Source: Nitrospiraceae bacterium
GTDB taxonomy: Bacteria > Nitrospirota > Nitrospiria > Nitrospirales > UBA2166
Direction: 5' to 3'
DNA: 64,000 nucleotides
NCBI GenBank assembly: GCA_002726235.1
Contig: PBSN01000007.1
Span: forward strand, 41,813 to 105,812
Under the pieces are notes generated by a model. The model was not told the DNA's origin. It searched no databases and was given only the letters and a program-made list of their open reading frames with translations. The position numbers and the translations under genes were made by a program. Shown here one piece after another: positions 1 to 64,000 of the stretch. Position 1 is the stretch's first letter, and each line of letters opens with the position of its first letter.

Positions 1-722
1 GTGGGACTGGTATTGGAAAAGCGATAGCTATATGTTTTGCAGCAGAAGGTGCGCGGGTGATGATTGTTGGTCGGCGGAAAAGTCCTTTGGCCGAAACCGT
101 ATCCGAGATTCATTCGCATGGGGGGCAGGCTGCGTATGTGATTGCAGATTATGCGCAGGTGAAACAGGTGAAGGAGTCGATTGCTGCGACAATATCTACA
201 TTTGGGACGCTTGATATTTTGGTGAACAATGCCGGGGTGGCGGGGTTTAAGCCTATTCTTGAGGTGACTGAAGAGGATTATGAGTACCAGACAAGCATCA
301 ATCTCAAGGGTCTGTTGTTTGCCACCAAGTTTGCGATTCCTCTGCTTGCTTCCCAGGGAGGTGGTTCTATCGTGAATATCTCATCCGGTGCGGGATTGAA
401 GGCGGTGCCTTTATCGTCCGTCTATGGGACCACGAAGGCAGGAGTGGTTCATCTCACCAAGATCAGTGCCCTCGAGACAGCCGATAAAAACATCCGAGTC
501 AATTGCATCTGTCCAGGGTTTATCGAAACGCCCATCTTTGACACGTTCATTCCAAAGGATCAATTGAGGGCATCAAAAGCCAGTTTTAGCGAGATGACTC
601 CGTTGAAACGAATGGGGCGTGCGGATGAAGTTGCAAAGGCGGCACTCTACCTCGTATCCGAAGATGCCTCATGGATGACAGGTAATGTGGTGACCTTGGA
701 TGGGGGCCTGAATATCGCATAA
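1..722 (+). CDS. SDR-family oxidoreductase, 5' end cut by window edge
   Basis: Short-chain dehydrogenase/reductase, NAD(P)-dependent. The reading frame is open from base 3, so the ORF-track start at 57 is internal. The first visible residues GTGIGKAIA are the end of the TGxxxGIG dinucleotide motif. VNNAGVAG (structural NNAG), the NISSGAG serine, the YGTTK catalytic Tyr-x-x-x-Lys and the family-typical ending GNVVTLDGGLNIA follow in order. The Arg pair after strand 2 (VGRRK) suggests NADP(H), by family knowledge. Only a few N-terminal residues are missing. The substrate cannot be read from the sequence; FabG-like or sugar/alcohol dehydrogenases are possible. Confidence 0.9.
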   Translation, partial: GTGIGKAIAICFAAEGARVMIVGRRKSPLAETVSEIHSHGGQAAYVIADYAQVKQVKESIAATISTFGTLDILVNNAGVAGFKPILEVTEEDYEYQTSINLKGLLFATKFAIPLLASQGGGSIVNISSGAGLKAVPLSSVYGTTKAGVVHLTKISALETADKNIRVNCICPGFIETPIFDTFIPKDQLRASKASFSEMTPLKRMGRADEVAKAALYLVSEDASWMTGNVVTLDGGLNIA

Positions 723-729
723 TTTTTGT

Positions 730-1179
730 ATGAGCCGCGCTGTCCCAAAGGGGTTGCTGAGTGTGTTTGCGTGTGGGGTCATGTTATGTGCGATCCCGTC
801 TTTGGCCACCCAGAAGAGTTTTCAATCGACAACAATTTCAAACATTGCGAATGATCCTGGTGCCTATGACCGCAAAAAAGTTGCTGTCTCTGGGAAGATT
901 GTGAGTTTGCAAGTGCTTCGATCCTTTCGAGGGGCTACTTACGTTTCCATGGTGTTGATTGATGAAGACCAAGTAGATTCCCTGCCTGCTTTGACGGTTC
1001 TCTTCTGGCCATCCCATCCCTTGGCGATGGGGGATGTCGTGACTATTGAGGGGCGCTATCATGTGCAATGGAGATTTGGCGGGCTTGAACATGATCATTT
1101 CGTCGACGCTAGTAAGGTGGTGCGTGAAGGTGAAGTTGAATTACCGTCTGCCTCACCGTCTCCGCGTATTCAGTTGTAA
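730..1179 (+). CDS. small secreted protein of unknown function
   Basis: 149 residues with a clear Sec signal peptide (hydrophobic stretch about residues 8-26, cleavage near SLA/TQ). The mature part is about 120 residues. It contains segments such as KKVAVSGKIVSL and GDVVTIEGRYHV, which resemble the beta strands of an OB-fold periplasmic domain; that is inference only. It starts 7 bp after the SDR stop and may be co-transcribed with it. I do not recognise the family. No cysteines or metal motif stand out in the mature part. Confidence 0.65.
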   Translation: MSRAVPKGLLSVFACGVMLCAIPSLATQKSFQSTTISNIANDPGAYDRKKVAVSGKIVSLQVLRSFRGATYVSMVLIDEDQVDSLPALTVLFWPSHPLAMGDVVTIEGRYHVQWRFGGLEHDHFVDASKVVREGEVELPSASPSPRIQL

Positions 1180-1197
1180 CCGATTTGCTTTGAAGGT

Positions 1198-1869
1198 ATG
1201 GATTGGACACGAGAAGAACTTAGTGCATCGGTGGTTGCGTATATCGAAATGCGTGACTTCGAGCAGCGTGGTGAAAAGTTCGTTAAAAAACGATTCTACG
1301 AGGCACTAAGCGAGCGATTCGATAGGTCTCCAAAGGCATTCGAGTATCGAATGCAAAATATCTCCTACGTCTATTCTGTCTTAGGAAGGCAGTGGGTTAG
1401 TGGTCTAAAACCCGCAAAAAACGTTGGTGCAAACGTTCTCCCCGTCATTGAGGAACTGATTTTCCAACACGAAGGCGTCATATCCACTCCGAAAGTAGAG
1501 TTTGAAGAACAGGTCTCCAAACTGAGGCGGGAGAAAACTCTCCCCAAACCGCAGGGAAGCAAGTCCCCGCAAAAACAAAGCAAGGAGACTACATCCTACG
1601 ACAGAGACCCAGAGGTAGTAGCGTGGATTCTCAAAAAATCAGGTGGTATCTGTGAGAGTTGCGAGAACCCCGCACCTTTTGTGAAACCTGACGGGGACTT
1701 CTATCTCGAAGTTCACCATCTTCGCAGATTGGCAGATGGTGGAAGTGACACTGTGACCAATGCAGTGGCAGTTTGTCCTAACTGTCACAGAGAATTGCAT
1801 TACGGCAGCAACAGAGAAAATGCACTAAAACACCTGTATCTTGTTATGGAGAGATTAGAGCGGGAGTAA
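1198..1869 (+). CDS. HNH endonuclease-domain protein
   Basis: 223 residues. The C-terminal third is an HNH/McrA-type nuclease: a zinc-binding CESC pair, then EVHHLRRLADGG with the catalytic His pair, then CPNCH completing the zinc site. The N-terminal ~95 residues (MDWTREEL..., then a VLGRQW segment) form a helical domain of the sort found ahead of HNH in restriction-like proteins; I infer DNA recognition or specificity. A charged linker rich in Lys/Ser/Gln joins the two. Codon use is richer in AGA/AAA than in the neighbours, which suggests transfer. No methylase is adjacent that would make a classic restriction pair. Confidence 0.85.
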   Translation: MDWTREELSASVVAYIEMRDFEQRGEKFVKKRFYEALSERFDRSPKAFEYRMQNISYVYSVLGRQWVSGLKPAKNVGANVLPVIEELIFQHEGVISTPKVEFEEQVSKLRREKTLPKPQGSKSPQKQSKETTSYDRDPEVVAWILKKSGGICESCENPAPFVKPDGDFYLEVHHLRRLADGGSDTVTNAVAVCPNCHRELHYGSNRENALKHLYLVMERLERE

Positions 1870-1943
1870 TTGAAATGAGAACATACCGAACAATTCAATC
1901 AGGCACTCTGTAAGGGTTAAATTATCTTTGTAGAGACAATCAT

Positions 1944-2606
1944 TTATTCGACAAGATGACCGCGGGCAATCCAGTGGCGATCGTCAGGGCAGGTGATGAC
2001 AAAGTGGCCCAATCCGGATTCGGCTAATTGGGCTGAAACCTCTTCGTGGGTGAAAGCAGCTAGCATAGAGTTGTAGAAATCGCGGCGAAGGATTTCCGGT
2101 TCGTGATATGCGTACTGCTCAACGATGGTTTGAGCGATTGTTGTCGATTGAGGGCGGGAGAGATCCATGATGAGAACGGGTGCAGAGGGCTTTGCTAAGC
2201 GTGTGATCGTGGTCCAGAAATCCATAGGGCGGGGAAGGTGGTGCAGCAAACTATTGGAGATGACGGCATCAGCCAGGTCAGGCAAAAAAGTTCTTTGGAT
2301 TGTTTCACAACGTAACTGGATGCAATCGTGTAGCTGCGCGGTGGTGATGGCTTTTTCTCCAAGCTGGATCATTGGACGTGAGGCGTCGATGCCAATAACG
2401 CGACAGTCGGGGAGTGCTTGGACAAGCCGGATTGGAATATCCGCTGGGCCACATCCGAGGTCGATCACGGATCCAGAGAGGAAGTCCGGAAAACGCCGAC
2501 GAAATTCATTGATAAAATATTCGTTTTCTTTTGAGAAGTCTGCTTGTGCGTATGCCTGCGCCTGGTCCGGATCGTCCATGAATTCTGGCTCAAGCACACG
2601 TTTCAT
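1944..2606 (-). CDS. class I SAM-dependent methyltransferase
   Basis: About 220 residues. The Rossmann motif I is VIDLGCGPADIP, followed by an acidic motif II around RVIGIDAS and a NSLLHHLP motif typical of small-molecule methyltransferases. The ORF track starts at a TTG (2621). I prefer the internal ATG at 2606, which gives MKRVLEPEFMDD, because a protein opening MKRVLEPE is a pattern I recall for this family. Neither start has a convincing Shine-Dalgarno. It is on the strand opposite to its neighbours, and the substrate is unknown. Confidence 0.8.
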   Translation of the reverse strand: MKRVLEPEFMDDPDQAQAYAQADFSKENEYFINEFRRRFPDFLSGSVIDLGCGPADIPIRLVQALPDCRVIGIDASRPMIQLGEKAITTAQLHDCIQLRCETIQRTFLPDLADAVISNSLLHHLPRPMDFWTTITRLAKPSAPVLIMDLSRPQSTTIAQTIVEQYAYHEPEILRRDFYNSMLAAFTHEEVSAQLAESGLGHFVITCPDDRHWIARGHLVE

Positions 2607-2914
2607 TTCACGGAATTCCAACAGTCAATGCCATCTAACGTTTGATCTGGGATTACCTAGGTTTGTGGGTAGGATGCCCGTAGCATCAGGGGTGACGTAG
2701 TAAATAAAGCAAGTGGCTGCTCTTGGGAAAGGAGTGCCTTGCCTGGTCAATAATCGATTTGGTCAGTTGAAAGAGTTGTATCAGGATTCATGGGGATTCG
2801 TGGAGTCCCTTCTGTCTCCAGTGCCATCGGGACGTTGTAATTGGCAATGGCAACAGCGGCATCAATTGTAGCGTGGCGTATCATGATTGGGTTTTTCTGC
2901 TGATTTATAGTTCG

Positions 2915-3280
2915 TCACCAAACGTATTCCATGACCATCTTCGGTTCTGTTCCAACAAAATATTTGAGCGGGCGTGCATTTCCGACATGCGTTGATAGTT
3001 TTCCTTCCGCTTCAGATTCAAATGTGGATTTGTGAGGTTCTGGTTGATTCGGATGTCATTATCCACGTGTAACGCGTCTTGCTCAGGCTAGTATAGCAGG
3101 GTTGCGTTTTGATCGATGATGCTGGCGAGGTCGTCATATGCGTTGAGAGCGAACACATCTGCTCGAAATCCTGCGATGAGGGGTGGAATGGGTGTGTAGG
3201 ATGCGGGTATTTCCATGGAAGAGGCTTTGGGGAGAAGAAAGAGCCGTTGAGGTGGTAGTATTTCAAATTTTCCACAGACT
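2915..3280 (-). pseudogene. eroded protein-coding remnant (minus strand)
   Basis: The 2.6-3.5 kb gap has no intact gene, but the minus strand carries protein-like segments in two frames. One reads SSMEIPASYTPIPPLIAGF and on to ...DQNATLLY, then meets a TAG at 3088-3090. After it, the same frame continues PEQDALHVDNDIRINQN. A shifted frame then gives EPHKSTFESEAEGKL and ends NARPLKYFVGTEPKMVMEYVW before a TGA at 2915. The pattern of one in-frame stop and one frameshift suggests a decayed gene. The original family is not recognised. The call rests on how protein-like the segments look, so confidence is low. Confidence 0.35.
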
Positions 3281-3528
3281 CGGTACTATGCAACGAGGAT
3301 ATATGAACAGTGTAAAGAGGCTAGGCGTTCCATCCATTTTTCTCCAGCCAAGACATTGCCCGATGCCACACACGAAATATCGTCACTCTTTCAATTGATT
3401 GTTTCATTGATTCTATTGCGGGCAAGAAAAGGCGATTTGCGAAGTGTGATTCTCGATGGCACGTTGATTGCGTTTTAGGGGGGGGAGACTTGAAGAGTTC
3501 GTTAATGCGTACAAAGATAAGGGGAATC

Positions 3529-4614
3529 ATGATCCGATTGAGGATAGTGCTGTTCACCCTTGGAGTACTTCTGATTGTTCTCAATGGGTGCAGCCAACTC
3601 GGACCCGGAAGAATTGAAGTAGGCCGTGGACACTATAATGCGGTCGTTCAGCAGACCGACAATGAACAAATGCTTCTCAATCTGGTTCGCCTGCGTTACC
3701 GTGACACGCCGTTTTTTCTTCAGGTAGCAAGCGTGTCTACGAACTTCGAGTTCCAAGTTTCCGCAGATACCAGTGCGTCATTGAATACGGGCCCAGACGT
3801 GTATGGCCTTGGCGTTGCGGGTAAGATGATCGAATCGCCGACTGTCACCTATACGCCTCTGCAAGGGGATCTATTTGTCAAAGAGTTGCTTTCGCCCGTA
3901 AGTCTGTCCACAGTAGTCTTGTTGTACCATTCTGGATGGGCAATTGATCGGATCTTTAACGTCACGATGCAATATCTTAATGGGATTCCAAACGCGCCGA
4001 GTGCGTCAGGCCCGACACCGGATGGGGTTCCTGAATATGCGGTCTTTCATCGGATCACCGATCTTCTTCGGGTTCTCCAAAAGCGGGGGGACGTGACCCT
4101 TTGGCAGGCTGAAGGAGGTGTTCCGGCTCAAAGCATGATTTTGCGCATCGCACCGCGTGCGCTTGATTTACCGGAAGGGAGTCAACTGGTTGAACTCCTT
4201 CGTTTGCCCCCTGGGAAAACCGATTACACGATCACTACCACTGTGGATTCAAGTAACGGCGAGGAAATGAGCGTTGTGATGCGATCATTGATGGCAAGCT
4301 TGTTTTATGTGTCGCAGGGTGTGCAACCGTTGCCTGAAGATGAAACACGTGGTCGTGTCACGGTCACTCGTGATGCCAGTGGCCAACCGTTTGATTGGAG
4401 GCGGGTGACTGGAGAGTTGATGCAGATACATTCAAGTGTGAACCAACCAGAATTTGCGGCCGTACGTGTTCAATACCGTGGAACATGGTTTTACATCGAT
4501 GATTCCGATTTGACCTCAAAGTCGACGTTTGCGTTGCTCATGAATCTCTTTGCGTTGCAGGCTGGCGATGTTCCAGCAACTGCGCCTGTGCTCACACTTC
4601 CTGTCGCTCGATAA
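3529..4614 (+). CDS. predicted lipoprotein, unknown function
   Basis: 361 residues from ATG 3529, chosen over the upstream TTG because AAGGGGA lies 4-5 nt ahead and the protein then opens MIRLRIVLF..., an ideal lipoprotein signal. The lipobox is LNGCS, so the mature protein is lipid-anchored, probably in the outer membrane or facing the periplasm. The stretch TDNEQMLLNLVRLRYRDTPFF is a motif I associate with an uncharacterised lipoprotein family in Nitrospirota and Acidobacteria. No enzymatic motif is seen. The end of the frame runs into the decayed tRNA-Arg sequence, so the last three codons may be captured tRNA DNA. Confidence 0.75.
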   Translation: MIRLRIVLFTLGVLLIVLNGCSQLGPGRIEVGRGHYNAVVQQTDNEQMLLNLVRLRYRDTPFFLQVASVSTNFEFQVSADTSASLNTGPDVYGLGVAGKMIESPTVTYTPLQGDLFVKELLSPVSLSTVVLLYHSGWAIDRIFNVTMQYLNGIPNAPSASGPTPDGVPEYAVFHRITDLLRVLQKRGDVTLWQAEGGVPAQSMILRIAPRALDLPEGSQLVELLRLPPGKTDYTITTTVDSSNGEEMSVVMRSLMASLFYVSQGVQPLPEDETRGRVTVTRDASGQPFDWRRVTGELMQIHSSVNQPEFAAVRVQYRGTWFYIDDSDLTSKSTFALLMNLFALQAGDVPATAPVLTLPVAR

Positions 4615-4680
4615 GGTCAGTTGAGGAATAGCTCTGTCCTCCGAAGGCAGAGGTCAGAGGTTCGAATCCTCTCGGGTGCA
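4606..4680 (+). pseudogene. degenerate tRNA-Arg(CCG) remnant
   Basis: The 3' half of a tRNA is well preserved: anticodon arm CTGTC-CTCCGAA-GGCAG (anticodon CCG at 4641-4643), a 5-nt variable loop, T arm AGAGG-TTCGAAT-CCTCT, 3' acceptor strand CGGGTGC and discriminator A. Upstream, TCAGTTGAGGAATAG still aligns with a D-loop, but the D stem no longer pairs. The 5' acceptor strand (GCTCGAT here) cannot pair with CGGGTGC. No CCA is encoded. It overlaps the end of the upstream lipoprotein gene. A preserved 3' half beside a broken 5' half is what an integration (att) scar would leave; simple decay is the alternative. Confidence 0.65.
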
Positions 4681-4883
4681 GCGCACGTTTGGGAACGGGT
4701 GTCTCATCCTGGAGACTAATGCCAAATTGCCTTAGTTTTTACTAGTTAGTATTCGTTTGAAGTGAACCACGAAATTGTGTCGGTGGGGGATGAACCCCTT
4801 GAAAATATTGCAAAATATGCCCCATATTCTTACAATGATGGCTTCCTCTCCAATTATTATCAGTGTAAGGATCACTGGATGTT

Positions 4884-5840
4884 GTGAAACGGACTTTATC
4901 AGGCCGGGTGGTGACGATTCTCTTTGTTATTACCGGTGCGGCTTTTGGGCTTGCGAGTATTCTAAATAGCCTACTTGCACACGCTTTAGCATCGCCTTCT
5001 ACCGTTTCCATGCGCGTGGATTTTCCGCATCCACTACAACAGGCTATTGATATTGATCAGGTTGTACGGGTTATTCTCAGTGGGGACCTGTTTCTGCAGC
5101 CCGAACATCTCAAATCAGCTTCTATCAATGGAGATCCCTTATCGGACTCTTCTGGTTATGAGATTTCATCGTCTGGAGAGATCGTGACACCCGATGGACC
5201 TATTCCGCTTCGTCTGATGGGCACGGTCGTTGGACCTCCGCGGCTGACCTATGCGATTATCGAGTCTGATGATGAGGGACAGCGGCTGTATCATCTCCAC
5301 GACATGGTTCTTGATGTGGCAAAAGTGGTTCGGATCGTGCGGAATGAAGTTACTGTTGAGGTGGGGGGGGTACCGGCGTTACTGCGGACGGAATTCGAAC
5401 CCGCGCGCTCGAGCTCTGAATCCCAACCTAGCGCTTCAAGTACGGCATCGATCTCATTAAGAGGATCCAAAGCCATCGTCGTGGCCCCGCGAAAATCAGC
5501 GCGGAAAGGGAAAAAATTAAAGCATCGATTAACGTTAGACCGTAAGGAGGTTGACGCAGCGTTTGCCAATCTCCCCAAGCTTCTGACGCAAGCACGGGTG
5601 ATGCCTCATTATGCCAGTGGGAAAATGGCTGGGTTCCAAGTGGTCTCTGTGAAATCAGAAAGCCTGTTCGATCGTATTGGGTTGCAGTCTCAAGATGTGC
5701 TGAAGCGAATCAATGGGATGGAAATCAAAGATCCATCGAGATTCCTCAGTGCGTTTCAGCAGGTGAAGGAAGAGGAAACAATTACTCTTGACCTCGTTCG
5801 GCAAGGGAAGTCAAATACCTTCGTGTACGAGATTCGGTAA
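4884..5840 (+). CDS. gspC: type II secretion protein GspC (PDZ domain)
   Basis: 318 residues, GTG start. There is a short cytoplasmic N-terminus, one membrane span (about residues 8-30), a periplasmic HR domain (LMGTVVGPPRLTYAIIES, family-typical), a basic/Ser-rich linker, and a C-terminal PDZ domain (GFQVVSVKSESLFDRIGLQ, then DVLKRINGMEIKDPSRF). GspC links the inner-membrane platform to the GspD secretin. It is the first gene of the gsp operon and abuts gspD. No clear promoter was found in the 200 bp upstream; a small hairpin GTCTC-ATCCTG-GAGAC sits at about 4700. Confidence 0.9.
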   Translation: MKRTLSGRVVTILFVITGAAFGLASILNSLLAHALASPSTVSMRVDFPHPLQQAIDIDQVVRVILSGDLFLQPEHLKSASINGDPLSDSSGYEISSSGEIVTPDGPIPLRLMGTVVGPPRLTYAIIESDDEGQRLYHLHDMVLDVAKVVRIVRNEVTVEVGGVPALLRTEFEPARSSSESQPSASSTASISLRGSKAIVVAPRKSARKGKKLKHRLTLDRKEVDAAFANLPKLLTQARVMPHYASGKMAGFQVVSVKSESLFDRIGLQSQDVLKRINGMEIKDPSRFLSAFQQVKEEETITLDLVRQGKSNTFVYEIR

Positions 5841-5846
5841 TTGCTA

Positions 5847-7424
5847 ATGGGTTATTTCTCCTGTCATCCAATGAACGTTTCCCAATGGATGGGTTTACTG
5901 TTGGCGGTCTGCGTGCTCACTGGCGGTCTACTAGCCACAGATCATGTGTACGCCCAGCCTGCGGCTGATGATGTGATTCCCCAAGCGGGGGAGGCAATCA
6001 CGTTGGATTTTCAAGATGTTGAACTCCCGGTTTTCATTCGATTTGTCAGTGAGTTTACCGGGAAGAACATTATGATTGACGAATCGGTGAGGGGAAAAGT
6101 TTCATTGTTTTCTCCGACAAAAGTTGCGAGTGATGGTGTTTACCAAGTGTTTCTTGATGTTCTCAAGCTGAAGGGATATGTCGCTGTTGACGCTGGGGAA
6201 GTGATTCAAGTGCTGTCGGCTTCCGACGCACCCTCAGGTCGCCAGATTTATGTGCATCAGTTAGAGAACGCGAAGGCTGCTGAGATTACTGCTGTCCTTG
6301 TAGGGCTTGTCAGCAGGTCAAATGCGGTTACGCCTCCACAACCTGGTAAGCCCGTTGTGCGTCGCGCAACAGAGTTCGAAGGGCCTGTGCAGATTTACCC
6401 AGACAAGACATCGAATAGGCTCGTCATTACGGCGACCCCTGTTGACTATGAACGTTTGGTGACGATCATCGATGGGTTGGACGTGCAATTGGGTCAGGTC
6501 TTTGTCGAAGCCGTGATTATGGAGGTGAACATTTCAACATTAAAAGAATTGGGCAACGAACCCAATGCACTGCTTGCCACAGGTGGTGTGGGTGAGTCTG
6601 TGACCTCGCTTGGCGGGTTTAACCGGGCACCCGAGGATATTGTAGGCATTGCCTCGCTGTTGGCAGGACAAATCTCAGCTGGCATCGAAGATTTAAGTCC
6701 GATAACGGTTCGGAACTTCTTGCATGCGCTCTTGACCCGTAAGGACGTGAATTTGCTTTCGACCCCTCATATTCTCACGACAGATGGCCATAAGGCGAAA
6801 ATTATCGTGGGTGAAAACCGGCCTTTTGTGACTGGGCAGAGTCAGTCGGTGGGTGGAAATACGATGACCACGATTGATCGAGAAGATGTTGGGGTTGTCT
6901 TGGAGTTGACGCCGCATCTTATGGAGAATGATATGATCACGCTTCAGGTCTCACAAGAAATTACGGCGGTGGATGAGACCATCGCTCAGAATATTGGGAA
7001 TACTCCTGTGGGGCCTACGACGACGAAGCGAGGGACCAACACAACCGTGATTGTTCGCGACGCTCAGCCTATTGTGTTGGGGGGGTTGATTCGTGACAAC
7101 ATCACTGAATCGAACCGAAAGATTCCAATTCTTGGGGACATTCCGTTTATTGGCGCGATGTTTCGGTTTGAAACTCGTAACAGTGAGAAGGTCAATCTTT
7201 TGATTTTCTTGACGCCTCATATCGTGCGTGGTCCAGAAGATGTTTCCGAACTCAAGAAGCTGAAGCTTGAAGAGTTGCAACCGATGGTTGATGACAGCAT
7301 TATTGAAGGTAGCGGAATACCCGACACAATCAGACAATTGCACATCGTTCCTTCGGGTGAAGTGGTTAATCACTCATTTTCTTTTCAGCCGCCTCCTCTA
7401 GTGTCGGCTGCTTCCGGAGCCTAG
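5847..7424 (+). CDS. gspD: type II secretion secretin GspD
   Basis: About 525 residues. The start is uncertain: TTG 5841, ATG 5847 or ATG 5871; the last two keep a signal peptide ending near VYA/QP. There is an N0-like domain (ITLDFQDVELPVFIRFV), an N1-type domain (VHQLENAKAAEITAVLVGL), a further N domain (YPDKTSNRLVITATP), and then the secretin core (LLSTPHILTTDGHKAKIIVG, VVLGGLIRDN, LLIFLTPHIV). At this length it is shorter than classical 650-residue GspD and appears to lack one N domain. It forms the outer-membrane channel. No pilotin gene is recognised, though a tiny lipoprotein candidate lies downstream of gspE. Confidence 0.95.
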   Translation: MGYFSCHPMNVSQWMGLLLAVCVLTGGLLATDHVYAQPAADDVIPQAGEAITLDFQDVELPVFIRFVSEFTGKNIMIDESVRGKVSLFSPTKVASDGVYQVFLDVLKLKGYVAVDAGEVIQVLSASDAPSGRQIYVHQLENAKAAEITAVLVGLVSRSNAVTPPQPGKPVVRRATEFEGPVQIYPDKTSNRLVITATPVDYERLVTIIDGLDVQLGQVFVEAVIMEVNISTLKELGNEPNALLATGGVGESVTSLGGFNRAPEDIVGIASLLAGQISAGIEDLSPITVRNFLHALLTRKDVNLLSTPHILTTDGHKAKIIVGENRPFVTGQSQSVGGNTMTTIDREDVGVVLELTPHLMENDMITLQVSQEITAVDETIAQNIGNTPVGPTTTKRGTNTTVIVRDAQPIVLGGLIRDNITESNRKIPILGDIPFIGAMFRFETRNSEKVNLLIFLTPHIVRGPEDVSELKKLKLEELQPMVDDSIIEGSGIPDTIRQLHIVPSGEVVNHSFSFQPPPLVSAASGA

Positions 7425-7452
7425 GCTCAGGTTTCCGTCTCCTTTCTCGGCT

Positions 7453-9168
7453 ATGTCCACAACGGACGAACGGCTTAGCGAAATTCTCCAAGACAAGTAT
7501 TCGGTTGATCCCGCACGTATTGAGGAAGCGCTTACGGCCCAGCGCGAGAAGGGGGGGCGACTGAGCGATATTCTTCTCACGCAACAGGTTGTACGGGAAG
7601 AAGAGTTGCTCGAGGCGCTCAGTATTCAATATCACCTTCCACATCGTGCGCACCTTCGTCCTCCCGACATTGAACTTACTCTTGTGTCGCGGGTGCCAAT
7701 TGCTTTTGCCAAGCGGCATTTGGTGCTTCCCATTCAGGTTCGTGATGGTGTTGTTGAAGTCGTTACGGCTGACCCCTTGAACTTCGCCCCATTGGATGAT
7801 CTGCGGATCTTATTGAACCATAATGTCCAACCGGTATTGAGTACCGCAATGACTATTTTGGGGTGCATTAACCAGGTTTACGATCAGACCGCGTCGAATC
7901 GCGCTGAACAAGCCATCGAGGATATGTCGGGGGCAGAAGATGTTGACGCGTCAGCTGGGGAGTGGACAGAGCCTTTAGATTTGCTCGATGCGACTGATGA
8001 GGCGCCGATGATTCGGCTGGTCAATTCTATCCTCTATCAGGCCGCACGACAGCGTGCAAGCGATATCCATCTCGAACCGTTTGAACAGGAAGTGCTGGTC
8101 CGATATCGAATCGATGGCGTGTTGTATAACAATATGACTCTTCCGCGGAGGTTGCACCCGGGGCTTATTTCACGCGTAAAAATTATGGCGGGACTGAATA
8201 TTGCTGAAAAGCGTCTCCCGCAAGACGGGCGTATTACCATACGAACTGCAGGGCGCGCAATCGATTTGCGTGTTTCGGTCATTCCGACAGCGTTTGGTGA
8301 GCGAGCGGTGCTCAGATTACTCGAAAAAGGAACGCGTCTATTTAGTCTTGTCGATCTTGGACTTTCAAACGAGAAGATGACTGTGATGGATCAACTCATC
8401 CGAATGAGTCACGGGATCTTGTTAGTGACGGGTCCCACAGGAAGTGGAAAGACCACAACTCTATATACCGGATTGACCCAAATCAATACGTCGGACAGAA
8501 ACATTATCACCATTGAGGATCCTGTAGAATATCAATTAACCGGTATTGGGCAAATGCAGGTCAATGCTAAAATTGGCATGACATTTGCTAATGGACTTCG
8601 GGCGATCCTTCGACAAGATCCGGACGTAATCATGGTTGGCGAGATCCGAGATCGTGAGACCGCCGATATTGCCATTCATGCTTCGCTGACGGGGCATCTG
8701 GTGTTGTCAACTTTGCATACCAATGATGCGGCTGGTGCGGTCACCCGACTGATTGATATGGATGTTGAGCCGTTTCTCGTTTCGTCGTCTGTCTCTGCAG
8801 TCATCGCACAGCGGTTGGTTCGAGTGTTATGTCCGGAATGTCGTCAGTCGGCATCCCCGTCACACGAAGAACTTGTGAAACTCGGCTTAGAAGCTGAATC
8901 GGTAACCACAACAATTTATCATGCTGTTGGCTGTGAGACCTGCATGCAGACAGGGTATCGTGGGCGGCAAGGCATCTATGAGATTTTGCTTGTCGATGAT
9001 GATATCCGGGCACTCATTATCGCGAAAACTGATTCGGCACAGATTCAAAAGTGCGCGATTGAAAAAGGAATGACGACTCTTGCTCATGAAGGGGCGGTCA
9101 AAGTTCTTGAGGGTGTAACAACGGTAGAAGAAGTGCTTCGCGTGACATTGCAGGATGTCGCTTGGTAG
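7453..9168 (+). CDS. gspE: type II secretion ATPase GspE
   Basis: 571 residues. An N-terminal MshEN/GspE-type domain (about 1-150) precedes the secretion ATPase core. Walker A is GPTGSGKTTTLY, the Asp box is TIEDPVEYQ, Walker B lies around DPDVIMVGEIRDRET, and the His box is LVLSTLHTNDAAGA. A zinc-binding tetracysteine domain follows (CPEC ... CETC), as in true GspE proteins. It is the cytoplasmic motor that drives pseudopilus assembly. The gene starts 28 bp after gspD. Confidence 0.96.
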   Translation: MSTTDERLSEILQDKYSVDPARIEEALTAQREKGGRLSDILLTQQVVREEELLEALSIQYHLPHRAHLRPPDIELTLVSRVPIAFAKRHLVLPIQVRDGVVEVVTADPLNFAPLDDLRILLNHNVQPVLSTAMTILGCINQVYDQTASNRAEQAIEDMSGAEDVDASAGEWTEPLDLLDATDEAPMIRLVNSILYQAARQRASDIHLEPFEQEVLVRYRIDGVLYNNMTLPRRLHPGLISRVKIMAGLNIAEKRLPQDGRITIRTAGRAIDLRVSVIPTAFGERAVLRLLEKGTRLFSLVDLGLSNEKMTVMDQLIRMSHGILLVTGPTGSGKTTTLYTGLTQINTSDRNIITIEDPVEYQLTGIGQMQVNAKIGMTFANGLRAILRQDPDVIMVGEIRDRETADIAIHASLTGHLVLSTLHTNDAAGAVTRLIDMDVEPFLVSSSVSAVIAQRLVRVLCPECRQSASPSHEELVKLGLEAESVTTTIYHAVGCETCMQTGYRGRQGIYEILLVDDDIRALIIAKTDSAQIQKCAIEKGMTTLAHEGAVKVLEGVTTVEEVLRVTLQDVAW

Positions 9169-9171
9169 ATC

Positions 9172-9191
9172 CCCGTTTGGTAATAAACGGG
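9172..9191 (+). promoter_or_regulatory. hairpin after gspE
   Basis: Perfect 7-bp stem CCCGTTT-ggtaat-AAACGGG just after the gspE stop. It has no adjacent T-run, so it is more likely an mRNA stabiliser, or a partial terminator tuning gspE versus gspF expression, than a full terminator. A perfect palindrome CTTGAGCTCAAG follows at 9213-9224. The 358-bp gspE-gspF gap otherwise holds only the small lipoprotein candidate. Confidence 0.4.
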
Positions 9192-9306
9192 AGGTCTGGT
9201 CGCGGTTTTTGGCTTGAGCTCAAGATAAAACAGGTTGCTCATCCTCATATGCATGGATGGAAAATACTGGCGTTGCCTTCTAGGTGCTGGATGCGGTTGG
9301 TGCCTG

Positions 9307-9444
9307 ATGAAGGGGCGACGCTATGTGAGTTTGCATGAGCTTGCCTGGACGACCATTGCTCCTTTTCGTTCTCGCCGTTACGTTCTTGTCAGTGTCTTAC
9401 TATTGATTTGCGGCTGTGCGGATTTAGCCAACCAATATCAATAG
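9307..9444 (+). CDS. candidate tiny lipoprotein between gspE and gspF
   Basis: 45 residues from ATG 9307. A basic N-terminus is followed by the hydrophobic run VLVSVLLLICGCADLANQYQ, whose LICGC resembles a lipobox and would leave a mature peptide of only about 9 residues. It is in the gsp strand and inside the operon, so a role as a miniature pilotin or accessory lipoprotein is conceivable. It has no good Shine-Dalgarno and could be a chance ORF in an otherwise empty 358-bp gap. Confidence 0.35.
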   Translation: MKGRRYVSLHELAWTTIAPFRSRRYVLVSVLLLICGCADLANQYQ

Positions 9445-9526
9445 TTTCGTCTCGCCTTGCTCTGTTGTATGATTAATGCCGCAGGGTGTATTTTCGGTAC
9501 GTTAGTAGGGGAGCGGAGTCAAGCAA

Positions 9527-10744
9527 ATGCCAGTCTATGAATACCGGGGGTTGACTGTAGCGGGGAAAGAGGTATCTGGCATGATCGATGCCGATACTGC
9601 GAAAGGTGCGCGGCTTAAGCTTCGAAGCACCGGTGTCTTTCCTACTGATCTGAATGAGGGAGGATCGGCAGGAGCAAAAGGACTGTTTGCCTTCAAGGAT
9701 CGATCAGAATCGATCTCCCTGAAGGAACAGGCCCTATTGACGCGGCAACTCGGGACATTGGTGACTGCGGGGTTGCCCCTCGTCGATGCACTCAGCGCCT
9801 TGATCGACCAAATCGAGAAAACCAATATCAAGGGCGTGATGGCAGATATTCGTGAACGAGTGCGGGAGGGGAGTGCGCTAAGTCAGGCGCTCGAATGTCA
9901 TCCTGAATCGTTCTCTCCGCTCTACATCCATATGGTTTCAGCCGGGGAAGCTAGCGGAGCTTTGGACGAGGTTCTGGCACGCCTGGCTGATTTTCAAGAT
10001 GGTCAAATTCGGCTTAAAAATCGAATCACGACTGTTTTGATGTATCCGGTATTTATGTTTGCGGTTGGGGCTAGCGTGCTCTTTGGGCTGGTTACGTTCG
10101 TGGTGCCCAAGATTACTGCAGTGTTCACTGAAATGGAACAGGCTTTGCCACTTCCGACTATCATTCTGTTGACCGTGAGTGAGGGGCTGGCCGATTATTG
10201 GATGTGGATTCTCGTTGGATGTGCGCTCGCAGTACTGATGCTGAGGAGGTTTTTGCAGACGGAGACTGGCCGTGAACGATACGATGCGTTTTTGCTCAGG
10301 CTTCCAGTGCTGGGGACTGTTGTACAAATGGTTGCAGTCTCTCGATTTACGCAGACACTCAGTACGATGTTGAGTAGTGGCGTGCCATTGATGCAAGCCC
10401 TTGGGGTGGTTTCACGGGTAGTGGACAACCGAGTGCTTCAACATGCCATTGATGAAGCTCGTCAGAATATTCGGGAGGGTGAAAGTCTTGCAGCCCCGTT
10501 AAAACGAAGTGGTTTGATTCCGCCGTTGGCCACTCACATGATCGCGGTTGGGGAAAAGAGTGGCGAATTGGAATCGATGTTAATTCGTGTGTCGCAGGTA
10601 TACGATTCCGAAGTCGAAACGTCTGTGAATCAACTGACTGCACTACTGGAACCCATTATGATTGTGGTGATGGGAGTGGTTGTCTTATTTATTGTTCTGG
10701 CCATTTTGCTTCCGATCTTTGAAATGAGTTCGATGGCACGGTGA
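9527..10744 (+). CDS. gspF: type II secretion inner-membrane platform protein GspF
   Basis: 405 residues. Two T2SSF domains each carry the repeat pattern (LTRQLGTLVTAGLPLVDAL in the first, FTQTLSTMLSSGVPLMQAL in the second). Three membrane spans lie at about 170-195, 220-238 and near the C-terminus (IMIVVMGVVVLFIVLAILLPI). The N-terminus MPVYEYRGL is family-typical. It is the polytopic platform around which GspE acts. A GGGGAG element precedes the ATG. Confidence 0.96.
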   Translation: MPVYEYRGLTVAGKEVSGMIDADTAKGARLKLRSTGVFPTDLNEGGSAGAKGLFAFKDRSESISLKEQALLTRQLGTLVTAGLPLVDALSALIDQIEKTNIKGVMADIRERVREGSALSQALECHPESFSPLYIHMVSAGEASGALDEVLARLADFQDGQIRLKNRITTVLMYPVFMFAVGASVLFGLVTFVVPKITAVFTEMEQALPLPTIILLTVSEGLADYWMWILVGCALAVLMLRRFLQTETGRERYDAFLLRLPVLGTVVQMVAVSRFTQTLSTMLSSGVPLMQALGVVSRVVDNRVLQHAIDEARQNIREGESLAAPLKRSGLIPPLATHMIAVGEKSGELESMLIRVSQVYDSEVETSVNQLTALLEPIMIVVMGVVVLFIVLAILLPIFEMSSMAR

Positions 10745-10766
10745 GCCTAACTGGGGAGGGTGCGGA

Positions 10767-11195
10767 ATGCGAGATCAACGAGGATTCACGTTCGTCGAAA
10801 TTATGGTGGTTGTGGCAATTCTTGCTGTTTTAGCAGCCATTGTGGTGCCTCGCATCATGGGAAGAACAGATGAAGCTAAAATTACGGCAGCAAAAGTGCA
10901 GATGCGCAATATTGAGGGTGCGTTGAAGTTATACAAGTTGGATACGGGGCAGTATCCATCCACAGAGTACGGACTCGAGGCACTTGTCACCAAGCCAACT
11001 GCCGGGAAGGTTCCAAAAAACTGGCGTAAAGGAGGGTACATCCAGGCTGTCCCAAAAGATCCATGGGGGACGCCGTTTGTTTACCTGAGCCCTGGCGTCC
11101 ATGATGACTATGACCTCGTCTCAAACGCGCGTGATGGTGAGCCAGGTGGAGAAGGGGAAGACGCAGATATTCAAAGCTGGAATCTTGAACGATAA
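10767..11195 (+). CDS. gspG: major pseudopilin GspG
   Basis: 142 residues. The short leader MRDQRG is followed by FTFVEIMVVVAILAVLAAIVV, a type IV prepilin/pseudopilin N-terminus with Glu+5. The body carries the GspG signatures YKLDTGQYPSTEYGLEALV, PKDPWGTPFVYLSPG and the Asp-rich calcium-site end (DYDLVSNARDGEPGG). It is the main subunit of the pseudopilus. No prepilin peptidase (GspO) is encoded in the window, so processing must come from elsewhere. Confidence 0.96.
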   Translation: MRDQRGFTFVEIMVVVAILAVLAAIVVPRIMGRTDEAKITAAKVQMRNIEGALKLYKLDTGQYPSTEYGLEALVTKPTAGKVPKNWRKGGYIQAVPKDPWGTPFVYLSPGVHDDYDLVSNARDGEPGGEGEDADIQSWNLER

Positions 11196-11691
11196 CAGAC
11201 GTCGCACTTGCGTTGATGGCTTCTCTCTTGTCGAGCTTGTCGCCGTCATTTTTGTACTGATACTGATGGTGTCTATTGTGTATCCTAAAATTCGAACTGG
11301 AGGGGATTTAAAAACCGTTTCTCGGCAGATTATTGGGACGATTCAACATACCTATTCGAGAGCTGAGTCGGAGAAACAACCCTACCGACTTCATTATGAT
11401 CTCACCCATGGCGAATACTGGGTATCTGTAGCACCAACTGCCGTCGATAACGACGCGTCGCAAGATGTTAAGCCAGATCAGCCACGACTCCTTCCCAAGG
11501 GCATCAAATTTGCAAAAATCGAAACCATGCATTTTGGCGTAGTAGTGGATGGACGTGCGTTTACCAATTTCTATCCCATTGGCCGTGTTGAGCCGACGGT
11601 GATTCATCTCCGGGATAAAGAGCACGAAACCTTTTTGCTCTCCATCAATCCACTTACCGCCCGCGTGACCGTGAGTTCTGACACGGAATAG
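11185..11691 (+). CDS. gspH: minor pseudopilin GspH
   Basis: About 168 residues from TTG 11185, which overlaps the gspG stop and leaves the leader MNDNRRRTCVDG before FSLVELVAVIFVLILMVSIVY. The ORF-track start at 11101 lies deep inside gspG and would give an overlong leader; in-frame ATG/GTG codons at 11134-11146 are alternatives. The rest is a GspH-like beta domain. It is a minor tip or shaft pseudopilin. Start confidence is low; gene identity is good from motif and position. Confidence 0.8.
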   Translation: MNDNRRRTCVDGFSLVELVAVIFVLILMVSIVYPKIRTGGDLKTVSRQIIGTIQHTYSRAESEKQPYRLHYDLTHGEYWVSVAPTAVDNDASQDVKPDQPRLLPKGIKFAKIETMHFGVVVDGRAFTNFYPIGRVEPTVIHLRDKEHETFLLSINPLTARVTVSSDTE

Positions 11692-11768
11692 CCGCTCGCG
11701 GTCACGCACATGACCGTTGCAAAGCCATCGCACGAGCGCGTAGGATACGCATTGATACGACACGCGTG

Positions 11769-12197
11769 ATGGCATTGAAAGACAATCAGGGTTTTACTCT
11801 CCTAGAAGTAATGATTTCGCTCGCGATTTTTGGTATGACAGCCACCGTTTTGTTGGGGTTGCGTAACTGGGATATTGATACTCGGATGTTTTCACAAAAC
11901 GTGACAATCGCCACGCTTTTGGTGCAAGAAAAACTTGTCGAAGCCGAATTGGCGGTCGATGGTCCACCAGCGTTTGGTGTTTCCACTGGTGATTTTGGCG
12001 ACCGTGCCCCAGGATTTTTCTGGAGGCAAACAGTGTCCGCTACTCCCTTGACTATTGATGTTCGAGAAGTAAAGGCCCGCGTTTCTTGGGGACAGGGTAA
12101 TGAAGAAGAAAATTTTGTGCTATCGTCGGGGTCGGATGAAGAGACAGAAACCGCTGATGCAGTAGAGGCCGTAGCCTACTATCTCTTTGAGCAATAA
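11769..12197 (+). CDS. gspI: minor pseudopilin GspI
   Basis: 142 residues. The leader MALKDNQG is followed by FTLLEVMISLAIFGMTATVLL, a canonical pseudopilin signal with Glu+5. A short beta domain follows, with TIATLLVQEKLVEAEL as in GspI. GTG at 11766 is an adjacent alternative start. With GspJ and GspK it forms the pseudopilus tip. Confidence 0.88.
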   Translation: MALKDNQGFTLLEVMISLAIFGMTATVLLGLRNWDIDTRMFSQNVTIATLLVQEKLVEAELAVDGPPAFGVSTGDFGDRAPGFFWRQTVSATPLTIDVREVKARVSWGQGNEEENFVLSSGSDEETETADAVEAVAYYLFEQ

Positions 12198-12202
12198 GCC
12201 AG

Positions 12203-12949
12203 GTGCATGTATCTCCGATAAAACACTCGGCAAACAATCAGCGTTCTTTAATGGGGTTTACGCTGATTGAAATATTGCTCGCTATGGCGATGGTAGCGAT
12301 TCTGTTTACTATGCTGTATGGAACGTTTGGGAGTAGCGTAGATCTTATCCAAGCGGCTGAACAAGAGGGAGAAACATATCATATGGCGCGACTGACTATT
12401 CGTCAGCTCTCGCAAGAATTGACGTCTGTCGTCCAATCGCTCAATGGGGTAATGTTTGAGGCTACTGCAGGAGAGAAATGCCCGCAGATTGCGCGTATCG
12501 AGTTGCTAGATGCCGATGCAGTTGAGGAAGAGGAGGAGGAAGCGGAAGGGGGCAGGATAGGGTTTATCGCAGTTGATGTCGAAGAAGGCAATCGCCCCAT
12601 GGACTGTTTTACCTTTGCAACCTATGCTCATGGACGATATCGGCCGGATGTGAAGGAGTCAGATCTTAGCGTGGCGACCTACTGGCTTGATGGTGATAAG
12701 GTTATGCACAGAGAAGAGACCAATCTCTTCAGCCTTTCATCGAAAAGCGTGGAATCTTACCCACTTGCCGAAGGCGTCGAGGGAATGAATTTCAAGTTTT
12801 TTGATGGCACTGAGTGGGTTGATGAATGGGATGCTGGCAAGCTAGACATGCTCCCATATGCCGTTGAAGTCGAGTTGACGTTCCTGCTGCCGTCTGCAGA
12901 GCGTCGGGTATTCACAACTATGGTATCGGTATCACGCGCGTCAGAATGA
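12203..12949 (+). CDS. gspJ: minor pseudopilin GspJ
   Basis: 248 residues, GTG start 5 bp after gspI. The leader of about 17 residues ends MG, followed by FTLIEILLAMAMVAILFTMLYG. The mature domain contains an unusual acidic insertion (DAVEEEEEEAEGG, about residues 108-120) and ends in the LTFLLPSAERRVFTTMVSV strand pattern of GspJ. The acidic run could bind calcium, as minor pseudopilins often do; that is inference. The stop overlaps gspN by 4 bp (ATGA). Confidence 0.9.
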   Translation: MHVSPIKHSANNQRSLMGFTLIEILLAMAMVAILFTMLYGTFGSSVDLIQAAEQEGETYHMARLTIRQLSQELTSVVQSLNGVMFEATAGEKCPQIARIELLDADAVEEEEEEAEGGRIGFIAVDVEEGNRPMDCFTFATYAHGRYRPDVKESDLSVATYWLDGDKVMHREETNLFSLSSKSVESYPLAEGVEGMNFKFFDGTEWVDEWDAGKLDMLPYAVEVELTFLLPSAERRVFTTMVSVSRASE

Positions 12950-13881
12950 CGTGGTCATTGGCGAGCCTATGGCGATGGGGCGCCTATGCCTTCTACGCGA
13001 TTCTTATTTTCGGGATATGCGTATATGTCACGTTTCCATCTCCTCAATTTCATGCCTGGTTAATTGCCGAAGCTGATCGGCGTTTTGGCGTTCAGATTGA
13101 AGCGCAGGCACTACAGTCACACACACCTCTTCGTTTTGCTATTGACAAAGTCACTCTCTCGATCGATCCAGCGCGTGTTCCATTCTCACGGATGGACACT
13201 GGGAGCATTCGCGTCGTGCCAATTGAGCATTTGAGTCTAGAATTGCACTCATGGCCCCTCTTGTTGGGACAGTATGTGCTGAGTACGGACATCAATGTGT
13301 TTGGCGGCGGGGTTCGTGGAACACTCACGGCTGAAAAAGATGGTGGCCAATGGCGTTATCATGTGGATGGCGAGAGCGAGAACATTGACCTCCAGTCTCT
13401 AGAGAAGGGCATACTCGCATCGAGAGCGGGTGGACAGGTATTGACCTCCGGTATTGGAGCTATTCGCTTTGATCTCACGTGGATTGGGAAGGATGGTCGT
13501 TCCGGAGCCGGTACGGTCTCCGTCAGTCTGGGGGACGCGATTGTCAATCTGTCGGGTTTGCCTTCTGTTGCCATCTCAGAACTCTCAGCGAATCTGACAC
13601 GTGACCAACAGGGCTGGTGGCGAACCGATGATTTGCGGGTGGCTGGGGAGAACGATGGGTTTGCAGCGACTGGGCAGGGGCGCTTTCTGCTTGATGAATC
13701 CCTTTTGAGTAGCATGGTCAATCTTTCGGTGAGCGTTACGATCAATGATGCCGTAAAACGTCAGTACCCTCAGCTTGAGGTTTTCATGCCAAATATTGGG
13801 GAACCTGTTCGCCTGACAGTCACTGGAACGTTGGGTCGACCAATCATTCTGATCAACGGAGTTCCAATTTTGGCATCCTGA
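12946..13881 (+). CDS. gspN: type II secretion protein GspN-like
   Basis: 311 residues, ATGA overlap with gspJ. An N-terminal membrane anchor (about 10-30) is followed by a periplasmic AsmA/GspN-like repeat domain (ALQSHTPLRFAIDKVTLSID, VFGGGVRGTLTAE). Placement between gspJ and gspL and the strand-rich pattern support GspN rather than a generic AsmA protein. GspN is present in only some T2SS, and its role is accessory. The stop overlaps gspL by one base. Confidence 0.82.
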   Translation: MTWSLASLWRWGAYAFYAILIFGICVYVTFPSPQFHAWLIAEADRRFGVQIEAQALQSHTPLRFAIDKVTLSIDPARVPFSRMDTGSIRVVPIEHLSLELHSWPLLLGQYVLSTDINVFGGGVRGTLTAEKDGGQWRYHVDGESENIDLQSLEKGILASRAGGQVLTSGIGAIRFDLTWIGKDGRSGAGTVSVSLGDAIVNLSGLPSVAISELSANLTRDQQGWWRTDDLRVAGENDGFAATGQGRFLLDESLLSSMVNLSVSVTINDAVKRQYPQLEVFMPNIGEPVRLTVTGTLGRPIILINGVPILAS

Positions 13882-15500
13882 TGCTGACTCGATTCACACA
13901 AATGGTTGCACGCCTGTTTCGACCGAGGAGCTTCGTCGGACTTGATATTGGTAGCACTACTGTGAGGGTTACTCGGTTTCGGCGTGGGCGCGCTGGTCCA
14001 GATGAGATTGTGTGTCTGCAACAAGAGCTTTTGGGTGACGATTCCACGGAGCTTGGGGCAGATGCAGTCTCTCAAAGACTGCGTGTGTTATTTCAGGAAC
14101 ACTCGTTATTTGGTGTTCCCGTTGTGGTGGCGATGCCAACGCATTGGGTATTTTCTCGGATCCTCACGATCCCCTTCACTGACCCAAAAAAAGTTGCCCA
14201 AGTCATCTCTTATGAAACGGAGGAACTGATTCCCCTCGGGTTAGATGAGGTGGTTTTTGATCACACCATTATTGACTCGCATGAGGGAGAGAGTACAGTT
14301 CTTGTCGCTGCGGTTCCTCAGGATCGAATGACTCAATATCTGGAGTTATTGGCAAACGCGGGTATTGATCCGGTGTCGATGGATCTTGATAGCTTGGCAC
14401 TGTTTCACTTTTATCGGTACGCGCTTAAGGAATCGGCGCAGGATGTCGTGTTGATTGATATTGGGGCATCCAAGAGCACGATATGCATCGTCAGCGGAGG
14501 GAAGTTGCGAGTGATCCGGAGTATCATGATGGCCGGTGAATCCTTGACGCGGAATTTGGCAGCTCACCTTGGAGGGACTCACGCTGAGGCTGAATCTGAG
14601 AAACATCAGTTCGTTGTTCCCGAAGATGACGATGGGTTTGATGTCAGTAACCCTGACTTAAAGGCATTGCGAGATTTTCTTGATCCCTTTACCACTGAAA
14701 TACGAAATACAATTCAAGCTCACGAAACAGCAGCCGGTTTGACGATAACGCAGCTTTATTTGTGTGGCGGTGGAGCCAAGTTGAATGGGCTATCAGCTTA
14801 CCTTGCCCATCGGCTCAATATTCAGATTGTCAATTCACTGGATGGCCGATTTGGCACCGCACAAAAAAAAGGGGATCTGTGGGATGGGGATTATGCGTCT
14901 AGCCTTGGCTTGGCAGTGAGGCCTGCGTTATGGGGGCACGGTGTCTCGATTAATCTTCGGCAGGGTCCATTTTCCATTCCCCATCGCGAACGATCAGCGA
15001 AGCAAAAAAGTTGGATGCGCCTTGTAGTGGGGGTAATGCTAGTTGTTGGGATCGGGTTTGCCAACTTTTACGTCGACTACTCCATTAAAGAAACACGACT
15101 ACAGACGTTGAAAGATACACTCCGCCAGGATTTTCGAACGACGTTTCCTGATATCACGAGTATTGTTGATCCAGTGCAACAAGGGCGGATGGCGCTAGAT
15201 CAGGCCAAACAACGCCTCTCGGTGTTCGGTCATAATGATCCGGCCACGATCCTCCTCATTCTGGCTGACTTGACTGAACATCTTCCAGCGGACCGAACTC
15301 TCGAGGTCAATGAGTTGATCGTGGAGGGTGCGAAGGTCAAGATCGAAGCTTCAACTGATTCGTTTGAATCTGTCGACGCGATTAAAGCCGCCTTGACAAA
15401 TTCTGAACGTTTGGTAGAGGTGGTTGTCAGTGATGCCAGAATGGGTGCAAAGCCAGGACAGGTCAAATTTCGAGTGACGTCGGTGGTTGGAGCAGAATAA
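13881..15500 (+). CDS. gspL: type II secretion protein GspL (PilM/PilN-like)
   Basis: 539 residues. An N-terminal actin-like/PilM domain (FVGLDIGSTTVRVTRF, then DVVLIDIGASKSTICIVSGG, then LYLCGGGAKLNGL) spans about 1-365. One membrane span follows (about 378-396, LVVGVMLVVGIGFANFYVDY), then a PilN-like periplasmic ferredoxin-fold region. GspL couples GspE in the cytoplasm to GspM in the periplasm. The PilM resemblance is stronger than in proteobacterial GspL, but the single-polypeptide PilM-PilN arrangement and the neighbours favour GspL. Confidence 0.9.
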   Translation: MLTRFTQMVARLFRPRSFVGLDIGSTTVRVTRFRRGRAGPDEIVCLQQELLGDDSTELGADAVSQRLRVLFQEHSLFGVPVVVAMPTHWVFSRILTIPFTDPKKVAQVISYETEELIPLGLDEVVFDHTIIDSHEGESTVLVAAVPQDRMTQYLELLANAGIDPVSMDLDSLALFHFYRYALKESAQDVVLIDIGASKSTICIVSGGKLRVIRSIMMAGESLTRNLAAHLGGTHAEAESEKHQFVVPEDDDGFDVSNPDLKALRDFLDPFTTEIRNTIQAHETAAGLTITQLYLCGGGAKLNGLSAYLAHRLNIQIVNSLDGRFGTAQKKGDLWDGDYASSLGLAVRPALWGHGVSINLRQGPFSIPHRERSAKQKSWMRLVVGVMLVVGIGFANFYVDYSIKETRLQTLKDTLRQDFRTTFPDITSIVDPVQQGRMALDQAKQRLSVFGHNDPATILLILADLTEHLPADRTLEVNELIVEGAKVKIEASTDSFESVDAIKAALTNSERLVEVVVSDARMGAKPGQVKFRVTSVVGAE

Positions 15501-16045
15501 TGTTGAAGTGGCTTGAACCTCTGAAACGACTCTCTCTTCGCGAACGAGTCATGGTGATTGCGGGCGGACTTTTTCTGTTCATCCTCCTCATCTATACCAC
15601 TGCGATTGAGCCGATGATTGATCGCATGCAACGACTCGATCGGCTTGCTGCTGGAAAACAAAGCGCGATTCAGGAGCTGGCAGCGATTCGTGAGGAATAT
15701 GTTGGAGTTCATGCTCAGGCGATACAGATTGACCGAGCGATCGATGAAGTGTCAGGCACATTCTCTCTATTGGCTTTTCTTGAAGAGGTAGCAACGGATG
15801 TTCATATCAAGTCACAGATCGTCGCGATGCGCCCCCAAGCGGCATTGCCGTCGAGTGAATATCGAGAAAATTCTGTTGAGGTGAAAATCGAGAAGGTTGC
15901 CATTCCATCTGTTGTTGCCTTGCTCAGGGCGATGCACACCGCGTCTGCCGTTCTTCGGTTTAAACGCTTCCATTTACGGCCGCGGTTTGATGATCCGGCG
16001 TATCTCGACGTCTCGTTTCTCGTGTCAACCTACGAACGCGTCTAA
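15500..16045 (+). CDS. gspM: type II secretion protein GspM
   Basis: 181 residues overlapping the gspL stop by one base. A short cytoplasmic tail, one membrane span (VMVIAGGLFLFILLIYTTAI, about 18-37), a coiled-coil-like stretch and a periplasmic ferredoxin-like domain match the GspM layout. Sequence conservation in GspM is poor, so the call relies on topology, length and position after gspL. It partners GspL in the inner-membrane platform. Confidence 0.85.
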   Translation: MLKWLEPLKRLSLRERVMVIAGGLFLFILLIYTTAIEPMIDRMQRLDRLAAGKQSAIQELAAIREEYVGVHAQAIQIDRAIDEVSGTFSLLAFLEEVATDVHIKSQIVAMRPQAALPSSEYRENSVEVKIEKVAIPSVVALLRAMHTASAVLRFKRFHLRPRFDDPAYLDVSFLVSTYERV

Positions 16046-16138
16046 CAGGGTGCTGAAAAATCCTGGCAGCGTTGTTCGCGCATTGCTTAGAGTCTCAATG
16101 CACACACATGTACGCCGTAAAGCCATTTTTCAACAGTC
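16046..16138 (+). repeat. short interspersed palindromic repeat at gspM/gspK junction
   Basis: It begins CAGGGTGCTGAAAAATCC right after the gspM stop and ends GCCATTTTTCAACAGTC. The ends form an imperfect inverted repeat: TGCTGAAAAAT against the reverse complement TGTTGAAAAAT, each followed by GGC. About 93 bp in all. I recall a family with the same ends (GGGTGCTGAAAAAG...TTTTTGAACATCC) dispersed through Nitrospira genomes; this copy looks short and diverged. It contains the ATG proposed for gspK. No second copy was found in the window. Confidence 0.6.
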
Positions 16139-17117
16139 GACATCGTTGATACAACGACAGTCTGAGCGTGGCGTCGCGCTCGTTATTACTCTATTGATGG
16201 TGGCGTTACTGGTCACCTTGATTCTGGAATTTGATGTGTCGACGCGCAATGAACTCAATGCAGCCACTAATTTCCGTGATGGCATGAAGGCATCGTATCT
16301 TGCAAAAGCTGGGGTGTCCGCTGCACAAGCAATTATGGCGGAAGATGCGAGAATCGATAAAATGTTTGGACGAAATTACGACACGTTGTTTGAGGTATGG
16401 GCTACACCGTTGCCGAACTATCCCATTGGTGATGGTGTTGTTTCCGTGCAGGTGACGGATGAAATGGGAAAGCTTAATCTCAATGATCTAGCCGCATTAA
16501 CACAGGGTGAAGCCTCAGACTCCCTCAGACTGCTGGATCATACTAGGCGCTTCGAACAGTTATTTGAGCTTCTGGTTCTAGATACCCGCTTGCTTGATGC
16601 TATTTTGGATTGGGTCGATTCCGATGACCGTCAAAGGAAAGACGGGGCAGAGATACAATACTATGGAGAACTAGATCGGCCGTATGTTACTAAGAATGGC
16701 CCATTCGATAGTCTTTCTGAACTTCGCTTGGTCAAGGGCATTACGGATCAGGTGTTCGAACGGCTGAGTCCGTTTGTGACCGTCTATCCGCGAAAACCCG
16801 ATGGAGTTACACCCGTAAATATCAATACTGCCGATCCAGTTGTGCTTCAAGCGCTTGATGATCAGGGGAATATTTCCACAGCGCTGGCCGGCGATATACT
16901 GCAGGCGAGACCCTTTCAAAGTGCGCAGGACCTCAATCGCGTGACGGCGCTGGGCGATATCGATGAAAAACTACGTGCGGATAGAGTCGTCGAGGTGGCA
17001 AGTTCGTATTTTTCAGTGCGGGCGGTTGGAACGGTTGGCGAGACGTCAAAGATTGCAAAGGCCGTCATTAAACGTGATGCAGAAAAAACTGAGTTGGTGT
17101 ATTTGCGGATGGAGTAA
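16098..17117 (+). CDS. gspK: minor pseudopilin GspK
   Basis: 339 residues from ATG 16098. The ORF-track start inside gspM is unlikely. The leader ends SERG, followed by VALVITLLMVALLVTLILEFD, with no Glu+5 but with the GspK hydrophobic pattern. The large domain has LAKAGVSAAQAIM, DEMGKLNLNDL, DAILDWVDSDDRQR and PVNINTADPVVLQAL, all GspK hallmarks. The proposed start lies in a dispersed palindromic repeat. TTG 16146 (leader MIQRQSERG) just outside the repeat is an attractive alternative. Last gene of the gsp operon. Confidence 0.92.
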   Translation: MHTHVRRKAIFQQSTSLIQRQSERGVALVITLLMVALLVTLILEFDVSTRNELNAATNFRDGMKASYLAKAGVSAAQAIMAEDARIDKMFGRNYDTLFEVWATPLPNYPIGDGVVSVQVTDEMGKLNLNDLAALTQGEASDSLRLLDHTRRFEQLFELLVLDTRLLDAILDWVDSDDRQRKDGAEIQYYGELDRPYVTKNGPFDSLSELRLVKGITDQVFERLSPFVTVYPRKPDGVTPVNINTADPVVLQALDDQGNISTALAGDILQARPFQSAQDLNRVTALGDIDEKLRADRVVEVASSYFSVRAVGTVGETSKIAKAVIKRDAEKTELVYLRME

Positions 17118-17284
17118 TGATGATGGCGTATGGAATTTTGGGGTACTGATGTCATAGGAGATTGAGCTCGCAAGCGTGGTGTTGGACGATCAGGCGAATG
17201 AATTTGGAGGTCGGCGAGTTGATGATGTGATAGTCGGAGAACTACGCCGGTGATTAGGGGTCTGATGTGGACAGGGAGGATGTC

Positions 17285-17947
17285 ATGACGCGTGAACTTA
17301 CATACCAACATGCCATGAGAGATTTGGTGAATTTGTATGCGGAAATTGATCATCTGACGATGGAGTGCTGTGCTGCATGGCTTCCGAAGGCTCCAGATCG
17401 TCATGCGCAACTTGAAATGGCAGAACAGATTGGAGAGGAACGAAATCACTATCTTTCCCAAGTTGAGTGGCTCAATTGTCATGCTGGAGGGCACGCCTCG
17501 ATTGTGCTGCCGTCGTGGGCAGATAGCCTTCGGACGTTAGTAAATGGCATGCAATGGCCGGAATACCTTGCGTGTGTCCATCTTGCGATTGAGGGTGTTG
17601 GGATTGCCTTAGTCGAGCGCGTAGCGCGCGACGCTGATCAGGGTGTAAAGGATTGTCTCGCACCATCCTTGCGAGACGAAGGGGGACATGCGAGTTTCGG
17701 AGTGCGTCAGTTGGAGCAATTGCTTCAGAGCGTTGATGGTAAGAAGCGCGAGGAGCTTAAACGACGGATTATTGCGAGTGTTACGGCGATTGCTCGATTG
17801 GCCAGTTCGTTGCCTGTCACATCAGCACATTGGGAGGCCGTTGGGACGTCGACGGAGGAACTCCGTGATATTGCTGCTCAGCGGCTAGGAACATTACTCT
17901 CGCCGCTTGGTATTTCTCAATCGGTAAATCTCTCAGCATCAGCGTGA
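17285..17947 (+). CDS. ferritin-like di-iron protein, unknown function
   Basis: 220 residues from ATG 17285, chosen over GTG 17267 because AGGGAGGA lies 5 nt upstream. The sequence is all helix-like and carries the four-helix di-iron ligand set: Glu in LYAEIDH, ExxH in EERNH, Glu in AIEGVG, ExxH in DEGGH. Such a set supports a ferritin-like or hydroxylase fold, but the substrate is unknown. It has no signal peptide. It sits downstream of the gsp operon and 13 bp ahead of the next small gene, so the two are probably co-expressed. Confidence 0.75.
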   Translation: MTRELTYQHAMRDLVNLYAEIDHLTMECCAAWLPKAPDRHAQLEMAEQIGEERNHYLSQVEWLNCHAGGHASIVLPSWADSLRTLVNGMQWPEYLACVHLAIEGVGIALVERVARDADQGVKDCLAPSLRDEGGHASFGVRQLEQLLQSVDGKKREELKRRIIASVTAIARLASSLPVTSAHWEAVGTSTEELRDIAAQRLGTLLSPLGISQSVNLSASA

Positions 17948-17960
17948 AACGGTATCTCAT

Positions 17961-18377
17961 ATGGCACAGAAATTTGGAAATGCTCGCTGGGTCAAGGAAG
18001 GTTTTCTAGACAATCACATTGCTGGAACGGTGGTTGGGCGTATCACGTTTGCGGCTGTTGGAGTGGTCCCGATCGTGCTTCGAGGAGACTTCAAAGATGA
18101 TATCAAGGGTGAGGTCATCCTGTTTGAAAATTCTAACTTCGAGGATGATGATCGTGCAGCCCTCGGCCTTGCCGATCTTGATTCTGTGCTGCGCGGGGCT
18201 GTGCACCTGATATCGCTTGATCCGCATCCGCTTCTTGAGCCACACCCCTATATTGAGTGGTTTTCTGCCGAAGGGACACACTATCGGATTGAATTGCAGG
18301 ATGGGGATGCCAGAATTGCCTCACAACAGGAGACTTCTGCTTTGTTTGAGGAGAGCAAAAAACTGCGGTCAATATAA
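17961..18377 (+). CDS. conserved-looking small protein, unknown
   Basis: 138 residues, not recognised. It has no signal peptide or membrane segment, an acidic composition and a probable beta-rich body (HIAGTVVGRITFAAVGVVPIVL). It starts 13 bp after the ferritin-like gene and ends about 10 bp before the promoter of the next operon. A cytoplasmic partner of the ferritin-like protein is possible from proximity alone. Confidence 0.6.
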   Translation: MAQKFGNARWVKEGFLDNHIAGTVVGRITFAAVGVVPIVLRGDFKDDIKGEVILFENSNFEDDDRAALGLADLDSVLRGAVHLISLDPHPLLEPHPYIEWFSAEGTHYRIELQDGDARIASQQETSALFEESKKLRSI

Positions 18378-18385
18378 AATTTGAC

Positions 18386-18414
18386 TTGACACACGTAAGA
18401 CGCACGTCTATAGT
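18386..18414 (+). promoter_or_regulatory. near-consensus sigma70 promoter
   Basis: TTGACA at 18386-18391, a 17-bp spacer and TATAGT at 18409-18414. This is the best promoter match seen in the window, in a non-coding gap. It faces the three-paralogue envelope operon and would give a 5' leader of about 215 nt before ATG 18637. Such strength predicts abundant expression of the downstream proteins. Confidence 0.75.
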
Positions 18415-18553
18415 CGCGCTGATTGAGTGAGATAAATTACAAATCTGAAGGAATGTTGTGAGATGGATCATACTTTGAGGTGTCTGTTGTTAATAAAAAC
18501 GGGAAAGACGGTGGTTCATGGTTGATGAGGTAACGAAGGAAAGGAGTGGATCC

Positions 18554-18604
18554 ATGACCAGATGTATAATCCGAAGATATTCCACAAGGTGTAGCTCAAG
18601 TTGA
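18554..18604 (+). CDS. putative 16-residue leader peptide (uORF)
   Basis: In the long leader between the strong promoter and the first barrel gene, AAAGGAG sits 8 nt before an ATG that opens MTRCIIRRYSTRCSSS and then a stop. The peptide is basic and holds two Cys, five Ser and four Arg. It ends 32 bp before the downstream start. It could mediate translational or attenuation control, for example by Arg or Cys supply, or be a chance ORF. Too short for the ORF track. Confidence 0.4.
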   Translation: MTRCIIRRYSTRCSSS

Positions 18605-18636
18605 TAGTGTGCAATCCTAGACGGGAGGATCTCAAA

Positions 18637-19425
18637 ATGGAAAGAGCGAAATGGAAGACTATGGTGCTGCTCGTGGCGCTACTTTCCCCGCTTCTCTTCT
18701 TCGCTGCTCCCCCCAACGCGTCGTGGGCGCAGTTGCCCACCGAGATCAATGGTTTGGTCAAACTGAAGGGTGGGTTTGCGGCTCTCGAGAACAATCGATC
18801 TGGTGAAGCCTTCACAGACTGCTTTGCCATGGGATCGCCTGCCTGTAACGCTCCAGGCGCGACGCTTAATGACGGCACTACAGGGTTTAATGTTGGAGCT
18901 GGGTTGGATCTTCCACTCTGGCTGTTACCCTGGGGGCATGTTGTTGTTGCCGAACTTGACATAGGATTTTCAAAGTTCAGTTCCGGCAAGAGCTTTTTGC
19001 AGCTGATCGAGAATGGGCCGACTACGCTTGGTGGGGCAACCCCATGCGGTAGTCCGCGGTGTGCGACCGGGACCAAACCTGGGTTCCCAGGGCGTCCCCA
19101 AGAGCCAGGCGTTAGGCATGTCAATGTATCCACGGTCAATGCGGGGATCAGTCCGAAGTACCGAATGGACACGTTGTTTGGGGATGACCGGAAGTTCAGG
19201 CCATGGATTATCCCGGTGGGTTGGGAGCTCCAGGTCTTTAGTCCCCCGCCGAATTCCATGCAGATGTGGGAGATTGGTGGCGTGACTGGAGTTGGTATGG
19301 ATGTCCACGTATGGGAACGTATTTGGGTTGGTGTTGAAGGCCGGTACCACTACCAGTACACGGATCATACGGGCATCGACGGGAATTGGTTTACAGCTGG
19401 GGGATATGTAGGACTCTCATGGTGA
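18637..19425 (+). CDS. outer-membrane beta-barrel candidate, paralogue 1
   Basis: 262 residues. ATG 18637 is set by GGGAGGA 7 nt upstream and by identical starts in the two paralogues (MERAKWK). The signal peptide ends near SWA/QLP. The body has alternating strand patterns, the shared motif PWIIPVGWELQ, and a last residue Trp after GGYVGL, as expected for BAM-inserted barrels. It has a paralogue-specific insertion of about 30 residues with two Cys (near TPCGSPRC) plus another Cys pair (DCFAMGSPAC). First gene of a tandem triplet; family not recognised. Confidence 0.7.
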   Translation: MERAKWKTMVLLVALLSPLLFFAAPPNASWAQLPTEINGLVKLKGGFAALENNRSGEAFTDCFAMGSPACNAPGATLNDGTTGFNVGAGLDLPLWLLPWGHVVVAELDIGFSKFSSGKSFLQLIENGPTTLGGATPCGSPRCATGTKPGFPGRPQEPGVRHVNVSTVNAGISPKYRMDTLFGDDRKFRPWIIPVGWELQVFSPPPNSMQMWEIGGVTGVGMDVHVWERIWVGVEGRYHYQYTDHTGIDGNWFTAGGYVGLSW

Positions 19426-19499
19426 GGGGTATCTCAAACATGAGCCAGCTCATGGCACCGAAAATGCCGCAAAGCCTTGAGACACGGGAGGATTTCACA

Positions 19500-20216
19500 A
19501 TGGAAAGAGCGAAATGGAAGAAATCATTGTTGCTCTTAGCGCTAGTAATCCCGCTTCTTTTCGTCTTGTCGTTCCCCCAGACCTCGTCAGCACAGTTGCC
19601 TTTCCATGTGAATGGAAACTTCTTCTTTCAGGCTGGGGGTAAGTTCCTTATGAACGATAGGGCGAATGAGCCGTTCACGGACTTCTTTTCGGGTTCGACG
19701 GGAACGGAGCCAGCGGATAATACCGCGGGCTGGTATGTCGGAATGGGTATTGACATGCCGCTCTGGGAACTACCGTGGGGAGATGTCATCGTTGGAACCA
19801 TCAACATTGATGTAGGTCATTTTGACCAAGCTGATAAAACGTTTTTAACCGCGCAGGGCTTGCCGTCGCTAACTGCTCCGGGTCGTGGACAAGATCTGAA
19901 GCAACAGGGTGGGTTGACGACGATGGGCATCATGGTGCACCCGAAGTGGCGCATTGCGGCACTTTCGACGGAGGTGAACGGGAAACTTATTCAGCCGTGG
20001 ATTATTCCCTTCGGATTTGAAGTGCAGGCATTCGCACCACCGACAGCTGGGATGAACATCTTTGATGTGGGGTCAATTTTTGGTGTCGGCGTTGACATGG
20101 TGTTGACGAAGCGGTTGGTGGTCGGTATCGATAACCGGTGGCATGTTGGCACCGGCCAGTCTCGTATTGACACACTGAATACGACCGTTGGGGGATACGT
20201 CGGAATCCGCTTCTAG
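19500..20216 (+). CDS. outer-membrane beta-barrel candidate, paralogue 2
   Basis: 238 residues. The ORF-track start is upstream, but ATG 19500 has GGGAGGA in the same place as paralogue 1 and begins MERAKWKK. Signal peptide cleavage is near SSA/QLP. Shared motifs are NDRANEPFTD, GWYVGMGIDMPLW, PWIIPFGFEVQ, GVGVDM and the Phe ending GGYVGIRF. No cysteines remain in the mature part, unlike paralogue 1. It probably lies in the outer membrane; pore, adhesin or lipid-binding roles cannot be told apart. Confidence 0.7.
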   Translation: MERAKWKKSLLLLALVIPLLFVLSFPQTSSAQLPFHVNGNFFFQAGGKFLMNDRANEPFTDFFSGSTGTEPADNTAGWYVGMGIDMPLWELPWGDVIVGTINIDVGHFDQADKTFLTAQGLPSLTAPGRGQDLKQQGGLTTMGIMVHPKWRIAALSTEVNGKLIQPWIIPFGFEVQAFAPPTAGMNIFDVGSIFGVGVDMVLTKRLVVGIDNRWHVGTGQSRIDTLNTTVGGYVGIRF

Positions 20217-20281
20217 CGGGACGACGTCCTAAGTAACCAAGGATGACCTGCAACATGCGACATATACGGGAGGATTTGACA

Positions 20282-20971
20282 ATGGAAAGAGCGAGATGGA
20301 AGACTACATTATTGCTCTTGGCATGGCTATTCCCGCTTCTGTTCATCCCGGTCTTCCCCCAGCTATCATGGGCTCAGATGCCGGTTGAGGTGAATGGATC
20401 AACCTACTGGGGAGGCGGAATTGCCGGCTTGATCAATGATCGAGCAAATGAAATGTTTACTGACTTAAACTCGTCTCTCACGGGGAGCAAGCCAAATGAT
20501 GACACGCTTGGCTGGTACGTGAGTACGGGTATGGAAATCCCAATCTGGGGCCGCTCAAATGGACACGTCATTTTGGGCGAAATTAACATGGATTTTAGGA
20601 AGTTTGGTGGTGAGGAGGCGGGTTTCCCGGGCAGTGGGGGCGGTAAAGGTTCGGGTTTCGAGATCCATAGAGTCGACTTGATTCAGATTTCAGCCAGTTT
20701 CTCGCCGAAATATCGTTTCGATAACTTTCACTCATCTGGGCGGATCTGGCCGTGGATTATTCCAGTTGGCTTAGAGCTTGGTGCGATAAGCCCTCCAGGG
20801 CCTGACGTCAATCCGATTGATATTGGTACAGTTCATGGGTTTGGCGTTGATTATATGTTGAACCGCTACTTTATCGTCGGTGTTGATTTTCGGTATCACT
20901 TGGCCTCAGGTATCAATGCAATTGAAACCAGCAGCTTCACTTCAGGTGTGAAGGTCGGGCTACGGTTCTGA
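20282..20971 (+). CDS. outer-membrane beta-barrel candidate, paralogue 3
   Basis: 229 residues from ATG 20282 (GGGAGGA upstream, start MERARWKT). The signal peptide ends near SWA/QMP. It shares NDRANEMFTD, the GWYVSTGMEIP region, PWIIPVGLELG, GFGVDYM and a final Phe (VKVGLRF). A Gly-rich loop (SGGGKGSGFE) replaces the insertion seen in paralogue 1. The same upstream box and signal sequence in all three genes indicate tandem duplication. Confidence 0.7.
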   Translation: MERARWKTTLLLLAWLFPLLFIPVFPQLSWAQMPVEVNGSTYWGGGIAGLINDRANEMFTDLNSSLTGSKPNDDTLGWYVSTGMEIPIWGRSNGHVILGEINMDFRKFGGEEAGFPGSGGGKGSGFEIHRVDLIQISASFSPKYRFDNFHSSGRIWPWIIPVGLELGAISPPGPDVNPIDIGTVHGFGVDYMLNRYFIVGVDFRYHLASGINAIETSSFTSGVKVGLRF

Positions 20972-20992
20972 GGATTTGAGGAGGTGGTGCTG

Positions 20993-22336
20993 ATGAAACG
21001 ATGGGCTGTAAAAGTTGCGAGATGGAGGGAACCAATCATGAGAAAACATGGGCCAACAACCAGGTTCGGCCCTGGGGTCCGATACGGGCTCTTGGCGCTG
21101 ACTGTGGTCGGTATGATGGTGGGTCCAGTCATTTCTTCAGTGCTGGCGCAAGTTGTCACTCTAACGCCAACCGAAGGGGGGGCGGCTCTGGGTGTTCAGC
21201 CTGGGACTGCGACCATCGATGTTAAGCAAAACGGAAATGCGAAAGTTACATTTGACCTTTCTGGGATACCGGCGCCAAACCCAGGCCGTGAGTGTCGTGG
21301 TCTGGACAGTGACCAGTCATTGTTGTCCGGGTGGTTTCGGTTTATCAATGACGCTGGGGAATCCACGGTTAATGCGGATAACCTAGTCGAGCGGTGGGGG
21401 CCTCCACCAACTATTATTGAGGATGCTCCTGAAGGGTGCGTTGCGGAATATCCGATTTCGCGAGGGAGAAAGCCGTTCGACCCAGAGAATCCTGAGAGTA
21501 CAGATCGAGGCGGAGGGACATCTGGCTGTTATGGGAAGGCTCCAAACGTGATTACGTGGAGTCCGATAGCCAAATCGACGGCTGGCTTCACTGCCGGGAT
21601 GGGTGGAACTTCGCGTCCTGATCCGAACGGGTTTGTGTCTGATATAGACGGCGATGCGAATGCAACCCTGAAGACCAATTTTGACCCTACCGATGGGGCA
21701 ACGACACCGTTGGTTCTGAATCCATGGCATTTTGGATCGAGTGTTCCACCGTTCTGGGCGCAATGTACGAATCCAAAGGTCACTCCCGCACCGCCGGTCT
21801 GCCTTGCTGCTGGAGGAAAGCTCCGGGCGAATGACAGCGGGTATAAGCGGGTATATGAGAACAAGCCATTCAATGACCATGTTGGCCCGAATGGCGAACG
21901 CATTCCGTCGAGAATACCGGGTATCGGGGTGATCGGTGAGATGAATACTTTTGGCGAAGTTGATGAGAGGGCATATGGTCGAGGCCTTATTTTTGATATC
22001 AACGGACCCTGTGACAACAATCCTCTCGCCAGAACGCCGTGTGGGCCTGGTGGGTTTGGAAAAGAAGGTGGTCCTCCGGCACATCCGGCTGGGCGAGATA
22101 TGATGGGCTTCCCGCCGAAGCCTGGGAGTGCAAAGGGTCAGCGGTTCCAAGTTCCTGATGAAAAGGGACGGCAAACTCTTGCTCGAGCAGAGGCGACGCA
22201 CATATCGGTTGTTCTGCACAACGATTGTTTGACGCATGGTCACATTCCTGGGCATGGGCCAGGGATTGGACTTCCTCCACCGGCGCAAGGGTTGCCGGAT
22301 GATTTTGTCGAGATCTTGAGAGGAGAAATACGATGA
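20993..22336 (+). CDS. secreted protein with C-terminal THGHxPG motif
   Basis: 447 residues from ATG 20993 (GAGGAGG 8 nt upstream). An internal ATG at 21038 with GGAGGG gives a neater signal peptide (MRKHGPTTRFG..., cleavage near VLA/QVV) and may be the true start. The mature part is rich in Gly, Pro and Asp, with cysteine-containing segments, few predicted helices, and the C-terminal motif HNDCLTHGHIPGHGPGIG. It shares that motif with the next gene, which it overlaps by 4 bp. Not recognised. Secretion by the neighbouring T2SS is inference from proximity. Confidence 0.65.
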   Translation: MKRWAVKVARWREPIMRKHGPTTRFGPGVRYGLLALTVVGMMVGPVISSVLAQVVTLTPTEGGAALGVQPGTATIDVKQNGNAKVTFDLSGIPAPNPGRECRGLDSDQSLLSGWFRFINDAGESTVNADNLVERWGPPPTIIEDAPEGCVAEYPISRGRKPFDPENPESTDRGGGTSGCYGKAPNVITWSPIAKSTAGFTAGMGGTSRPDPNGFVSDIDGDANATLKTNFDPTDGATTPLVLNPWHFGSSVPPFWAQCTNPKVTPAPPVCLAAGGKLRANDSGYKRVYENKPFNDHVGPNGERIPSRIPGIGVIGEMNTFGEVDERAYGRGLIFDINGPCDNNPLARTPCGPGGFGKEGGPPAHPAGRDMMGFPPKPGSAKGQRFQVPDEKGRQTLARAEATHISVVLHNDCLTHGHIPGHGPGIGLPPPAQGLPDDFVEILRGEIR

Positions 22337-23316
22337 AACGTATGATAGTGGTCATGTTGGTCGGGTTTGCTCTTGTGATGGCTGCTCCGGTCGGCTCCCT
22401 GCTTGGATCGTCGAGCGACGCTTTGGCCGCGGGGCCAGGGGAAAAAATGATCAAGATGTTCAAGGCGCCCTTCCTGAGCCTTCCGCTCCGCGGGTTTTAC
22501 TATCCACCCGCAGTGGAAACTGACAACTTTGCGACGGTCAAGGTGTTTGAGTCTGGACAGGGAGTGCGACACTCTGAGTTGAGGTATACGTTTAGAGGGT
22601 TAACGGCTAACACGGTGCATACCTTGTGGTTTGTCAACCTGTTTATGATTACGCGTCATAGCGCGTTCCCTGGCGTTGCTCCACCAAGTCCGCAGGGGAA
22701 TCCCTACTTGCCGTGGACCTCTGGGACGGCTGGTGTAGGGTATGATGCAGATGGCGACGGTGTTCTGACTTGTGGGGAGGGTGTTAGAGGCTTTGACCCC
22801 GTTCTTACCACGGAAGAACCGACGCCGGGTAACATGAATGGTGTGGCCTTTGGAACTGGGCAGTCACCGACGTTTGACCAGAATTCCTTCTGTACAAATG
22901 AATGGGGACATGCAAATCCAGTGATTCGGTTGCCCTACGACATTACGACAAAAAATGTCCCGGCACAGACGCCTCCTCTTTTCCAAACGGAGGTAGTCGA
23001 GTTTCCAAATGGCGAAACTCTGAAGCACCGACATGTTATCGATATTTCATACAAGCGTCTCTACGATGAGAATCCAGACTCTCCTCGGTTTGGTTTTCAA
23101 AAGGTTGATAACCTTGGACGGCCAATTTTTCAGACTTGGAGGCTCATTCCGATGGTGGTCTGTACCCACTATGATGGAGGTATTGGCATGACCCATGGCC
23201 ATCACCCTGGCAATGGGCCTGGGACTGGTCCTACTCCAACGGCGTTCGGGACGGATCATGAGTGTTTGATGGCGGCGATGCCAACCACTCAGGCACGAGA
23301 CACACAAGAGGATTAG
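22333..23316 (+). CDS. secreted protein with C-terminal THGHxPG motif, partner of preceding gene
   Basis: 327 residues, ATGA-coupled to the preceding gene. The signal peptide ends near ALA/AGP. It contains DADGDGVLTCGEG, an EF-hand-like Asp/Gly loop that may bind calcium, and near the C-terminus HYDGGIGMTHGHHPGNGPGTG, related to the motif in its partner. The His density suggests metal binding. It was probably produced by duplication and divergence, or is a co-secreted partner. A strong terminator follows 42 bp later. No known family assigned. Confidence 0.65.
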   Translation: MKRMIVVMLVGFALVMAAPVGSLLGSSSDALAAGPGEKMIKMFKAPFLSLPLRGFYYPPAVETDNFATVKVFESGQGVRHSELRYTFRGLTANTVHTLWFVNLFMITRHSAFPGVAPPSPQGNPYLPWTSGTAGVGYDADGDGVLTCGEGVRGFDPVLTTEEPTPGNMNGVAFGTGQSPTFDQNSFCTNEWGHANPVIRLPYDITTKNVPAQTPPLFQTEVVEFPNGETLKHRHVIDISYKRLYDENPDSPRFGFQKVDNLGRPIFQTWRLIPMVVCTHYDGGIGMTHGHHPGNGPGTGPTPTAFGTDHECLMAAMPTTQARDTQED

Positions 23317-23358
23317 CATCACGTAGAGATAGTTTAAATACGGTTTGTATTCGGCAGG

Positions 23359-23389
23359 ACGGCCTGCGTAACGGTGTTACGCAGGCCGT
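23359..23389 (+). terminator. strong intrinsic terminator of envelope operon
   Basis: A perfect 14-bp inverted repeat ACGGCCTGCGTAAC / GTTACGCAGGCCGT with a 3-nt loop, then TTGGCGTTGTT. It closes the five-gene operon that starts at the 18386 promoter. The ORF-track start at 23374 for the next gene lies inside this hairpin, so that gene more likely starts at 23437. Confidence 0.8.
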
Positions 23390-23436
23390 TTGGCGTTGTT
23401 AGCGAGTTTGTCACGATCAGGAGGGGTTCTCGAGAG

Positions 23437-23838
23437 GTGGTTGCGTTGATTGTCAGTCTCGTTGTTTTGACGTTTCCGATCTCAGTCGGTGCCTATCATA
23501 CCCCTGATCATTTTTGTGAACAGTGTGTTGCTGAGAGTTGCGGTGGTGGGGCTTCCGATCGGAATTATTTATGGTGTGTTTCTTCAGCGTGCGGCATCGA
23601 GTGTGAGGTTTGGGTGGCGGATAGGTTCGGGGCGACTGATGGGTGTGTGGCGCAGTGTGATGCGATGCTGGAAACTTGCCAAATGGCCTCGGAAGACTCC
23701 GGTGGCCTGATTGATGATTATTGTGCGGATACCGCTCAAGCGTGTTACGTTGATTGTGAAGGTGGAGTAGAAGACGAGGATGATATGTATATCGAGGAAG
23801 GTGGGGAAGACGGATACGCTGTCTTGGATGAGGAGTGA
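23437..23838 (+). CDS. small secreted Cys-rich protein with acidic tail
   Basis: 133 residues from GTG 23437; the earlier GTG is within a terminator. The signal peptide VALIVSLVVLTFPISVGA precedes YHTPDHFCEQC. The mature part has 12 cysteines, an even number, in patterns such as CEQCVAESC and CDAMLETC, then a strongly acidic tail (EDEDDMYIEEGGEDG). Disulfide stabilisation and cation binding are likely by composition. Not recognised. It has its own transcription unit or read-through from the upstream operon. Confidence 0.55.
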   Translation: MVALIVSLVVLTFPISVGAYHTPDHFCEQCVAESCGGGASDRNYLWCVSSACGIECEVWVADRFGATDGCVAQCDAMLETCQMASEDSGGLIDDYCADTAQACYVDCEGGVEDEDDMYIEEGGEDGYAVLDEE

Positions 23839-23861
23839 TGGGGTGGGGTAGATTCGTGGTG

Positions 23862-24443
23862 CTACCGTCCTGAGAGAAAGATATTTCCGTAGTATGCGAT
23901 CGCGGATTGCTTGGAGTTGTCGGTATCCGTCATCAGAGCAATCCCATTAGCAAACCGTGCATCCTCACTAAAATACCGGCGGTAATCGTCGCGAATATTT
24001 CGTTTCTGTATGACCCACTGTCCGACATTGGTGTTTTTGGATTGCACTGCAATTACTATGGAATGGCGTGTATACGCGCTTTGCCATGATGAGTTGATTG
24101 GCTGGTCGCTCGACCATACATAGGTCAGGAAACGACTGCGCCGAAACATGCCCCCATTTTGAAAAATGACATATACTCGTGCAGGGTAGTCATCTCCAGC
24201 CTTCGTAAGTTCATCCAATCCTCGCAACGTGTTATTAACACGCCACGACCAGTTTAGGTATGGGGTTTTATCGAGAGCAATATCAACCAACTTGTACAGA
24301 CCTGAAGCAGAGGCTGAACTTTTGGCCATGAGTGCCCGTTTTCCATCAACTTGCCCCAAGGCGTAAGTCGTTTTTCCTTTAAATTGTTTCTCTTTCCATC
24401 CAGTCAGGTCACCTGCTTCAAAGTTTCCAATTGTTACGATCAT
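23862..24443 (-). CDS. DUF3047 family protein
   Basis: About 193 residues. The track ORF (to 25220) runs antisense through hemE and only its C-terminal part is real. The visible family pattern includes NFEAGDLTGWKEKQFKGKT, NWSWRVNNTL, KAGDDYPARVYVIF, LTYVWSSD and ALMTDTDNS, all DUF3047 hallmarks. Start ATG 24443 leaves 87 bp to hemE, enough for divergent promoters; ATG 24509 (MKTGCQ) would leave only 21 bp. A TATACT box lies 8 nt before 24443, hinting at a near-leaderless transcript. Function unknown; a carbohydrate-binding-like fold is inference. Confidence 0.8.
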   Translation of the reverse strand: MIVTIGNFEAGDLTGWKEKQFKGKTTYALGQVDGKRALMAKSSASASGLYKLVDIALDKTPYLNWSWRVNNTLRGLDELTKAGDDYPARVYVIFQNGGMFRRSRFLTYVWSSDQPINSSWQSAYTRHSIVIAVQSKNTNVGQWVIQKRNIRDDYRRYFSEDARFANGIALMTDTDNSKQSAIAYYGNIFLSGR

Positions 24444-24491
24444 GATAGCAAAGTATACCTGAAGTTGATCTGTCTCGTTTAAGTGTGGCGT

Positions 24492-24521
24492 TTGACACCC
24501 TGTTTTCATCACCCGTAGAAT
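24492..24521 (+). promoter_or_regulatory. hemE promoter
   Basis: TTGACA (24492-24497), 18-bp spacer, TAGAAT (24516-24521). Transcription would begin at about 24528, within 3 nt of the hemE ATG at 24531, so the mRNA would be leaderless or nearly so. No Shine-Dalgarno precedes the ATG, which agrees with that reading. Confidence 0.6.
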
Positions 24522-24530
24522 GTTTCCGCA

Positions 24531-25583
24531 ATGAATGGACAGTCCAATGATCGTTTTCTGAAAGCGTGTCGGCGAGAACCCGTTGACTGTACCCCAGTCT
24601 GGTTCATGCGCCAAGCTGGCCGATACATGACGGAATATCGGAAGATACGGGAACAGTACGACATTTTGACGGTCTGCAAGACCCCAGAGCTTTCCGCAGA
24701 AGTAACTATGCAGCCGGTCCAACGCTTGGATATTGATGCGGCGATCATTTTTGCGGATATTCTTCTCCCGTTGGAGCCCATGGGTCTCAATCTGGAGTTC
24801 TCCGCAGGAGAAGGACCGGTGATCCATAATCCAGTTCGAGATAGCATCGGGGTGAGCGCGCTGAATGAAGTCGATGGCGATAGCCTTCGCTATGTCGGCG
24901 ACGCGATTCGGTTGGCGCAACGAAGGCTTCAAGAACAGCCGTGTCCTATTCCGTTGATAGGGTTTGCAGGCGCACCATTTACGCTCGCTAGTTATGCTAT
25001 AGAAGGAGGGGCGTCGCGTAATTACATCTATACGAAAGGAATGATGTACGGAGATCCAACGGCATGGCATGCGCTCATGGGAAAGCTGTCTCATGTCGTT
25101 ACGGAGTATCTTCGAAGTCAAATCCACGCTGGAGCCCAGGTTGTTCAACTTTTTGATAGTTGGGTGGGATGTTTGAATCCGGATGACTATCGCGAGTATG
25201 TGCTTCCACACGTGCAGCAAATCATATCGAGTTTACGTAATGAAACGGTGCCGATCATTCATTTTGGCACTGGTACTGCCACCTTGTTGGAGTTAATGAA
25301 GGAGGCTGGCGGGGATGTCATCGGGGTCGATTGGAGGACGCATATTGACGACGCATGGCAGTGTCTTGGTCCGGATGTCGCAGTACAAGGCAATCTTGAT
25401 CCAGTCACACTGTTTGCTCCAATTCCAGAAATTCGGCGCCGTGTTTCGGATATTATGCGGCGTGTCGCAAAACGGCCTGGACACATCTTTAACCTCGGAC
25501 ACGGGATTTTGCCACAGACACCAGTTGAGCATGTCCAAGCCGTGGCGAAGATGGTTCACGAGCTGAGTGCCAACCCATCGTGA
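24531..25583 (+). CDS. hemE: uroporphyrinogen decarboxylase HemE
   Basis: 350 residues, the usual length. It converts uroporphyrinogen III to coproporphyrinogen III in heme synthesis. The hallmark PVWFMRQAGRYM (catalytic-site Arg residues) and FADILLPLEPMGL, GFAGAPFTLASY and FNLGHGILPQTPVEHV are all present. A GTGA overlap with the next gene gives a hemE-hemY pair. Heme supply fits the many cytochromes encoded later in the window. Confidence 0.98.
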   Translation: MNGQSNDRFLKACRREPVDCTPVWFMRQAGRYMTEYRKIREQYDILTVCKTPELSAEVTMQPVQRLDIDAAIIFADILLPLEPMGLNLEFSAGEGPVIHNPVRDSIGVSALNEVDGDSLRYVGDAIRLAQRRLQEQPCPIPLIGFAGAPFTLASYAIEGGASRNYIYTKGMMYGDPTAWHALMGKLSHVVTEYLRSQIHAGAQVVQLFDSWVGCLNPDDYREYVLPHVQQIISSLRNETVPIIHFGTGTATLLELMKEAGGDVIGVDWRTHIDDAWQCLGPDVAVQGNLDPVTLFAPIPEIRRRVSDIMRRVAKRPGHIFNLGHGILPQTPVEHVQAVAKMVHELSANPS

Positions 25584-27043
25584 AGGTCACGATTATTGGG
25601 GGAGGCATTGCTGGCCTGGCAACTGCCTACTCCTTGCTGAAACACGCTGATTCAGCAAATATTCCTGTCTCCTGTACGCTCGTCGAGTCTGCGCAACACT
25701 TCGGCGGCAAGATCCTGACCGAATTGATCGATGATTTTGTTATCGAGGGTGGCCCTGATTCGTTTCTCTCATATAAGCCGTGGGGTGTTGGGTTGTGTCG
25801 AGAACTTGGGCTTGGTGATCGCCTCATGGGCACGAATACGAAACATCATCGAACCTATGTTCTCTATAACGGGAGTCTCAGGGAGTTTCCCGAGGGGATG
25901 GTGACGCTGTCACCCTCTCAATCCCTGCCATTGCTGATGAGTCCGCTTCTCTCGTGGGCGGGAAAATTTCGATTGGTTATGGAACCTTTTATTGCCAAAG
26001 CAGCAACTGGTGGAACCGATGAATCGTTAGCGAGTTTTTTTCAACGACGGTTTGGGGTCGAGGTTTTCGAACGGCTCATTGAGCCGTTGATGACTGGGAT
26101 TTATGCAGGTGATGCGGAGCAGTTGAGTCTCAAGGCGACGTTTCCGCGGTTTCTTGATTTTGAACAACAATACGGAAGTATTATCAAAGGAATGCTGGCA
26201 AGTCGTCGACAGAGAATGAAAACAAAGCTTGACACTAACGCGCGACTGACGACATTCGTCACCCTTCGCGGGGGCCTTGCTGAGATGGTTCGTGCACTGG
26301 TCGCGTCTCTGGAGCGCATTGGGAAAGAAAAAATGTTGTTGCGAACCGGTGTCAAGGTCACTGGTCTCACCAAGTTAGTTTCAGGGAAAAATCCCAAGTA
26401 TGAAGTAAAATTAAGGAGTGGGGAGAGTCTCATCAGTGATGCGGTCGTGCTGGCGACGCCCGCATTTACAGCAGCAGATTTGTTAATGGCTATCGATAAA
26501 GGGATTACTGACCAGTTGCGTTACATTCCGTACACGAGTACGGCAACGGTCTCATTAGCGTATCCGGTAGCAAGTCTTTCACATGCTCACTCTTTGAACG
26601 GGTTTGGTTTTGTTATTCCCCGGGTTGAGAATCGTCTGTTGGTCGCTTCGACATGGACCTCAACAAAATGGGCGCATCGGTCCCCGAGTGATCACGTGCT
26701 TATTCGGTGTTATCTTGGAGGTGTCGGGCGGGAAGACGTTGTGTTTCGAGATGATCAAGACATCGTTCATCTCGTACGGAAAGAACTGCGAGATATTCTT
26801 GATATCACTGCTGATCCAGCATTATCGCGAATATATCGATGGAAGAATGCCATTCCGCAGTATCTGGTTGGACATCTTGATCGGCTTGTTGAGATTGAAA
26901 AACGTTTAATTCAGTATCCTGGGTTGTGTGTGACAGGATCAGCCTACCGGGGTGTGGGTTTGCCGGATTGTATTCACGAAGGTGACCTGACTGCGAAAAA
27001 AATAGTCGATTACTTCCTGGACTCAGGGTTGGTAAAACAATAG
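25580..27043 (+). CDS. hemY: oxygen-dependent-type protoporphyrinogen oxidase (HemY/HemG)
   Basis: 487 residues, GTG start overlapping hemE. N-terminal FAD motif VTIIGGGIAGLATAYSL, GGKILTELIDDFVIEGGPDSF, the FFQRRFGVEVFERLIEPLMTGIYAGD segment specific to this family, and the C-terminal FAD-binding GLCVTGSAYRGVGLPDC. It oxidises protoporphyrinogen IX (or coproporphyrinogen III in the coproporphyrin route). hemE supplies the substrate pathway; which branch is used cannot be decided here. Confidence 0.95.
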   Translation: MKVTIIGGGIAGLATAYSLLKHADSANIPVSCTLVESAQHFGGKILTELIDDFVIEGGPDSFLSYKPWGVGLCRELGLGDRLMGTNTKHHRTYVLYNGSLREFPEGMVTLSPSQSLPLLMSPLLSWAGKFRLVMEPFIAKAATGGTDESLASFFQRRFGVEVFERLIEPLMTGIYAGDAEQLSLKATFPRFLDFEQQYGSIIKGMLASRRQRMKTKLDTNARLTTFVTLRGGLAEMVRALVASLERIGKEKMLLRTGVKVTGLTKLVSGKNPKYEVKLRSGESLISDAVVLATPAFTAADLLMAIDKGITDQLRYIPYTSTATVSLAYPVASLSHAHSLNGFGFVIPRVENRLLVASTWTSTKWAHRSPSDHVLIRCYLGGVGREDVVFRDDQDIVHLVRKELRDILDITADPALSRIYRWKNAIPQYLVGHLDRLVEIEKRLIQYPGLCVTGSAYRGVGLPDCIHEGDLTAKKIVDYFLDSGLVKQ

Positions 27044-27399
27044 CATGGGCAATTGGGAGATGCGGATTTGAACTTGGGGGTGCTTGGGGGATGTGCTGGC
27101 GGTTCTCATCTCTTCCCGTCTCTAGGTATGCGCACGCTGTGTTTCTCAGTGAGATTCAAAATCGCCTCTGGCCAATGAGCCATGTTATTATTCTGTAGCC
27201 CAGTGTGGGCTCGAATGAGAGGCACGGCCCATCCAATCGTTGAAATAATCTGTGGCCAATGTGAGAGTGCTTCATGCTGATTGTTGGTTGCGATCATTGA
27301 GCAGTCTGGATACAAGGTATCATGGAGATATTGACAAGCGTTTGCGGGGTCGTTGTATGGTGGAAAAACACTCTGCGGCTGTGACTAGTTTCGAAAATT
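27044..27399. other. intergenic stretch without a supported gene
   Basis: About 355 bp between hemY and thiS. The 69-residue minus-strand ORF (27106-27315) lacks a ribosome site and domain-like features. A TTGACA at 27331-27336 followed 16-17 bp later by a weak -10 (TTGTAT/TGTATG) is a possible thi promoter. I looked for a TPP riboswitch and found no CUGAGA plus ACCUGAUCUGG pair. GGGGGTGC and CTGGATA words occur but not in the riboswitch order. Confidence 0.5.
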
Positions 27400-27633
27400 A
27401 TGGATATTGTTGTTAACGACGAGCCTTGTCAGGTTGATGAAGGCCTTTTGGTGAGTGGGCTTCTTGCGCAGTTAGGATTGTCGTTAAGGTATCTTGTGGT
27501 GGAGCGAAATCGCGTGATTATTCCTCATGACGCGTTTGACACAACGGTTTTGGCTGCCGATGATCGCGTGGAGGTTATTCGTTTTATTGGAGGGGGATGC
27601 GATCAATACACCCCGCATAATAGCAGAATATAA
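27400..27633 (+). CDS. thiS: sulfur carrier ThiS with C-terminal extension
   Basis: 77 residues. It has the ubiquitin-like ThiS pattern MDIVVNDEPCQVDEG, LGLSLRYLVVERN and VEVIRFIGGG. ThiS normally ends in Gly-Gly, whose carboxylate becomes the thiocarboxylate used by ThiG. Here eleven residues (CDQYTPHNSRI) follow the GGG. The frame is clear and no alternative frame restores a stop at GG. Either a peptidase trims the tail, or a recent mutation extended it. Next gene thiG begins 17 bp downstream. Confidence 0.88.
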   Translation: MDIVVNDEPCQVDEGLLVSGLLAQLGLSLRYLVVERNRVIIPHDAFDTTVLAADDRVEVIRFIGGGCDQYTPHNSRI

Positions 27634-27650
27634 TATAGTGGTGAGGTAGG

Positions 27651-28475
27651 GTGATTGACGTGAAGAACACGACGCTAGAGGAACAGGCGAAGATTTCGGC
27701 AGGTGTTGATCCAGATCTGTTAGTGATCGCCGGGATGGAATTCAAATCTCGTCTTTGGGTTGGCACTGGAAAGTATAAAGATTTTCGTGAAACGAAGCAG
27801 GCCATTGAGGCCTCGGGTGCCGAAGTGGTAACGGTGGCCGTGCGGCGTGTTAATATCACAGACCGAGGGCAAGAGAATCTGCTTGATTATATTGATCCCA
27901 AGAAGTACTACATTCTCCCCAATACCGCGGGGTGTTATACAGTTGAGGATGCTCTTCGAGTGTCTAGGCTTGCTAGGACTGCCGGCATCTCTGATATGGT
28001 AAAGCTTGAGGTCATTGGAGATGAGCAGACGCTGTTTCCTGATACAGAAGGCTTGATCGAAGCTGCGAGAATTTTAGTCAAAGAAGGATTCATCGTTTTG
28101 CCGTATACAAATGATGATCCCATCGTGGCGAGAAAACTTGTTGATGTGGGATGTCCGGCTGTCATGCCACTCGCAGCACCAATTGGATCAGGCCTGGGTA
28201 TTCGGAATCCTTATACCCTGCGTATTATTCTTGAAACCATTAAGGTGCCAGTGATTGTGGATGCTGGTGTTGGAATCGCATCGGATGCGGCGCTGGCAAT
28301 GGAATATGGTAGTGATGCGGTGTTGATGAATACTGCGATTGCCGGCGCAAAGGATCCAGTCAAAATGGCACGTGCCATGAACTATGGAGTCCAAGCAGGC
28401 CGCCTAGCTTATCTGGCTGGGCGAATACCGAAGAAATTATACGCCACAGCGAGTAGCCCTGAACCGGATCTTTAA
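27651..28475 (+). CDS. thiG: thiazole synthase ThiG
   Basis: 274 residues, GTG start. TIM-barrel enzyme that forms the thiazole phosphate of thiamine from DXP, dehydroglycine/glycine imine and ThiS thiocarboxylate. Signatures: [57 protein letters not shown] and [15 protein letters not shown]. It has an N-terminal extension of about 25 residues. Neither thiH/thiO nor thiF is in the window. Confidence 0.97.
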
Positions 28476-28572
28476 TAAAGGTTTTCTTTTCCTCTACGGG
28501 TCATTGTGGTGATCCACTCAGCGAGGTCGATGTCACGATGCGTGGATTTCAGTTTGGCGTGAGCCCTTATTC

Positions 28573-29217
28573 ATGCCCCGAATTGATTTTTCTCTCTATC
28601 TGATCACCGACCGGCATAATACTGCTGGTCGCCCTCTCCATGTCGTGCTTAACGCAGCGCTTGAGCATGGTGTTCGTGCAGTTCAGATTCGAGAAAAAGA
28701 TTTACCCGTCCGGTCGCTACTGACTCTTACCAGAGAAATTGCCACACAGACCGAAAGATGTGCTGCCAGGTGTTTCGTTAACGATCGTGTTGATGTGTGT
28801 TTATCCGTTCCTGGTGTTGGGATTCATCTGCGGTCTGACAGCCTTCCGGTTGATAAGGTTCGCCGGTTGGTCGGACCAGATCGACTTATTGCGGTGTCAA
28901 CGCACAGTGTTGATGAGGTTAAGCGTGCGGAACAGCAGGGAGCTGATTTTGTGGTACTGGGTCCGATCTATGATACGCCATCAAAGCGCGCATTTGGGCA
29001 ACCGATTGGACTCGCTGCCATCGATATGGCGCGCAGCAAAAGTAGCTTTCCTGTTTTTGCTATTGGAGGGATCACGCGAGAGAATGTTGGTGAGGTGATG
29101 GGAGTTGGGGCATCAGGGGTTGCTGTAATTTCTGAGATCATGGCAGCCCCGGATGTTGGTCTCACCACGCGGGAGCTATGTTTAGAAATTGCGCGTCACC
29201 GCACAGTAATACGTTGA
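28573..29217 (+). CDS. thiE: thiamine-phosphate synthase ThiE
   Basis: 214 residues. It couples HMP pyrophosphate with the thiazole phosphate. Motifs: LITDR near the start, VQIREKDLPVRSLL (pyrophosphate-binding Lys region), FVNDRVDV, DFVVLGPIYDTPSKR and VFAIGGI. It is 97 bp after thiG in the same direction. Usual length; start ATG is the first in frame and aligns with the family. Confidence 0.96.
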   Translation: MPRIDFSLYLITDRHNTAGRPLHVVLNAALEHGVRAVQIREKDLPVRSLLTLTREIATQTERCAARCFVNDRVDVCLSVPGVGIHLRSDSLPVDKVRRLVGPDRLIAVSTHSVDEVKRAEQQGADFVVLGPIYDTPSKRAFGQPIGLAAIDMARSKSSFPVFAIGGITRENVGEVMGVGASGVAVISEIMAAPDVGLTTRELCLEIARHRTVIR

Positions 29218-29225
29218 GTTGACCA

Positions 29226-29235
29226 CCCTATAGGG
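29226..29235. promoter_or_regulatory. palindrome upstream of proteasome operon
   Basis: Perfect 10-bp palindrome CCCTATAGGG in the 136-bp gap between thiE and the ARC/Mpa gene. A site of this symmetry could be an operator. The TATA core could equally sit in a promoter, but no -35 at the right distance was seen. The gap is too short to hold a pup gene. Confidence 0.25.
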
Positions 29236-29353
29236 CTGTGAAACAATGCCGCAATTATCAGCCGATCGTTTATGTTTGGAGCATGCAAAGGTTTCGGGTT
29301 GATGAGAGATATCAAACTTTGCGGTGAAGTGTGGGAATCTGAGGATATTATTG

Positions 29354-31060
29354 ATGGATTATGATATTCGACGTGACAACGACGGAATGAGAAGTGGCGA
29401 AGTGTCTCGCGTGGAGATGGATGAGCTACACTGTCAAGTTCAGTCGCTGGAAGAGGCCATTAAGGAACTCTACGAAGTTCGTCGCAAACTCAACCAGGCT
29501 CATACGCAAAATGAGCGACTGACTGCAATCCTTCACGAAACGCGGACACAAGTTGAGTCCTTACGTGCCGAAGTCGAAAAGCTTACTGCGGTGCCATCGA
29601 CGTTTGGCATCTACTCTCATGCCAATCTTGACAATACGGTAACAGTCTTTGTTGGAGGGAGGAAAATGTGCGTCAATCTTCACCCTTCGATTCGCATTGA
29701 ACAGCTCATGAAGGGCCAAGAGATTGTCTTGAATGAAGCGTTAAACGTGATTGAAGCAAAAGGCTTTGATGGACGGGGCGAGATCGTAGAATTGCGTGAG
29801 TGCATCGATGGTGCGCGCGCTATTATCCTTTTGCGAGCTGGTGAGAAACGTGTGGCTGAATTGAGCGATCCACTCCGAAAAGTGTCATTGAAAGCTGGGG
29901 ATCATCTACTGTATGACCACTGGGCGGGCTGCCTACTTGAGAAGCTTCCGAAGTCCGAGGTTGAAACGCTTGTGCTTGAAGAGGTTCCTGATGTGACGTA
30001 TGAGGATGTCGGTGGTCTTGCGGAACAGGTGGAACAAATTCGTGATGCGGTTGAACTTCCGTTTCTGCATCCGGATGTTTTTCGGGACCATCAATTACGC
30101 CCACCTCGCGGATTGCTTCTTTATGGCCCTCCGGGGTGTGGAAAAACCATGATTGCAAAAGCGGTGGCGCATTCGTTGGCACAAAAACTGGAACATATGA
30201 ACGGAAAAGAAACCCGGAGCTTCTTCTTGCACATTAAAGGGCCGGAGTTATTGAACAAGTACGTGGGTGAGTCAGAACGGCATGTGCGGGAGGTATTTCA
30301 ACGTGCCAAGGAATGTGCGAATGATGGCATGCCGGTGATCGTGTTTTTTGATGAAATGGATGCACTGTTCCGAACTCGTGGAACAGGCATTTCGTCTGAT
30401 CTTGAATCGACCATCGTTCCTCAGTTTCTTGCCGAAATTGATGGCATGGAGCAGTTGAACCACGTTATTGTCATTGGCGCGAGTAACCGACAAGACCTCA
30501 TTGATCCTGCAGTCCTGCGTCAAGGGAGGTTGGATCTGAAGATAAAAATTGATCGACCTAATAAGGATGCCGCCACGGACATTTTTGAAAAATATCTGAC
30601 GCCAGACCTTCCATTCCATGCCGATGAACTCAATAGAGATGGCCAGAATGTAGCGGAAGTCGTGACCCGAATGGTCATGGCGACGGTTGATGCCATGTAC
30701 AGTTTGACTGATGAGAATCGGTTTTTGGAGGTCACCTATGTCAATGGAAGTATAGAAATATTTTATCTGAAGGACTTTGTCAGTGGCGCCTTTATTGAAG
30801 GAGTGGTATCTCGTGCCAAGAAAGTGGCGGTCAAGCGGTTCCTTGCAAGTGGGGAGAAGGGGCTAAAAATAGATGATCTTCTCCATGCAGTCCGTGAAGA
30901 ATTCAAAGAACAAGAAGATCTTCCGAATACAACCAATCCAGATGATTGGGCGAAGATATCGGGACGAAAAAACGAGCGTATCGTTCATGTTCGTACCTTG
31001 ACCTCTACATGCCATGATGATGTAGCTAGTAAGACCATTTCGACTGGACACTATCTTTAA
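29354..31060 (+). CDS. proteasome-associated AAA ATPase (ARC/Mpa-like)
   Basis: 568 residues from ATG 29354 (GAGGA 8 nt upstream; the track GTG is 10 codons earlier). An N-terminal coiled coil (about 15-90) captures tagged substrates in this family. Then come the interdomain OB region (TVFVGGRKMCVNLHP) and the AAA module with Walker A YGPPGCGKTMIAKAV, Walker B VIVFFDEMDALF and sensor GASNRQDLIDPAVLR. The C-terminus ends STGHYL, close to the GQYL tail that docks Mpa/ARC into the 20S ring. It unfolds substrates and feeds the proteasome encoded next. Confidence 0.95.
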   Translation: MDYDIRRDNDGMRSGEVSRVEMDELHCQVQSLEEAIKELYEVRRKLNQAHTQNERLTAILHETRTQVESLRAEVEKLTAVPSTFGIYSHANLDNTVTVFVGGRKMCVNLHPSIRIEQLMKGQEIVLNEALNVIEAKGFDGRGEIVELRECIDGARAIILLRAGEKRVAELSDPLRKVSLKAGDHLLYDHWAGCLLEKLPKSEVETLVLEEVPDVTYEDVGGLAEQVEQIRDAVELPFLHPDVFRDHQLRPPRGLLLYGPPGCGKTMIAKAVAHSLAQKLEHMNGKETRSFFLHIKGPELLNKYVGESERHVREVFQRAKECANDGMPVIVFFDEMDALFRTRGTGISSDLESTIVPQFLAEIDGMEQLNHVIVIGASNRQDLIDPAVLRQGRLDLKIKIDRPNKDAATDIFEKYLTPDLPFHADELNRDGQNVAEVVTRMVMATVDAMYSLTDENRFLEVTYVNGSIEIFYLKDFVSGAFIEGVVSRAKKVAVKRFLASGEKGLKIDDLLHAVREEFKEQEDLPNTTNPDDWAKISGRKNERIVHVRTLTSTCHDDVASKTISTGHYL

Positions 31061-31094
31061 CCTCACTCTTTATCAGAGGTTCATCAGAGCAGGC

Positions 31095-32603
31095 ATGCAC
31101 ATTTACGGGACAGAAACAGAGTTTGGGATTACGACGCGTGATGGACAGGTTGCTGATCCTGTTGTTGAGTCGCTGTTTCTTGTCAACCACTATCCTCTGC
31201 TTCCGTCTGCGCCAGTGGTGTGGAATTACGAAGAGGAAAGTCCTCTGTTGGACAGTCGAGGATTTGAAGTTGAGGGAGTCCCTGAGAGTCCAGGATCGGA
31301 TTACAATCGGCTCCTGAATAAGCCGTTGCACAATGGTGGTCGATTGTATGTTGATGGTGCGCACCCTGAATATTCGACGCCTGAATGCTCTAGTCCGCGT
31401 GAAGTTGTCATTCATGAAAAAGCTGGTGAGCAGATTATGCTGGATTGTCTTCGCGCGGTGTTGCGAGCAAGGCCAGATCGCGGCGTGATTGTGTACAAAA
31501 ACAATACTGACGGGAAGGGTAATAGTTATGGCTATCATGAAAATTATCTATTTCCACGAGAATTTCCGTTTGACCAATTGACGGCTGCACTCATCCCATT
31601 TTTTGTAACACGGCAAATTTTTGCAGGCGCGGGCAAGGTAGGAGCAGAGAATGGAACGGATCCTGCTGTATTTCAGATTTCCCAGCGGGCTGATTTTTTT
31701 GAAACCATTGTTGGACTTAATACCATGAACAAACGCTCGATCATGAATACGCGCGACGAGCCACATGCCGATTCAAAGAAGTATCGGCGGATCCATGTGA
31801 TCGTTGGTGATGCGAATATGTCGGAAACGTCAATCTACGTGAAGATTGGTATTGCTGGAGTGGTGTTAGATATGATTGCAGCTGGCATATCGTTTGCGTC
31901 GTTAGAGTTGGCCGATCCGCTTGGGGCGATGAAAAGCATTTCACGAGATCTAAGCGTCACTGCTCCGGTGCGTTTGGCGAGTGGAAAAGTGTCTTCTGCT
32001 ATTGAGATTCAACGGACCTATCTCAAGAAAGCTCAAGACTTTATTGCGAGTGATGGTACTGATGAGCAACGCACCGATGTGTTGCGGCGATGGGATAATA
32101 TTCTCAATGAACTCGAACGGGATCCTATGACACTTGTGACAGAGCTTGATTGGGTGGCAAAGTACGCAATGATGACTTCTTACATGGGTCGTAAGGGATG
32201 TGGGTGGGATGACCCCCGCATCCGCATGATGGATTTCCAATATCATGATATCCGGCCGGAAAAGGGCCTGTATTTTGCCCTCCTTCGACAAAACCGGATA
32301 AGTCGATTGGTCAGTGATGAAGAAATTGTTCGTGCGGAGATGGATGCCCCAGCCGGGACCCGAGCCTATTTTCGATCCGCATGTTTGAAGAAATACCCCA
32401 AAGAGGTGTATGCCACCAGTTGGAGTTCGATCCTGTTTGCGACCGAATCAGATATCCTGACCAAACTGTCTTTACTCGAACCAACTCAAGGCACGGAACA
32501 GCTTACCAAGAAAATGCTTGACGCATCGGACAGTGTTCCCATGTTACTTGCGAAACTCGCAGATTCATCACGGAATGTTAGGGATGTTTCGCATGCGACT
32601 TGA
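31095..32603 (+). CDS. dop: Pup/UBact deamidase-depupylase Dop
   Basis: 502 residues of the carboxylate-amine ligase-like Dop/PafA family. It opens MHIYGTETEFGITT (Glu of the metal site), then has the long Dop loop (YEEESPLLDSRGFEVEG), GGRLYVDGAHPEYSTPEC with the catalytic Asp region, and YKNNTDGKGNSYGYHENYL. Dop removes, and in some lineages deamidates, the protein tag. The Dop loop and its length distinguish it from PafA downstream. Its last 11 bp overlap prcB, leaving no room for a tag gene. Confidence 0.94.
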   Translation: MHIYGTETEFGITTRDGQVADPVVESLFLVNHYPLLPSAPVVWNYEEESPLLDSRGFEVEGVPESPGSDYNRLLNKPLHNGGRLYVDGAHPEYSTPECSSPREVVIHEKAGEQIMLDCLRAVLRARPDRGVIVYKNNTDGKGNSYGYHENYLFPREFPFDQLTAALIPFFVTRQIFAGAGKVGAENGTDPAVFQISQRADFFETIVGLNTMNKRSIMNTRDEPHADSKKYRRIHVIVGDANMSETSIYVKIGIAGVVLDMIAAGISFASLELADPLGAMKSISRDLSVTAPVRLASGKVSSAIEIQRTYLKKAQDFIASDGTDEQRTDVLRRWDNILNELERDPMTLVTELDWVAKYAMMTSYMGRKGCGWDDPRIRMMDFQYHDIRPEKGLYFALLRQNRISRLVSDEEIVRAEMDAPAGTRAYFRSACLKKYPKEVYATSWSSILFATESDILTKLSLLEPTQGTEQLTKKMLDASDSVPMLLAKLADSSRNVRDVSHAT

Positions 32604-33408
32604 TTTGTATGCGTATGCGGGCACTAGTTTTTCCGAGTATGTGCGCCAATGTCGGCCGGAGGTGTTGCCACGATTTGGGGCTTCGGTTTCATCACCGGAT
32701 GAGGTGCGTCATCTCGGGCGCTCTGTGCCTACCGCTACCACAATCCTGGCTTTGAAGTATGAGGGTGGAGTAGTGCTGGGTGGCGATCGGCGAGCCACCG
32801 AAGGGTCACAAATTGCCAGCAACCGGATTGAGAAAGTTTATGCCGCCGATGCCCATTCTGCTATTGCGATTGCTGGAACTGCTGGTCCATGTATTGAATT
32901 GGCCAAGCTCTTCAAGACTGAGCTTGAACACTATGAAAAGCTTGAGGGAGATGAACTCTCTTACGAAGGCAAAGCAAATAAGTTGGCTCAGATGGTGCGC
33001 GAACAGTTTCCTATGGTCTTTCAAGGGCTGGTGGTCGTTCCCATTTTTGCCGGGTATGATCTGCACCGTAGGCAGGGCCGCATCTGTCAATATGATGTTA
33101 CGGGTGGGCGGTATGAAGAGATCGATTTCTGCGCCGTCGGTTCCGGAGGAAAGGATGCGCAGAATATGATTAAGGAGCATTATCATCGATCGCTTGTTGA
33201 AACCGAGGCGATCAACCTTGCACTCTCTGCGTTATTTAGCGCGGCCGAGGAGGATTCCGGGACCGGTGGACCGGATCTCGTCCGAGGAATCTATCCCACC
33301 ATGAAGCTTGTGCAGGAAGAGGGGGTCGTTGACATTGGTGACGATCGTTTAGCCGCGATGTGCATGGAGTTGATTGAAGCGAAAAAGAGGAGGCATGACG
33401 CGGTATGA
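32593..33408 (+). CDS. prcB: proteasome beta subunit PrcB
   Basis: 271 residues from ATG 32593 (AGGGA 8 nt before). The track start at 32518 is deep in dop. A propeptide of about 48 residues ends SVPTA before the catalytic Thr of TTILALKYEGGVVLGGDRR. The Asp in GGDRR and the Lys in RIEKVYAAD complete the active-site set. Subunit of the 20S core, self-processed at Thr1. Stop overlaps prcA (ATGA). Confidence 0.96.
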   Translation: MRLDLYAYAGTSFSEYVRQCRPEVLPRFGASVSSPDEVRHLGRSVPTATTILALKYEGGVVLGGDRRATEGSQIASNRIEKVYAADAHSAIAIAGTAGPCIELAKLFKTELEHYEKLEGDELSYEGKANKLAQMVREQFPMVFQGLVVVPIFAGYDLHRRQGRICQYDVTGGRYEEIDFCAVGSGGKDAQNMIKEHYHRSLVETEAINLALSALFSAAEEDSGTGGPDLVRGIYPTMKLVQEEGVVDIGDDRLAAMCMELIEAKKRRHDAV

Positions 33409-34085
33409 TGCCCTATTACGTGGCTCCAGAACAGATGATGCAGGACAAGGCGGAGTATGCCAAAAAAGGTATCGCCAAAGGCCGATCAATTATCGCTATG
33501 GAATACGCAGATGGACTCTTGCTGATAGCCGATAATCCTGCCGCATCGCTCTGCAAAATCTCTGAAATCTATGATCGTATTGCATTTTGCGGTGTGGGAA
33601 AATATAGCGAGTTCGAAAGCCTTCGGAAGGCTGGAATTCGTCACGCCGACCTCAAAGGCTATATGTATAGCCGTGAGGATGTAAGTGCGCGGTCTTTGGC
33701 GAGAGCCTATTCCGAAACCTTAGGGGGCATTTTTAGCCAGGAAGTGAAACCTATGGAGGTAGAAATCTTGGTCGTTGAAGTTGGAGCGGTGAGCAAGCCA
33801 AACGAGATTTATCGCATTACATTTGATGGAAGTATCATCGACGAACATGGTGTGGTTGCCATTGGAGGAAGGTCCGATGCCATTCTACGATTTTTTGATG
33901 ATTGTGATCATGCTAATGACGTTTCGCTTGATACTGCCGTTGCATTATGTCGTGATGCCTTTGCGCATGCCAATGCGCAGGATGTAACCGTGGATGTTTT
34001 GGAAATTGCTGTACTGGGACGAGATCGATCGGGACGGGCGTTTCAGAGAATTACTGCCGCAGTACACGACGAAATGGATACGTGA
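33405..34085 (+). CDS. prcA: proteasome alpha subunit PrcA
   Basis: 226 residues. The opening MMPYYVAPEQMMQDKAEYAKKGIAKGRS is the gating alpha-subunit N-terminus with helix H0. The core contains SIIAMEYADGLLLIADNP and IAFCGVGKYSEFE, as in actinobacterial PrcA, with no catalytic Thr. Rings of PrcA cap the PrcB rings and bind the ATPase tails. ATGA overlap with prcB and GTGA overlap with pafA show tight coupling. Confidence 0.95.
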   Translation: MMPYYVAPEQMMQDKAEYAKKGIAKGRSIIAMEYADGLLLIADNPAASLCKISEIYDRIAFCGVGKYSEFESLRKAGIRHADLKGYMYSREDVSARSLARAYSETLGGIFSQEVKPMEVEILVVEVGAVSKPNEIYRITFDGSIIDEHGVVAIGGRSDAILRFFDDCDHANDVSLDTAVALCRDAFAHANAQDVTVDVLEIAVLGRDRSGRAFQRITAAVHDEMDT

Positions 34086-35449
34086 AGCCACGCATCTTCG
34101 GCATCGAAAGCGAGTATGGATTGGTTTTTTCGCCAACTGTGTTGCTATCTCTTCCAATTGAGAAAGTCATTGGATATATCTTCGAAGGACTGATTCCCAA
34201 GAACTGGCCATCCAGCACCTTTCTTCAGAATGGGGCTCGCCTCTATCAGGATACGGGATGTCACCCCGAATATGCGACTCCGGAGTGCTCTACCATTGTA
34301 GATTTGATTGTTCACGATAAGGCTGGTGAGCGGTTGTTGGAGGCCTGTTTGCCAGCAGCAGAAAAGCGGCTTCGCGAGGAGGGGTTGTCTGGGGATATCT
34401 CGGTGTTCAAAAACAATACCGATTTCCTTGGTAATACCTACGGGTGCCACGAAAATTTCTTGATGAACAGGCATGTCAATTTTTGGAATGTGACAGAACA
34501 ACTCATTCCATTTTTCGTGACTCGCCAAATCTTTGCTGGGGCGGGCAAAGTTATGAAAGTAAATGGGCACCCGCATTTCTTTATTTCTCAGCGTGCGCAA
34601 CATATTCACGAAAAGACGTCTTCGTCTACAACCTCATCGAGGAGCATTATCAATACCCGCGATGAGCCACATGCGGACGCGGAAAAATATCGACGTCTCC
34701 ATATCATCGTTGGGGATTCCAACATGTCTGAGTTCACGACCTATTTGAAAATCGGAACCGCGGCTGTCGTTTTGTCGATGATCGAGGACGGGTTTCAGGT
34801 TCGAGAGCTGCAACTGGATGATCCAGTTCGTGCCATCCGCGAAATTTCTCGTGATCCCACTCTGAAGCAGAGAGTGAAGCTTGAAAATGGTCAAGAGTTG
34901 AGTGCGATTGAGATCCAACGGACCTACTTAGAGTGTGCGCAAAATTACATTGATGCAGGCCGAGAGGATGAGGTCTCAAAAGACGTGCTTTGGAATTGGG
35001 CGAGAGTGCTTGATAGACTTGATGCTGATCCTATGAGCCTTACGCGTGAACTGGATTGGGTGAGTAAGCGCCATCTCATGTGTTCCTATGTTGATGGAAA
35101 ACGGTGTGGGTGGGATGACCCTCGGATTGCTATGATTGATCTGCAGTATCACAATATCCGGCACTCCAAAGGAGTGTACTATCTGCTCGAGCGGAACAAC
35201 CGTATGGATCGGATGGTTGATGATCAGGCTATCCGCGACGCGATGTCGATCCCTCCGCAATCCACGCGTGCGAAAGTCCGTGGAGACTTCATTCGTTTTG
35301 CGCAGGCCAAAAATCGTCCGTATACCGTTGACTGGACGTACCTGAAATTAAACGGGTATTGGGAAGAGACGATCTTATGTATGGATCCATTTGAAGCTAC
35401 AAACATGCGTGTGAGTGAGTTGCTCGAACAACTTCCTGCGTCGACATGA
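34082..35449 (+). CDS. pafA: Pup/UBact-protein ligase PafA
   Basis: 455 residues, GTG start overlapping prcA. FGIESEYGLVF carries the metal-binding Glu, and RLYQDTGCHPEYATPEC and FKNNTDFLGNTYGCHENFL match PafA. It lacks the Dop loop, and its length is typical of ligases. It attaches the small tag to substrate lysines. Last gene of the operon; the M23 peptidase begins 10 bp later and may be co-transcribed. Confidence 0.94.
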   Translation: MKPRIFGIESEYGLVFSPTVLLSLPIEKVIGYIFEGLIPKNWPSSTFLQNGARLYQDTGCHPEYATPECSTIVDLIVHDKAGERLLEACLPAAEKRLREEGLSGDISVFKNNTDFLGNTYGCHENFLMNRHVNFWNVTEQLIPFFVTRQIFAGAGKVMKVNGHPHFFISQRAQHIHEKTSSSTTSSRSIINTRDEPHADAEKYRRLHIIVGDSNMSEFTTYLKIGTAAVVLSMIEDGFQVRELQLDDPVRAIREISRDPTLKQRVKLENGQELSAIEIQRTYLECAQNYIDAGREDEVSKDVLWNWARVLDRLDADPMSLTRELDWVSKRHLMCSYVDGKRCGWDDPRIAMIDLQYHNIRHSKGVYYLLERNNRMDRMVDDQAIRDAMSIPPQSTRAKVRGDFIRFAQAKNRPYTVDWTYLKLNGYWEETILCMDPFEATNMRVSELLEQLPAST

Positions 35450-35459
35450 TGGTCGTAGC

Positions 35460-36377
35460 ATGATGTTGAAAGGTTCTATCAGTAGTGCGCTTCTTGTATT
35501 TCTGGTGGCTGGAGGTATTGGATTGTGCACGAGTTGGACAGTGTTGGCGGATGGGGCAAGTGTTGACCCACCGGTCTTTCAGGTAAGGCAAGGCGAGATT
35601 GTGGAGATTGTACTTTCTGTTCCCGATCACTCGACCTCTGTGGAAGGAACGTGGGGAGGAAGGAATATTCCATTTTTCCAACTTCAAGATTCCACCACGT
35701 TGTTAGGGTTGGTTGGAGTTGATTTGGATGCGAAGTTGGGAACCTCCTCCTTAAAAGTCACCATTGTATCTTCGCAGTGGACAGAAACGCGGAAGTTCAT
35801 CATTGAGATTGCAGATGCATCATTTCCTGTTCAAATGCTTCAATTGCCTCGCAATATGGTTGATCTTGATGCTGATACTCTCAAACGTGTTCGGAAAGAA
35901 GCGAAACTTTTACGAACCCTCTTTGCGCAAACCAACACTCCACTCGCGTGGACGGATAATTTTATTGTGCCGCTTGAGGGCAAGATTAGTGGTGCCTTTG
36001 GTCGTCAACGGATTATAAATGGGCAGAAGAAAAATCCGCACACGGGAGAAGACATTTCTGCTCCTCATGGTGCCAAAGTTCAGGCATCGAATCGCGGTAT
36101 CGTGCGCTTGGCCGACGAACAGTTTTTCAGTGGAAAGAGCATTCTCATCGATCATGGTTTGGGTCTTTTCACCATGTATTTTCACCTGTCAGAGATGTTC
36201 GTGGAAGAAGGGAATACCGTTGATCGTGGTGAGTTGATTGGATTGGTTGGGTCGACCGGACGGGCCACCGGGCCACATCTACATTGGGGCGCACGACTCA
36301 ATAATGCGCGTGTCGACCCCTACGAGCTTATTCAAATGAAGATAGGAGGAAGATTTAACAGTGTTAGAGTCCAATAA
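35460..36377 (+). CDS. M23-family (LytM) peptidase, periplasmic
   Basis: 305 residues from ATG 35460 (ATG 35463 equivalent). Signal peptide to about residue 30 (SWTVLA/DGA). An N-terminal Ig-like domain (about 35-130) precedes the LytM domain, with zinc ligands in HTGEDISAPHG and GPHLHWGARL and the YFHLSEM segment. All catalytic residues are kept, so it is probably an active murein endopeptidase rather than a NlpD-like activator. Its end overlaps the DsrE-like gene by 17 bp. Confidence 0.9.
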   Translation: MMLKGSISSALLVFLVAGGIGLCTSWTVLADGASVDPPVFQVRQGEIVEIVLSVPDHSTSVEGTWGGRNIPFFQLQDSTTLLGLVGVDLDAKLGTSSLKVTIVSSQWTETRKFIIEIADASFPVQMLQLPRNMVDLDADTLKRVRKEAKLLRTLFAQTNTPLAWTDNFIVPLEGKISGAFGRQRIINGQKKNPHTGEDISAPHGAKVQASNRGIVRLADEQFFSGKSILIDHGLGLFTMYFHLSEMFVEEGNTVDRGELIGLVGSTGRATGPHLHWGARLNNARVDPYELIQMKIGGRFNSVRVQ

Positions 36378-36783
36378 GAAGTTCGTCATTTTCTCGCATG
36401 GCGCAACATACGATAAGTTGCACCAAGTGGGTACTTTGGCACTCACTGCTGCAGCTTTGGGACGTGATGTGTACGTGATTTTGATGTTTTGGGCAATCAA
36501 GAAACTTGAGATGGGTCGGTTAGACACGATAGATTTTCCTCCGGAGTACAGTGCATATACCGAAGATGTTGCCCGACTTCTCGGAGAAAAGAAAATCCCA
36601 ACGATCACCAAGATGTTTTCCGATGCCAGACAGGTCGGAACATTTCACCTCATTGCTTGCAGTGCAGGATTAGAATACATGGGCGTTGATTCTGACAAAC
36701 TCATACCCCTCGTTGACGAGATCCTGGGTCTTCCAGCAATCCTCTCCATGACCTTTGACTCAGAGACATCGCTTTTTATCTAG
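36361..36783 (+). CDS. DsrE/DsrF-like small protein
   Basis: 140 residues, GTG start; AGGAGG lies about 10 nt upstream. The fold pattern KKFVIFSHGATYDKLHQVGTLALTAAALG, then a central hydrophobic strand and FHLIACSAGLEYMGVD, resembles the DsrE/DsrF sulfur-relay fold. One cysteine (in IACSAG) is at the position used by active DsrE-type proteins. Sulfur transfer is plausible but not shown. Overlaps the peptidase gene; convergent with the ABC transporter genes. Confidence 0.72.
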   Translation: MLESNKKFVIFSHGATYDKLHQVGTLALTAAALGRDVYVILMFWAIKKLEMGRLDTIDFPPEYSAYTEDVARLLGEKKIPTITKMFSDARQVGTFHLIACSAGLEYMGVDSDKLIPLVDEILGLPAILSMTFDSETSLFI

Positions 36784-36822
36784 TTTCATCAACGGGAACG
36801 TAGTCAGGCTCGACGTTGTAAG

Positions 36823-36839
36823 TCACCCTTAGAGGGTGA
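36823..36839. terminator. possible bidirectional terminator
   Basis: Perfect 7-bp stem TCACCCT-tag-AGGGTGA in the 72-bp convergent gap between the DsrE-like gene and the permease gene. It has no T-run on either strand, so termination efficiency is uncertain. Confidence 0.35.
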
Positions 36840-36855
36840 AGATATTGGTATTGTG

Positions 36856-37677
36856 TCAGTTTGTGGTTGATCGACCGGTGTGTCGTTGTGGCAGGATTAG
36901 CGCAATGAAGAAGAGTGTCGTCTGAAGGAGTACAGTTGTTGGACCTGAGGGAAGGTCAAACCAGTATGAGAGGAGAACTCCAGCAATTGCTGTCACGATG
37001 CCGATTGCAATTGAGATTCGTGTCATCCGACTGAGACTATGGGTGAGTTGATACGCCGTTGATGCTGGTATGAGGAGCATCGCGAAGACCAGCATAGCGC
37101 CGATTGCCTTCAACGAGAGAACGACGGTTATGGCAATTAGGGTGAGCATCAAAAAGAAAAGCGGTCGTGCTGGAATGCCAGACGATTCTGCCATGTCCTG
37201 ATCGAAGGCGATGAAATAGAATTCTTTTGAGAATGCGAGCAGTGTTGCGACAACGACAATGCTCAGGAGCACGATAATCTTCATCTCCGATGGTGTGACC
37301 GAAAGGATGCTTCCAAACAGGTAGCTGTAGACTTCGGCGCTATAGGCTTTTATCAATCCGATAAAGAGAATGGCCATTGCCATAGTGCTGGTAAACAGAA
37401 TGCCGATGGATACGTCGAGCTTCATTCTCCCTTTCTCTTCTAGCAATCCTGCTGCCCATGCCGTTAGTACGCCAAATGCAATGGCTAGCAGTAATGGGGG
37501 AACTTGGAGCAGATAGGCGAGGGCAACGCCTGCAAATGCTGCGTGTGCGGTTCCTGCGCCAATAAAAGCCAAGCCGCGGAGCACCACAAAGACGCCAAGC
37601 CACGAACACACCCCTCCGACAAAAAACGCCGTTATTAAGGCGCGTTGCATGAACTCGTAGGCTAGAAACTCAAACAT
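36856..37677 (-). CDS. ABC transporter permease, zinc/manganese type (ZnuB-like)
   Basis: 273 residues with about eight membrane spans. ABC-3 family signatures: RALITAFFVGGVCSWLGVFVVLRGLAFIG near the start, GTAHAAFAGVALAYLL, and LKAIGAMLVFAMLLIPASTAYQLT. It forms the inner-membrane channel for a divalent metal, with the ATPase and binding protein encoded upstream on the same strand. ZnuB versus MntB cannot be separated from the sequence alone. Confidence 0.92.
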   Translation of the reverse strand: MFEFLAYEFMQRALITAFFVGGVCSWLGVFVVLRGLAFIGAGTAHAAFAGVALAYLLQVPPLLLAIAFGVLTAWAAGLLEEKGRMKLDVSIGILFTSTMAMAILFIGLIKAYSAEVYSYLFGSILSVTPSEMKIIVLLSIVVVATLLAFSKEFYFIAFDQDMAESSGIPARPLFFLMLTLIAITVVLSLKAIGAMLVFAMLLIPASTAYQLTHSLSRMTRISIAIGIVTAIAGVLLSYWFDLPSGPTTVLLQTTLFFIALILPQRHTGRSTTN

Positions 37678-37749
37678 GCCTTATGTCTTTGGAGTAGTTG
37701 CAAAACACGAGAAGAGAGAAGTATGTAAAACGATATATCGTGTCATGCA

Positions 37750-38553
37750 TTACTCATGATGAGAATCACCACCAATGACATATCCGTTGTCGGTTACAAT
37801 GATTTCATCGCCGTAGACTTGAGAGAGGATGTTGTGCTGCAGTACATCGCATGGGTGCCCATTGGCAAAAAGGCGAGTGTTAAGCAACACCAGACGGTCC
37901 ACGAATGGGCTGATGAGGTTAATGTCGTGGGTCACTAGTAGAATGGTGAGTTGTAGCTCGCGATGGAGGCGCCGGATGAGTTCTAGGATAGTATGCTGTG
38001 TGGTAGTGTCGATGCCGGTGGTGGGTTCATCCAGCAGCAATACCTGCGGTTGTTGGGCTAGTGCGCGAGCGATGAATATGCGTTGCTGTTGCCCTCCCGA
38101 GAGTTGACCAAACGGGTAATTTTTAAAATCACGCATTCCTACATCTTCTAAGGCCTGAAGTGCAATTGTCCTATCTTCTTTCCCGCTTTGGTGAAAGAGT
38201 CCTCGGACGCCATAGCGACCCATGAGTACCGTTTCAAACACTGTAATCGGAAAGTTACGATCGATTTTCCCTTTCTGTGGAAGATATCCAATGCGCGCAC
38301 GGTGATAGCATCGGAGATTTTCACATGCGCAGTCGAAGATCTGCATGGTCCCTGTTTGTGGGAGAACCAAGCCAAGAATGGCTCGCAGGATGGTCGTTTT
38401 TCCAGACCCGTTCGGTCCAATAATGCCCACGAATTCGCCTTCGTTGATGTTGAGGCTGACCTCTTCGAGAGCTGGCGTGTGTGAGAGGGTATAGGTGGCG
38501 TTCGAAAATGCTATGACGCGCCGTGGCTGTTCTTTTGCGCGATTCGTTAACAT
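37750..38553 (-). CDS. ABC transporter ATP-binding protein, zinc/manganese type (ZnuC-like)
   Basis: 267 residues. Walker A GPNGSGKTTIL, signature LSGGQQQRIFIARAL, Walker B VLLLDEPTTGID, and the switch His in LLVTHDIN. The YLPQKGKIDRNFPITVFETVLMGRYG segment is typical of Znu/Mnt/Sit ATPases. It has a short N-terminal extension. It powers uptake with the permease 72 bp downstream. Confidence 0.94.
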   Translation of the reverse strand: MLTNRAKEQPRRVIAFSNATYTLSHTPALEEVSLNINEGEFVGIIGPNGSGKTTILRAILGLVLPQTGTMQIFDCACENLRCYHRARIGYLPQKGKIDRNFPITVFETVLMGRYGVRGLFHQSGKEDRTIALQALEDVGMRDFKNYPFGQLSGGQQQRIFIARALAQQPQVLLLDEPTTGIDTTTQHTILELIRRLHRELQLTILLVTHDINLISPFVDRLVLLNTRLFANGHPCDVLQHNILSQVYGDEIIVTDNGYVIGGDSHHE

Positions 38554-38603
38554 TGTATTGTACAGTGCTAGGTAGCTAGGGAAGGAGAACGACTGGTGTG
38601 ATC

Positions 38604-39506
38604 CTAAGGGGTCAACACTTCTGCGAGTTTTAAGACATTGAATTGTAGCATGCTGGTGTAGGTGTTGGTTCCTGGGAGAGCTCCTGGAGTGGCGGTTAGC
38701 GTGACTATGCGAGCGCCAGTTTCTTGTGCGAGGATTCGCGGAATTTTCTGATTGAGTTGGGGCTCCGACACGATGACTTTGATTCCTTCTTTTTTGATGT
38801 GCTGCGTCAAGGTGCTGAGATGTTTTGCAGATGGCTCTGTCCCAGGTTGCTCAATGATATTCCCAACGATCTTAAATCCGAACCGGCGGGCAAAGTATGG
38901 CCACGCAGGATGATGGGAGACGAAACGCCGATCCGAAAGTTTTTTGACGCGGCGTTTAATGTCAGTTTGCAGCGTGTCGAGTGTACGTAAGTACTCAGCC
39001 TGATTGGCCAGATAGTCGCGTTTATTTGAGTGATCAAGCTTGATAAGTCGGGTAGTAATTTGTCGAACTATGCTCTTTGCATTCTCGGGGTCAAGCCAGA
39101 TGTGTGGGTTGCCCAACGCATGCCTCTTATGGTGCGTGTGCATTGTTCCAGTATTTCTCAGAAGAGAAATGCCTTTGGATGAGACCACGACTTCGAGTGA
39201 ATTGTTCTGTGCGCTTTTCACTAGCTGATTGGCCCAGACTTCGAGGCCAGCCCCAATCGTCACGAACATGTGAGCCTGACGAATCGCAAGGACATCGCTG
39301 GGTTTGAGTGCGTAACTGTGGCCATTTTCAAGTCCGCTAATCAGACTGGTCACGGTGACGTGTTCACGTCCGATTTGTTTGACGTAGTCTTTTAGGACAG
39401 TGAGGGTGGTGACAACAATTGTGGTGTTCGTTTTGGCGTCAACGTGGGAAATTACGCTGGTTAGCAGGAATCCTATAATCAGCGTATAGATCAAGGGTTT
39501 TGCCAT
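38604..39506 (-). CDS. metal-binding ABC substrate-binding protein (ZnuA-like)
   Basis: 300 residues from ATG 39506; the track GTG is six codons earlier. The signal peptide ends near HVDA/KTN. Metal-ligand positions of the cluster 9 family are visible: His in GLENGHSYALKPSD, His in NPHIWLDP, His in RFVSHHPAWPYF, and an acidic ligand around IVSEPQLN. A short His-rich loop (HTHHKRHALG) precedes the second ligand, a trait more common in zinc- than manganese-specific proteins. Head of the minus-strand transporter operon. No clear Zur box was found. Confidence 0.92.
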   Translation of the reverse strand: MAKPLIYTLIIGFLLTSVISHVDAKTNTTIVVTTLTVLKDYVKQIGREHVTVTSLISGLENGHSYALKPSDVLAIRQAHMFVTIGAGLEVWANQLVKSAQNNSLEVVVSSKGISLLRNTGTMHTHHKRHALGNPHIWLDPENAKSIVRQITTRLIKLDHSNKRDYLANQAEYLRTLDTLQTDIKRRVKKLSDRRFVSHHPAWPYFARRFGFKIVGNIIEQPGTEPSAKHLSTLTQHIKKEGIKVIVSEPQLNQKIPRILAQETGARIVTLTATPGALPGTNTYTSMLQFNVLKLAEVLTP

Positions 39507-39782
39507 GGAGAAGGACGCTATCACCCTAGTCGAGAGAAAGTCAACGTAGTGACTCGGGGGTTGTCGGAAAAGTGCGCAACGGTGTTCTCAGCTCATTGTC
39601 GTGCTCATGTATTCCGTGTACGTTCCGCGTGCCAACGACCCTCAGGTCTGCTGGATTGCCTTTTTGAACAGCCTTGTTTTCTCGTAACACTTGAGGAGTG
39701 GCAATTTTTGAATTATTCAGCTGAGCACTTGGGAAGGACAGATGTTTTTAGGTTCATCTGCATTGGTAATGGTCGTGCAACA

Positions 39783-39811
39783 TTGACAGGAAGGGGCATC
39801 CTGCGTAAACT
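39783..39811 (+). promoter_or_regulatory. promoter of Rrf2 regulator gene
   Basis: TTGACA (39783-39788), 17-bp spacer, TAAACT (39806-39811). Transcription would start at about 39818, just ahead of the palindrome at 39820. The arrangement fits an autoregulated repressor gene. Confidence 0.6.
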
Positions 39812-39819
39812 CCTAAATC

Positions 39820-39831
39820 CTATCGGGATAG
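39820..39831. promoter_or_regulatory. putative Rrf2 operator
   Basis: Perfect inverted repeat CTATC-GG-GATAG directly downstream of the predicted start site and 10 bp before the Rrf2 ATG. Repression by steric block would be natural at this place. It is short for an Rrf2 site, and the flanks (AAATC...GAGTAATTT) add little symmetry. No second copy was noticed upstream of the sulfite reductase gene. Confidence 0.45.
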
Positions 39832-39841
39832 AGTAATTTGC

Positions 39842-40300
39842 ATGAAAGTATCAATCAAAGGGGAGTATGGCGTTATGGCCGTTCTGGAGTTGGCGCTCAA
39901 TGGAAACCATGGACCGCTTCAGGTCAAGGTCATCGCGAAGAAACAGAATATTCCCCACCGTTTTCTGGAGCAGGTGATGAGTGCATTGAAACGCAATGGT
40001 TTGGTTCGTAGCATTCGAGGGGCACAGGGGGGGTATCTGCTCGCCAAATCGTCGGATGAAATCCTCCTTGGAGATATCATCGAAGCGATTGAGGGTCCTG
40101 TCACTCCCATGCCGTGTGTGGGGAATGGAGCCGCGGGGACGTGTTGGCAAGAAACTGATCCGAAGTTGTGCGTGCTTCATGGTGTGTGGAGCGACGTGAA
40201 AGATTCAGTACTGAACGTGTTGAATGCGACGACTGTTCAGGATCTGTGCAATCGTATCCACGCGTTGAATGGTCAGCGTATTCTCATGTACCATATTTGA
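39842..40300 (+). CDS. Rrf2-family transcriptional regulator with three Cys
   Basis: 152 residues. Winged-helix pattern MKVSIKGEYGVMAVLELAL, IPHRFLEQVMSALKRNGLV, and RGAQGGYLLAKSSDEI with the wing. The C-terminal region has Cys in PMPCVGN, GTCWQE and KLCVLHGVW, matching the three-Cys Fe-S ligand set of IscR/NsrR-like members with slightly longer spacing. It lies just upstream of the sulfite reductase and APS reductase genes, so control of sulfur assimilation (CymR/IscR style) is the best inference. Confidence 0.88.
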   Translation: MKVSIKGEYGVMAVLELALNGNHGPLQVKVIAKKQNIPHRFLEQVMSALKRNGLVRSIRGAQGGYLLAKSSDEILLGDIIEAIEGPVTPMPCVGNGAAGTCWQETDPKLCVLHGVWSDVKDSVLNVLNATTVQDLCNRIHALNGQRILMYHI

Positions 40301-40336
40301 TTTGCGGGTTTGCCCTTGGTTATTGGAGGTTCTGGT

Positions 40337-42781
40337 ATGGATGTACAGCAACCCACGTTGAAGGTTCCTGTTCCGGACGCGATTTTAGCTGAGATTGCCG
40401 GTTTTGAAGCCGAAGCCGAGAAAGTGAAACGGGGTGAACTGTCTGATGATGTGTTCCGGCCCTTTCGTCTGCAACATGGCATTTATGGGCAACGACAGGC
40501 TGGCTATCAGATGATTCGAGTGAAGATTCCGTTTGGTGGCCTCACCTCGACCCAAATGCGTTGCTTGGCGGCGCTCGTTGAGGAGTACAGTTCTGGCATT
40601 GGTCATGTAACCACTAGGCAAGACATCCAATTTCATTTTGTTCCGCTCGACATGGTGGGAACGGTGATGCTTCGGCTTGCTGAGGTTGATCTCACTACCA
40701 GAGAAGCATGCGGCAATACGGTGCGTAATGTGACCGCCTGTCCGTTGGCAGGAGTGTGCCAGGAAGAAGCATTCGATGTCACTCCCTATGCGCTCACGGT
40801 GTCACGTCATCTTATGCGTAATGCGCTGAACCAGAGTCTCCCAAGAAAATTTAAAATTGCGTTCTCAGGGTGTGCAACAATGGATTGCGCTAAGACGATG
40901 ATTCACGATATTGGCCTCTCAGCTATCCAAAAAGGTGATGGAACTCGCGGATTTCGCATGGTGGTTGGTGGAGGTCTCGGGTCGGCACCTCGTTTAGCGA
41001 AACTTTTTCGAGAGTTTCTTTCGGTTGAAGACCTGATTCCCATGTGTGAAGCTGTCGTTAAAGTTTTCGATAATCACGGTAATCGGAAAAATCGCACGAA
41101 AGCTCGGATGAAGTTTGTAGTGACAAAGTTGGGCATTGATGAGTTTTTCCGTCAGATCGAAGCCGAATATGACGCGATCAAACAGGAGAGAAACGGATCG
41201 AGAGGGTATGATTTTCTGTCATATGCCGATGAGCCCTTCGTGGCCGATGTTCCGTTTTCGGTGAATGGAGGTCCAGGCTCCGGCGCTTCTCACGCGAATG
41301 GAGACGCCTCGGATGCGTTCGAGCGTTGGAAAAAGACAAATGTTATCCCACAGCGACAGCCTGGGTATAGTGCGATCACGTTGAAGCTTCCAACTGGTGA
41401 CATGACTCCAACTCAGATACGGTTTGTGGCGGACCTGATCGATACCGAAGCAAATGGTAATATTCGAACCACTATTGGACAGAATGTGTTGATTCGTTGG
41501 ATTTCGACAGCACGATTGCCTGAGATATATCCTAAACTTATTGAAGCTGACCTTGCTGATTCAGGTGCTCATCTCGTTGAGGATATTGTGGCCTGTCCAG
41601 GAACCGATACCTGTGGTCTTGGCATTACCTCTTCGAAGGCCTTGGCCCGGGCTTTGAAGGAAGTATTTCCTGCAGGAAACACGGGGGACGATTTGACGGG
41701 AATGTCGATCAAAATCAGTGGATGTCACAACTCCTGTGCCCAGCATCACATTGCGACCATCGGGCTCCATGGCGTGACCAAGCGCTATGGGGATCACATC
41801 GCGCCATTCTATGAAATGCATCTCGGTGGTTCATCTGGTGGTGACGGAGCGCGTATTGGACAAATGACCATCAAGCTTCCGTCTAGAAACGTTTCGAGAG
41901 CGATTACACATCTGGTGGGATTGTTTCGACAGGAACGTCAGAACGAGGAATCGTTCCCGCAGTATCTCGATCGTGCGGGCAAATCCAAACTTAAACAGGC
42001 ACTGATCCCGTATTCGATCATTGGCAACTTTGACGAGACACCTGAATACTTTTATGACTGGGAAGCGAAGTCTGAGTTCAGTATCGTTGATCTTGGTCCT
42101 GGGGAATGTGCGGGTGGCGCGTTAGAGATGATTACCGATGGGATTTTGGAAGCCGACCAAGAGTTGTATCAAGCAGAGACACTGGCCCAAAGTCAACAAT
42201 ATGCCATGACGGTTAATAAAGCCTATCGGGCTGTGTTGGCAGCAGCAAAAGCGTTGCTGGTGACTGAAGGGATCGAACCTGCGACCGATCTGCAGACGTT
42301 TGGAGATTGTGAGGCGCGGTTGATTAAAACTGGCGTTCTTCCTGCAGAATTTTCGGAGCATCTTGCGATCATCAGGGCACTCAATGATAGTGATAAGAAA
42401 CCGACGGTCGCATTTGCCGAAGAAAAACTTCGAGTGGCAAAATTGTTTGTTGAGGCATGCCGTTCAGCCTTGGAAGGGATTGGTGAGGATTTGAAGTTAA
42501 CCAAGGGTGAAGACATGGGTGATATTGCCTCTGCTCCACCAGCACTGGATGTGGGTGACGATATCGCGCTACTGGATTTGCGTGGGGTGAAATGCCCGAT
42601 CAACTATGTGAAAACGAAGCTTCGTTTAGAAATGATGGATTCGGGTGAACGCCTGGCTGTCTTTCTTGATGACGGAGAGCCAATTAGAAATGTGCCAGCA
42701 AGTCTAAAAAATGACGGTCATACTGTCCTATCGCAAGAACCTATTGACGAATATTTCAAACTGGTGGTGGAGAATGCTTAA
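40337..42781 (+). CDS. sulfite/nitrite reductase hemoprotein fused to a TusA domain
   Basis: 814 residues from ATG 40337 (GGAGG 7 nt upstream), much longer than the usual 500-600. Two ferredoxin-like siroheme-reductase halves: the first holds CPLAGVC (about 134) and SGCATMDC (about 178), the second CPGTDTC (about 419) and SGCHNSCAQHH (about 461). The second set is the siroheme/4Fe-4S C-x5-C...C-x3-C signature. A helical HEPN-like segment (about 600-720) precedes a TusA/SirA domain with the DLRGVKCPINYVK active Cys. Context with APS reductase favours sulfite over nitrite. The TusA fusion suggests direct handling of sulfide or persulfide. Confidence 0.9.
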   Translation: MDVQQPTLKVPVPDAILAEIAGFEAEAEKVKRGELSDDVFRPFRLQHGIYGQRQAGYQMIRVKIPFGGLTSTQMRCLAALVEEYSSGIGHVTTRQDIQFHFVPLDMVGTVMLRLAEVDLTTREACGNTVRNVTACPLAGVCQEEAFDVTPYALTVSRHLMRNALNQSLPRKFKIAFSGCATMDCAKTMIHDIGLSAIQKGDGTRGFRMVVGGGLGSAPRLAKLFREFLSVEDLIPMCEAVVKVFDNHGNRKNRTKARMKFVVTKLGIDEFFRQIEAEYDAIKQERNGSRGYDFLSYADEPFVADVPFSVNGGPGSGASHANGDASDAFERWKKTNVIPQRQPGYSAITLKLPTGDMTPTQIRFVADLIDTEANGNIRTTIGQNVLIRWISTARLPEIYPKLIEADLADSGAHLVEDIVACPGTDTCGLGITSSKALARALKEVFPAGNTGDDLTGMSIKISGCHNSCAQHHIATIGLHGVTKRYGDHIAPFYEMHLGGSSGGDGARIGQMTIKLPSRNVSRAITHLVGLFRQERQNEESFPQYLDRAGKSKLKQALIPYSIIGNFDETPEYFYDWEAKSEFSIVDLGPGECAGGALEMITDGILEADQELYQAETLAQSQQYAMTVNKAYRAVLAAAKALLVTEGIEPATDLQTFGDCEARLIKTGVLPAEFSEHLAIIRALNDSDKKPTVAFAEEKLRVAKLFVEACRSALEGIGEDLKLTKGEDMGDIASAPPALDVGDDIALLDLRGVKCPINYVKTKLRLEMMDSGERLAVFLDDGEPIRNVPASLKNDGHTVLSQEPIDEYFKLVVENA

Positions 42782-43508
42782 AGAAATGGATGCACAAACA
42801 GTGAACACAAAAGAAGCGGAATACGATGCCCTCAATACCAAATCAGCGGAAGATGTTTTGCAGTGGGCCTCTGAGACGTTTAGCGATCGAGGTGCGCTTA
42901 TGTCGAGTTTCGGGCTCGAGGATGTTGTCCTCATCGATATGATGGCCAAGATCAATCCCAAGGCACGTATCATTACCTTGGACACCGGGCGACTGAATCA
43001 AGAAACCTATGATGTGATGGATAAGATACGAGACAAGTACGGCGTCTCCATTGAGGTGATGTTTCCCGATGCGGAGAAGGTGCAAGCAATGGTACGAACC
43101 AAAGGGATGAACTTGTTCTACCATTCTCTTGAGAACCGCAAGGAGTGTTGTCGGATACGGAAGGTTGATATTCTCAACCGTTCGCTTGCCGATTTGGATG
43201 CGTGGATTACCGGGTTGCGCCGTGCCCAGGTCGTGACGCGAACCGAGACCAAAAAAGTCGAGATTGATCATGATCGCGGAGGAATGGTCAAAATAAACCC
43301 CATTGCTGATTGGGCGGTGAATCAAGTCTGGGACTATATTAAAGCCAACCATGTTCCGTTCAATGTTTTGCATGAGCGAGGGTATCCATCAATCGGATGT
43401 GCTCCCTGTACTCGTGCGATCTCGACTGGTGAGGATTTGCGGGCCGGGAGATGGTGGTGGGAGCTTCCGGAACATAAGGAATGTGGTCTTCACGTGCAAT
43501 CGCCCTAA
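42774..43508 (+). CDS. cysH: assimilatory APS reductase (CysH, 4Fe-4S type)
   Basis: 244 residues from ATG 42774, overlapping the reductase end; ATG 42786 is an alternative. It reduces adenylylsulfate to sulfite with thioredoxin. PP-loop-like MSSFGLEDVVLIDM, CCRIRKVDILNRSL and GCAPCTRAI: the paired CC plus CxxC bind 4Fe-4S, marking APS rather than PAPS specificity. The catalytic C-terminal ECGLH is present. Its product is the substrate of the reductase encoded just upstream. Confidence 0.95.
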   Translation: MLKEMDAQTVNTKEAEYDALNTKSAEDVLQWASETFSDRGALMSSFGLEDVVLIDMMAKINPKARIITLDTGRLNQETYDVMDKIRDKYGVSIEVMFPDAEKVQAMVRTKGMNLFYHSLENRKECCRIRKVDILNRSLADLDAWITGLRRAQVVTRTETKKVEIDHDRGGMVKINPIADWAVNQVWDYIKANHVPFNVLHERGYPSIGCAPCTRAISTGEDLRAGRWWWELPEHKECGLHVQSP

Positions 43509-43576
43509 CGAACTTTTCCGTATTGTATTTTAAAACAAAAGATAGTGTGCTTAGTGTCATTACATAAAAACGAGGT

Positions 43577-44083
43577 ATGGACGTGGAAAATATGACGGCA
43601 GAAAATATGAAAATAGACAAATGGGAATCTCAGAATCATGGTGGAAGCCCAACGACCAATGAAAGCAAGAAATATGCAATTTTTGTTGGGCGCTATCAAC
43701 CGTATCATCAGGGACATACCTCATTGATCATGCAAAAAATTAAGCAGGGAATTCCGGTATTAATCATGGTACGAGACATTGCTCCTGATGCAAAAAATCC
43801 TTTTACAACAGAGCAAACGGTTGAGATGATTGAAAAATTTCATTCAGATCACGGCCATGACGTGAAGGTCATGATCATCCCTGATATTGAAAGCGTGAAC
43901 TATGGGAGAGGCGTTGGATATGAAATCAATGAATTTACTCCGCCTGAAGACATTGGGTTTATCTCAGCAACAAAGATCAGACAATCCATTAAAGATTCCA
44001 ATGATGATTGGAGACTATTAGTTGATGAATCGATTCAGGCGGATGTAGAAAGGCACTTACTGGAAAGTGACGTAGAACTATAG
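43577..44083 (+). CDS. adenylyl/cytidylyltransferase-fold protein
   Basis: 168 residues. It has the nucleotidyltransferase motif VGRYQPYHQGH (HxGH) and the C-terminal ISATKIRQSI (the ISSTxxR equivalent). The overall pattern is like NMN adenylyltransferases, and the VNYGRGVGYEINEF segment also recalls a domain I have seen with APS kinases. DNA is more A+T-rich than the neighbours, with many AAA/ATT codons, suggesting transfer. Position between cysH and the TrpD2-like gene suggests nucleotide handling in sulfur assimilation, but the substrate is unproven. The N-terminal 30 residues look disordered. Confidence 0.75.
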   Translation: MDVENMTAENMKIDKWESQNHGGSPTTNESKKYAIFVGRYQPYHQGHTSLIMQKIKQGIPVLIMVRDIAPDAKNPFTTEQTVEMIEKFHSDHGHDVKVMIIPDIESVNYGRGVGYEINEFTPPEDIGFISATKIRQSIKDSNDDWRLLVDESIQADVERHLLESDVEL

Positions 44084-44094
44084 AAATAAAAAAA

Positions 44095-45150
44095 ATGTAC
44101 GCTGTGCCTCTCGATGAGATCATCGCGAAGGTGAGCCAAGGCCCGCGAGCTTCGAAAGATCTTACGTGGGGTGAGGCGAAAGCTGTTATGAAAGGGGTTG
44201 TTGAAGGCCGTGTGACCCCATTTCAAGTTGGCGCATTAGCTGTTGGTCTGCGGATCAAAGTCGAATCAGTAACCGAGTTAGCGGCATTTGCCAGTGCTGC
44301 CCGCGATTACCTCTCGGCAACTCCGTTTCCTGACGATATCGGGCTTCTTGATGTTCCCACCTATGCACGGGAACGGACGATCCGTTCGATGCTTGTTCCT
44401 GCGGCCATAATTGCCGTTGCGTGTGATGTCCCAGTGCTGATGCATGGGTGTGAGTCGCGTGGGTCATCTTGGAACACCGGTAGCACCTTACGGGCATTAG
44501 GCGTTCAAGCCGATGGGCACATGGCTGTGGCGTCTGACATGGTAAGGAAAACAGGGTTTGGGTATCTTGATATCGCGCTGTTTCATCCACCGATGAGTCG
44601 TTATCTTGATTTTGCGGAAAAGCTTGGGTCCACATCATTTTTCCATCCCGTTGCTTGTCTGCTGAATCCTGGACGTGCAAAGCGGCATCTCATTGGTATG
44701 TCTTCCGGACAGTATTTTGACAAGTTGGGGGAGACTCTTCGCATGCTTGGCTGTGACCATGGTTTGGTTGTCCAAGGGCAAGACGGTGAACCTGAACTTT
44801 CGATGATTCGGTTGCTGCGTACGTTCGAGGTGAATGCATCAATGAGTAGACCTTACGCAATGCGTCCTGCAGATTTTGCACTTTTATCGGGGACGGCTCG
44901 TGACTTTGCAATTGAAAGCGTTCAGGCAGAAGCGGCAGACATTGAACGGTTGTTGCAGAATGAGGTCACTGGAATCCGCACTGATGGGGCAGTGTTGAAT
45001 GCTGCGACCATGCTGTATTTAGGTGGAAAGGCCGCCACCATTCAAGAAGGGATCCCCGTGGCTCGTGAAGCGCTTCGATCTGGTGCGGCGCAAGAGGCGT
45101 TTGTCAAGATTCGAGACGTCGAACTGTCAGTCGATAATAACGCAAGGTAG
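44095..45150 (+). CDS. TrpD2-like glycosyltransferase family 3 protein
   Basis: 351 residues. Helical N-terminal domain (ASKDLTWGEAKAVMKGVVEGRVTPFQVGALAVGLRIK) and an alpha/beta domain like anthranilate phosphoribosyltransferase. The PRPP-site region reads VLMHGCESRGSSWNTGSTLRALGV rather than KHGNRSVSSKSGS, so it is a divergent TrpD2/YbiB-type member and probably not the tryptophan enzyme. No trp genes are nearby. It follows the nucleotidyltransferase by 11 bp. YbiB-type proteins are reported to bind nucleic acid; the role here is unknown. Confidence 0.8.
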   Translation: MYAVPLDEIIAKVSQGPRASKDLTWGEAKAVMKGVVEGRVTPFQVGALAVGLRIKVESVTELAAFASAARDYLSATPFPDDIGLLDVPTYARERTIRSMLVPAAIIAVACDVPVLMHGCESRGSSWNTGSTLRALGVQADGHMAVASDMVRKTGFGYLDIALFHPPMSRYLDFAEKLGSTSFFHPVACLLNPGRAKRHLIGMSSGQYFDKLGETLRMLGCDHGLVVQGQDGEPELSMIRLLRTFEVNASMSRPYAMRPADFALLSGTARDFAIESVQAEAADIERLLQNEVTGIRTDGAVLNAATMLYLGGKAATIQEGIPVAREALRSGAAQEAFVKIRDVELSVDNNAR

Positions 45151-45158
45151 CGGACATT

Positions 45159-45929
45159 ATGCAGGCATGGCTTGGTCAATCAGGTTTTCTCGGAACTCAC
45201 GGAACGTTTGGTGCCGATCTGAGTTTTATCTTGGCAGTGGTTTTTACGCTGCTATTTCTGTGGGGTTGGGTTCTTGCGCGGAACCGCAAAGGGAGCCACC
45301 ACCACATTGTCACTCTGTGGGCTATGGTTTCGATGATCGTCTACTTCGCAGGCTATTATTTTGCGCGGAACTTAGGTGTTCTGGCGGTTGAAGGCAAGGA
45401 AGGCTTCGGGGGATCTGACGAGTTGTACAACAACGTATTCCTCCCCATTTTGACCGCCCACATTACGGTTGTGGCGTTTGGGTTGATTATGGCGATGTAC
45501 ATGATCATTCTCGGTTTTCGTGTAGCAATCACGGTTAATGGCGAGCGTGTGTTGAGAGACGCAAAACTTGTACTAACTTGGCGGGGTGCCGTGAATGTTG
45601 TTTTATGGTCGTTGGGAATTTTTGCGCTGATTTTTGGCACCATTCGGTTGGGGAAGGGAGAATTCACGCTGAGTTGGGGGTTATTTGTTGTATACCTTGT
45701 CGGTTTCATCATCGTGCTCGCGGTGTTGATGATTGAGAAGATTATCGAACGAATTTGGCCAGATGGCTCGCGTCGTCACCGCATGCTTGGGCGTTTTACC
45801 ATGACTTTGTTTGTGATTGTGTTGATTACTAGCACGGCTACCTACGTCATGCTCTATATACTGTATCCAGCCAAGGTCGAAATTCTATCGCATGAGGCTA
45901 TGTATGCTGTTGAGCTCGCTGCAAGTTAA
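45159..45929 (+). CDS. DUF420-like multi-span membrane protein
   Basis: 256 residues with about six membrane spans. Histidines in the RKGSHHHIVTLWAM segment and in FLPILTAHITVVAFGLIMAMYM near membrane edges match the DUF420/CtaM-like pattern, a group linked to cytochrome oxidase assembly in some bacteria. A heme or copper-related role is inference. It follows the TrpD2-like gene by 8 bp. Confidence 0.72.
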   Translation: MQAWLGQSGFLGTHGTFGADLSFILAVVFTLLFLWGWVLARNRKGSHHHIVTLWAMVSMIVYFAGYYFARNLGVLAVEGKEGFGGSDELYNNVFLPILTAHITVVAFGLIMAMYMIILGFRVAITVNGERVLRDAKLVLTWRGAVNVVLWSLGIFALIFGTIRLGKGEFTLSWGLFVVYLVGFIIVLAVLMIEKIIERIWPDGSRRHRMLGRFTMTLFVIVLITSTATYVMLYILYPAKVEILSHEAMYAVELAAS

Positions 45930-46008
45930 GCCTCAGAAATGGTGTCTACGTACCAGTGGGATTTCGCGACTTGAATTTGATTGATCAGACTAGTATTGAC
46001 TATGGAAT

Positions 46009-46878
46009 ATGATGGTTACTGAGTATGAAGCCAAATCTATTCTGACTCCCACTGGAGGATTTCTTACTGGGTTTTCCCACACGCTTAATCCTTACGTGGG
46101 TTGTTCCTTAGGGAGAAGTCTGTGTGGCATGGCATGTTATGCGTCAGAAATGCGGTTTGCATCCTGCGAAATGCCTCACTGGGGACAATCGTTAAAGGTA
46201 AAATTAAATGCGGGGTCATTGTACCGGCGTGATCAGGCGAGAGCACGACAAAAGGGAGAACCGCTCTCAATTTTCATGTCGAGTGTGACAGATCCCTATG
46301 TGCCGCAAGAACGACGCTATCGTATTACTAGAGGGGTTCTTTCGGAAATGCTGGAGTCGCCGCCAGATATACTGGTGATTCAGACTCATACGCCAAATGT
46401 GCTTTGGGATGTTGAGACCTTGTATCGCCTCCACAAGCAATGTTATTTGACGGTGCAGATTAGCATTGAAACCGATCAGGAGACGCTTGCAGGTTTTCCA
46501 CGACATGCCTATTCGGTTTCTGCGCGATTAGCTGCACTGCGTGAATTGACGAAGGCTGGTTTGAAGACTGTTGGGGTAGTAAGTCCACTTCTTCCATTGG
46601 CGGAACCGGAATTGTTTGCAGCTTGTCTCGGTGAGGCGGCATCGGCGGTGATTCTTGACCACTACCTGATTGGTGATGGAAGTCCTAATGGCATGCGTAC
46701 TAGAAGAAAAAAGCCCTTTCACTACCTGCCTGTCCCCGAGTTAATTGCGGAGGCTGATTGTGATGCTTGGAATACGTTGGGAAAATTTTACCAAGTGGTG
46801 GAAACTTTTCAGAGAATCTTAGGCAGTGATCGTGTCGGCGTGAGTGCGGAAGGTTTCCAGGCGATGGCAGGAAATTGA
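46009..46878 (+). CDS. radical SAM protein, spore-photoproduct-lyase-like
   Basis: 289 residues. It begins with the segment TLNPYVGCSLGRSLCGMACYASE, where a canonical CxxxCxxC would be expected after NPY. Here the cysteines are spaced C-x6-C-x3-C, an atypical cluster loop I recall for a subgroup of Rv2578c-like radical SAM proteins. SIFMSSVTDPYVPQE and LTVQISIETDQE match that subgroup. Substrate unknown. A short gap with an inverted repeat separates it from pyrE. Confidence 0.78.
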   Translation: MMVTEYEAKSILTPTGGFLTGFSHTLNPYVGCSLGRSLCGMACYASEMRFASCEMPHWGQSLKVKLNAGSLYRRDQARARQKGEPLSIFMSSVTDPYVPQERRYRITRGVLSEMLESPPDILVIQTHTPNVLWDVETLYRLHKQCYLTVQISIETDQETLAGFPRHAYSVSARLAALRELTKAGLKTVGVVSPLLPLAEPELFAACLGEAASAVILDHYLIGDGSPNGMRTRRKKPFHYLPVPELIAEADCDAWNTLGKFYQVVETFQRILGSDRVGVSAEGFQAMAGN

Positions 46879-46901
46879 AATGAAGCATGGAGATGCAATG
46901 C

Positions 46902-46970
46902 TAAATAATGAATGATGAATGGTGAAAGAGATGAGTAGCAGTGACAATGATCTTGGACACTCATTATTTA
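46902..46970. repeat. short inverted repeat element
   Basis: TAAATAATGA (46902-46911) and TCATTATTTA (46961-46970) are perfect 10-bp inverted copies separated by 49 bp, in an A+T-rich gap with ATGAATGATGAATG-type sub-repeats. It could fold into a large stem or be a miniature element remnant. It is not a classical terminator. Confidence 0.4.
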
Positions 46971-47010
46971 TCATTATGAGTTTTGCATTTCAGTCACCGG
47001 TGGCCTGTCC

Positions 47011-47604
47011 ATGGATGTGAAACAGGCGCTGGTTCGCGCTTTCGTTGAAACTGGTGCGTTTCAATGGGACAAGTCGAGTCCATTTGTTCTCGCATCGGGG
47101 GTGAAGAGTGAGTACTATGTTGATTGTCGCCGCTTTCTTTCTGATCCGGCCAACTGTCTCTTGGTTGCCGAGGCGGCTTATTCTTTAGTGTCGTCACTAG
47201 GAATTACTGCCGTTGGGGGACTGGTGCTTGGCGCGGTGCCGTTTTCAACTAGTCTTGCGATCGTTGCGCATCAGAGGAGTAGTGGGAATGAGCATTGGCG
47301 CACTTTCATGGTTCGCAAAGAACCAAAAACATATGGACTTGGAAATCTCATTGAGGGAGATCTTCGTTCAGGCGATCAAGTATTGATTGTGGATGATGTA
47401 TTGACCAGCGGAAAGTCTATTGGTTGTGCGATCGAATCCCTCATGCAGTCCGACCTCGATGTCTGTGTGAATCATGTGCTGGTCATTGTGGATCGTCAGG
47501 AGCAAAACGGACGTCAGCAGCTTGAACAACAGTATGGAGTCAAGAGCCACAGTATTCTGATGCTTGATGAGCTCAAAGCGGCTCAGATTATGCTCAGGCC
47601 ATGA
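47011..47604 (+). CDS. pyrE: orotate phosphoribosyltransferase PyrE
   Basis: 197 residues. It forms OMP from orotate and PRPP in pyrimidine synthesis. The PRPP motif is VLIVDDVLTSGKS. SSPFVLASGVKSEYYVDCRRF and FMVRKEPKTYGLGNLIEGDL are family signatures. Standalone, with no other pyr genes adjacent. The start ATG lies just after GTCC with no strong ribosome site, but the N-terminus aligns with the family. Confidence 0.95.
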   Translation: MDVKQALVRAFVETGAFQWDKSSPFVLASGVKSEYYVDCRRFLSDPANCLLVAEAAYSLVSSLGITAVGGLVLGAVPFSTSLAIVAHQRSSGNEHWRTFMVRKEPKTYGLGNLIEGDLRSGDQVLIVDDVLTSGKSIGCAIESLMQSDLDVCVNHVLVIVDRQEQNGRQQLEQQYGVKSHSILMLDELKAAQIMLRP

Positions 47605-48000
47605 GACTCTTTTGCACCTTAACAAGGTATGTTGCTGACCTTGAGAGGGAGGCGAAGCTTTTTGATGGCAGGGCCATGCCTAACTCATGTCATTGGTAAA
47701 AATGACGGATTTCTTGACAATAAAAAGTGATCTTTAGTAGAGTGCGCAGCGTTTTTGGATCCCTTCATGGGACTTGCCTTCAGCGATCAACTCTACATCT
47801 CAAGCAGGGGTGGGTGGTCGATCGTTTTTTGCGGTCGGCGTGGTTCCCGTGGGGATGCTATGGGCAGGGTTTCGGGGTTTGGGAATCTAAAGCGATCGTT
47901 TTTTTGCAAGCCAGTTTTTCCTTACACATGGGAAGCATGTTTAGCTCTTTAGCTTAGTGGGGATGCTTGTTTGGATGTGTGTACGGGAAAAGGGGGTGGT
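47605..48000. other. long leader region of atp operon
   Basis: About 395 bp between pyrE and atpI. It holds the atp promoter (47714-47743) and a transcribed leader of about 250 nt. Two overlapping small ORFs at 47727-47957 are dismissed for lack of domain features. The leader contains two GATCGTTTTTT runs (about 47819 and 47902) and an AAGCAT...ATGCTT inverted repeat near 47933-47970. A cis-regulatory structure is possible. Confidence 0.45.
47714..47743 (+). promoter_or_regulatory. atp operon promoter
   Basis: TTGACA (47714-47719), 18-bp spacer, TAGAGT (47738-47743). Predicted start near 47750 gives a long untranslated leader before atpI. It is the only good promoter in this gap, and the nine atp genes downstream are closely packed. 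Confidence 0.6.
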
Positions 48001-48447
48001 GTGAGTGAAGGGAGCAGAAAGATTGTTTTCAAAGTTTGGCCAGTGATTCGATATCATCTCCTTGGGGCATTAGTTCTTGCCGGGGTTCTTCTTTTTTTCG
48101 GATTGCCCAATGCGGGCTTTAGTCTTCTCTTTGGCGCGGTCTTAGGCACCATCAACGCTGCGGTGATGGCGAAGCGGTTGGATGACTCCGTCGCGCTAGT
48201 TTCAGGAAAACAGAATTTATATCTATATGTTGGGATGGCTTCTCGGTTTTGTCTTGTTTTAGCGCTAATGGGAATGGGATTTTATTTCTTTCAACTTCAT
48301 ATAGTGAGCCTGCTCTCTGGTTTTCTTCTTTTCCAGATTATGTGCCTTTTTGTTCTTTGGAGAGAGGCTAGGGAACCAGTTCCTGAGAAAAGCATAAAGC
48401 ACGGTTGCACCGTGAGTGTTCAGCACGAGGGATACTTAAAGAGATGA
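48001..48447 (+). CDS. atpI: ATP synthase subunit I (AtpI)
   Basis: 148 residues from GTG 48001 (AAGGGGGT just upstream); the track TTG is ten codons earlier. About four membrane spans (VIRYHLLGALVLAGVLLFF, AGFSLLFGAVLGTINAAVM and two more). AtpI assists c-ring assembly and is encoded first in many atp operons. Sequence conservation is weak, so the call leans on topology and its ATGA overlap with atpB. Confidence 0.82.
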   Translation: MSEGSRKIVFKVWPVIRYHLLGALVLAGVLLFFGLPNAGFSLLFGAVLGTINAAVMAKRLDDSVALVSGKQNLYLYVGMASRFCLVLALMGMGFYFFQLHIVSLLSGFLLFQIMCLFVLWREAREPVPEKSIKHGCTVSVQHEGYLKR

Positions 48448-49163
48448 CCGGAGAAAAACATGGTGTGGCCGAACATCTTGAGCATTCGGAGTGGGTGCCC
48501 CCGTTTCTCGGCTATGCCGTTCATCTTGATACTTTTTTGATGACCGGGATTGTCGTAGGGTTCTTGATCGTCATTCTCTTCTTGCTTATGAGAAGCTTGC
48601 ATGATGGTGCTCCAACTGGGCTTCAGAATTTCTTGGAGGTTGTTGTTGAATTTATCGAAGATCTCGTCAGGGAGAACCTCCCTGTCTATGTTTCTTGGGT
48701 GACGCCTCTCGCTCTCACGCTTTTTATCTTTATTTTGTTGGGAAACTGGCTTGGTGAAATCCCTGGGATGCAATCTCCAACAGCCGACATTAACACGACG
48801 GTCAGTCTTGGTCTCATTTCTTTCACCTTACTACTGTATTTTAGCTTGAAGCATAAAGGACTTGGCTATTTTTCTGAGTTTTTATTCCACCCGTTTGGCA
48901 AATGGTTCATTCCGGTCAATCTTTTTATGAAAGTTATCGAGGAAGTGGCAAAGCCAGCAAGCCTCTCCCTGCGGTTATTTGGCAATATGTTTGCTGGGCA
49001 TGTGGTGATTCTCTTAATTGCTTATATGATTCCTTGGTATTTGAATTGGGCTGTGGGGGTTGTATGGTTGGGTTGGCATCTGTTCGTTGGCCTTATCCAA
49101 GCTTTTGTCTTTACCATCCTAACCGTGGTGTATATCGCGATCGGACAGCAAAAAGAACACTAA
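48444..49163 (+). CDS. atpB: ATP synthase subunit a (AtpB)
   Basis: 239 residues from ATG 48444; the track start lies within atpI. About five or six membrane spans. The essential Arg is in KPASLSLRLFGNMFAGH, and FIFILLGNWLGEIPGMQSPTADINTTVSL is typical. It forms the proton half-channels against the c-ring. Confidence 0.96.
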   Translation: MTGEKHGVAEHLEHSEWVPPFLGYAVHLDTFLMTGIVVGFLIVILFLLMRSLHDGAPTGLQNFLEVVVEFIEDLVRENLPVYVSWVTPLALTLFIFILLGNWLGEIPGMQSPTADINTTVSLGLISFTLLLYFSLKHKGLGYFSEFLFHPFGKWFIPVNLFMKVIEEVAKPASLSLRLFGNMFAGHVVILLIAYMIPWYLNWAVGVVWLGWHLFVGLIQAFVFTILTVVYIAIGQQKEH

Positions 49164-49207
49164 ATGATTCGTTAAGGCGATCAATTAGTCAATAAGGAGG
49201 GTGAATC

Positions 49208-49474
49208 GTGGAACCAGGAACAATTATCATCGCAGCAACGGCCGTTTCTATTGGTCTTATTCTCGGGGCCGCGGGGCTTGGCTCTGCCATTGGGTGGGGA
49301 CTGATTACTGCAAAAGCCCTCGAAGGAATTGCACGACAACCTGAAATGCGGCCGCAGCTTCTCTTTAATATGTTTATTTTTGCGGGACTCATGGAGTCCT
49401 TCCCGTTTATTGTCATGGCCTTTGCTCTCTGGTTTCTCTTCGCCAATCCGTTTATGCTGCAATTGGCGGGATGA
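49208..49474 (+). CDS. atpE: ATP synthase subunit c (AtpE)
   Basis: 88 residues, GTG start with AAGGAGGGT upstream. Two-helix hairpin with the polar loop ARQPEM and the ion-binding Glu in FAGLMESFPFI. Helix 1 (GLILGAAGLGSAIGWG) lacks the Gln used in sodium-type rings, so proton coupling is the better inference. Confidence 0.97.
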   Translation: MEPGTIIIAATAVSIGLILGAAGLGSAIGWGLITAKALEGIARQPEMRPQLLFNMFIFAGLMESFPFIVMAFALWFLFANPFMLQLAG

Positions 49475-49526
49475 ACACCATGAAATCGTAGGCAAACGCT
49501 AAGGACAAGAAAAGGCGAGGATAATT

Positions 49527-50012
49527 GTGGAACTGAATTTGACTGTTTTTGGGCAATGGATAACATTTTTCCTGCTCCTTTTTCTGCTGACAAAATTTCT
49601 CTATGCCCCTTTAAGCAGGGTGATGAAGAACAGGACAGCCAAAATCCAAGAGGGGTTAGATGCTGCTGAAAAAGCTCGTCACGATCTGGCAGAGGCTAAA
49701 GCATTCTATGAAGCTCAACAGGTGAAGGCTAAAACGGAAGCCCAGGAGATCATCCAAAAGGCCCAACATCGAGCCGGAGCGCTCAAGGAAGAGTTTGTTG
49801 CTCAAGCCAAAGAAGAATCCAACCGTATTATCCAGAAGGCGCGTGAAGATGTTCAGCTTGAATGGGAAAAAGCCCGGATGGAACTCAAGCGGGAAATGGC
49901 TGACATCATTTTCATTGCCACCGGAAAGGTTCTTGGGGAAACCATCGATCGGGATCGTCACATGGCGCTTGTCACGGATGTGGTTGAAAATGTAAAGGTC
50001 GACGGTGTCTGA
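49527..50012 (+). CDS. atpF: ATP synthase subunit b (AtpF)
   Basis: 161 residues, GTG start. One N-terminal span (LTVFGQWITFFLLLFLLTKFLYAPL) followed by a long charged helix (AAEKARHDLAEAKAFYEAQQ onward), the peripheral stalk. Only one b gene is present, so a homodimer is expected. The stop overlaps atpH by 8 bp. Confidence 0.95.
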   Translation: MELNLTVFGQWITFFLLLFLLTKFLYAPLSRVMKNRTAKIQEGLDAAEKARHDLAEAKAFYEAQQVKAKTEAQEIIQKAQHRAGALKEEFVAQAKEESNRIIQKAREDVQLEWEKARMELKREMADIIFIATGKVLGETIDRDRHMALVTDVVENVKVDGV

Positions 50013-50550
50013 CCATAGAGCCACAAATCGATACGCTGATGCTATCTATCAGCTTGCTAAGGAAAAAGGGGAAGAATCGCTTTGGAATGAAGAATTGGGT
50101 AAAGCTATGGCTGTTCTTCATTCAACAAAGGTTGTTCAGATTCTCTCGCATCCCAAACTTGATCTTTCCAAAAAATGGGATGTGCTTGAGTCGTTTTTTG
50201 GAGATGGCAGGGCCATTCCTCTTCGAAAACCAACGCTCAATCTCGTGAAACTTCTTCTCCAGAATCACCGAATCTCTCTTATTGCAGCGATCCGTGAAAA
50301 ATTTCAGGTTTTCTGGGAAAGAGATCAAGGAACGGTTTCTGTTCGATTGACTACGGCCGTTTCGTTGACATCTGAGGAACAAGGAACCATGAAAGCAATA
50401 CTGGAGGCATCTTTAGGCAAGACTGTCCGTTTAGACCAAATAGTAGATCTCTCTATCTTGGGAGGAGCGGTTATTCAGATTGAAGACCAAATGATTGATG
50501 GAAGTCTCCAGGCGAAAATGAGGATTATGCGGGAAGAATTGGTAGCCTAA
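50005..50550 (+). CDS. atpH: ATP synthase subunit delta (AtpH)
   Basis: 181 residues, GTG start in the atpF end. Helical N-terminal domain (TNRYADAIYQLAKEKGEE) and a C-terminal domain ending LGGAVIQIEDQMIDGSLQAKM, the conserved OSCP/delta signature. It joins the stalk to the top of F1. Confidence 0.95.
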   Translation: MSDHRATNRYADAIYQLAKEKGEESLWNEELGKAMAVLHSTKVVQILSHPKLDLSKKWDVLESFFGDGRAIPLRKPTLNLVKLLLQNHRISLIAAIREKFQVFWERDQGTVSVRLTTAVSLTSEEQGTMKAILEASLGKTVRLDQIVDLSILGGAVIQIEDQMIDGSLQAKMRIMREELVA

Positions 50551-50600
50551 AGGAGCCACCCGGCGTTATCAGAAACGACTCTAGATAGAAGGGATTTTTC

Positions 50601-52109
50601 ATGTCCATCAAGACTTCAGAGATCAGTTCAATAATCAAACAGCAGATCGAAAACCTGGATGTTCCTCTTCTTTCATCCGATACCGGGGTTATTATTGCAG
50701 TGGGAGATGGAATCGCCCGTATTTCAGGACTCAAAGGAGTTATGGCCAGTGAAATGTTGGAATTTCCTGGAGGAACCACGGGCATGGCGCTCAACCTAGA
50801 GGAAGATAGTGTAGGAGCGGTCATTCTTGGAGCGTATGAGCATCTGAAAGAAGGTGATCAGGTCAAGACTACTGGAAAAATTATGGAGGTTCCTGTAGGA
50901 GATGCTCTCATTGGCCGTGTGGTAAATGGAATTGGCAAACCTATTGATGCGAAAGGACCCATTCACGCCACTTCTCACAGTCCCGTAGAGAAAATTGCTC
51001 CAGGCGTGATTGCTAGACAGTCGGTCAGTACTCCTCTCCAGACTGGGATCAAAGCCATTGACACGATGATTCCAATTGGAAGAGGGCAGAGGGAGTTAAT
51101 CATCGGGGATCGGCAAACAGGCAAAACCGCGATTGCTATTGATACCATCATCAATCAAAAAGGGAAAAACTGTATCTGTGTCTACGTTGGTGTTGGCCAA
51201 AAGGCGTCGAGTGTTGCGCAAGTGGTGACAGTTCTACAGGAACATGGGGCGATGGAATATACGATTGTGGTTGCAGCCAATGCAAGTGATCCTGCCTCAA
51301 TGCAATATATTGCGCCTTATGCTGGATGTGCCATGGGAGAATATTTTCGAGATAATGCCAAAGAAGCCTTGATTGTTTATGATGATCTGACCAAACATGC
51401 CTGGGCATATCGTCAGATTTCTCTGTTGCTGAGAAGACCGCCAGCCCGTGAGGCTTATCCGGGGGACGTTTTCTACCTCCATTCCAGACTGCTAGAACGG
51501 GCTGCCCGTCTTAGTCCTGAATTTGGAGGGGGCTCATTGACGGCGCTTCCCATTATCGAGACCCAGGCTGCTGATGTGTCTGCGTATATTCCAACCAATG
51601 TTATTTCTATTACTGATGGGCAGATCTATTTAGAAACGGATCTTTTTTATGCTGGGATTCGACCAGCTATTAATCCTGGGTTGTCGGTGTCACGTGTGGG
51701 AGGGGCAGCTCAAATTAAGGGAATGAAACAGGTTGCTGGAAAACTTCGTTTGACGTTGGCTCAGTTTCGGGAGCTGGCAGCCTTTGCCCAGTTTGCCTCA
51801 GACTTGGATAAAACAACCAAGGCTCAGATTGATGTGGGGATGCGGGTAACGGAGCTTCTGAAACAACCTCAATACAGCCCTATGGATGTAGAAAATCAAA
51901 TTATGGTTGTGTTTGCTGTAATCAATGGGTTTATGGATGATGTTGCTGTCGAAAAAGTTAGTGACTTTGAAGAAGCCTTCCTTTCGTATATGAAGGCAAC
52001 ACATCCTGATATCGGGCAAAAAATTTCCTCTGAAAAAGTCATTAGTGATGAAACACGTGAAGCCATGAAAAAAGCATTACAAGACTTTAAGTCAACCGCA
52101 GCCTTTTAA
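50601..52109 (+). CDS. atpA: ATP synthase subunit alpha (AtpA)
   Basis: 502 residues, the usual length. P-loop [29 protein letters not shown], and the family signature around [17 protein letters not shown]. Noncatalytic nucleotide-binding subunit of F1. Confidence 0.98.
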
Positions 52110-52117
52110 GACTAGTC

Positions 52118-52972
52118 ATGGCAACAGCGCGCGAAATCAAGAGACGTATCAAGAGTATTAAGAATACTCAGCAGATTACTAAAGCCATGCAGATGGTTGC
52201 GGCTTCAAAGATGCGCCGAGCTCAAATTCAGGTCGTAGAAACACGGCCGTATGCGGAAAAAATAAGGGCAGTCATCAGCCACCTTGCGGAACGGCACCCA
52301 GAGTATCGACATCCATTCATTGTCCCGAGGGAGGTCAAGAGGGTTGGACTGATCGTTCTTTCAAGTGATAAAGGTTTGTGCGGACCTTTAAATAGTAATC
52401 TTTTGCGGCAAGTTCTGCATTTTGTGCGTGGACAGTCTGTTTCCACAGATCTTATTACCTTGGGGAGAAAGGGCAGAGATTTCTTGCGACGAACTGGCCA
52501 AGCTATTTTGGCAGAGGCTACTGGGATTGTGGATAAACCAAAGCTCATTGATGTAGTTCCTGCGGTTAAGGTAGCGATGGATGAGTTTCTTCACGGTAAG
52601 CTCGATCAAGTCTTTGTAGCCTACAATGAATTTATTAATACCATGGTCCAGAAGCCTACGATTGCTCAAATTCTTCCTTGTCCGCTTCCACCTGGTGTAG
52701 TAAGGATGCAGAGCTGGGATTATATATATGAACCATCGAGTGAGAAAGTTTTGGATGGCCTTATGCCTAGGTATGTGGAATTTCTTGTTTATCAATTTCT
52801 GTTAGAAAACATTGCCAGTGAGCATAGTGCCAGAATGATTGCCATGAAGAATGCTACTGATAATGCCAAGGATATTATTTTTGATCTTAATTTAACCTAT
52901 AACAAAGCTAGGCAAGCTTCTATTACTACTGCAATATCAGAGATTGCTGCCGGATCGGCGGCAGTGAGTTAA
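52118..52972 (+). CDS. atpG: ATP synthase subunit gamma (AtpG)
   Basis: 284 residues. N-terminal helix REIKRRIKSIKNTQQITKAMQMVAASKMRRAQ and C-terminal helix with ARMIAMKNATDNAKDIIFDL form the central shaft coiled coil. LSSDKGLCGPLNSN is the conserved Rossmann-like segment. It starts 8 bp after atpA. Confidence 0.97.
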   Translation: MATAREIKRRIKSIKNTQQITKAMQMVAASKMRRAQIQVVETRPYAEKIRAVISHLAERHPEYRHPFIVPREVKRVGLIVLSSDKGLCGPLNSNLLRQVLHFVRGQSVSTDLITLGRKGRDFLRRTGQAILAEATGIVDKPKLIDVVPAVKVAMDEFLHGKLDQVFVAYNEFINTMVQKPTIAQILPCPLPPGVVRMQSWDYIYEPSSEKVLDGLMPRYVEFLVYQFLLENIASEHSARMIAMKNATDNAKDIIFDLNLTYNKARQASITTAISEIAAGSAAVS

Positions 52973-53004
52973 CATGTTTAGGCGTGAGTTATGGGTCACG
53001 GTAA

Positions 53005-54420
<1,416 letters not shown>

Positions 54421-54423
54421 TAA

Positions 54424-54870
54424 ATGGCCACCATTAAATTAGATATCGTAACCGCTGAAAAACTTGTCCTCTCTGATGAGGCAGACTTTGTGGTTGCTCC
54501 GGGGATTATGGGAGAACTTGGAATCTTTCCCAAACACGCTCCCCTGCTGGCCACTTTGGATGTTGGGGAGGTTCGAGTGACAAAGGCAGAGGAGGTGTAT
54601 TCTTTCTTTATTAGCGGCGGGTTCATTGAAATTCTTCCTGAACAGATAACAATCCTCGCGAATACGGCTGAGCGGGCGGAAGACATCGATGAATCCAGAG
54701 CCAATGAAGCGCGAGATAGAGCCGAAATACTGATGGCTCAACAAGGAGATAATATCAGTTTTTCTCAGGCGGAAGATTCTCTTAAACGCGCAGCTGTGCG
54801 CCTAAAAGTTGTGCAAAAAAAGCGTGCGTCCCGTGGCGGTGGACTCGCCGGGACTTCTCTCGATGGTTGA
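54424..54870 (+). CDS. atpC: ATP synthase subunit epsilon (AtpC)
   Basis: 148 residues beginning 3 bp after atpD. N-terminal beta sandwich (KLDIVTAEKLVLSDEADFVVAPG, then GELGIFPKHAPLLATL) and a C-terminal helical hairpin that can inhibit ATP hydrolysis. Slightly longer than average because of a basic tail (KKRASRGGG). Last atp gene. Confidence 0.95.
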   Translation: MATIKLDIVTAEKLVLSDEADFVVAPGIMGELGIFPKHAPLLATLDVGEVRVTKAEEVYSFFISGGFIEILPEQITILANTAERAEDIDESRANEARDRAEILMAQQGDNISFSQAEDSLKRAAVRLKVVQKKRASRGGGLAGTSLDG

Positions 54871-55040
54871 TTTCACGCTTAACACGATGTGGAAATGCTT
54901 CTCTCCATCAGCCTCCTAGGAGATCGTCGATAGGGGTGAGCTGTGCTGGGGATGTTTCTTGGTGAGCTTTCCCAATGGGGGTTGCCTAAAAGCCATCCCT
55001 GATCTTGAGCGCGTCAAGGTCTGCAAGGCTGACTCCAATG

Positions 55041-55068
55041 CGTTTCGAGAAGATGGCGAAGCGTTTTT
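55041..55068 (+). terminator. probable terminator after atp operon
   Basis: CGTTTCG-agaagatgg-CGAAGCG (7 bp, one G-U pair) followed immediately by TTTTT. It lies 170 bp beyond atpC and just ahead of the convergent methyltransferase gene. The 54871-55080 gap otherwise shows only a short minus-strand protein-like run (RFAIFSKRIGVSLADLDALK) downstream of the methyltransferase stop. Confidence 0.45.
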
Positions 55069-55080
55069 CACGTCTTCAGC

Positions 55081-55740
55081 CTAAGCCGCCTTTCGGTTGA
55101 CGCATTCAACGAGGTTCCCAAGGCCAAGGGGAGTCACGCGTTGTGTCCGAATAACCTGCATGGTTGTTCCATCTAGTACGGCCTGAAGGCCTAGGTCGGT
55201 GCGAAACCCCAAGTGCCGGCACAAGGGGGAGGCCAATTTCTCAATTGAACCAATAAATTGGTTTCCGTTACTGAAGTGGTTGAGGAATACGATTCTGCCG
55301 CCTGGTCGGCAAACTCGAACCATTTCTTGGATAACGGTTTTGTGGTCTGGGACTGCAGTGATAACGTATGCAGCCATAACCGCGTCGAAGCTGTTGTCCG
55401 AGAACTGCATGTTCCCTGCGTCCATATTTTCGAGAGTCACATGACTGAGGGCATGTTTCTCAACTTGCAGATGGCTGTGCTCTAGCATCTCATTGCTCAC
55501 GTCAATAGCAGTGATCGCGCAGTCTTTTCGATAGTGCGGAAGTGAAATGCCTGTCCCGACTCCGACTTCGAGAATGCGTTCGGCGCTTTGTGCATCAAGC
55601 CACCTTACCGCAATTAGACGTGGTTCATTAAAGAGTTTTCCGAAGGTGACGTCGTAAAGGTGAGCATATCTGGAATATGCACGCTCGACTTGTGTAATGC
55701 TAAGGTAGGGGGCTGATATTTTCGACAAGTTCGTTACCAT
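55081..55740 (-). CDS. class I methyltransferase, PmtA-like
   Basis: 219 residues from ATG 55740; the track begins at TTG 55767. The opening ERAYSRYAHLYDVTFGKLF and motif I RILEVGVGTGISLPHY are typical of Rhodobacter-type phosphatidylethanolamine N-methyltransferase and relatives. NSFDAVMAAYVITAVPD and RVCRPGGRIVFLNHF follow. Phospholipid methylation is the best guess from family resemblance; ubiquinone/menaquinone-type methyltransferases are alternatives. Convergent with the atp operon and divergent from the prenyl synthase gene. Confidence 0.82.
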   Translation of the reverse strand: MVTNLSKISAPYLSITQVERAYSRYAHLYDVTFGKLFNEPRLIAVRWLDAQSAERILEVGVGTGISLPHYRKDCAITAIDVSNEMLEHSHLQVEKHALSHVTLENMDAGNMQFSDNSFDAVMAAYVITAVPDHKTVIQEMVRVCRPGGRIVFLNHFSNGNQFIGSIEKLASPLCRHLGFRTDLGLQAVLDGTTMQVIRTQRVTPLGLGNLVECVNRKAA

Positions 55741-55876
55741 GAAGAGAGTTGTATTTCTCGAATGCAACCATTGTGCAAGGCCGCCGCAATCTACCCAAGC
55801 ACAGACGAAAAGTCAACAATTACTGTAGTTGTCATGGCGCTGTTTTGCTCACCAAACGATGATGCTCTGCAGCCTC

Positions 55877-55906
55877 TTGACAAATCAAGAGAGCGGTGCA
55901 TACGAT
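55877..55906 (+). promoter_or_regulatory. promoter of polyprenyl synthase gene
   Basis: TTGACA (55877-55882), 18-bp spacer, TACGAT (55901-55906). The start would fall at about 55913, exactly at the proposed ATG, so a leaderless mRNA is predicted. There is no Shine-Dalgarno before that ATG. The geometry is the same as at hemE. Confidence 0.5.
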
Positions 55907-55912
55907 TCGCCG

Positions 55913-56920
55913 ATGATAAGCGATTCACACGTTAGCAGCCTACAGACCATGGCCGATGTCTGGGATTGTTATCACTGGGATCTTGCTGCAGTCGAGGATC
56001 AAATTCTCTCCAACATTGGCTCTGATGTGCCTCTTGTTAGGGAAATAGCAACGTTCGTTCTCCAGGGGGAGGGTAAGCGAGTTCGGCCGCTCCTGTTGCT
56101 TCTGTCCGCTCGCCTGTGTGGCTGTCAAGGTCATGAGATGCATGCCCTCGCCAGTTTTGTCGAATATATCCATACCGCAACGTTGTTGCATGATGATGTG
56201 GTTGATGATGCGGGGTTTCGGCGCGGTAAAGAAGCGGCGCATAGACTCTGGGGAAATCAATCAAGCATTCTCGTTGGGGATTACCTCTACACGAAGGCAG
56301 TGCGGTCGATCGTTGATTTTCGCATTCATGAATTGAATTCTGTCATTGCGGAGTCTGTTCAGCGGATGACAGAAGGTGAGATTATGCAAATCTCGCTCAA
56401 TTGCCATAAAAGCGTATTGTCGCAAACCGAATATATCCAAATGGTTGAGCGCAAAACAGGCGCGCTGATTGCGGCGGCATGTCAAATGGGTGCCATTCTT
56501 GCGGATGCCGATGCATCGGATCAGGAGGCGCTTTTTCAATTCGGCCTACTGCTGGGGACGGCATATCAGATTGTCGACGATATGCTTGATTATGTTGGTC
56601 AGGGAGATCGGTTAGGTAAGACACTCGGAAACGATATACGGCAGGGGAAAATTACGCTCCCTCTCTTGCACCTTCTGCATCATGTTGATGAAATACGACG
56701 AGGTGACGTTCAGGCGGTGCTTGAACAATCGCATGTGGATCATGGCGATATTGAGCGGATTGTAGCACTTATGAACGAGTACGGGTCTGTCCAGTACTCA
56801 ATGACGATTGCCCGCGAGTACGTTGACAAAGCGAAATCGGCACTTGTTGGATTTGGTGAGTCAACGGCTAAACAGGCATTGTACATTGCGGCAAATTATA
56901 TGACGACTCGTGATCACTGA
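55913..56920 (+). CDS. polyprenyl diphosphate synthase (octaprenyl/heptaprenyl type)
   Basis: 335 residues from ATG 55913; the track start lies upstream of the likely promoter, and ATG 55952 is another option. First Asp-rich motif LLHDDVVDDAGFRRG and second QIVDDMLDYVG are both intact. GEGKRVRPLLLLLSARL and GNDIRQGKITLPLLHLL are typical of long-chain trans-prenyl synthases (IspB/HepT). It makes the quinone side chain, which fits the respiratory genes nearby. Chain length is not readable with confidence. Confidence 0.92.
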   Translation: MISDSHVSSLQTMADVWDCYHWDLAAVEDQILSNIGSDVPLVREIATFVLQGEGKRVRPLLLLLSARLCGCQGHEMHALASFVEYIHTATLLHDDVVDDAGFRRGKEAAHRLWGNQSSILVGDYLYTKAVRSIVDFRIHELNSVIAESVQRMTEGEIMQISLNCHKSVLSQTEYIQMVERKTGALIAAACQMGAILADADASDQEALFQFGLLLGTAYQIVDDMLDYVGQGDRLGKTLGNDIRQGKITLPLLHLLHHVDEIRRGDVQAVLEQSHVDHGDIERIVALMNEYGSVQYSMTIAREYVDKAKSALVGFGESTAKQALYIAANYMTTRDH

Positions 56921-56977
56921 AACATCCTAAAGTCGTTCTGATTTCCCCGTTCCTCAGGTTGTGGTTCTTCTCTCCCC

Positions 56978-57496
56978 TTATTTCTTGCGTTTTTTTCGCG
57001 GCGTGCCTCCATGCTTTGCTCGGTTCAATCGCTTGCGTCGTTGCGTCGTAAACAGATAGATCCCACTTCCGATGATGATTATCGCAGTGAGGGTAAGGAA
57101 TGTGGGTGATTCCCATAATGGGGTTGCCACGCCAACGGCTCCAAAATGCACTTCGACTTCGCGTTCATCTTTCACATTATCTGGGTCAAATTTGACCTGT
57201 ACTTCTTTGGTCCGTGTTCCCGTTGAGACCTCGAATTTTCTTCCGACATCCTCGCTGTGAAGATGGAGACGTATGCTATAGAATCCGGTGGGTCCTGATG
57301 TTGCCTTTCCAAGGGTGCCACCTGTGGTGTCTTTCACCACAACGTTTTTCCCGCTCTGGGCTTCCCCTTGGTCATCCCTCACGTATCCCGCAATCGTGAA
57401 CCGATGGTCGATCTCATGCAAGGCATATGCCGTATTCGAGAACAGCGTTACAAAAAATAGTATGGTGCATACTCGTGGAAGCATCGCGAATATCAT
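56978..57496 (-). CDS. membrane-anchored Ig-like protein A
   Basis: 172 residues, ATG with GGGAGGA 5 nt upstream. Signal peptide to about residue 25 (NTAYA/LHEIDHRF). A carboxypeptidase-regulatory-like beta domain (FTIAGYVRDDQGEAQSGKNVVVKD, GPTGFYSIRLHLHSEDVGRKF) is followed by a C-terminal membrane span (TLTAIIIIGSGIYLF) and a basic tail. Its domain faces the periplasm. It is paralogous to the divergent gene at 57637. The conserved HExDHRF start and LHLH pair suggest metal binding. Confidence 0.7.
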   Translation of the reverse strand: MIFAMLPRVCTILFFVTLFSNTAYALHEIDHRFTIAGYVRDDQGEAQSGKNVVVKDTTGGTLGKATSGPTGFYSIRLHLHSEDVGRKFEVSTGTRTKEVQVKFDPDNVKDEREVEVHFGAVGVATPLWESPTFLTLTAIIIIGSGIYLFTTQRRKRLNRAKHGGTPRKKRKK

Positions 57497-57636
57497 TTGT
57501 CCTCCCTCACCACTCAGCGGTTGTTAGGGTTCCTCATTATTCCTCTACTACGCTTCAAAATCACCGTCGGTTAGCCAGGTTCCGAGAGATCAATATGTCC
57601 ATGTGAATCATGAATATTGACAAGTGAAGTCGTGTT

Positions 57637-58182
57637 ATGCAAGATGTGTGGTCCGTCATGATGCGATTTTTGCGTGCTCAGCACCTAGTATACATTGCTG
57701 GCTTGGCCCTCGGTGTTTGGGGTGTGTTTGTCCCCTCGTCGGAGGTGTTCGCAACCCATGAAAATGATCATCGGTTTATTGTTGAAGGGTATATCACAGA
57801 TTCGAATGGGAACGGGCTACCCAATACTAAAGTGTTCGTTAGAGCGGAGGTCTTGGAGACAGGGATCACGGCATTCGCTGATCAGGCAGGATTTTATTCT
57901 GCGCTTCTCCATCTGCATGATGCGGATGCGGGCAAGGCTGTTACCGTCACGGCACTTGGAACGACCGAGCATATTGCTGCCGATTTCGATCCGGAGGACA
58001 AGGAGACCGAGCGAAAGGCGATCGTTAATATCGTGCATGCTGTTCCTCCCGTACAGTATCAAAATGATGCATCCGACAGTAGTGTTTATTTGATTTGGGG
58101 ACTTGTTGTTCTTATCGTGGGAATTTCATTCGGTGTTTTCACGCGAAAATTACTACGTCGACGGAAGGCTCCATTGGCGTAG
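57637..58182 (+). CDS. membrane-anchored Ig-like protein B
   Basis: 181 residues, start ATG 57637 or 57658. The signal peptide ends near EVFA/THENDHRF. The beta domain mirrors protein A: FIVEGYITDSNGNGLPNTKVFV, QAGFYSALLHLHDADAGKAV, ADFDPEDKE. A C-terminal span (VYLIWGLVVLIVGISFGVF) and basic tail follow. It is 64 bp ahead of the cytochrome c lipoprotein and may belong to the respiratory cluster, as an assembly factor or a donor-site scaffold; that is inference. Confidence 0.7.
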   Translation: MQDVWSVMMRFLRAQHLVYIAGLALGVWGVFVPSSEVFATHENDHRFIVEGYITDSNGNGLPNTKVFVRAEVLETGITAFADQAGFYSALLHLHDADAGKAVTVTALGTTEHIAADFDPEDKETERKAIVNIVHAVPPVQYQNDASDSSVYLIWGLVVLIVGISFGVFTRKLLRRRKAPLA

Positions 58183-58245
58183 TTATATTTAGCGTCCTGA
58201 GCGATTTTTACTTAAGGACAGTACACTCTTATTACTAGGGGAAAG

Positions 58246-58905
58246 GTGGAGATTGTGACACGATTGGCGAAAGATGGTGGTACAAAACAATGGTATTTCT
58301 ATGTTCTCATGATGATTGCGATCTTGGCACTTACTGCCTACGTGGGATGCTCGAAATCATCTGAGGAGGGACCTGCGTCAGCGGCAAAACTCATTCCGCC
58401 ACCAGAGCCGCCGCCGGCTTATGCTGATAAACATATGCCTGAAGGGTGGTGGAGCGATCCGGATATTATTGAGCAGGGGCGTCAACTTTACATCGGTGCG
58501 GAAAATATCGATGTCAATTGTGCCGCATGCCATGGGAAAAATGGCAAACCGGTCAAGAAAGGAGCGAGGGATTTCAGGCAGAAGGAACGAATGCAGATGT
58601 ACTCTGACAGCCAGTGGTTCTGGCGTGTCTCGGAGGGTGTGAAGGGCACCAAAATGCCCGCTTGGAAAAAGAAACTTAAGAGCGAAGAAGATCGGTGGAA
58701 AATTATTGCCTATGAACGTACGTTTGGTTTGGATGGTCTTGGCTGGGATGTTGCACGCGCAGAGTGGGTTCCGGTTGCCGAACTTGGCAAACCGGTCGTA
58801 GAGACCGAAGTGGTTCCTGGTGCGGAGGGGGTAGTGCCCGCCAGTGATCCTATTGAAGGGGATGCCCCAGCCTCACACGACGCCTCAGGACAGAGCGAGG
58901 GCTAG
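58246..58905 (+). CDS. monoheme cytochrome c lipoprotein
   Basis: 219 residues, GTG start (GTG 58255 also possible). The lipobox-like TAYVGCSK after a hydrophobic run suggests lipid anchoring. Heme motif CAACH (about residue 90), a likely distal Met in VKGTKMPAW, and a C-terminal acidic Pro/Ala/Gly-rich tail. It probably donates electrons to or from the CydA-like protein whose gene starts 2 bp later. Confidence 0.88.
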   Translation: MEIVTRLAKDGGTKQWYFYVLMMIAILALTAYVGCSKSSEEGPASAAKLIPPPEPPPAYADKHMPEGWWSDPDIIEQGRQLYIGAENIDVNCAACHGKNGKPVKKGARDFRQKERMQMYSDSQWFWRVSEGVKGTKMPAWKKKLKSEEDRWKIIAYERTFGLDGLGWDVARAEWVPVAELGKPVVETEVVPGAEGVVPASDPIEGDAPASHDASGQSEG

Positions 58906-58907
58906 CC

Positions 58908-60674
58908 ATGAATCGATTGCGGGCGATAGCCGGCCTCACTGGGCTTCTTGTTCTCAGCGCTGCCGCGGCCTATGCGCAAGTTCCTGACCCTCAACCGGTT
59001 GATCTGCCGTACGGAGGTAATCGCACTTGGACGTGGGTCGCCGCCCAGTTACACATTCTGTTTGCTGCGTTTATTCTGGGCGCCCCGATTTTCGTGGTGA
59101 TTTGCGAATGGATCGGGATGCGTGGCAAAGATCCGCGGTATGAACGGTTAGCCAAAGAAGTTACCAAGGTCACCGCGATCTTGTATAGCATGACCGCCCT
59201 AACCGGTGCATTGTTTATTTTCGTGTTGCTGGTTGCGTATCCGCAGTTCACGAGTTGGTTTGTCTCCCGTTTCTCACCAATCTTTGCATTTATTTATCCC
59301 GGGCTGTTTATCGCGGAAACGATTGTTCTCTATTTGTATTGGTACACCTGGGATGAGTGGCAAGGTCCGAAAAAGGCAAGGCATGTCGCATTGGGCGTTC
59401 TGCTTAACATCATAGGAACGACCACATTAATTGTCATCAACGGGCCGACTTCTTTTATGAATACGCCGGCACGGGCAGCTGGTGATGTGGACATGGACCT
59501 GAAAACCTTTGTCTTCGAACAGGCATCGGTGTTTGAGTTAGTCTACAATTTCAGCTGGATTCCACTGAATATCCACCGCTTTATTGGGAACGTCGTCTTT
59601 GGGGGCTTTATTGCCGGGCTCATTGCCGCCTACATGTATATGGCTGCGAAGTCTGATGAAGACCGGGCCTACTACGATTGGATGGGTTTCGTAGGGAATC
59701 TCATTGGTGTGGGGGCGTTGTTGCTGTTGCCGTTTGCCGGCTACCTTTTGGCCTTTGAGTTCTTCGAATATGACGCCTCGGTGGGTCCGTACATGATGGC
59801 CGATCAGCTCTCGATGTTTTTCGAAATGCAAGGCGCATTGGTAGGGCTCATCTTTTTGGCGAGTAACTACTATATTTGGCTTAGTATGAAACGTATTGAA
59901 GGGTTGGAGGATGCCCGCGGCACTATCGGGATGCCGTTGATGATGATTCTGTTTCCCATCGTCATGCTTCCAGCACTACAATTGGCTCCGCTGTACGAGG
60001 GAGTGATCAGTTGGAGTGTGTTCTTTGGTTTGTTGCTTGCAACGCTCGTGCTTCCACCAATCATTGCGAAAATTCCCCCCTTTCGAAAATGGACGGTATC
60101 GCCAACGGCAATTATCAAGTTGGGCTTTCTTATGGTGATTTTTGGAAATGCGATTTGGATGACACCACATGCGTTTGTGGCGACACAAGCCTTGGCTACA
60201 CATGAAACGGAACTTCCCGATGTCGGGTTTACGATTGGGGCGTTCGCGTATTCGACGATGGATCTTGCTCTCATGCCAACGAAGAATGTGGCGGTGGCTC
60301 TCATTGTTCTGGTGACCATCATTAACTTTGTGATCTACAACCGAGCAATCCGGCGTGGAAGGATTCAATGGGGAAAGATTGATTTCATTTCCCAATTCGT
60401 TTTGATTTTTCTTGCGTTCAGCGCCATTTACACCATGTGTCTGATGGGGACGGTTCGTTCGCTGGTCAGGAAGTATTTCCATGTCTACAATGTCCTGCCT
60501 GACTTTACTGCACACTCGTTTACTCCCACCTTGGTCTATTCAGGTTACCTGTGGATTGCGATTACGCTGACATTCTACGCGGTGGTCAGTTTCGCAATTT
60601 GGGTCAGTTTAAAACCGGGAGGTGAGAAGGCAAAAACATCCGCTCAAAGCGGAACCCCTGAGTTGGCAACTTAG
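58908..60674 (+). CDS. cytochrome bd-like (CydA-related) membrane oxidase subunit
   Basis: 588 residues with about 14 membrane spans. It resembles CydA in overall pattern: His in AAQLHILFAAFILGAP and in PLNIHRFIGN are candidate heme ligands. The quinol-binding GRQPW motif of CydA is absent, and no CydB follows. I associate such proteins with Nitrospira and NC10 genomes as putative bd-like terminal oxidases of unproven activity. Flanking cytochrome c genes suggest cytochrome c rather than quinol as donor. It begins with a signal-like segment (AAAAYA/QVP). Confidence 0.88.
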   Translation: MNRLRAIAGLTGLLVLSAAAAYAQVPDPQPVDLPYGGNRTWTWVAAQLHILFAAFILGAPIFVVICEWIGMRGKDPRYERLAKEVTKVTAILYSMTALTGALFIFVLLVAYPQFTSWFVSRFSPIFAFIYPGLFIAETIVLYLYWYTWDEWQGPKKARHVALGVLLNIIGTTTLIVINGPTSFMNTPARAAGDVDMDLKTFVFEQASVFELVYNFSWIPLNIHRFIGNVVFGGFIAGLIAAYMYMAAKSDEDRAYYDWMGFVGNLIGVGALLLLPFAGYLLAFEFFEYDASVGPYMMADQLSMFFEMQGALVGLIFLASNYYIWLSMKRIEGLEDARGTIGMPLMMILFPIVMLPALQLAPLYEGVISWSVFFGLLLATLVLPPIIAKIPPFRKWTVSPTAIIKLGFLMVIFGNAIWMTPHAFVATQALATHETELPDVGFTIGAFAYSTMDLALMPTKNVAVALIVLVTIINFVIYNRAIRRGRIQWGKIDFISQFVLIFLAFSAIYTMCLMGTVRSLVRKYFHVYNVLPDFTAHSFTPTLVYSGYLWIAITLTFYAVVSFAIWVSLKPGGEKAKTSAQSGTPELAT

Positions 60675-60711
60675 GCATAGACCAAATAATCTGACGGAGA
60701 GTTTGCACGAA

Positions 60712-61521
60712 ATGTTGTGGTTTAACATCTTCAAGAAGACATTCTTCGGGATCCTGCTGGCATTGATTGTGTGGTGGGTCGCGGGGGCCATGCACTTCCC
60801 ATTTGTGTTTCAGGTGATGTTCATGCTGTACGTGCTGCTCGGCGTGGTCGTTTTTATTCTCCTTGATGCGCCTCCCATGGCACCAATGTCTGGGGGCATG
60901 GCATTTGTTGGACTCGTTGTTTTCTATCTTGGAGTATCCATGTTCTTTATTGGCGGGTCTGCGGTGCTTCCTCAGTACGATCCTAATGTTGAGAAGGGGA
61001 AAATCCAGAAGCTGCTTGCGCCGCGACTTGCCAAAACCGAATATGGACAACAGCTAGCACTTCAGAAACAAATCGATGCGCTTAACCAGCAAGCGGAATC
61101 AATTATGAATCGTTTGAGTGTTATTGGGGGAACGGCTGTTGCAGCTGTTGGCCCGGTGGCAGTCGAGTCAGGTCCACTGGACCTCGCGTCATTTGGCGAT
61201 GATCACGTTGCTGCGGGAAAAGAGGTTTATAACCTGTACGAATGCTACAACTGCCACAAGTTAGGTGGGAAGGGTGGGACCAAGAAGCGCGGACCGCATA
61301 TGGATAATCTTGGAAATGTGCTCACCAAGGAGCAGATCAAACAGAAGATTTTTGAACCAATGGCGTTTTACTCTGAAGGGTTTGAGAAGGAATATAAAAA
61401 GGGGCTGATGCCTAAAAAGTACAAAGAGCTGATGACAGATGGTGAACTTGAGGTGTTGGCCACCTACTTGGTGACGCTTAAGGATACAAGTGTGAAGACT
61501 CCGAAACCGATATTCCCCTAG
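60712..61521 (+). CDS. membrane-anchored cytochrome c
   Basis: 269 residues from ATG 60712; the track start overlaps the oxidase gene. Three N-terminal membrane spans (FFGILLALIVWWVAGAM, VMFMLYVLLGVVVFILL, FVGLVVFYLGVSMFFIG) precede a coiled linker and a C-terminal heme domain with CYNCHKLGGKGG and a possible Met ligand in KGLMPKKYKELM. It sits between the CydA-like gene and the bc complex genes, so it probably bridges them. Confidence 0.88.
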   Translation: MLWFNIFKKTFFGILLALIVWWVAGAMHFPFVFQVMFMLYVLLGVVVFILLDAPPMAPMSGGMAFVGLVVFYLGVSMFFIGGSAVLPQYDPNVEKGKIQKLLAPRLAKTEYGQQLALQKQIDALNQQAESIMNRLSVIGGTAVAAVGPVAVESGPLDLASFGDDHVAAGKEVYNLYECYNCHKLGGKGGTKKRGPHMDNLGNVLTKEQIKQKIFEPMAFYSEGFEKEYKKGLMPKKYKELMTDGELEVLATYLVTLKDTSVKTPKPIFP

Positions 61522-61529
61522 GGTAAAGT

Positions 61530-62468
61530 GTGGCTATGCTGATGCAACCGAAGATTAAGATGAAGGTAGTTGGGAGTGATCGGGATGTTGGCGAGGTGGC
61601 CAATGTCATTGCCGATCCAGTTGCGAAGACTATCAGTCATATTGTTGTTCGTACTGGAGATCGAGGACAGCGGGTGGTTCCCCTTGATCAGATTGCAGAG
61701 GTGTCCGAAGATGTGCATCTGCGATGTTCTGCGGTGACGGTGTCTGGGTATCCACTTCTGTGTCGTGGCGACTATACGACGGTTCATCAACAGGAGGTTG
61801 CGGGTCTTGAGGCACGTTTGGATGTTGAACCTGGAGAAATCCTGATTCCAGTTCCCGAAGGCGATAGAGACATTCCTCGCCGTGGGTTTTTTACTAAGTT
61901 TACTGTCGCGATTAACGCCGTACTGGCTCTTCCCTTAGCCTATCCAATCTTAAAGTTTCTCATCCATCCGATGTATGGGGCGTATGACAATACGTGGGTG
62001 AAATTGGCGAGGGCTGACCAATTTTCAGACGTTGATGCTCCCCGGAGCTATCGTTTCAAGAAAACGCTCAAAGAAGGATATTTGGAACGGACGTTCGATA
62101 AATCCCATTGGGCTATGAAAGCATCACCTGAAACGTTGGAGGCTGTCTATCAAGGCAAGGACCTCGAGTTTCGCGATAAGAATGGTGATGTGTATTGGGT
62201 CAATCGACGGAATGTGCCCTACATTGTATATTCTGGGAAGTGCCCGCATTTGGGCTGTGGTTACAAATGGCGAAGTACTAAAAAATATAACATGGCGTTT
62301 TTGTGTCCCTGCCATTTGACCATTTACAACATTGCTGGGAGTGTGCTGACGGGTCCGGCTCCGAGGACGCTTGACGTTCTTCCGGTGCGTGTGACGCCGG
62401 GAGGTGACATCGAAACGATTGACGTTGAGTACAAGGCAGGTCTTGTAGGTCGAGTGCGGGTGATCTGA
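61530..62468 (+). CDS. PRC-barrel/Rieske iron-sulfur protein
   Basis: 312 residues, GTG start. The N-terminal ~85 residues look like a PRC-barrel (KMKVVGSDRDVGEVANVIADP, ISHIVVRTGDRGQRVVPLDQI). One span (about 127-150) and a Rieske domain follow, with CPHLGCGYKW and CPCHLTIYN providing the Cys-His pairs for the 2Fe-2S centre. Rieske subunit of a bc-type complex. The PRC fusion is unusual. The stop overlaps the cytochrome b start by one base. Confidence 0.92.
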   Translation: MAMLMQPKIKMKVVGSDRDVGEVANVIADPVAKTISHIVVRTGDRGQRVVPLDQIAEVSEDVHLRCSAVTVSGYPLLCRGDYTTVHQQEVAGLEARLDVEPGEILIPVPEGDRDIPRRGFFTKFTVAINAVLALPLAYPILKFLIHPMYGAYDNTWVKLARADQFSDVDAPRSYRFKKTLKEGYLERTFDKSHWAMKASPETLEAVYQGKDLEFRDKNGDVYWVNRRNVPYIVYSGKCPHLGCGYKWRSTKKYNMAFLCPCHLTIYNIAGSVLTGPAPRTLDVLPVRVTPGGDIETIDVEYKAGLVGRVRVI

Positions 62469-63547
62469 TGAGTAGGATCGCAAAACAGATATTCGACTGG
62501 GTCGACGAACGCGCAGGTCTCAGAGAACTCAGCGACAAAATGCTCAATGAGCCGATGCCGGGAGGGTCGAGATACGCCTACGTATTCGGTTCGATTCTGG
62601 TGTACATTTTCGTCATTCAGTTGGTGACCGGTATCTTGTTGATGTTTTATTACGCACCTACTGCCGATCATGCTTACGAGAGTACTCAGTACATTATCAA
62701 TAACGTGGAATACGGATGGTTTATCCTGAGTTTTCATTTCTGGAGTTCATCCGTCATGGTGGTGATGGTAGTAATACACATGTCGCAGGTCTTTCTGTGG
62801 GGTGCGTACAAAAAACCAAGTGAGTTAGTATGGGTGGTTGGAACTGTCCTGTTTGTGCTGGTTGTGGCGATGGGCTTCACCGGCTACCTGCTCCCTTGGG
62901 ATCAGCGTTCATTCTGGGCAACCACTGTCGGTATTGAAATTGCGGACAAGGTGCCTTTGATTGGAGACTTTATTGGACAGTTTCTTCGTGGCGGGCCAAC
63001 GACCGGGGCGCATACGATTAATCGGTTCTTTGTGCTTCATGTAATGATTCTTCCACTCGCTATCATGGGGCTGGCCACTCTTCACATCTATCTCTTTCGC
63101 AAGGCCGGGCCTGCCGGTCCGTATAAGGGCACCCATGGAGAGTTGACACGAACTAGTGAGTATTTTTTCCCGCGCCAAGTCTATAAGGATAGTGTTGCTA
63201 TCGGGATCGTGTTTCTCATTACCTGTGCGCTCGCATTTTATGAGCCGGTTGAGTTGCTTCAAGAGGCGACTCCGGAGCCTGGAGATTATAACCCTATTCC
63301 AGAATGGTATTTCTTGTTTATTTTTCAGATGCTTCGTTATGAGATGTTTTCTGGCGAGTGGGGACAAATTATCGGGTCGATCGTGATTCCGATGGCATTC
63401 ATGATCTGGTTGGTAGCAATTCCTTTTATATTTCGAAACCCCGAGCGACGCTTGTGGAAACGGAAGCTTGGTATTGCGACTTGGGCGCTCATTCTCTTTG
63501 CGGTCGCATGGTTAACTTACGATTTCAGCATCACAGAGGTTCACTGA
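62468..63547 (+). CDS. cytochrome b (bc/b6f-type complex)
   Basis: 359 residues with about eight spans. Heme-ligand His pairs lie in FHFWSSSVMVVMVVIH and in the RFFVLHVMILPLAIMGLATLH segment, spaced 13-14 residues as in b-type subunits. GFTGYLLPWDQRSFWA and the Qo-site PEWYFLFIFQMLRYE are present. The b6 part and part of the subunit IV region are fused in one chain. It oxidises quinol and passes electrons to the Rieske protein encoded just before. Confidence 0.96.
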   Translation: MSRIAKQIFDWVDERAGLRELSDKMLNEPMPGGSRYAYVFGSILVYIFVIQLVTGILLMFYYAPTADHAYESTQYIINNVEYGWFILSFHFWSSSVMVVMVVIHMSQVFLWGAYKKPSELVWVVGTVLFVLVVAMGFTGYLLPWDQRSFWATTVGIEIADKVPLIGDFIGQFLRGGPTTGAHTINRFFVLHVMILPLAIMGLATLHIYLFRKAGPAGPYKGTHGELTRTSEYFFPRQVYKDSVAIGIVFLITCALAFYEPVELLQEATPEPGDYNPIPEWYFLFIFQMLRYEMFSGEWGQIIGSIVIPMAFMIWLVAIPFIFRNPERRLWKRKLGIATWALILFAVAWLTYDFSITEVH

Positions 63548-63548
63548 A

Positions 63549-64000
63549 GTGCAGGTTCCAAAGGATCCAAACCTTTACCTGACGGTGTTCACTGGCATTT
63601 GCGTGACGATCGTCGTGGCGTTCTGGATTCTAACGCCAGTGTATACCCCCCACCTTGAGGAGGAAAGTGAGCACGCCGCTTTGATAAAGCCTGAACAGGC
63701 GCTTGGACAGGTTGATGCCATGCTCACGGCCGCCGAGACAACTCTTGCTGAGATGGGTGGGGGGGAAATGGAATCAAAAGCATTGTCTACGCAAGAAGGT
63801 TCAAACCTAGCGAATGTAGTGCCGGCATCTGGTCCTGATACTGGTCCTGATACTGGCCATGATCATGCTATGGGCGGCCATGATCATGCTATGGGTGGGC
63901 CTGATCACGATATGGGTGGGCCTGATCACGATATGGGTGGGCCTGATCACAATATGAGTGGGCCTGATCACGATATGGGTGGGCCTGACCATGCTATGGG
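63549..64000 (+). CDS. membrane-anchored protein with His/Asp/Met repeats, 3' end cut
   Basis: Open frame from GTG 63549 to the window edge, at least 150 residues; absent from the ORF track because no stop is reached. It begins VQVPKDPNLYLTVFTG with one membrane span (FTGICVTIVVAFWIL), then a charged region, then repeats of G-P-D-H-D-M-G. Following cytochrome b, it may be a cytochrome c whose heme domain lies beyond the edge, or a metal-binding subunit of the bc complex. Copper binding by the His/Met repeats is inference. Confidence 0.75.
   Translation, partial: MQVPKDPNLYLTVFTGICVTIVVAFWILTPVYTPHLEEESEHAALIKPEQALGQVDAMLTAAETTLAEMGGGEMESKALSTQEGSNLANVVPASGPDTGPDTGHDHAMGGHDHAMGGPDHDMGGPDHDMGGPDHNMSGPDHDMGGPDHAM
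63855..64000 (+). repeat. 21-bp tandem repeat encoding GGPDHDM heptads
   Basis: At least seven in-frame 21-bp units of the form GGTGGGCCTGATCACGATATG with variants (GGCGGCCATGATCATGCTATG at the start, one AATATGAGT unit). It continues past the window end. Units differ by few bases, suggesting recent slippage expansion. Confidence 0.85.

Follow-up and report, generated by a model that had tools for sequence, protein, structure and literature searches.

In a stretch of 64,000 nucleotides from a Nitrospirales genome of 1.87 Mb (G000), hereafter the window, a real, conserved and lineage-specific operon lies next to the genes of a type II secretion system (T2SS); its three barrel proteins probably belong to a known superfamily, and the adjacency of the T2SS looks incidental. 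The reading that we favour, and hold to be reasonably probable, is that of an envelope operon of the UBA2166 lineage, in which a barrel that occurs throughout the order has been triplicated (B1-B3) and combined with a pair of orphan proteins that would be exported (S1 and S2), with a metal-related role that can be inferred weakly and with the T2SS as a bystander. The family UBA2166 is reported to come from marine habitats, to be without nitrite oxidoreductase, and to have 544 family-specific genes (PMC12342949). The features of the region, with their positions in the window, are:

18386..18414, + strand: sigma-70-type promoter TTGACA-N17-TATAGT, 11 of 12 consensus bases, hexamers invariant in three species of the genus
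18552..18602, + strand: tentative candidate for a short leader reading frame, MTRCIIRRYSTRCSSS, after GGAAAGGAGT
18637..19425, + strand: B1, predicted small outer-membrane beta-barrel protein, 262 aa, 83% identical to its OFTM238 ortholog
19500..20216, + strand: B2, paralogue of B1, 238 aa
20282..20971, + strand: B3, paralogue of B1 and B2, 229 aa
20993..22336, + strand: S1, predicted exported protein of an orphan family, 447 aa, C-terminal HxDCLTHGxxPG motif
22333..23316, + strand: S2, predicted exported protein, 327 aa, distant relative of S1, C-terminal CTHYDGGxGMTHGHHPG motif
23359..23389, + strand: perfect 14-bp hairpin ACGGCCTGCGTAAC-GGT-GTTACGCAGGCCGT, fold z-score -4.5, letter-identical in UBA2166
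23437..23838, + strand: small exported protein with 12 cysteines (counted), 133 aa with a start at GTG 23437, AGGAGG before the GTG

Much of this anatomy had been proposed in a sequence-only reading, which named a near-consensus promoter, three tandem barrel-like paralogues, two coupled secreted proteins and signal peptides throughout, and these elements are borne out. In an alignment of the window with the sister genome Nitrospiraceae bacterium UBA2166 (G003) and with OFTM238, the promoter hexamers are unchanged and the spacer is variable, and as the hexamers stay invariant while the spacer drifts, the promoter is more than a chance match. It would be the single promoter that drives B1-B3 and then S1 and S2. 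Between the promoter and B1 a conserved leader peptide is possible, judging from a ribosome-binding site and an ATGACC that are kept in the three species, from GGAAAGGAGTgGATCCATGACC, which is common to all three, and from lengths of 16, 16 and 12 codons with the same aligned end point; an Rfam scan of the window found no RNA family. B1-B3 share the N-terminal pattern MERAKWK...LLLLALL...AQ (with the variant MERARWK in B3) and a ribosome-binding block ACGGGAGGATyT upstream of each ATG, and the reading frames of S1 and S2 overlap by the four bases ATGA, so that these two related exported proteins would be translationally coupled. On inspection the N-termini of B1, B2, B3, S1 and S2 all look like signal peptides, and S1 and S2 are expected in the periplasm or on the cell surface.

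The hairpin downstream of S2 is probably a transcription terminator. The perfect 14-bp stem that had been read as a terminator is there, with its favourable fold score, but the T-run that follows is weak and short (TTT), which is why the hairpin is missing from the list of a terminator scan. The 12-cysteine protein is real as well, and its start is better placed than before: the listed GTG start at 23374 falls within the hairpin, and most likely the GTG at 23437, directly downstream of AGGAGG, is the better one. As the gene lies on the far side of the hairpin, it is probably a separate unit from the operon. The protein is 73% identical to its UBA2166 ortholog, with a dN/dS of 0.2, and sequence searches of Pfam, NCBIfam, PHROGs and PDB returned nothing usable for it.

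The genes of the operon are maintained by purifying selection, with dN/dS values of 0.02-0.10 in the pairs that are measurable (B1 0.08 with the OFTM238 ortholog, B2 0.02-0.07, B3 0.04-0.08, S1 0.095, S2 0.05). The operon is found in three of the four genomes examined from the window's genus, the exception being G001, an assembly that is 88% complete. The high expression that had been predicted from the sequence finds no support in codon usage: with the ATP-synthase genes of the window as reference, the operon genes have a CAI of 0.60-0.68, which is at or below that of the gsp and hem genes (about 0.67-0.70).

It had also been stated that none of the proteins is recognised, and in fact none of those from the window exceeds the cut-off of a curated family, but the barrels can be placed once their relatives are added. 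By profile matching of the family, B1-B3 would then belong to the small outer-membrane beta-barrel superfamily PF13505 (OMP_b-brl), which is matched by 21 of 28 family members at E <= 0.01, with 3e-8 as the best value. The copies of the window themselves stay below the gathering score of 28.7 bits (B1 17.5 bits, B3 15.6 bits, B2 no match). Their sequences end in VGLSW, VGIRF and VGLRF, thus with a final F or W, and their signal peptides have AQ-type cleavage-like sites, and so a location in the outer membrane is to be expected. In the 28-row alignment of the family, 16 columns are invariant and include P142-K143, P157-W158, I160-P161, G163 and P171 (B3 numbering), and a profile search found no relative in the PDB. 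Classical trimeric porins were considered and rejected, as these have about 300-400 aa and 16-18 strands versus 229-262 aa in B1-B3, for which no porin profile in Pfam or NCBIfam gave a match.

The barrel family is Nitrospirales-wide and usually single-copy outside the window's genus. Of 296 Nitrospirota genomes searched with an eight-row profile, 71 have relatives, and only two of these 71 lie outside Nitrospirales. B1-B3 group in the tree with their OFTM238 orthologues, in a single supported clade (99/98) from which every other member is excluded, and each of the three copies pairs with its own OFTM238 orthologue, which means that the triplication is older than the split of the species in this genus; the branches are long, which leaves the branching order among B1-B3 unsure. 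A fourth barrel copy of the same genome (G000:C12:37402-38028; L037:6352-7029) is outside the B1-B3 clade and is closer to the nitrifier type, with 47-56% identity. This fourth copy lies upstream of porin-like and urea ABC transporter-like genes, the urea assignment being a reading of the neighbouring proteins.

A role for the operon can be approached by the neighbourhoods of the barrel relatives, of which 38 loci outside the window's genus were inspected within roughly 8-10 kb. A giant multicopper oxidase (MCO, ~1640 aa) is near the barrel in 25 of these loci, a CopD/DUF4149 membrane protein in 29, and FGE-like and CarboxypepD_reg-like genes in 24 each; one or more of these four kinds of gene are present at 37 of the 38 loci. 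With about three MCOs per 4-Mb genome, proximity by chance amounts to ~2% per locus, and the resulting binomial p of ~1e-33 is a guide only, the loci being related by descent. As relatives of the barrel are thus found near MnxG-like MCO and CopD-like genes, the operon may have a function in the handling of metal (copper or manganese), but this can be inferred only weakly. It counts against such a role that all four kinds of MCO-cluster genes are absent from the 64-kb window, so that the metal context cannot be transferred directly to B1-B3. As an observation on the oxidase itself, 56 of the 58 Nitrospirales genomes searched have matches to the giant MnxG-like MCO (e.g. L042:101-5011), frequently several per genome, and it recurs in a cluster with FGE-like, CarboxypepD_reg-like, barrel and CopD-like genes.

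An hhalign comparison shows S1 and S2 to be distantly related over their C-terminal part, with a probability of 88 and an E of 3e-6, and the region of relationship ends in a 'THG..PG' segment that bears His, Asp and Cys. This common motif, which is read from few sequences, weakly suggests that both proteins could bind metal. Searches of Pfam, NCBIfam, PHROGs and PDB sequences gave nothing usable for either protein, and no relatives outside the window's genus were found among the 296 Nitrospirota genomes. A search with S2 in 85,462 species genomes, which reaches close relatives of S2 only, found none outside the genus, nor did searches of a plasmid collection and, with S2, of a viral collection find any. 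The restriction to the genus thus applies to the genomes searched, and distant relatives in other phyla are possible. Structure prediction from three-sequence alignments yielded no usable fold (mean pLDDT 26 and 28). S2 is 97% identical in the sister genome UBA2166, and in the pairs measured S1 and S2 diverge faster (47% and 69% identity) than the barrels (83-88%).

Both proteins are rich in glycine and proline and have large insertions between species, which would fit a surface coat or adhesion layer in marine sediment, with the barrels as anchors for S1 and S2 and with no role in metal handling or the T2SS. The habitat of the family, marine sediment and vent, would also agree with such a layer (PMC12342949). 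Repeats and S-layer or adhesin domains were looked for in S1 and S2, however, and none were found. Moreover, known secretion pores are larger than barrels of this size (~230 aa), and a surface coat is on balance an improbable explanation.

The second alternative concerns the T2SS next door, for which the barrels had been proposed as partners. The gsp genes upstream do make up a T2SS, with models for GspC, E, F, G, K, L and N over or near their cut-offs and GspD just under, and they end at 17117, 1.27 kb upstream of the operon promoter. Two genes lie in between (17267-18377), one of 226 aa (o226) with a weak match to DUF455 and one of 138 aa (o138) of no family. The order gspK, o226, o138, B1 is kept in the sister genome G003, and o138 precedes B1 also in OFTM238; close relatives would show such conservation with any function, but it leaves a link to the T2SS possible. 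S1 and S2, perhaps also the 12-cysteine protein, would in that case be substrates of the T2SS and B1-B3 its outer-membrane partners, and the Sec-type signals of S1 and S2 (by inspection) as well as their faster evolution, which is common in exposed proteins, are in line with this. However, the operon has its own promoter and is separated from gspK by two unrelated genes, and G001 of the same genus, the 88% complete assembly, has gspN, gspL and gspK, whereas barrels and S2 were not found in it. The genome also has a second T2SS-type locus, on contig C8 at ~564-575 kb, with two GspD over the cut-off, GspG and a GspK-like gene.

The distribution of the barrels speaks against a dependence as well. 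Co-occurrence with the T2SS across Nitrospirota, which had been suggested as a check, was examined and says little: secretin matches are present in 290 of the 296 genomes, and as the secretin is nearly universal, phylum-wide co-occurrence with gspD was rejected as evidence. Within the order, the presence of barrels is mildly associated with strong GspD (odds ratio 3.2, p 0.014, counts tallied by hand), which is readily explained by shared ancestry. Many genomes of genus g6 with weak GspD carry GspG over the cut-off, and a genome was therefore taken as T2SS-lacking if it is weak on both. Only weak GspD matches are found in 24 barrel-bearing genomes, 12 of which are also without GspG over the cut-off, or 10 if two genus-g6 genomes are left out whose siblings carry GspG. 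These 12 are all 95-100% complete, the best assembled being G018 (2 contigs) and G029 (7 contigs). At none of the 38 loci outside the genus is there a gsp cluster near the barrel, the one related gene being a lone PilB/GspE-like ATPase. Because barrels occur in T2SS-lacking genomes and away from gsp genes elsewhere, which is what the sequence-only reading had named as a refutation, they do not depend on a T2SS, and the proposed partnership is not supported for them. S1 and S2, being confined to the genus, are not touched by this comparison, and as T2SS substrates they retain a small likelihood.

The favoured reading is thus that of an envelope operon in which B1-B3 derive from the triplication of a barrel widespread in Nitrospirales, and in which the T2SS is most likely a bystander. 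That S1 and S2 form a new family of metal-binding surface proteins exported by the T2SS, and together with the triplicated barrel a new extracellular module for metal acquisition or oxidation in non-nitrifying marine Nitrospirales, goes much further and is very unlikely. What makes the operon worth attention is that a barrel of the whole order, which accompanies an MnxG-like MCO in nitrifying Nitrospirales, was triplicated and re-housed with an orphan exported pair in the only family of the order that is reported to be without nitrite oxidoreductase (UBA2166, PMC12342949). It gives a tangible clue to what distinguishes the envelope of this marine, uncultured lineage from the envelope of nitrite oxidisers.

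Compared with known systems, the closest link to metal oxidation is the manganese-oxidising MCO MnxG of Bacillus. An MCO of 1637 aa beside a barrel relative matches NF041487 (MnxG) with an E of 5e-39, but with 133 bits it is far under the equivalog cut-off of 3100 bits, and neither the window nor the operon has such a gene. A putative MCO common to Nitrospina and Nitrospira has been likened to the manganese oxidase of Bacillus SG-1 (PMC3578206), which is not equated here with the MCO of the barrel loci. With the MCO-linked barrel of other Nitrospirales, B1-B3 share the family and its 16 invariant columns, but they are triplicated, form a divergent clade with only ~30% identity to the MCO-associated barrels, and have no MCO cluster nearby. 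Like the small barrels of PF13505, members of the family have ~230 aa, a signal peptide, a C-terminal F or W and, in most cases, a match to the model, whereas the window copies score under its gathering cut-off, and the family has a conserved core of its own, PWIIPxG...SPP...DIG.
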